Of a DNA stretch of 7,257 nucleotides, positions 1 to 7,257 are shown one piece after another. Origin of the DNA: Bacillota bacterium (lineage in GTDB: Bacteria > Bacillota > Bacilli > Alicyclobacillales > SLC66). The notes below the pieces were generated by a model. That model had not been told where the DNA came from. It ran no database searches and worked only from the letters and a program-made list of their open reading frames with translations. The stretch is from contig JAKACR010000140.1 of assembly GCA_021821225.1 (NCBI GenBank), positions 1 through 7,257 on the forward strand, written 5' to 3'. The position numbers were made by a program, and so were the translations under genes. Every line of letters begins with the position of its first letter. Positions within the stretch are counted from its first letter, which is position 1.

Positions 1-51
1 AGGCCATGGTAGTTTTGAACAGGCTCTATAGGAAGCGGTCCACACTGATCC

Positions 52-57
52 TATACT
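52..57 (+). promoter_or_regulatory. Possible -10 box of the operon promoter
   Basis: TATACT matches the sigma-A/sigma-70 -10 consensus TATAAT at five of six positions and lies 24 bases upstream of the jetA start. No good -35 box sits 16-18 bases upstream; the only -35-like hexamer, TTGAAC at 15-20, is 31 bases away, which is too far. There is no TGn extension. Initiation here would leave a leader of roughly 15-20 bases carrying the jetA ribosome binding site. This is a weak candidate, and the true promoter may lie left of the window. Confidence 0.25.
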
Positions 58-66
58 TTCCGTTGC

Positions 67-76
67 AGAGAGGGTG
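67..76 (+). promoter_or_regulatory. Ribosome binding site of jetA
   Basis: The purine run AGAGAGGGTG resembles the anti-Shine-Dalgarno complement AGGAGGTG and ends five bases before the GTG at 82. It supports the GTG start over the in-frame ATG at 133, whose only upstream purine run (AGAGG) directly abuts it. Confidence 0.65.
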
Positions 77-81
77 CTTGT

Positions 82-1644
82 GTGTTAAGCATTCACTATA
101 CTGAAGATGTGGAGTCAGTCGTGTTGCAGAGGATGAGTGCCTTGATCCGGAACCAGGCGAGTGAGCTCTGGATAAAACCCGTGCCGGAACTAAAGTATCT
201 GAACGCGGACAATGTGGCGCGTTATCGCTTGATCATGCGGTTTTTCTATGAAAATCACAGCAAGATGAAGTATTGGCTAAAGCCGGAGGACGTGTTTGCA
301 GGCGTCTTGGCCTGGGGATTGTCGGCGGATTACACGGAAGAGTTGTGCCAGCGCGATCTCGAAATGCTCGTCGAGTGGAAGAATCTCACCAGCCGGCATG
401 ACGGCGGAAGGGCGGGGTCCATCGAGGAGTACCTGCGCAAGCGGTTCCGCTATCAGATGACGCCGTATGCGATTGAGATCGAGCGGATGCTGCAGTCGCT
501 GGAGCAGATCCAGGGCTACGGGGGATCGCTCGAACCGGCGCTGTTGGAGCGGATCGCCGGATATATGGCCCGGATTCGCGACGCGGACGGAAACTTTGCA
601 TCTGGAGCGGCGCTGCAGTTGTGGAAGGATCTTCAGGGAGCGTTTCGGCAGTTGCACGAGAATGCGTCCGATTATCTGGCGAGCCTGCAGACCTCGCGGG
701 CCGAGGAACTGATGCTGACAGATCGGTTTCTGGTCTTCAAGGACATGCTGTCCCAGTATCTGCGCGATTTTGTGAAAGGGTTGCAGCAGTATGGCGGGCA
801 TGTCGAGGGAATGTTCCGCGCGGAGCCGGAAAGGGTATGGCAGGCATTCCTCGCGGCGCTCGCGCAGGATGAGGCGCGGCTGCCGACGCTCGAACATACG
901 CTGTCGGATGAGGAGCGCATGCAGTTGCATCAGGAAGAGTGGCTGGTTTTGCAACAGTGGTTTGTGGGAACGGCGACGGAGCCGAGCGATGTGCATTACC
1001 TGGAACGGCAGACGAAGGACACGATCGCCCGCGTCGTGCGGTACGCACTGGCGATTCAGGACAAGCATCGCGTGGGGCAGAGCCGCAGACGGGAACTGGA
1101 GCGTCTCGGACGCCTGTTTCTGGCCATGGAACACGCAGAACCTGCGCATCGGTTGGGCGCTTATGTGTACGGCCTGTATACGGCGCGCTGCTTTCAGGGA
1201 GAGAGCGAGGCCGCGTCAGACGCGGCGGATTTTTCGATGTGGGATGAGACGCCCATTTTGCGAAGCCTGAGAGCCCGCGCCAGGGGGCAGCGCCGGTCCG
1301 CTGGCACGGAAGCCGTCCGCAGCACCAGGGTAGAGCGGGCGGAAGCCACGGCCGCCATTTTGCAAAAGAAGGAACTGGAACAGGCGCTGATGCGGGAATG
1401 GGCAAAGCGGGGGGTGCTCCGGATGAGCGAACTGCCCGCGTTGACCGTGGAGCATCGGGTGCTGTTGCTGCAGTGGATCGGGAGGTGTCTCGTCAATCGC
1501 TCGAAATCGACGCGAACGCCCGATGGGCTTGAGATTCGGCTGACCCTGCCGCGAAGCGGGGAACGGACGCAGGTGGAATTTACCGACGGGCAGTTGGACA
1601 TGCCCGACTTTACCTTGATCATCCGAGAGGTGGCGATGTCGTGA
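82..1644 (+). CDS. jetA: Wadjet type III subunit JetA (DUF2397/TIGR02677 family, putative kleisin)
   Basis: This 520-residue protein resembles the TIGR02677/DUF2397 family. The key match is residues 39-72, where a YLNADNVARYR-type helix leads into an FFYENHSKMKYWLKPEDV segment, close to the family's N-terminal pattern. Residues about 40-130 read as a winged-helix domain, with a probable recognition helix near 91-101 and the wing around 105-125. Residues 130-350 are mostly helical. A second family-like stretch is at 341-370 (RLGRLFLAMEHAEPAHRLGA, then YVYGLYTAR). A basic, low-complexity linker (about 393-420) precedes a compact C-terminal domain (about 425-520) that could be the second winged helix of a kleisin. 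By analogy with MukF and type I JetA, it should bridge the two JetC ATPase heads and bind JetB. The kleisin role is inference. Length is near what I recall for the family (about 500). The start is GTG; the first 30 residues precede the conserved region. The stop overlaps jetB by four bases. Confidence 0.87.
   Translation: MLSIHYTEDVESVVLQRMSALIRNQASELWIKPVPELKYLNADNVARYRLIMRFFYENHSKMKYWLKPEDVFAGVLAWGLSADYTEELCQRDLEMLVEWKNLTSRHDGGRAGSIEEYLRKRFRYQMTPYAIEIERMLQSLEQIQGYGGSLEPALLERIAGYMARIRDADGNFASGAALQLWKDLQGAFRQLHENASDYLASLQTSRAEELMLTDRFLVFKDMLSQYLRDFVKGLQQYGGHVEGMFRAEPERVWQAFLAALAQDEARLPTLEHTLSDEERMQLHQEEWLVLQQWFVGTATEPSDVHYLERQTKDTIARVVRYALAIQDKHRVGQSRRRELERLGRLFLAMEHAEPAHRLGAYVYGLYTARCFQGESEAASDAADFSMWDETPILRSLRARARGQRRSAGTEAVRSTRVERAEATAAILQKKELEQALMREWAKRGVLRMSELPALTVEHRVLLLQWIGRCLVNRSKSTRTPDGLEIRLTLPRSGERTQVEFTDGQLDMPDFTLIIREVAMS
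1625..1633 (+). promoter_or_regulatory. Ribosome binding site of jetB inside the end of jetA
   Basis: GAGAGGTGG ends seven bases before the GTG at 1641. The spacing favours this GTG, which forms a GTGA overlap with the jetA stop, over the in-frame ATG six bases further on at 1647. Translational coupling to jetA is likely. Confidence 0.65.
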
Positions 1645-2852
1645 ACATGGGCGGGCGACAGCGGCCGGCAACCGGATCGGAATCGTTCGCCGATGACAGG
1701 CGCGCGGCCGTACAGGCGCTGCTCAACCGCCCGTTCATCCAGCGGCAGCGGGATACGGACCTTTATCTGATCATTCGGGATCACTTCCGGGTGCTGCGGG
1801 ACTGGTTCTACGAGCAGACCGGGTGGACGCTGATCCTGACGCGGCAGTTCGCGAAACTGGAGAAAACACCCGGCCGCTGGCAATCGTGGATGGCCGTCGA
1901 AGGCTTTCGCGACGGGCGCGACTACGGTTATTTCACGTTTGGTCTGTGGTACCTTGAGGGCCTGAACGACGGGCAGCAGTTTCTGCTTTCGGAAATGGCC
2001 GAAGCCATTCGCGAACACCTGGTTGCCGACGGCGTCTCGGTGGACTGGACGCTGTACGACCATCGCCTGTCGATGGCAAGGGCGCTTAGAAAACTGCGCG
2101 ATCTCGATGTGCTCCAGGCAGTGGAAGGCGACGAGACTGACTGGGCGCGCGCCAGGTCGGAAACGGGAGTGGATGTGCTTTATCAGGCGTCAGCGCTGGC
2201 CCGCCATGTGCTCCAGAAATTGCCGGCCGATGTCTTTGACGACGGGGTGACGACGGCGGAACCGGAGAGCGGGGCGGCGAATGCAGGAACCGATCCCGTT
2301 ATGCAAAGGCGCCATCTCGTCATGCGCCGGTTGCTTCAGGAGCCGGTGGTGTACGACTGGCAGTGGAATGAGGACGAACGGCGGTACGTACAGACGCAGC
2401 GCGCGTCGCTGATCGACCGCATCCAGACGTTCACCGGCCTAGAAGGGCGCCGCTTCCGCGAGGCGCTGTTGTTTGTGTGGCCCGCTTCCACAGCCGAGAT
2501 GGATTTGTTTCCCACGCAAGGGATGCAGTCGGATATCCTGATCCTTCTGGCAGGCGAGGTTCGGCGCAAGCTGGACGCCGACGAACTGCGGTACGAACGG
2601 GACGAGAACCACAGTCTGCTGCTTACGCGGAGCGAATGGGAAGCGTTGATGGTGGAGTTGCGCAGCCGGTATGGCGAGTGGTGGAGCAAAGAGTATCGCG
2701 AGATGCAGACCGTGGCGCTCGCGTCCGACATTGTGAATCACCTCGCGGAATGGAACCTCGGCGAATCTCTCGCATCCGGAGGAGTCAGGCTGTTCCCGGC
2801 GCTGCTGCGGTGGGCCGGATCATACCGCTGGGAAGGAGGAGATGAGGCATGA
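1641..2852 (+). CDS. jetB: Wadjet type III subunit JetB (DUF2398/TIGR02678 family, putative KITE/MukE-like)
   Basis: This 403-residue protein resembles TIGR02678/DUF2398. Family-like segments are the N-terminal RRAAVQALLNRPFI helix (residues 20-33), the RVLRDWFYEQTGWTLILTR segment (50-68), an LRKLRDLDVLQAVEGDE winged-helix element (149-165) and, most distinctive, RRHLVMRRLLQEPVVYDW followed by RRYVQTQRASLIDRIQTFTG (223-266). A probable C-terminal winged helix (about 355-396) contains ASDIVNHLAEWNLGE. An acidic, low-complexity patch at 198-220 may be a flexible linker. Two winged-helix regions fit a KITE-type partner of an SMC-kleisin complex, like MukE and type I JetB; that role is inferred from gene position and fold. 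No signal peptide, membrane segment or catalytic motif is visible, so it should be cytoplasmic and non-enzymatic. The gene overlaps jetA and jetC by four bases each, which fits coupled synthesis of complex subunits. Confidence 0.86.
   Translation: MNMGGRQRPATGSESFADDRRAAVQALLNRPFIQRQRDTDLYLIIRDHFRVLRDWFYEQTGWTLILTRQFAKLEKTPGRWQSWMAVEGFRDGRDYGYFTFGLWYLEGLNDGQQFLLSEMAEAIREHLVADGVSVDWTLYDHRLSMARALRKLRDLDVLQAVEGDETDWARARSETGVDVLYQASALARHVLQKLPADVFDDGVTTAEPESGAANAGTDPVMQRRHLVMRRLLQEPVVYDWQWNEDERRYVQTQRASLIDRIQTFTGLEGRRFREALLFVWPASTAEMDLFPTQGMQSDILILLAGEVRRKLDADELRYERDENHSLLLTRSEWEALMVELRSRYGEWWSKEYREMQTVALASDIVNHLAEWNLGESLASGGVRLFPALLRWAGSYRWEGGDEA
2833..2840 (+). promoter_or_regulatory. Strong ribosome binding site of jetC
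   Basis: AAGGAGGA is the closest match in the operon to the anti-Shine-Dalgarno complement. It lies in the last codons of jetB, eight bases before the ATG at 2849, and fixes that ATG as the start. The ATG overlaps the jetB TGA as ATGA. Confidence 0.8.
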
Positions 2853-5800
2853 CCGTGAGTCGATGGCATCTGCACCGGGCCGGCATGCTCAACTTCTGGT
2901 TTTACGACGAAGCGGAGTTCCGGATGGAGGGCGGGAGGCTGATCCTACGGGGCGCGAACGGATCGGGCAAATCGGTCACGATGCAGAGTTTCCTGCCGCT
3001 TGTGCTCGATGGGGACAAGCGGTCGTCACGCTTGGATCCGTTTGGGTCGCGAGACCGCAAAATCGAATACTACCTGCTCGGCGAAGGAGACGGCGCCAGG
3101 AATGAGTGCACAGCGTACCTGTACCTGGAGTTTCTCGATCCGTCGGCGAACAAGTACCTGACCGTCGGTATCGGTCTCAAGGCGAAGCATGGGGCGCAGC
3201 AGGTCGGATTCTGGGGCTTTGCCATCACGGACCAGCGCCGCATCGGCCACGACTTTTTCTTGTATGATCGCGATCTGTGGGACTCGCCGGACCAGAAAGT
3301 ACCGCTTGACCGCGCGGGTCTGGAGGCGGCGATCGGCAGTGGCGGCAAGGTGGTGCGCGAGCAGGGCGAGTATCGGAATATGGTCAACCAGTTCCTGTTT
3401 GGTTTCGAAGATCCGGAAGCTTACAAAGAGTTCCTCAATCTGTTGATCCAGTTGCGGTCGCCGAAACTGTCCAAGGATCACAAACCGTCTGTCATTTATG
3501 AGATCCTCAACGATGCGATGCCCGCCTTGAGCGGCGAAGATCTCCGCCCGCTGTCGGAGGTGCTGGAGGATCTGGATGAAATCGGCGATAGGCTGGAGGA
3601 ATTGGCGCAGCACCGCACGGATCTGGAGTCGCTTTCCAGCATTTACGATCAGTATAACCGGATGCGGCTGTACCTGCTCTCGTCGCAGGTCGTTCAACAT
3701 TATGCGGACGTCCAGGGGCGCGACAGGGAAACCGGAGCGCACCGGACCGCACGCGATGAATTGCAGCGGCGGATTGACCTGATCGGGAAACGCATTTTGC
3801 AGGTGCGGCAAGCGGTTCTGGAGGCGGAGACGAAGATCGACGCCATCGATCGTTCCAAGGCGATGGAGATGCAGCGCGACTTCGAGAATGCGAGCGTGCG
3901 GCTGGATGAAACAAAGCGGGAGATCCGTGGCATTGTCGGGCGCAAGGAGGAGCACACTCGCGAGTCGGGCGCGAAGCGGGAGCGGCTCGCGCAGGCGGAG
4001 GCGGAGCAAAGGCAGCGCGAGGCGGAGGCAGGTGGACACCGGACGAAGCTGGACGGGCTGGCGGCCGTTGCGGAATTTGCCGATCACGCTGTCTATACCG
4101 AGCTTTGGAAGGATCCGGAGGCGCGTCTGGCGCCGCGCACCTGGGAGTCGTTGCAGCAGGACGTCAAGCGGCAGGAGAACGCACTGAAGCAGGCCCGGGA
4201 ACTGGGTTTGCGCGAGCGTCGGCAGAAGGAACGGGCCGACTCGGCCGAGAAGGTCGTGAGCGATGCGCGCGAGGCGCGGGATCAGAAGGATCGGCAGCAC
4301 AAGGAGCGACAGCGTGAGTTGGAAGATGCGCTCACCGTCCAGGAGAATGCGATTTTGGTCTGGCGCGACAGTCTCCGTGAACTGCCCGTGGAGAATGCGC
4401 AGTGGCGGGAGTCGCTTCGCCGTTTGCAGCGGTATCCGGAGGCAGCGTACGCGGACGTGGTCAGTCCGATACGAGACGCGCTGTCCGCGGCAAATAGCGT
4501 CGTCGAGAGCCGGCGTGCGGAGGCGCGGCAACAGAAGCGGATGTTGGAAGAGGCGCGCGCGGCGTGCGGGAGGGAACTGGCGGAGTGGCAGAATCAGCGG
4601 GAGCCGGAGCCACCCAGGTCCGGAGCGAGAGCGGAAACCCGCCAACGTCGGCTGGAGCAGGCCGCCGGAAAGCCGGCCGGAGGTCCGCTGTACACACTCT
4701 GCGAGTTTCATCCCTGGGTGGACGAGTCGACGCAAGCCGCGATTGAAACGGCGCTGCATCAGGCGGGCGTGCTGGACGCGTGGGTTGGCATGGATGGATG
4801 GAAGCCTGACAGTGCGAGGGCCGATGAACCGTCCGGCGAGGAAGAAGTCTGGATCCGCCCCAATCCGCTTTTGTTTGGCGAGACGCTTGCCGAGTATCTG
4901 AAGCCCGCACCGTCGAAGGAGAGCGGATTGACGCCGGTGAAAGTGGACGATGTGCTGCGCACCGTTGTGATGACCGACTGGACTGCGGATGACGCAACCA
5001 CGGTCGCCGAAGATGCGCGGATGCGGATGACGGTAGGCGGGCGTTTTCAACTGGGCCCGCTTGCCGGCATGTCGGCGGTCAAGCCGCAGGCGGAGTGGAT
5101 TGGCGTGGAGGCGCGGCGGCGGACGCGGCTTGCGCAAATTGAGCGGTTGCAAGCGGAGATTGCGGACCTTGAGGCGCGGATGGAAGAACTGGCGGCGGTG
5201 CTCAGACAGCTTGATGAGCAACAGTGTCAGATGGCGGCGGAGTTTGAGGCGTTTCCGGAGGAGAAGCCGCTTCGCGCGGCGAGTGACGCTTTACACAACG
5301 CCCGGCTGGATCTGCAGAATGCGCTCGGGACGGAGGAGCGCGCCACGGAGTCGTTCAAGGAGGCGCTGCGGCAATGGAGGGATCTGCAGCGGCAGTTTCT
5401 GGAGTCTGTCTCCCACTGGCGGCGGATTCAGTCTGTGGAGCATCTTGAGGATGGAATTGACCGGCTGCACGAGTATCAGTTGAGCTGCCGTGACCTGAAG
5501 AGCGCGTATGCCGCGCAGGCCAAGGCATCGCTGGACATCCGGACACTGACGGCAGAGTTGGCGGTTCTGGATGGGAAGGTGCGGCAGGAGGAGAGCGCAC
5601 TGCACGGGGCGACCGAACGGTGTGCTTCGTTGCAGGCGGAGGTCGACGCGCTGCGTCAACTCCTGACGGAGTCCGGCGCGATGGAACTCGTGGCGCAGTT
5701 GGCGGCGCTTAAGGTGGAGCGCGAAGCGGGCAAGATGGAAGAGGTCGGCTTAAACGAGGAAATGCATGGCCTGCGGGAGGAGCGCGGACGGATCGAGACG

Positions 5801-7000
5801 ACGCTGGAGGTGGCGGAGCGGGCGCTGGTGGATGTGCGGGCGCGGCTGGAAACGGCTTCGGGTCTGCTGCGGGAGGAGTGGCGGCTTGGTTTTGTCGATC
5901 CGCCAGAAGGCGTCCAGTCGTCTGACGCGGTCAAGATGGCGCAGGCGTATGTGCGCTTGGAGCGGTCCCGCCTTGAATCGCGACAGATGCATGCCATCGA
6001 TTCGCGGCTGATGGAAGTGTTCAGCGTGACAAGCAACGGCCTCCGCGAGTACGCGCTTGAGCAGACGTACGATGAGACGCGGCAGCGCCGGTTTGTCCAG
6101 TCGCTCCGCGACAGGGCCAGGCCCGTGGCCCCCGCCGCCTTGCTCCGTCACTTGCAGCAGATGGAGGAGGAGCAGCGGGCGTTGATCAGCGAAAAGGACC
6201 GGGAACTGTACGAGCAAATTTTGCTGCACAGCGTCGGACGGGCCATCCGCGACAGGATCAATCGTGCTGAACAGTGGGTGGATCAGATGAACCGGTTCAT
6301 GGCGGTGCGCAAAACATCGAGCGGACTGGTGCTGTCGCTGGCGTGGACGCCAAAACCGGCACAAAGCGAGGCGGAACTCAACGCCGATGAACTGGTGGCG
6401 CTGTTGCGAAGGAGTCCGGAGACGTTGCGGGAAAAAGAGATCGATCAGATGATGAACCACTTTCGCTCTCGCATCGACTGGGCAAAAGAACTGGCAGGCG
6501 ACGGTGCGACGCTTCGCCAGGGCATCACAACTTTGCTCGACTATCGGACTTGGTTCCGGTTCACGCTGTATTTCAAAAAGGGCGATTCGCCCAAGCGAGA
6601 GTTGACCGACAGCCGGTTCAACGTGCTGAGCGGCGGTGAGAAGGCGATGGCGATGTACATTCCGCTGTTTGCGGCAGTGGACTCCCGCTACAAGGACTCG
6701 CGTCCGACCGCACCGCGCATCGTCTCGCTTGATGAGGCGTTCGCGGGCGTGGACGAGCAGAACATGAGGGACATGTTCCAGCTTTTGACCGACATGGAGT
6801 TCGACTATATGATGACGAGCCAGGTGCTGTGGGGTTGCTACGAATCGGTACCGGAACTCTCCATTTATGAGGTGCATCGTCCGAATGACGCGGCCTTCGT
6901 CACACTGATTCCATACTATTGGAACGGGATTACACGAAACCTGGTCGTGGACGATGACTGGCAGGCCGTCCGCGAGATTGCGGCGGCCAGCCAGTCCTGA
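2849..7000 (+). CDS. jetC: Wadjet type III SMC-like ATPase JetC (TIGR02680 family)
   Basis: This 1383-residue protein has split-head SMC/Rad50/MukB architecture. The N-terminal half of the ATPase head carries Walker A GANGSGKS at residues 35-42, followed by the family-like SRLDPFGSRDRK segment (60-71) and YYLLGEG (74-80). A long Glu/Arg/Gln/Ala-rich coiled coil runs from about 232 to 610, with non-heptad breaks near 404-432 and 495-530 that could be elbows or joints. A globular, hinge-like region at about 612-753 opens with PLYTLCEFHPWVDES. The return coil runs from about 754 to 1008, with head-proximal helices around 1119-1150. The C-terminal half-head has the ABC signature LSGGEK (1260-1265), Walker B with catalytic glutamate in IVSLDEAF (1291-1298) and the D-loop Asp1302. 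At the usual switch-histidine position it reads TSQ (Gln1325). The protein should use ATP to extrude DNA loops together with JetA and JetB. Length is close to what I recall for TIGR02680 (about 1350). No frameshift or truncation is seen. Confidence 0.93.
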   Translation: MTVSRWHLHRAGMLNFWFYDEAEFRMEGGRLILRGANGSGKSVTMQSFLPLVLDGDKRSSRLDPFGSRDRKIEYYLLGEGDGARNECTAYLYLEFLDPSANKYLTVGIGLKAKHGAQQVGFWGFAITDQRRIGHDFFLYDRDLWDSPDQKVPLDRAGLEAAIGSGGKVVREQGEYRNMVNQFLFGFEDPEAYKEFLNLLIQLRSPKLSKDHKPSVIYEILNDAMPALSGEDLRPLSEVLEDLDEIGDRLEELAQHRTDLESLSSIYDQYNRMRLYLLSSQVVQHYADVQGRDRETGAHRTARDELQRRIDLIGKRILQVRQAVLEAETKIDAIDRSKAMEMQRDFENASVRLDETKREIRGIVGRKEEHTRESGAKRERLAQAEAEQRQREAEAGGHRTKLDGLAAVAEFADHAVYTELWKDPEARLAPRTWESLQQDVKRQENALKQARELGLRERRQKERADSAEKVVSDAREARDQKDRQHKERQRELEDALTVQENAILVWRDSLRELPVENAQWRESLRRLQRYPEAAYADVVSPIRDALSAANSVVESRRAEARQQKRMLEEARAACGRELAEWQNQREPEPPRSGARAETRQRRLEQAAGKPAGGPLYTLCEFHPWVDESTQAAIETALHQAGVLDAWVGMDGWKPDSARADEPSGEEEVWIRPNPLLFGETLAEYLKPAPSKESGLTPVKVDDVLRTVVMTDWTADDATTVAEDARMRMTVGGRFQLGPLAGMSAVKPQAEWIGVEARRRTRLAQIERLQAEIADLEARMEELAAVLRQLDEQQCQMAAEFEAFPEEKPLRAASDALHNARLDLQNALGTEERATESFKEALRQWRDLQRQFLESVSHWRRIQSVEHLEDGIDRLHEYQLSCRDLKSAYAAQAKASLDIRTLTAELAVLDGKVRQEESALHGATERCASLQAEVDALRQLLTESGAMELVAQLAALKVEREAGKMEEVGLNEEMHGLREERGRIETTLEVAERALVDVRARLETASGLLREEWRLGFVDPPEGVQSSDAVKMAQAYVRLERSRLESRQMHAIDSRLMEVFSVTSNGLREYALEQTYDETRQRRFVQSLRDRARPVAPAALLRHLQQMEEEQRALISEKDRELYEQILLHSVGRAIRDRINRAEQWVDQMNRFMAVRKTSSGLVLSLAWTPKPAQSEAELNADELVALLRRSPETLREKEIDQMMNHFRSRIDWAKELAGDGATLRQGITTLLDYRTWFRFTLYFKKGDSPKRELTDSRFNVLSGGEKAMAMYIPLFAAVDSRYKDSRPTAPRIVSLDEAFAGVDEQNMRDMFQLLTDMEFDYMMTSQVLWGCYESVPELSIYEVHRPNDAAFVTLIPYYWNGITRNLVVDDDWQAVREIAAASQS
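2951..2974 (+). other. Walker A (P-loop) of JetC
   Basis: The segment encodes GANGSGKS at residues 35-42, a perfect GxxGxGKS nucleotide-binding loop. It lies within the first 45 residues, as in SMC, Rad50 and MukB proteins. Lys41 and Ser42 should contact the ATP phosphates and magnesium. It pairs in space with the C-terminal signature and Walker B motifs. Confidence 0.95.
4682..5107 (+). other. Hinge-like globular region of JetC
   Basis: Residues 612-753 interrupt the long coiled coil with a segment rich in Pro, Gly, Trp and Cys that lacks heptads. It begins near GGPLYTLCEFHPWVD and ends at an EWIGVEARRRTRLAQI transition back into coil, resembling the boundary I recall in TIGR02680 proteins. 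By position it should be the dimerisation hinge. It is larger than a minimal SbcC/Rad50 zinc hook and has no CxxC pair, so zinc-hook dimerisation is unlikely. Confidence 0.6.
6626..6754 (+). other. ABC signature, Walker B and D-loop of JetC
   Basis: The stretch encodes LSGGEK (residues 1260-1265), then the hydrophobic strand and acidic pair IVSLDE (1291-1296) and the D-loop VD (1301-1302). These are the C-terminal half-head motifs of SMC-type ATPases. Asp1295 should coordinate magnesium and Glu1296 should act as the catalytic base. Their integrity predicts an active ATPase. Confidence 0.93.
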
Positions 7001-7004
7001 CGGC

Positions 7005-7010
7005 GGGAGG
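7005..7010 (+). promoter_or_regulatory. Ribosome binding site of jetD
   Basis: GGGAGG lies in the 20-base gap after jetC and ends ten bases before the TTG at 7021. The spacing is slightly long and the start codon is weak, so initiation may be poorer than at jetC. No other ATG, GTG or TTG precedes 7021 in this frame back to the stop at 6955-6957. Confidence 0.5.
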
Positions 7011-7020
7011 CGCTAACGGG

Positions 7021-7257
7021 TTGGATGCAGGCAGGGATGGAGCGCTTGGCCAGTACCTGCGGCAGCCGGGGTTTTCCCGGTTGTGGCCGAAGGTGAAGGA
7101 AAAGCTGGAGCGGATCGGCCGGATTGGCGGTAAGGTAACACTGACCGCCCTGAGCGCGCAGGAACGGGAGGCGCTGCAGGGGCTGTTGTCCATCAATCTG
7201 CACGGCGAGACCAGCGTCGGCGTGGAGCTGAAACGTCTGGACGAAGCGCTGAGGCAG
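7021..7257 (+). CDS. jetD: Wadjet type III nuclease subunit JetD, N-terminal part (DUF3323/TIGR02679 family; truncated by window edge)
   Basis: An open frame starting at TTG 7021 runs 79 codons to the window end without a stop. The translation fits the N-terminus of the TIGR02679/DUF3323 family: YLRQPGFSRLWPKVKEKLER, then IGRIGGKVTLTALSAQEREA, then LQGLLSINLHGE and VGVELKRLDEALRQ. The pattern of a Trp-containing helix, a gly-rich G-x-V strand, an ER-x-AL helix and a final LD-x-x-LR helix is what I recall for the family. Full-length members are several hundred residues and end in a Toprim-like DUF2399 domain, which would be the metal-dependent nuclease that cuts circular plasmid DNA; that part lies outside the window. 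The start is uncertain, but later in-frame candidates (TTG 7081, GTG 7093) would remove conserved residues. The gene follows jetC by 20 bases and completes the jetABCD order. Confidence 0.78.
   Translation, partial: MDAGRDGALGQYLRQPGFSRLWPKVKEKLERIGRIGGKVTLTALSAQEREALQGLLSINLHGETSVGVELKRLDEALRQ

Follow-up and report, generated by a model that had tools for sequence, protein, structure and literature searches.

A Wadjet operon with a complete motor and the start of its nuclease gene, most probably of type II

Four reading frames in a row on one strand of a 7,257-nt stretch of DNA (the window, by which we mean that whole stretch) raise the question of what kind of SMC machine they encode, and, if it is a plasmid-restricting Wadjet system, of which type. 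The initial annotation answered with Wadjet type III. Here we report that the window carries, with a probability that we put at about 95%, a Wadjet type II (JetABCD) operon, plasmid cutting by this particular copy being extrapolated from the systems that have been studied. We favor this assignment because a set of TIGR families, the best-scoring PADLOC models, a contrast with a type III operon and matches to the sequences of a solved complex all agree.

The plus strand of the window holds three complete genes, jetA, jetB and jetC, followed by the 5' start of jetD, and this order, A-B-C-D on a single strand, matches the type II design. Overlaps between neighbors, claimed earlier for the whole operon, are present between jetA and jetB and between jetB and jetC (4 bp each), but jetC and jetD are separated by a gap of 20 bp. 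The earlier description of the operon as complete-looking can be judged for jetA, jetB and jetC, which are whole, but not for jetD, since most of its product, including the Toprim part, is encoded outside the window. The genes and their likely translation signals are as follows.

67..74, + strand: likely ribosome-binding site of jetA, AGAGAGGG, 7 nt before the GTG at 82 (motif read by eye)
82..1644, + strand: jetA, kleisin subunit (TIGR02677, DUF2397, PADLOC JetA2), GTG start, 520 aa, from profile and structure-sequence matches
1641..2852, + strand: jetB, KITE subunit (TIGR02678, DUF2398, PADLOC JetB2), GTG start, 403 aa, from profile and structure-sequence matches
2849..7000, + strand: jetC, SMC/MukB-like ATPase (TIGR02680, SbcC_Walker_B, PADLOC JetC2), ATG start, 1383 aa, from profile and structure-sequence matches
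7005..7010, + strand: likely ribosome-binding site of jetD, GGGAGG (motif read by eye)
7021..7257, + strand, continuing past the window: 5' end of jetD (N-terminal part of DUF3323, PADLOC JetD2), TTG start, 79 codons

The coding stretches contain no internal stops and have a third-position GC content of 0.75-0.80. A pattern scan of positions 1-81, upstream of jetA, found no sigma-70-like promoter; over the window as a whole, promoter-like sites were close to the number expected from shuffling (2 against 1.5) and terminator-like sites in slight excess of it (8 against 4.7).

A search of the translations against NCBIfam and PADLOC profiles, which the initial annotation had proposed, bore out its family assignments and overturned its typing. 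The four frames correspond, in order, to TIGR02677, TIGR02678, TIGR02680 and TIGR02679. JetA scored 307.6 bits (cut-off 165.85), JetB 210.5 bits (cut-off 124.65) and JetC 823.4 bits (cut-off 462.85), all three far beyond chance; the jetD fragment reached 21.5 bits, below the whole-protein cut-off of 196, a score taken on an 87-codon stretch from position 6997 that includes the fragment. Pfam returned DUF2397, DUF2398, SbcC_Walker_B and DUF3323, and JetA, JetB and JetC are members of the DUF2397, DUF2398 and TIGR02680 (JetA2, JetB2 and JetC2) families. The PADLOC models did recover a Wadjet system, and the best of them are all of type II: JetA2 (572 bits), JetB2 (369), JetC2 (1390) and, for the fragment, JetD2 (55). 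Membership in Wadjet, as judged from sequence, is thus supported by three profile libraries together with the sequences of solved structures, and, judged by the PADLOC models, the families TIGR02677, TIGR02678, TIGR02680 and TIGR02679 are to be read as markers of type II, not type III. Literature searches on TIGR02680 and TIGR02679 returned nothing related, judged by title, and none joining at least two of DUF2397, DUF2398, DUF2399 and Wadjet was found.

Searched against the PDB, JetA, JetB and JetC match at E<=0.001 no sequences other than those of 9qe0 and 9qe1, which we infer from their molecule names (JetA, JetB and JetC) to be the nvJET complex of Neobacillus vireti. The ATPase motifs of JetC, described earlier as intact, were all read directly, and we take them to be the Walker A, signature and Walker B motifs. 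Together with the hinge they lie as follows.

2951..2974, + strand: Walker A of JetC, GANGSGKS, residues 35-42 (motif read)
4646..5158, + strand: hinge region of JetC, about residues 600-770, with borders of our choosing, from a collinear alignment with JetC of 9qe0 and six relatives
6626..6640, + strand: ABC signature of JetC, LSGGE, residues 1260-1264 (motif read)
6719..6736, + strand: Walker B of JetC, IVSLDE, residues 1291-1296 (motif read)

The nuclease subunit can be followed beyond the window through a database protein, P0124, of 450 aa, whose residues 1-79 are identical to all 79 visible codons of jetD and which is full length. The equation of P0124 with the product of this jetD rests on those 79 of 450 residues; of the contigs listed for P0124, even the longest, at 4362 bases, falls short of the window's length. 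A jetD broken past the edge, named in the initial annotation as the outcome that would tell against it, is to that extent answered: the protein sharing all visible residues is intact, and the identity of the gene hangs on the shared stretch. P0124 combines DUF3323 with DUF2399 (Pfam) and is recognized as JetD2, and its predicted fold resembles that of topoisomerase VI-A and JetD. Residues E306, D357 and D359, presumably the catalytic Glu and the Asp-x-Asp of the Toprim domain, are invariant in 39 of 39 aligned JetDs, an alignment drawn from 48 hits from which P0133, P0134, P0142, P0147, P0153, P0155, P0157, P0167 and P0168 were left out. Against solved structures the JetD fragment had no match at E<=1, and P0124 a chance-level one alone (E 0.48).

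That this type II copy is itself decaying or inactive strikes us as unlikely, given that the genes and motifs visible in the window are all intact and P0124 is full length; what lends the idea some substance is the state of certain relatives. Two of them have a visibly broken jetD, JetA matches are broken in one genome (G019) and in one copy of another (G012), and a relative on a low-coverage MAG contig (L001, 2602-6546) has jetC in two frames of 1104 and 200 aa, either a real interruption or an assembly error.

Two of the altered relatives merit description in their own right. On the chromosome of A. mengziensis (L002), jetD is split at 15344-16942 by a gene whose 532-aa product has transposase DDE domains, while jetA, jetB and jetC stay open: here nature has discarded the nuclease and retained the motor. 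In P0157 (396 aa), residues 1-98 of JetA (88% identical to the window) are followed by a match to residues 55-335 of P0124 (77% identical), apparently the remains of a closely related operon that collapsed when an internal deletion took out most of it; the match stops before D357 and D359, that is, before the second Toprim motif.

The type III label itself now seems very improbable. The proteins of the window matched none of JetA3, JetB3, JetC3 and JetD3 at E<=1, a threshold at which the HMMER filters remove most matches above about 0.1. For comparison, the JetA3 model (PDLC00559) was run on 104 genomes of the family to which the genome of a Paenibacillus type II locus (L003) belongs; it gave a match in three of them but none in the L003 genome itself, and one operon of the three, L026, was read. 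Its proteins match JetD3, JetA3, JetB3 and JetC3, with the genes in the order D-A-B-C. At E<=0.001 they match none of TIGR02677-02680, its JetA and JetB match no Pfam family and hence neither DUF2397 nor DUF2398, and its JetC has 1074 aa. It is because L026 matches none of the TIGR set named in the initial annotation that we take this set to mark type II. The two types do cross-match weakly, which is what can be said for the original label: JetD of L003 matches JetD3 (E 5.6e-4), and JetD and JetC of L026 match JetD2 (E 2.2e-4) and JetC2 (E 3.7e-7). JetA3 was silent in A. mengziensis even though a relative of the window operon is present there, in a search whose controls were silent as well. 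The best PADLOC models and the contrast with L026 together rule against type III.

A housekeeping condensin of the MukBEF or MksBEF kind, which would organize the chromosome and cut nothing, has next to no claim on the locus: it shares the SMC-kleisin-KITE core, and JetB matches DUF4194 and MksE weakly, below their cut-offs, but jetD starts 20 bp after jetC, the full-length protein P0124 retains the catalytic residues, and an operon found patchily (of 41 genomes in the A. mengziensis family, 14 match JetA2) fits defense better than housekeeping. The start of jetD 3' of jetC and the identity with P0124 rule out a plain condensin without a nuclease.

Of the 14 JetA2 matches in the A. mengziensis family, 13 are nearly full length and the remaining one, in G019, is a fragment with a stop; G012 carries a second JetA copy in two pieces. 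Three of the 14 genomes (G002, G003 and G004) carry loci that were also examined directly. One further genome, G005, gave no JetA match, and its short contig (L006) starts within jetC. Among the database matches listed, the closest JetA is 99% identical (P0001), followed at 77% by P0002 and the gene of L005. A genome scan based on exact short patterns from JetC, not a census, returned six loci, all from Bacillota by title, where we presume Alicyclobacillus and Paenibacillus to belong. The same approach found no relative among IMG/VR viral contigs, and a phage collection searched for JetB gave no match.

Several relatives lie in notable surroundings. The A. dauci operon relative (L016, NZ_CP104065.1, 9189-21528) is near a pair of adjoining genes annotated as cas12b and a gene for a PemK/MazF toxin. 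In Paenibacillus sp. MZ04-78.2 (L003), the type II operon is directly preceded upstream by a gene (6655-7098) whose product has a TIR domain of the CAP12/Pycsar type. The 15 plasmid records listed, of 18 with a match to P0124, are all about 149 kb or larger, as are the three of three with a match to JetA of the window. Plasmids of Streptomyces can be linear. The large size of these plasmids agrees, if weakly, with the size limit known for Wadjet; the agreement is weak because a longer record contains more genes and because Streptomyces accounts for 13 of the 18 records, which may therefore be linear.

How the operon might act can be sketched from the studied systems. According to a 2023 review, the proposal is that JetABC acts as an SMC motor extruding loops, and that JetD, a Toprim nuclease, stays inactive until a small circle has been fully extruded; linear DNA is spared, as are circles larger than about 50-100 kb (PMC10586767). 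By analogy, JetC (the SMC ATPase), JetA (the kleisin) and JetB (the KITE subunit) of the window would assemble into a dimer of loop-extruding motors that draws DNA in; where the circle is small, both motors would meet, the autoinhibited Toprim nuclease JetD would be released, and JetD would cut the plasmid. Assembly, extrusion, size sensing, cleavage and hence plasmid restriction by this copy are all carried over from those systems. In a second study, the type II system of N. vireti, whose hinge lacks a channel, cuts circular DNA but did not get past obstacles in the form of beads (PMC12647877). Because the hinge region of JetC in the window is collinear with JetC of 9qe0, the same hinge behavior (no bead bypass, no channel) is likely here, although the fold predicted for this hinge by itself was poor (mean pLDDT 57.4).

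The motor differs from the solved one at the N-terminus of JetA. In the alignment with 9qe0/9qe1, residue 29 of JetA pairs with residue 7 of the solved JetA, and about 22 residues encoded at 82-147 are missing from the solved type II protein. The (V/L)LQRM core of this extension is present in 10 of the 17 N-termini inspected among 120 relatives listed; six start later and P0031 starts differently. We regard the GTG start at 82 as supported because these 10 relatives carry the stretch. It is a doubtful conjecture that the extension forms a clade-specific contact that helps to dock JetD or to pair two motors, which would make this group wired differently from nvJET.

Among relatives, the jetABCD order is shared by the Bacillota MAG locus L005 (JetA 77% identical), by A. 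mengziensis (73%), where in contrast jetD is interrupted by the transposase gene, by Alicyclobacillus sp. ALC3 (L004, 57%) and by A. dauci (62%), where the operon differs in being borne on a circular plasmid of 148,985 bp. According to the 2023 review, work on Wadjet has mostly concerned type I (PMC10586767). The less studied side of Wadjet gains here a type II operon that looks intact and whose close relatives are found in Alicyclobacillus and in other Bacillota.

Likeness to type I (JetD of P. aeruginosa, 7til, and of C. glutamicum, 8b7f) is confined to a loose resemblance of the JetD fold as modeled from P0124, whereas matches to JetB1, JetC1 and JetD1 are weak, far below the type II scores, and JetA1 is absent from the matches listed. 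With type III, as seen in L026, the operon shares the plan of an SMC protein plus a Toprim-like nuclease, but there jetD comes first and the TIGR02677-02680 matches are lacking, whereas in the window jetD comes last and these matches are present. Among solved complexes its closest counterpart is the presumed nvJET: JetA and JetC align with 9qe0/9qe1 almost from end to end and JetB, of 403 residues, from residue 23 to 376 (23-376), the differences being the longer N-terminus of JetA and two JetC hinge loops that are about 10 residues longer in the window, and nothing observed clearly departs from the known type II design.
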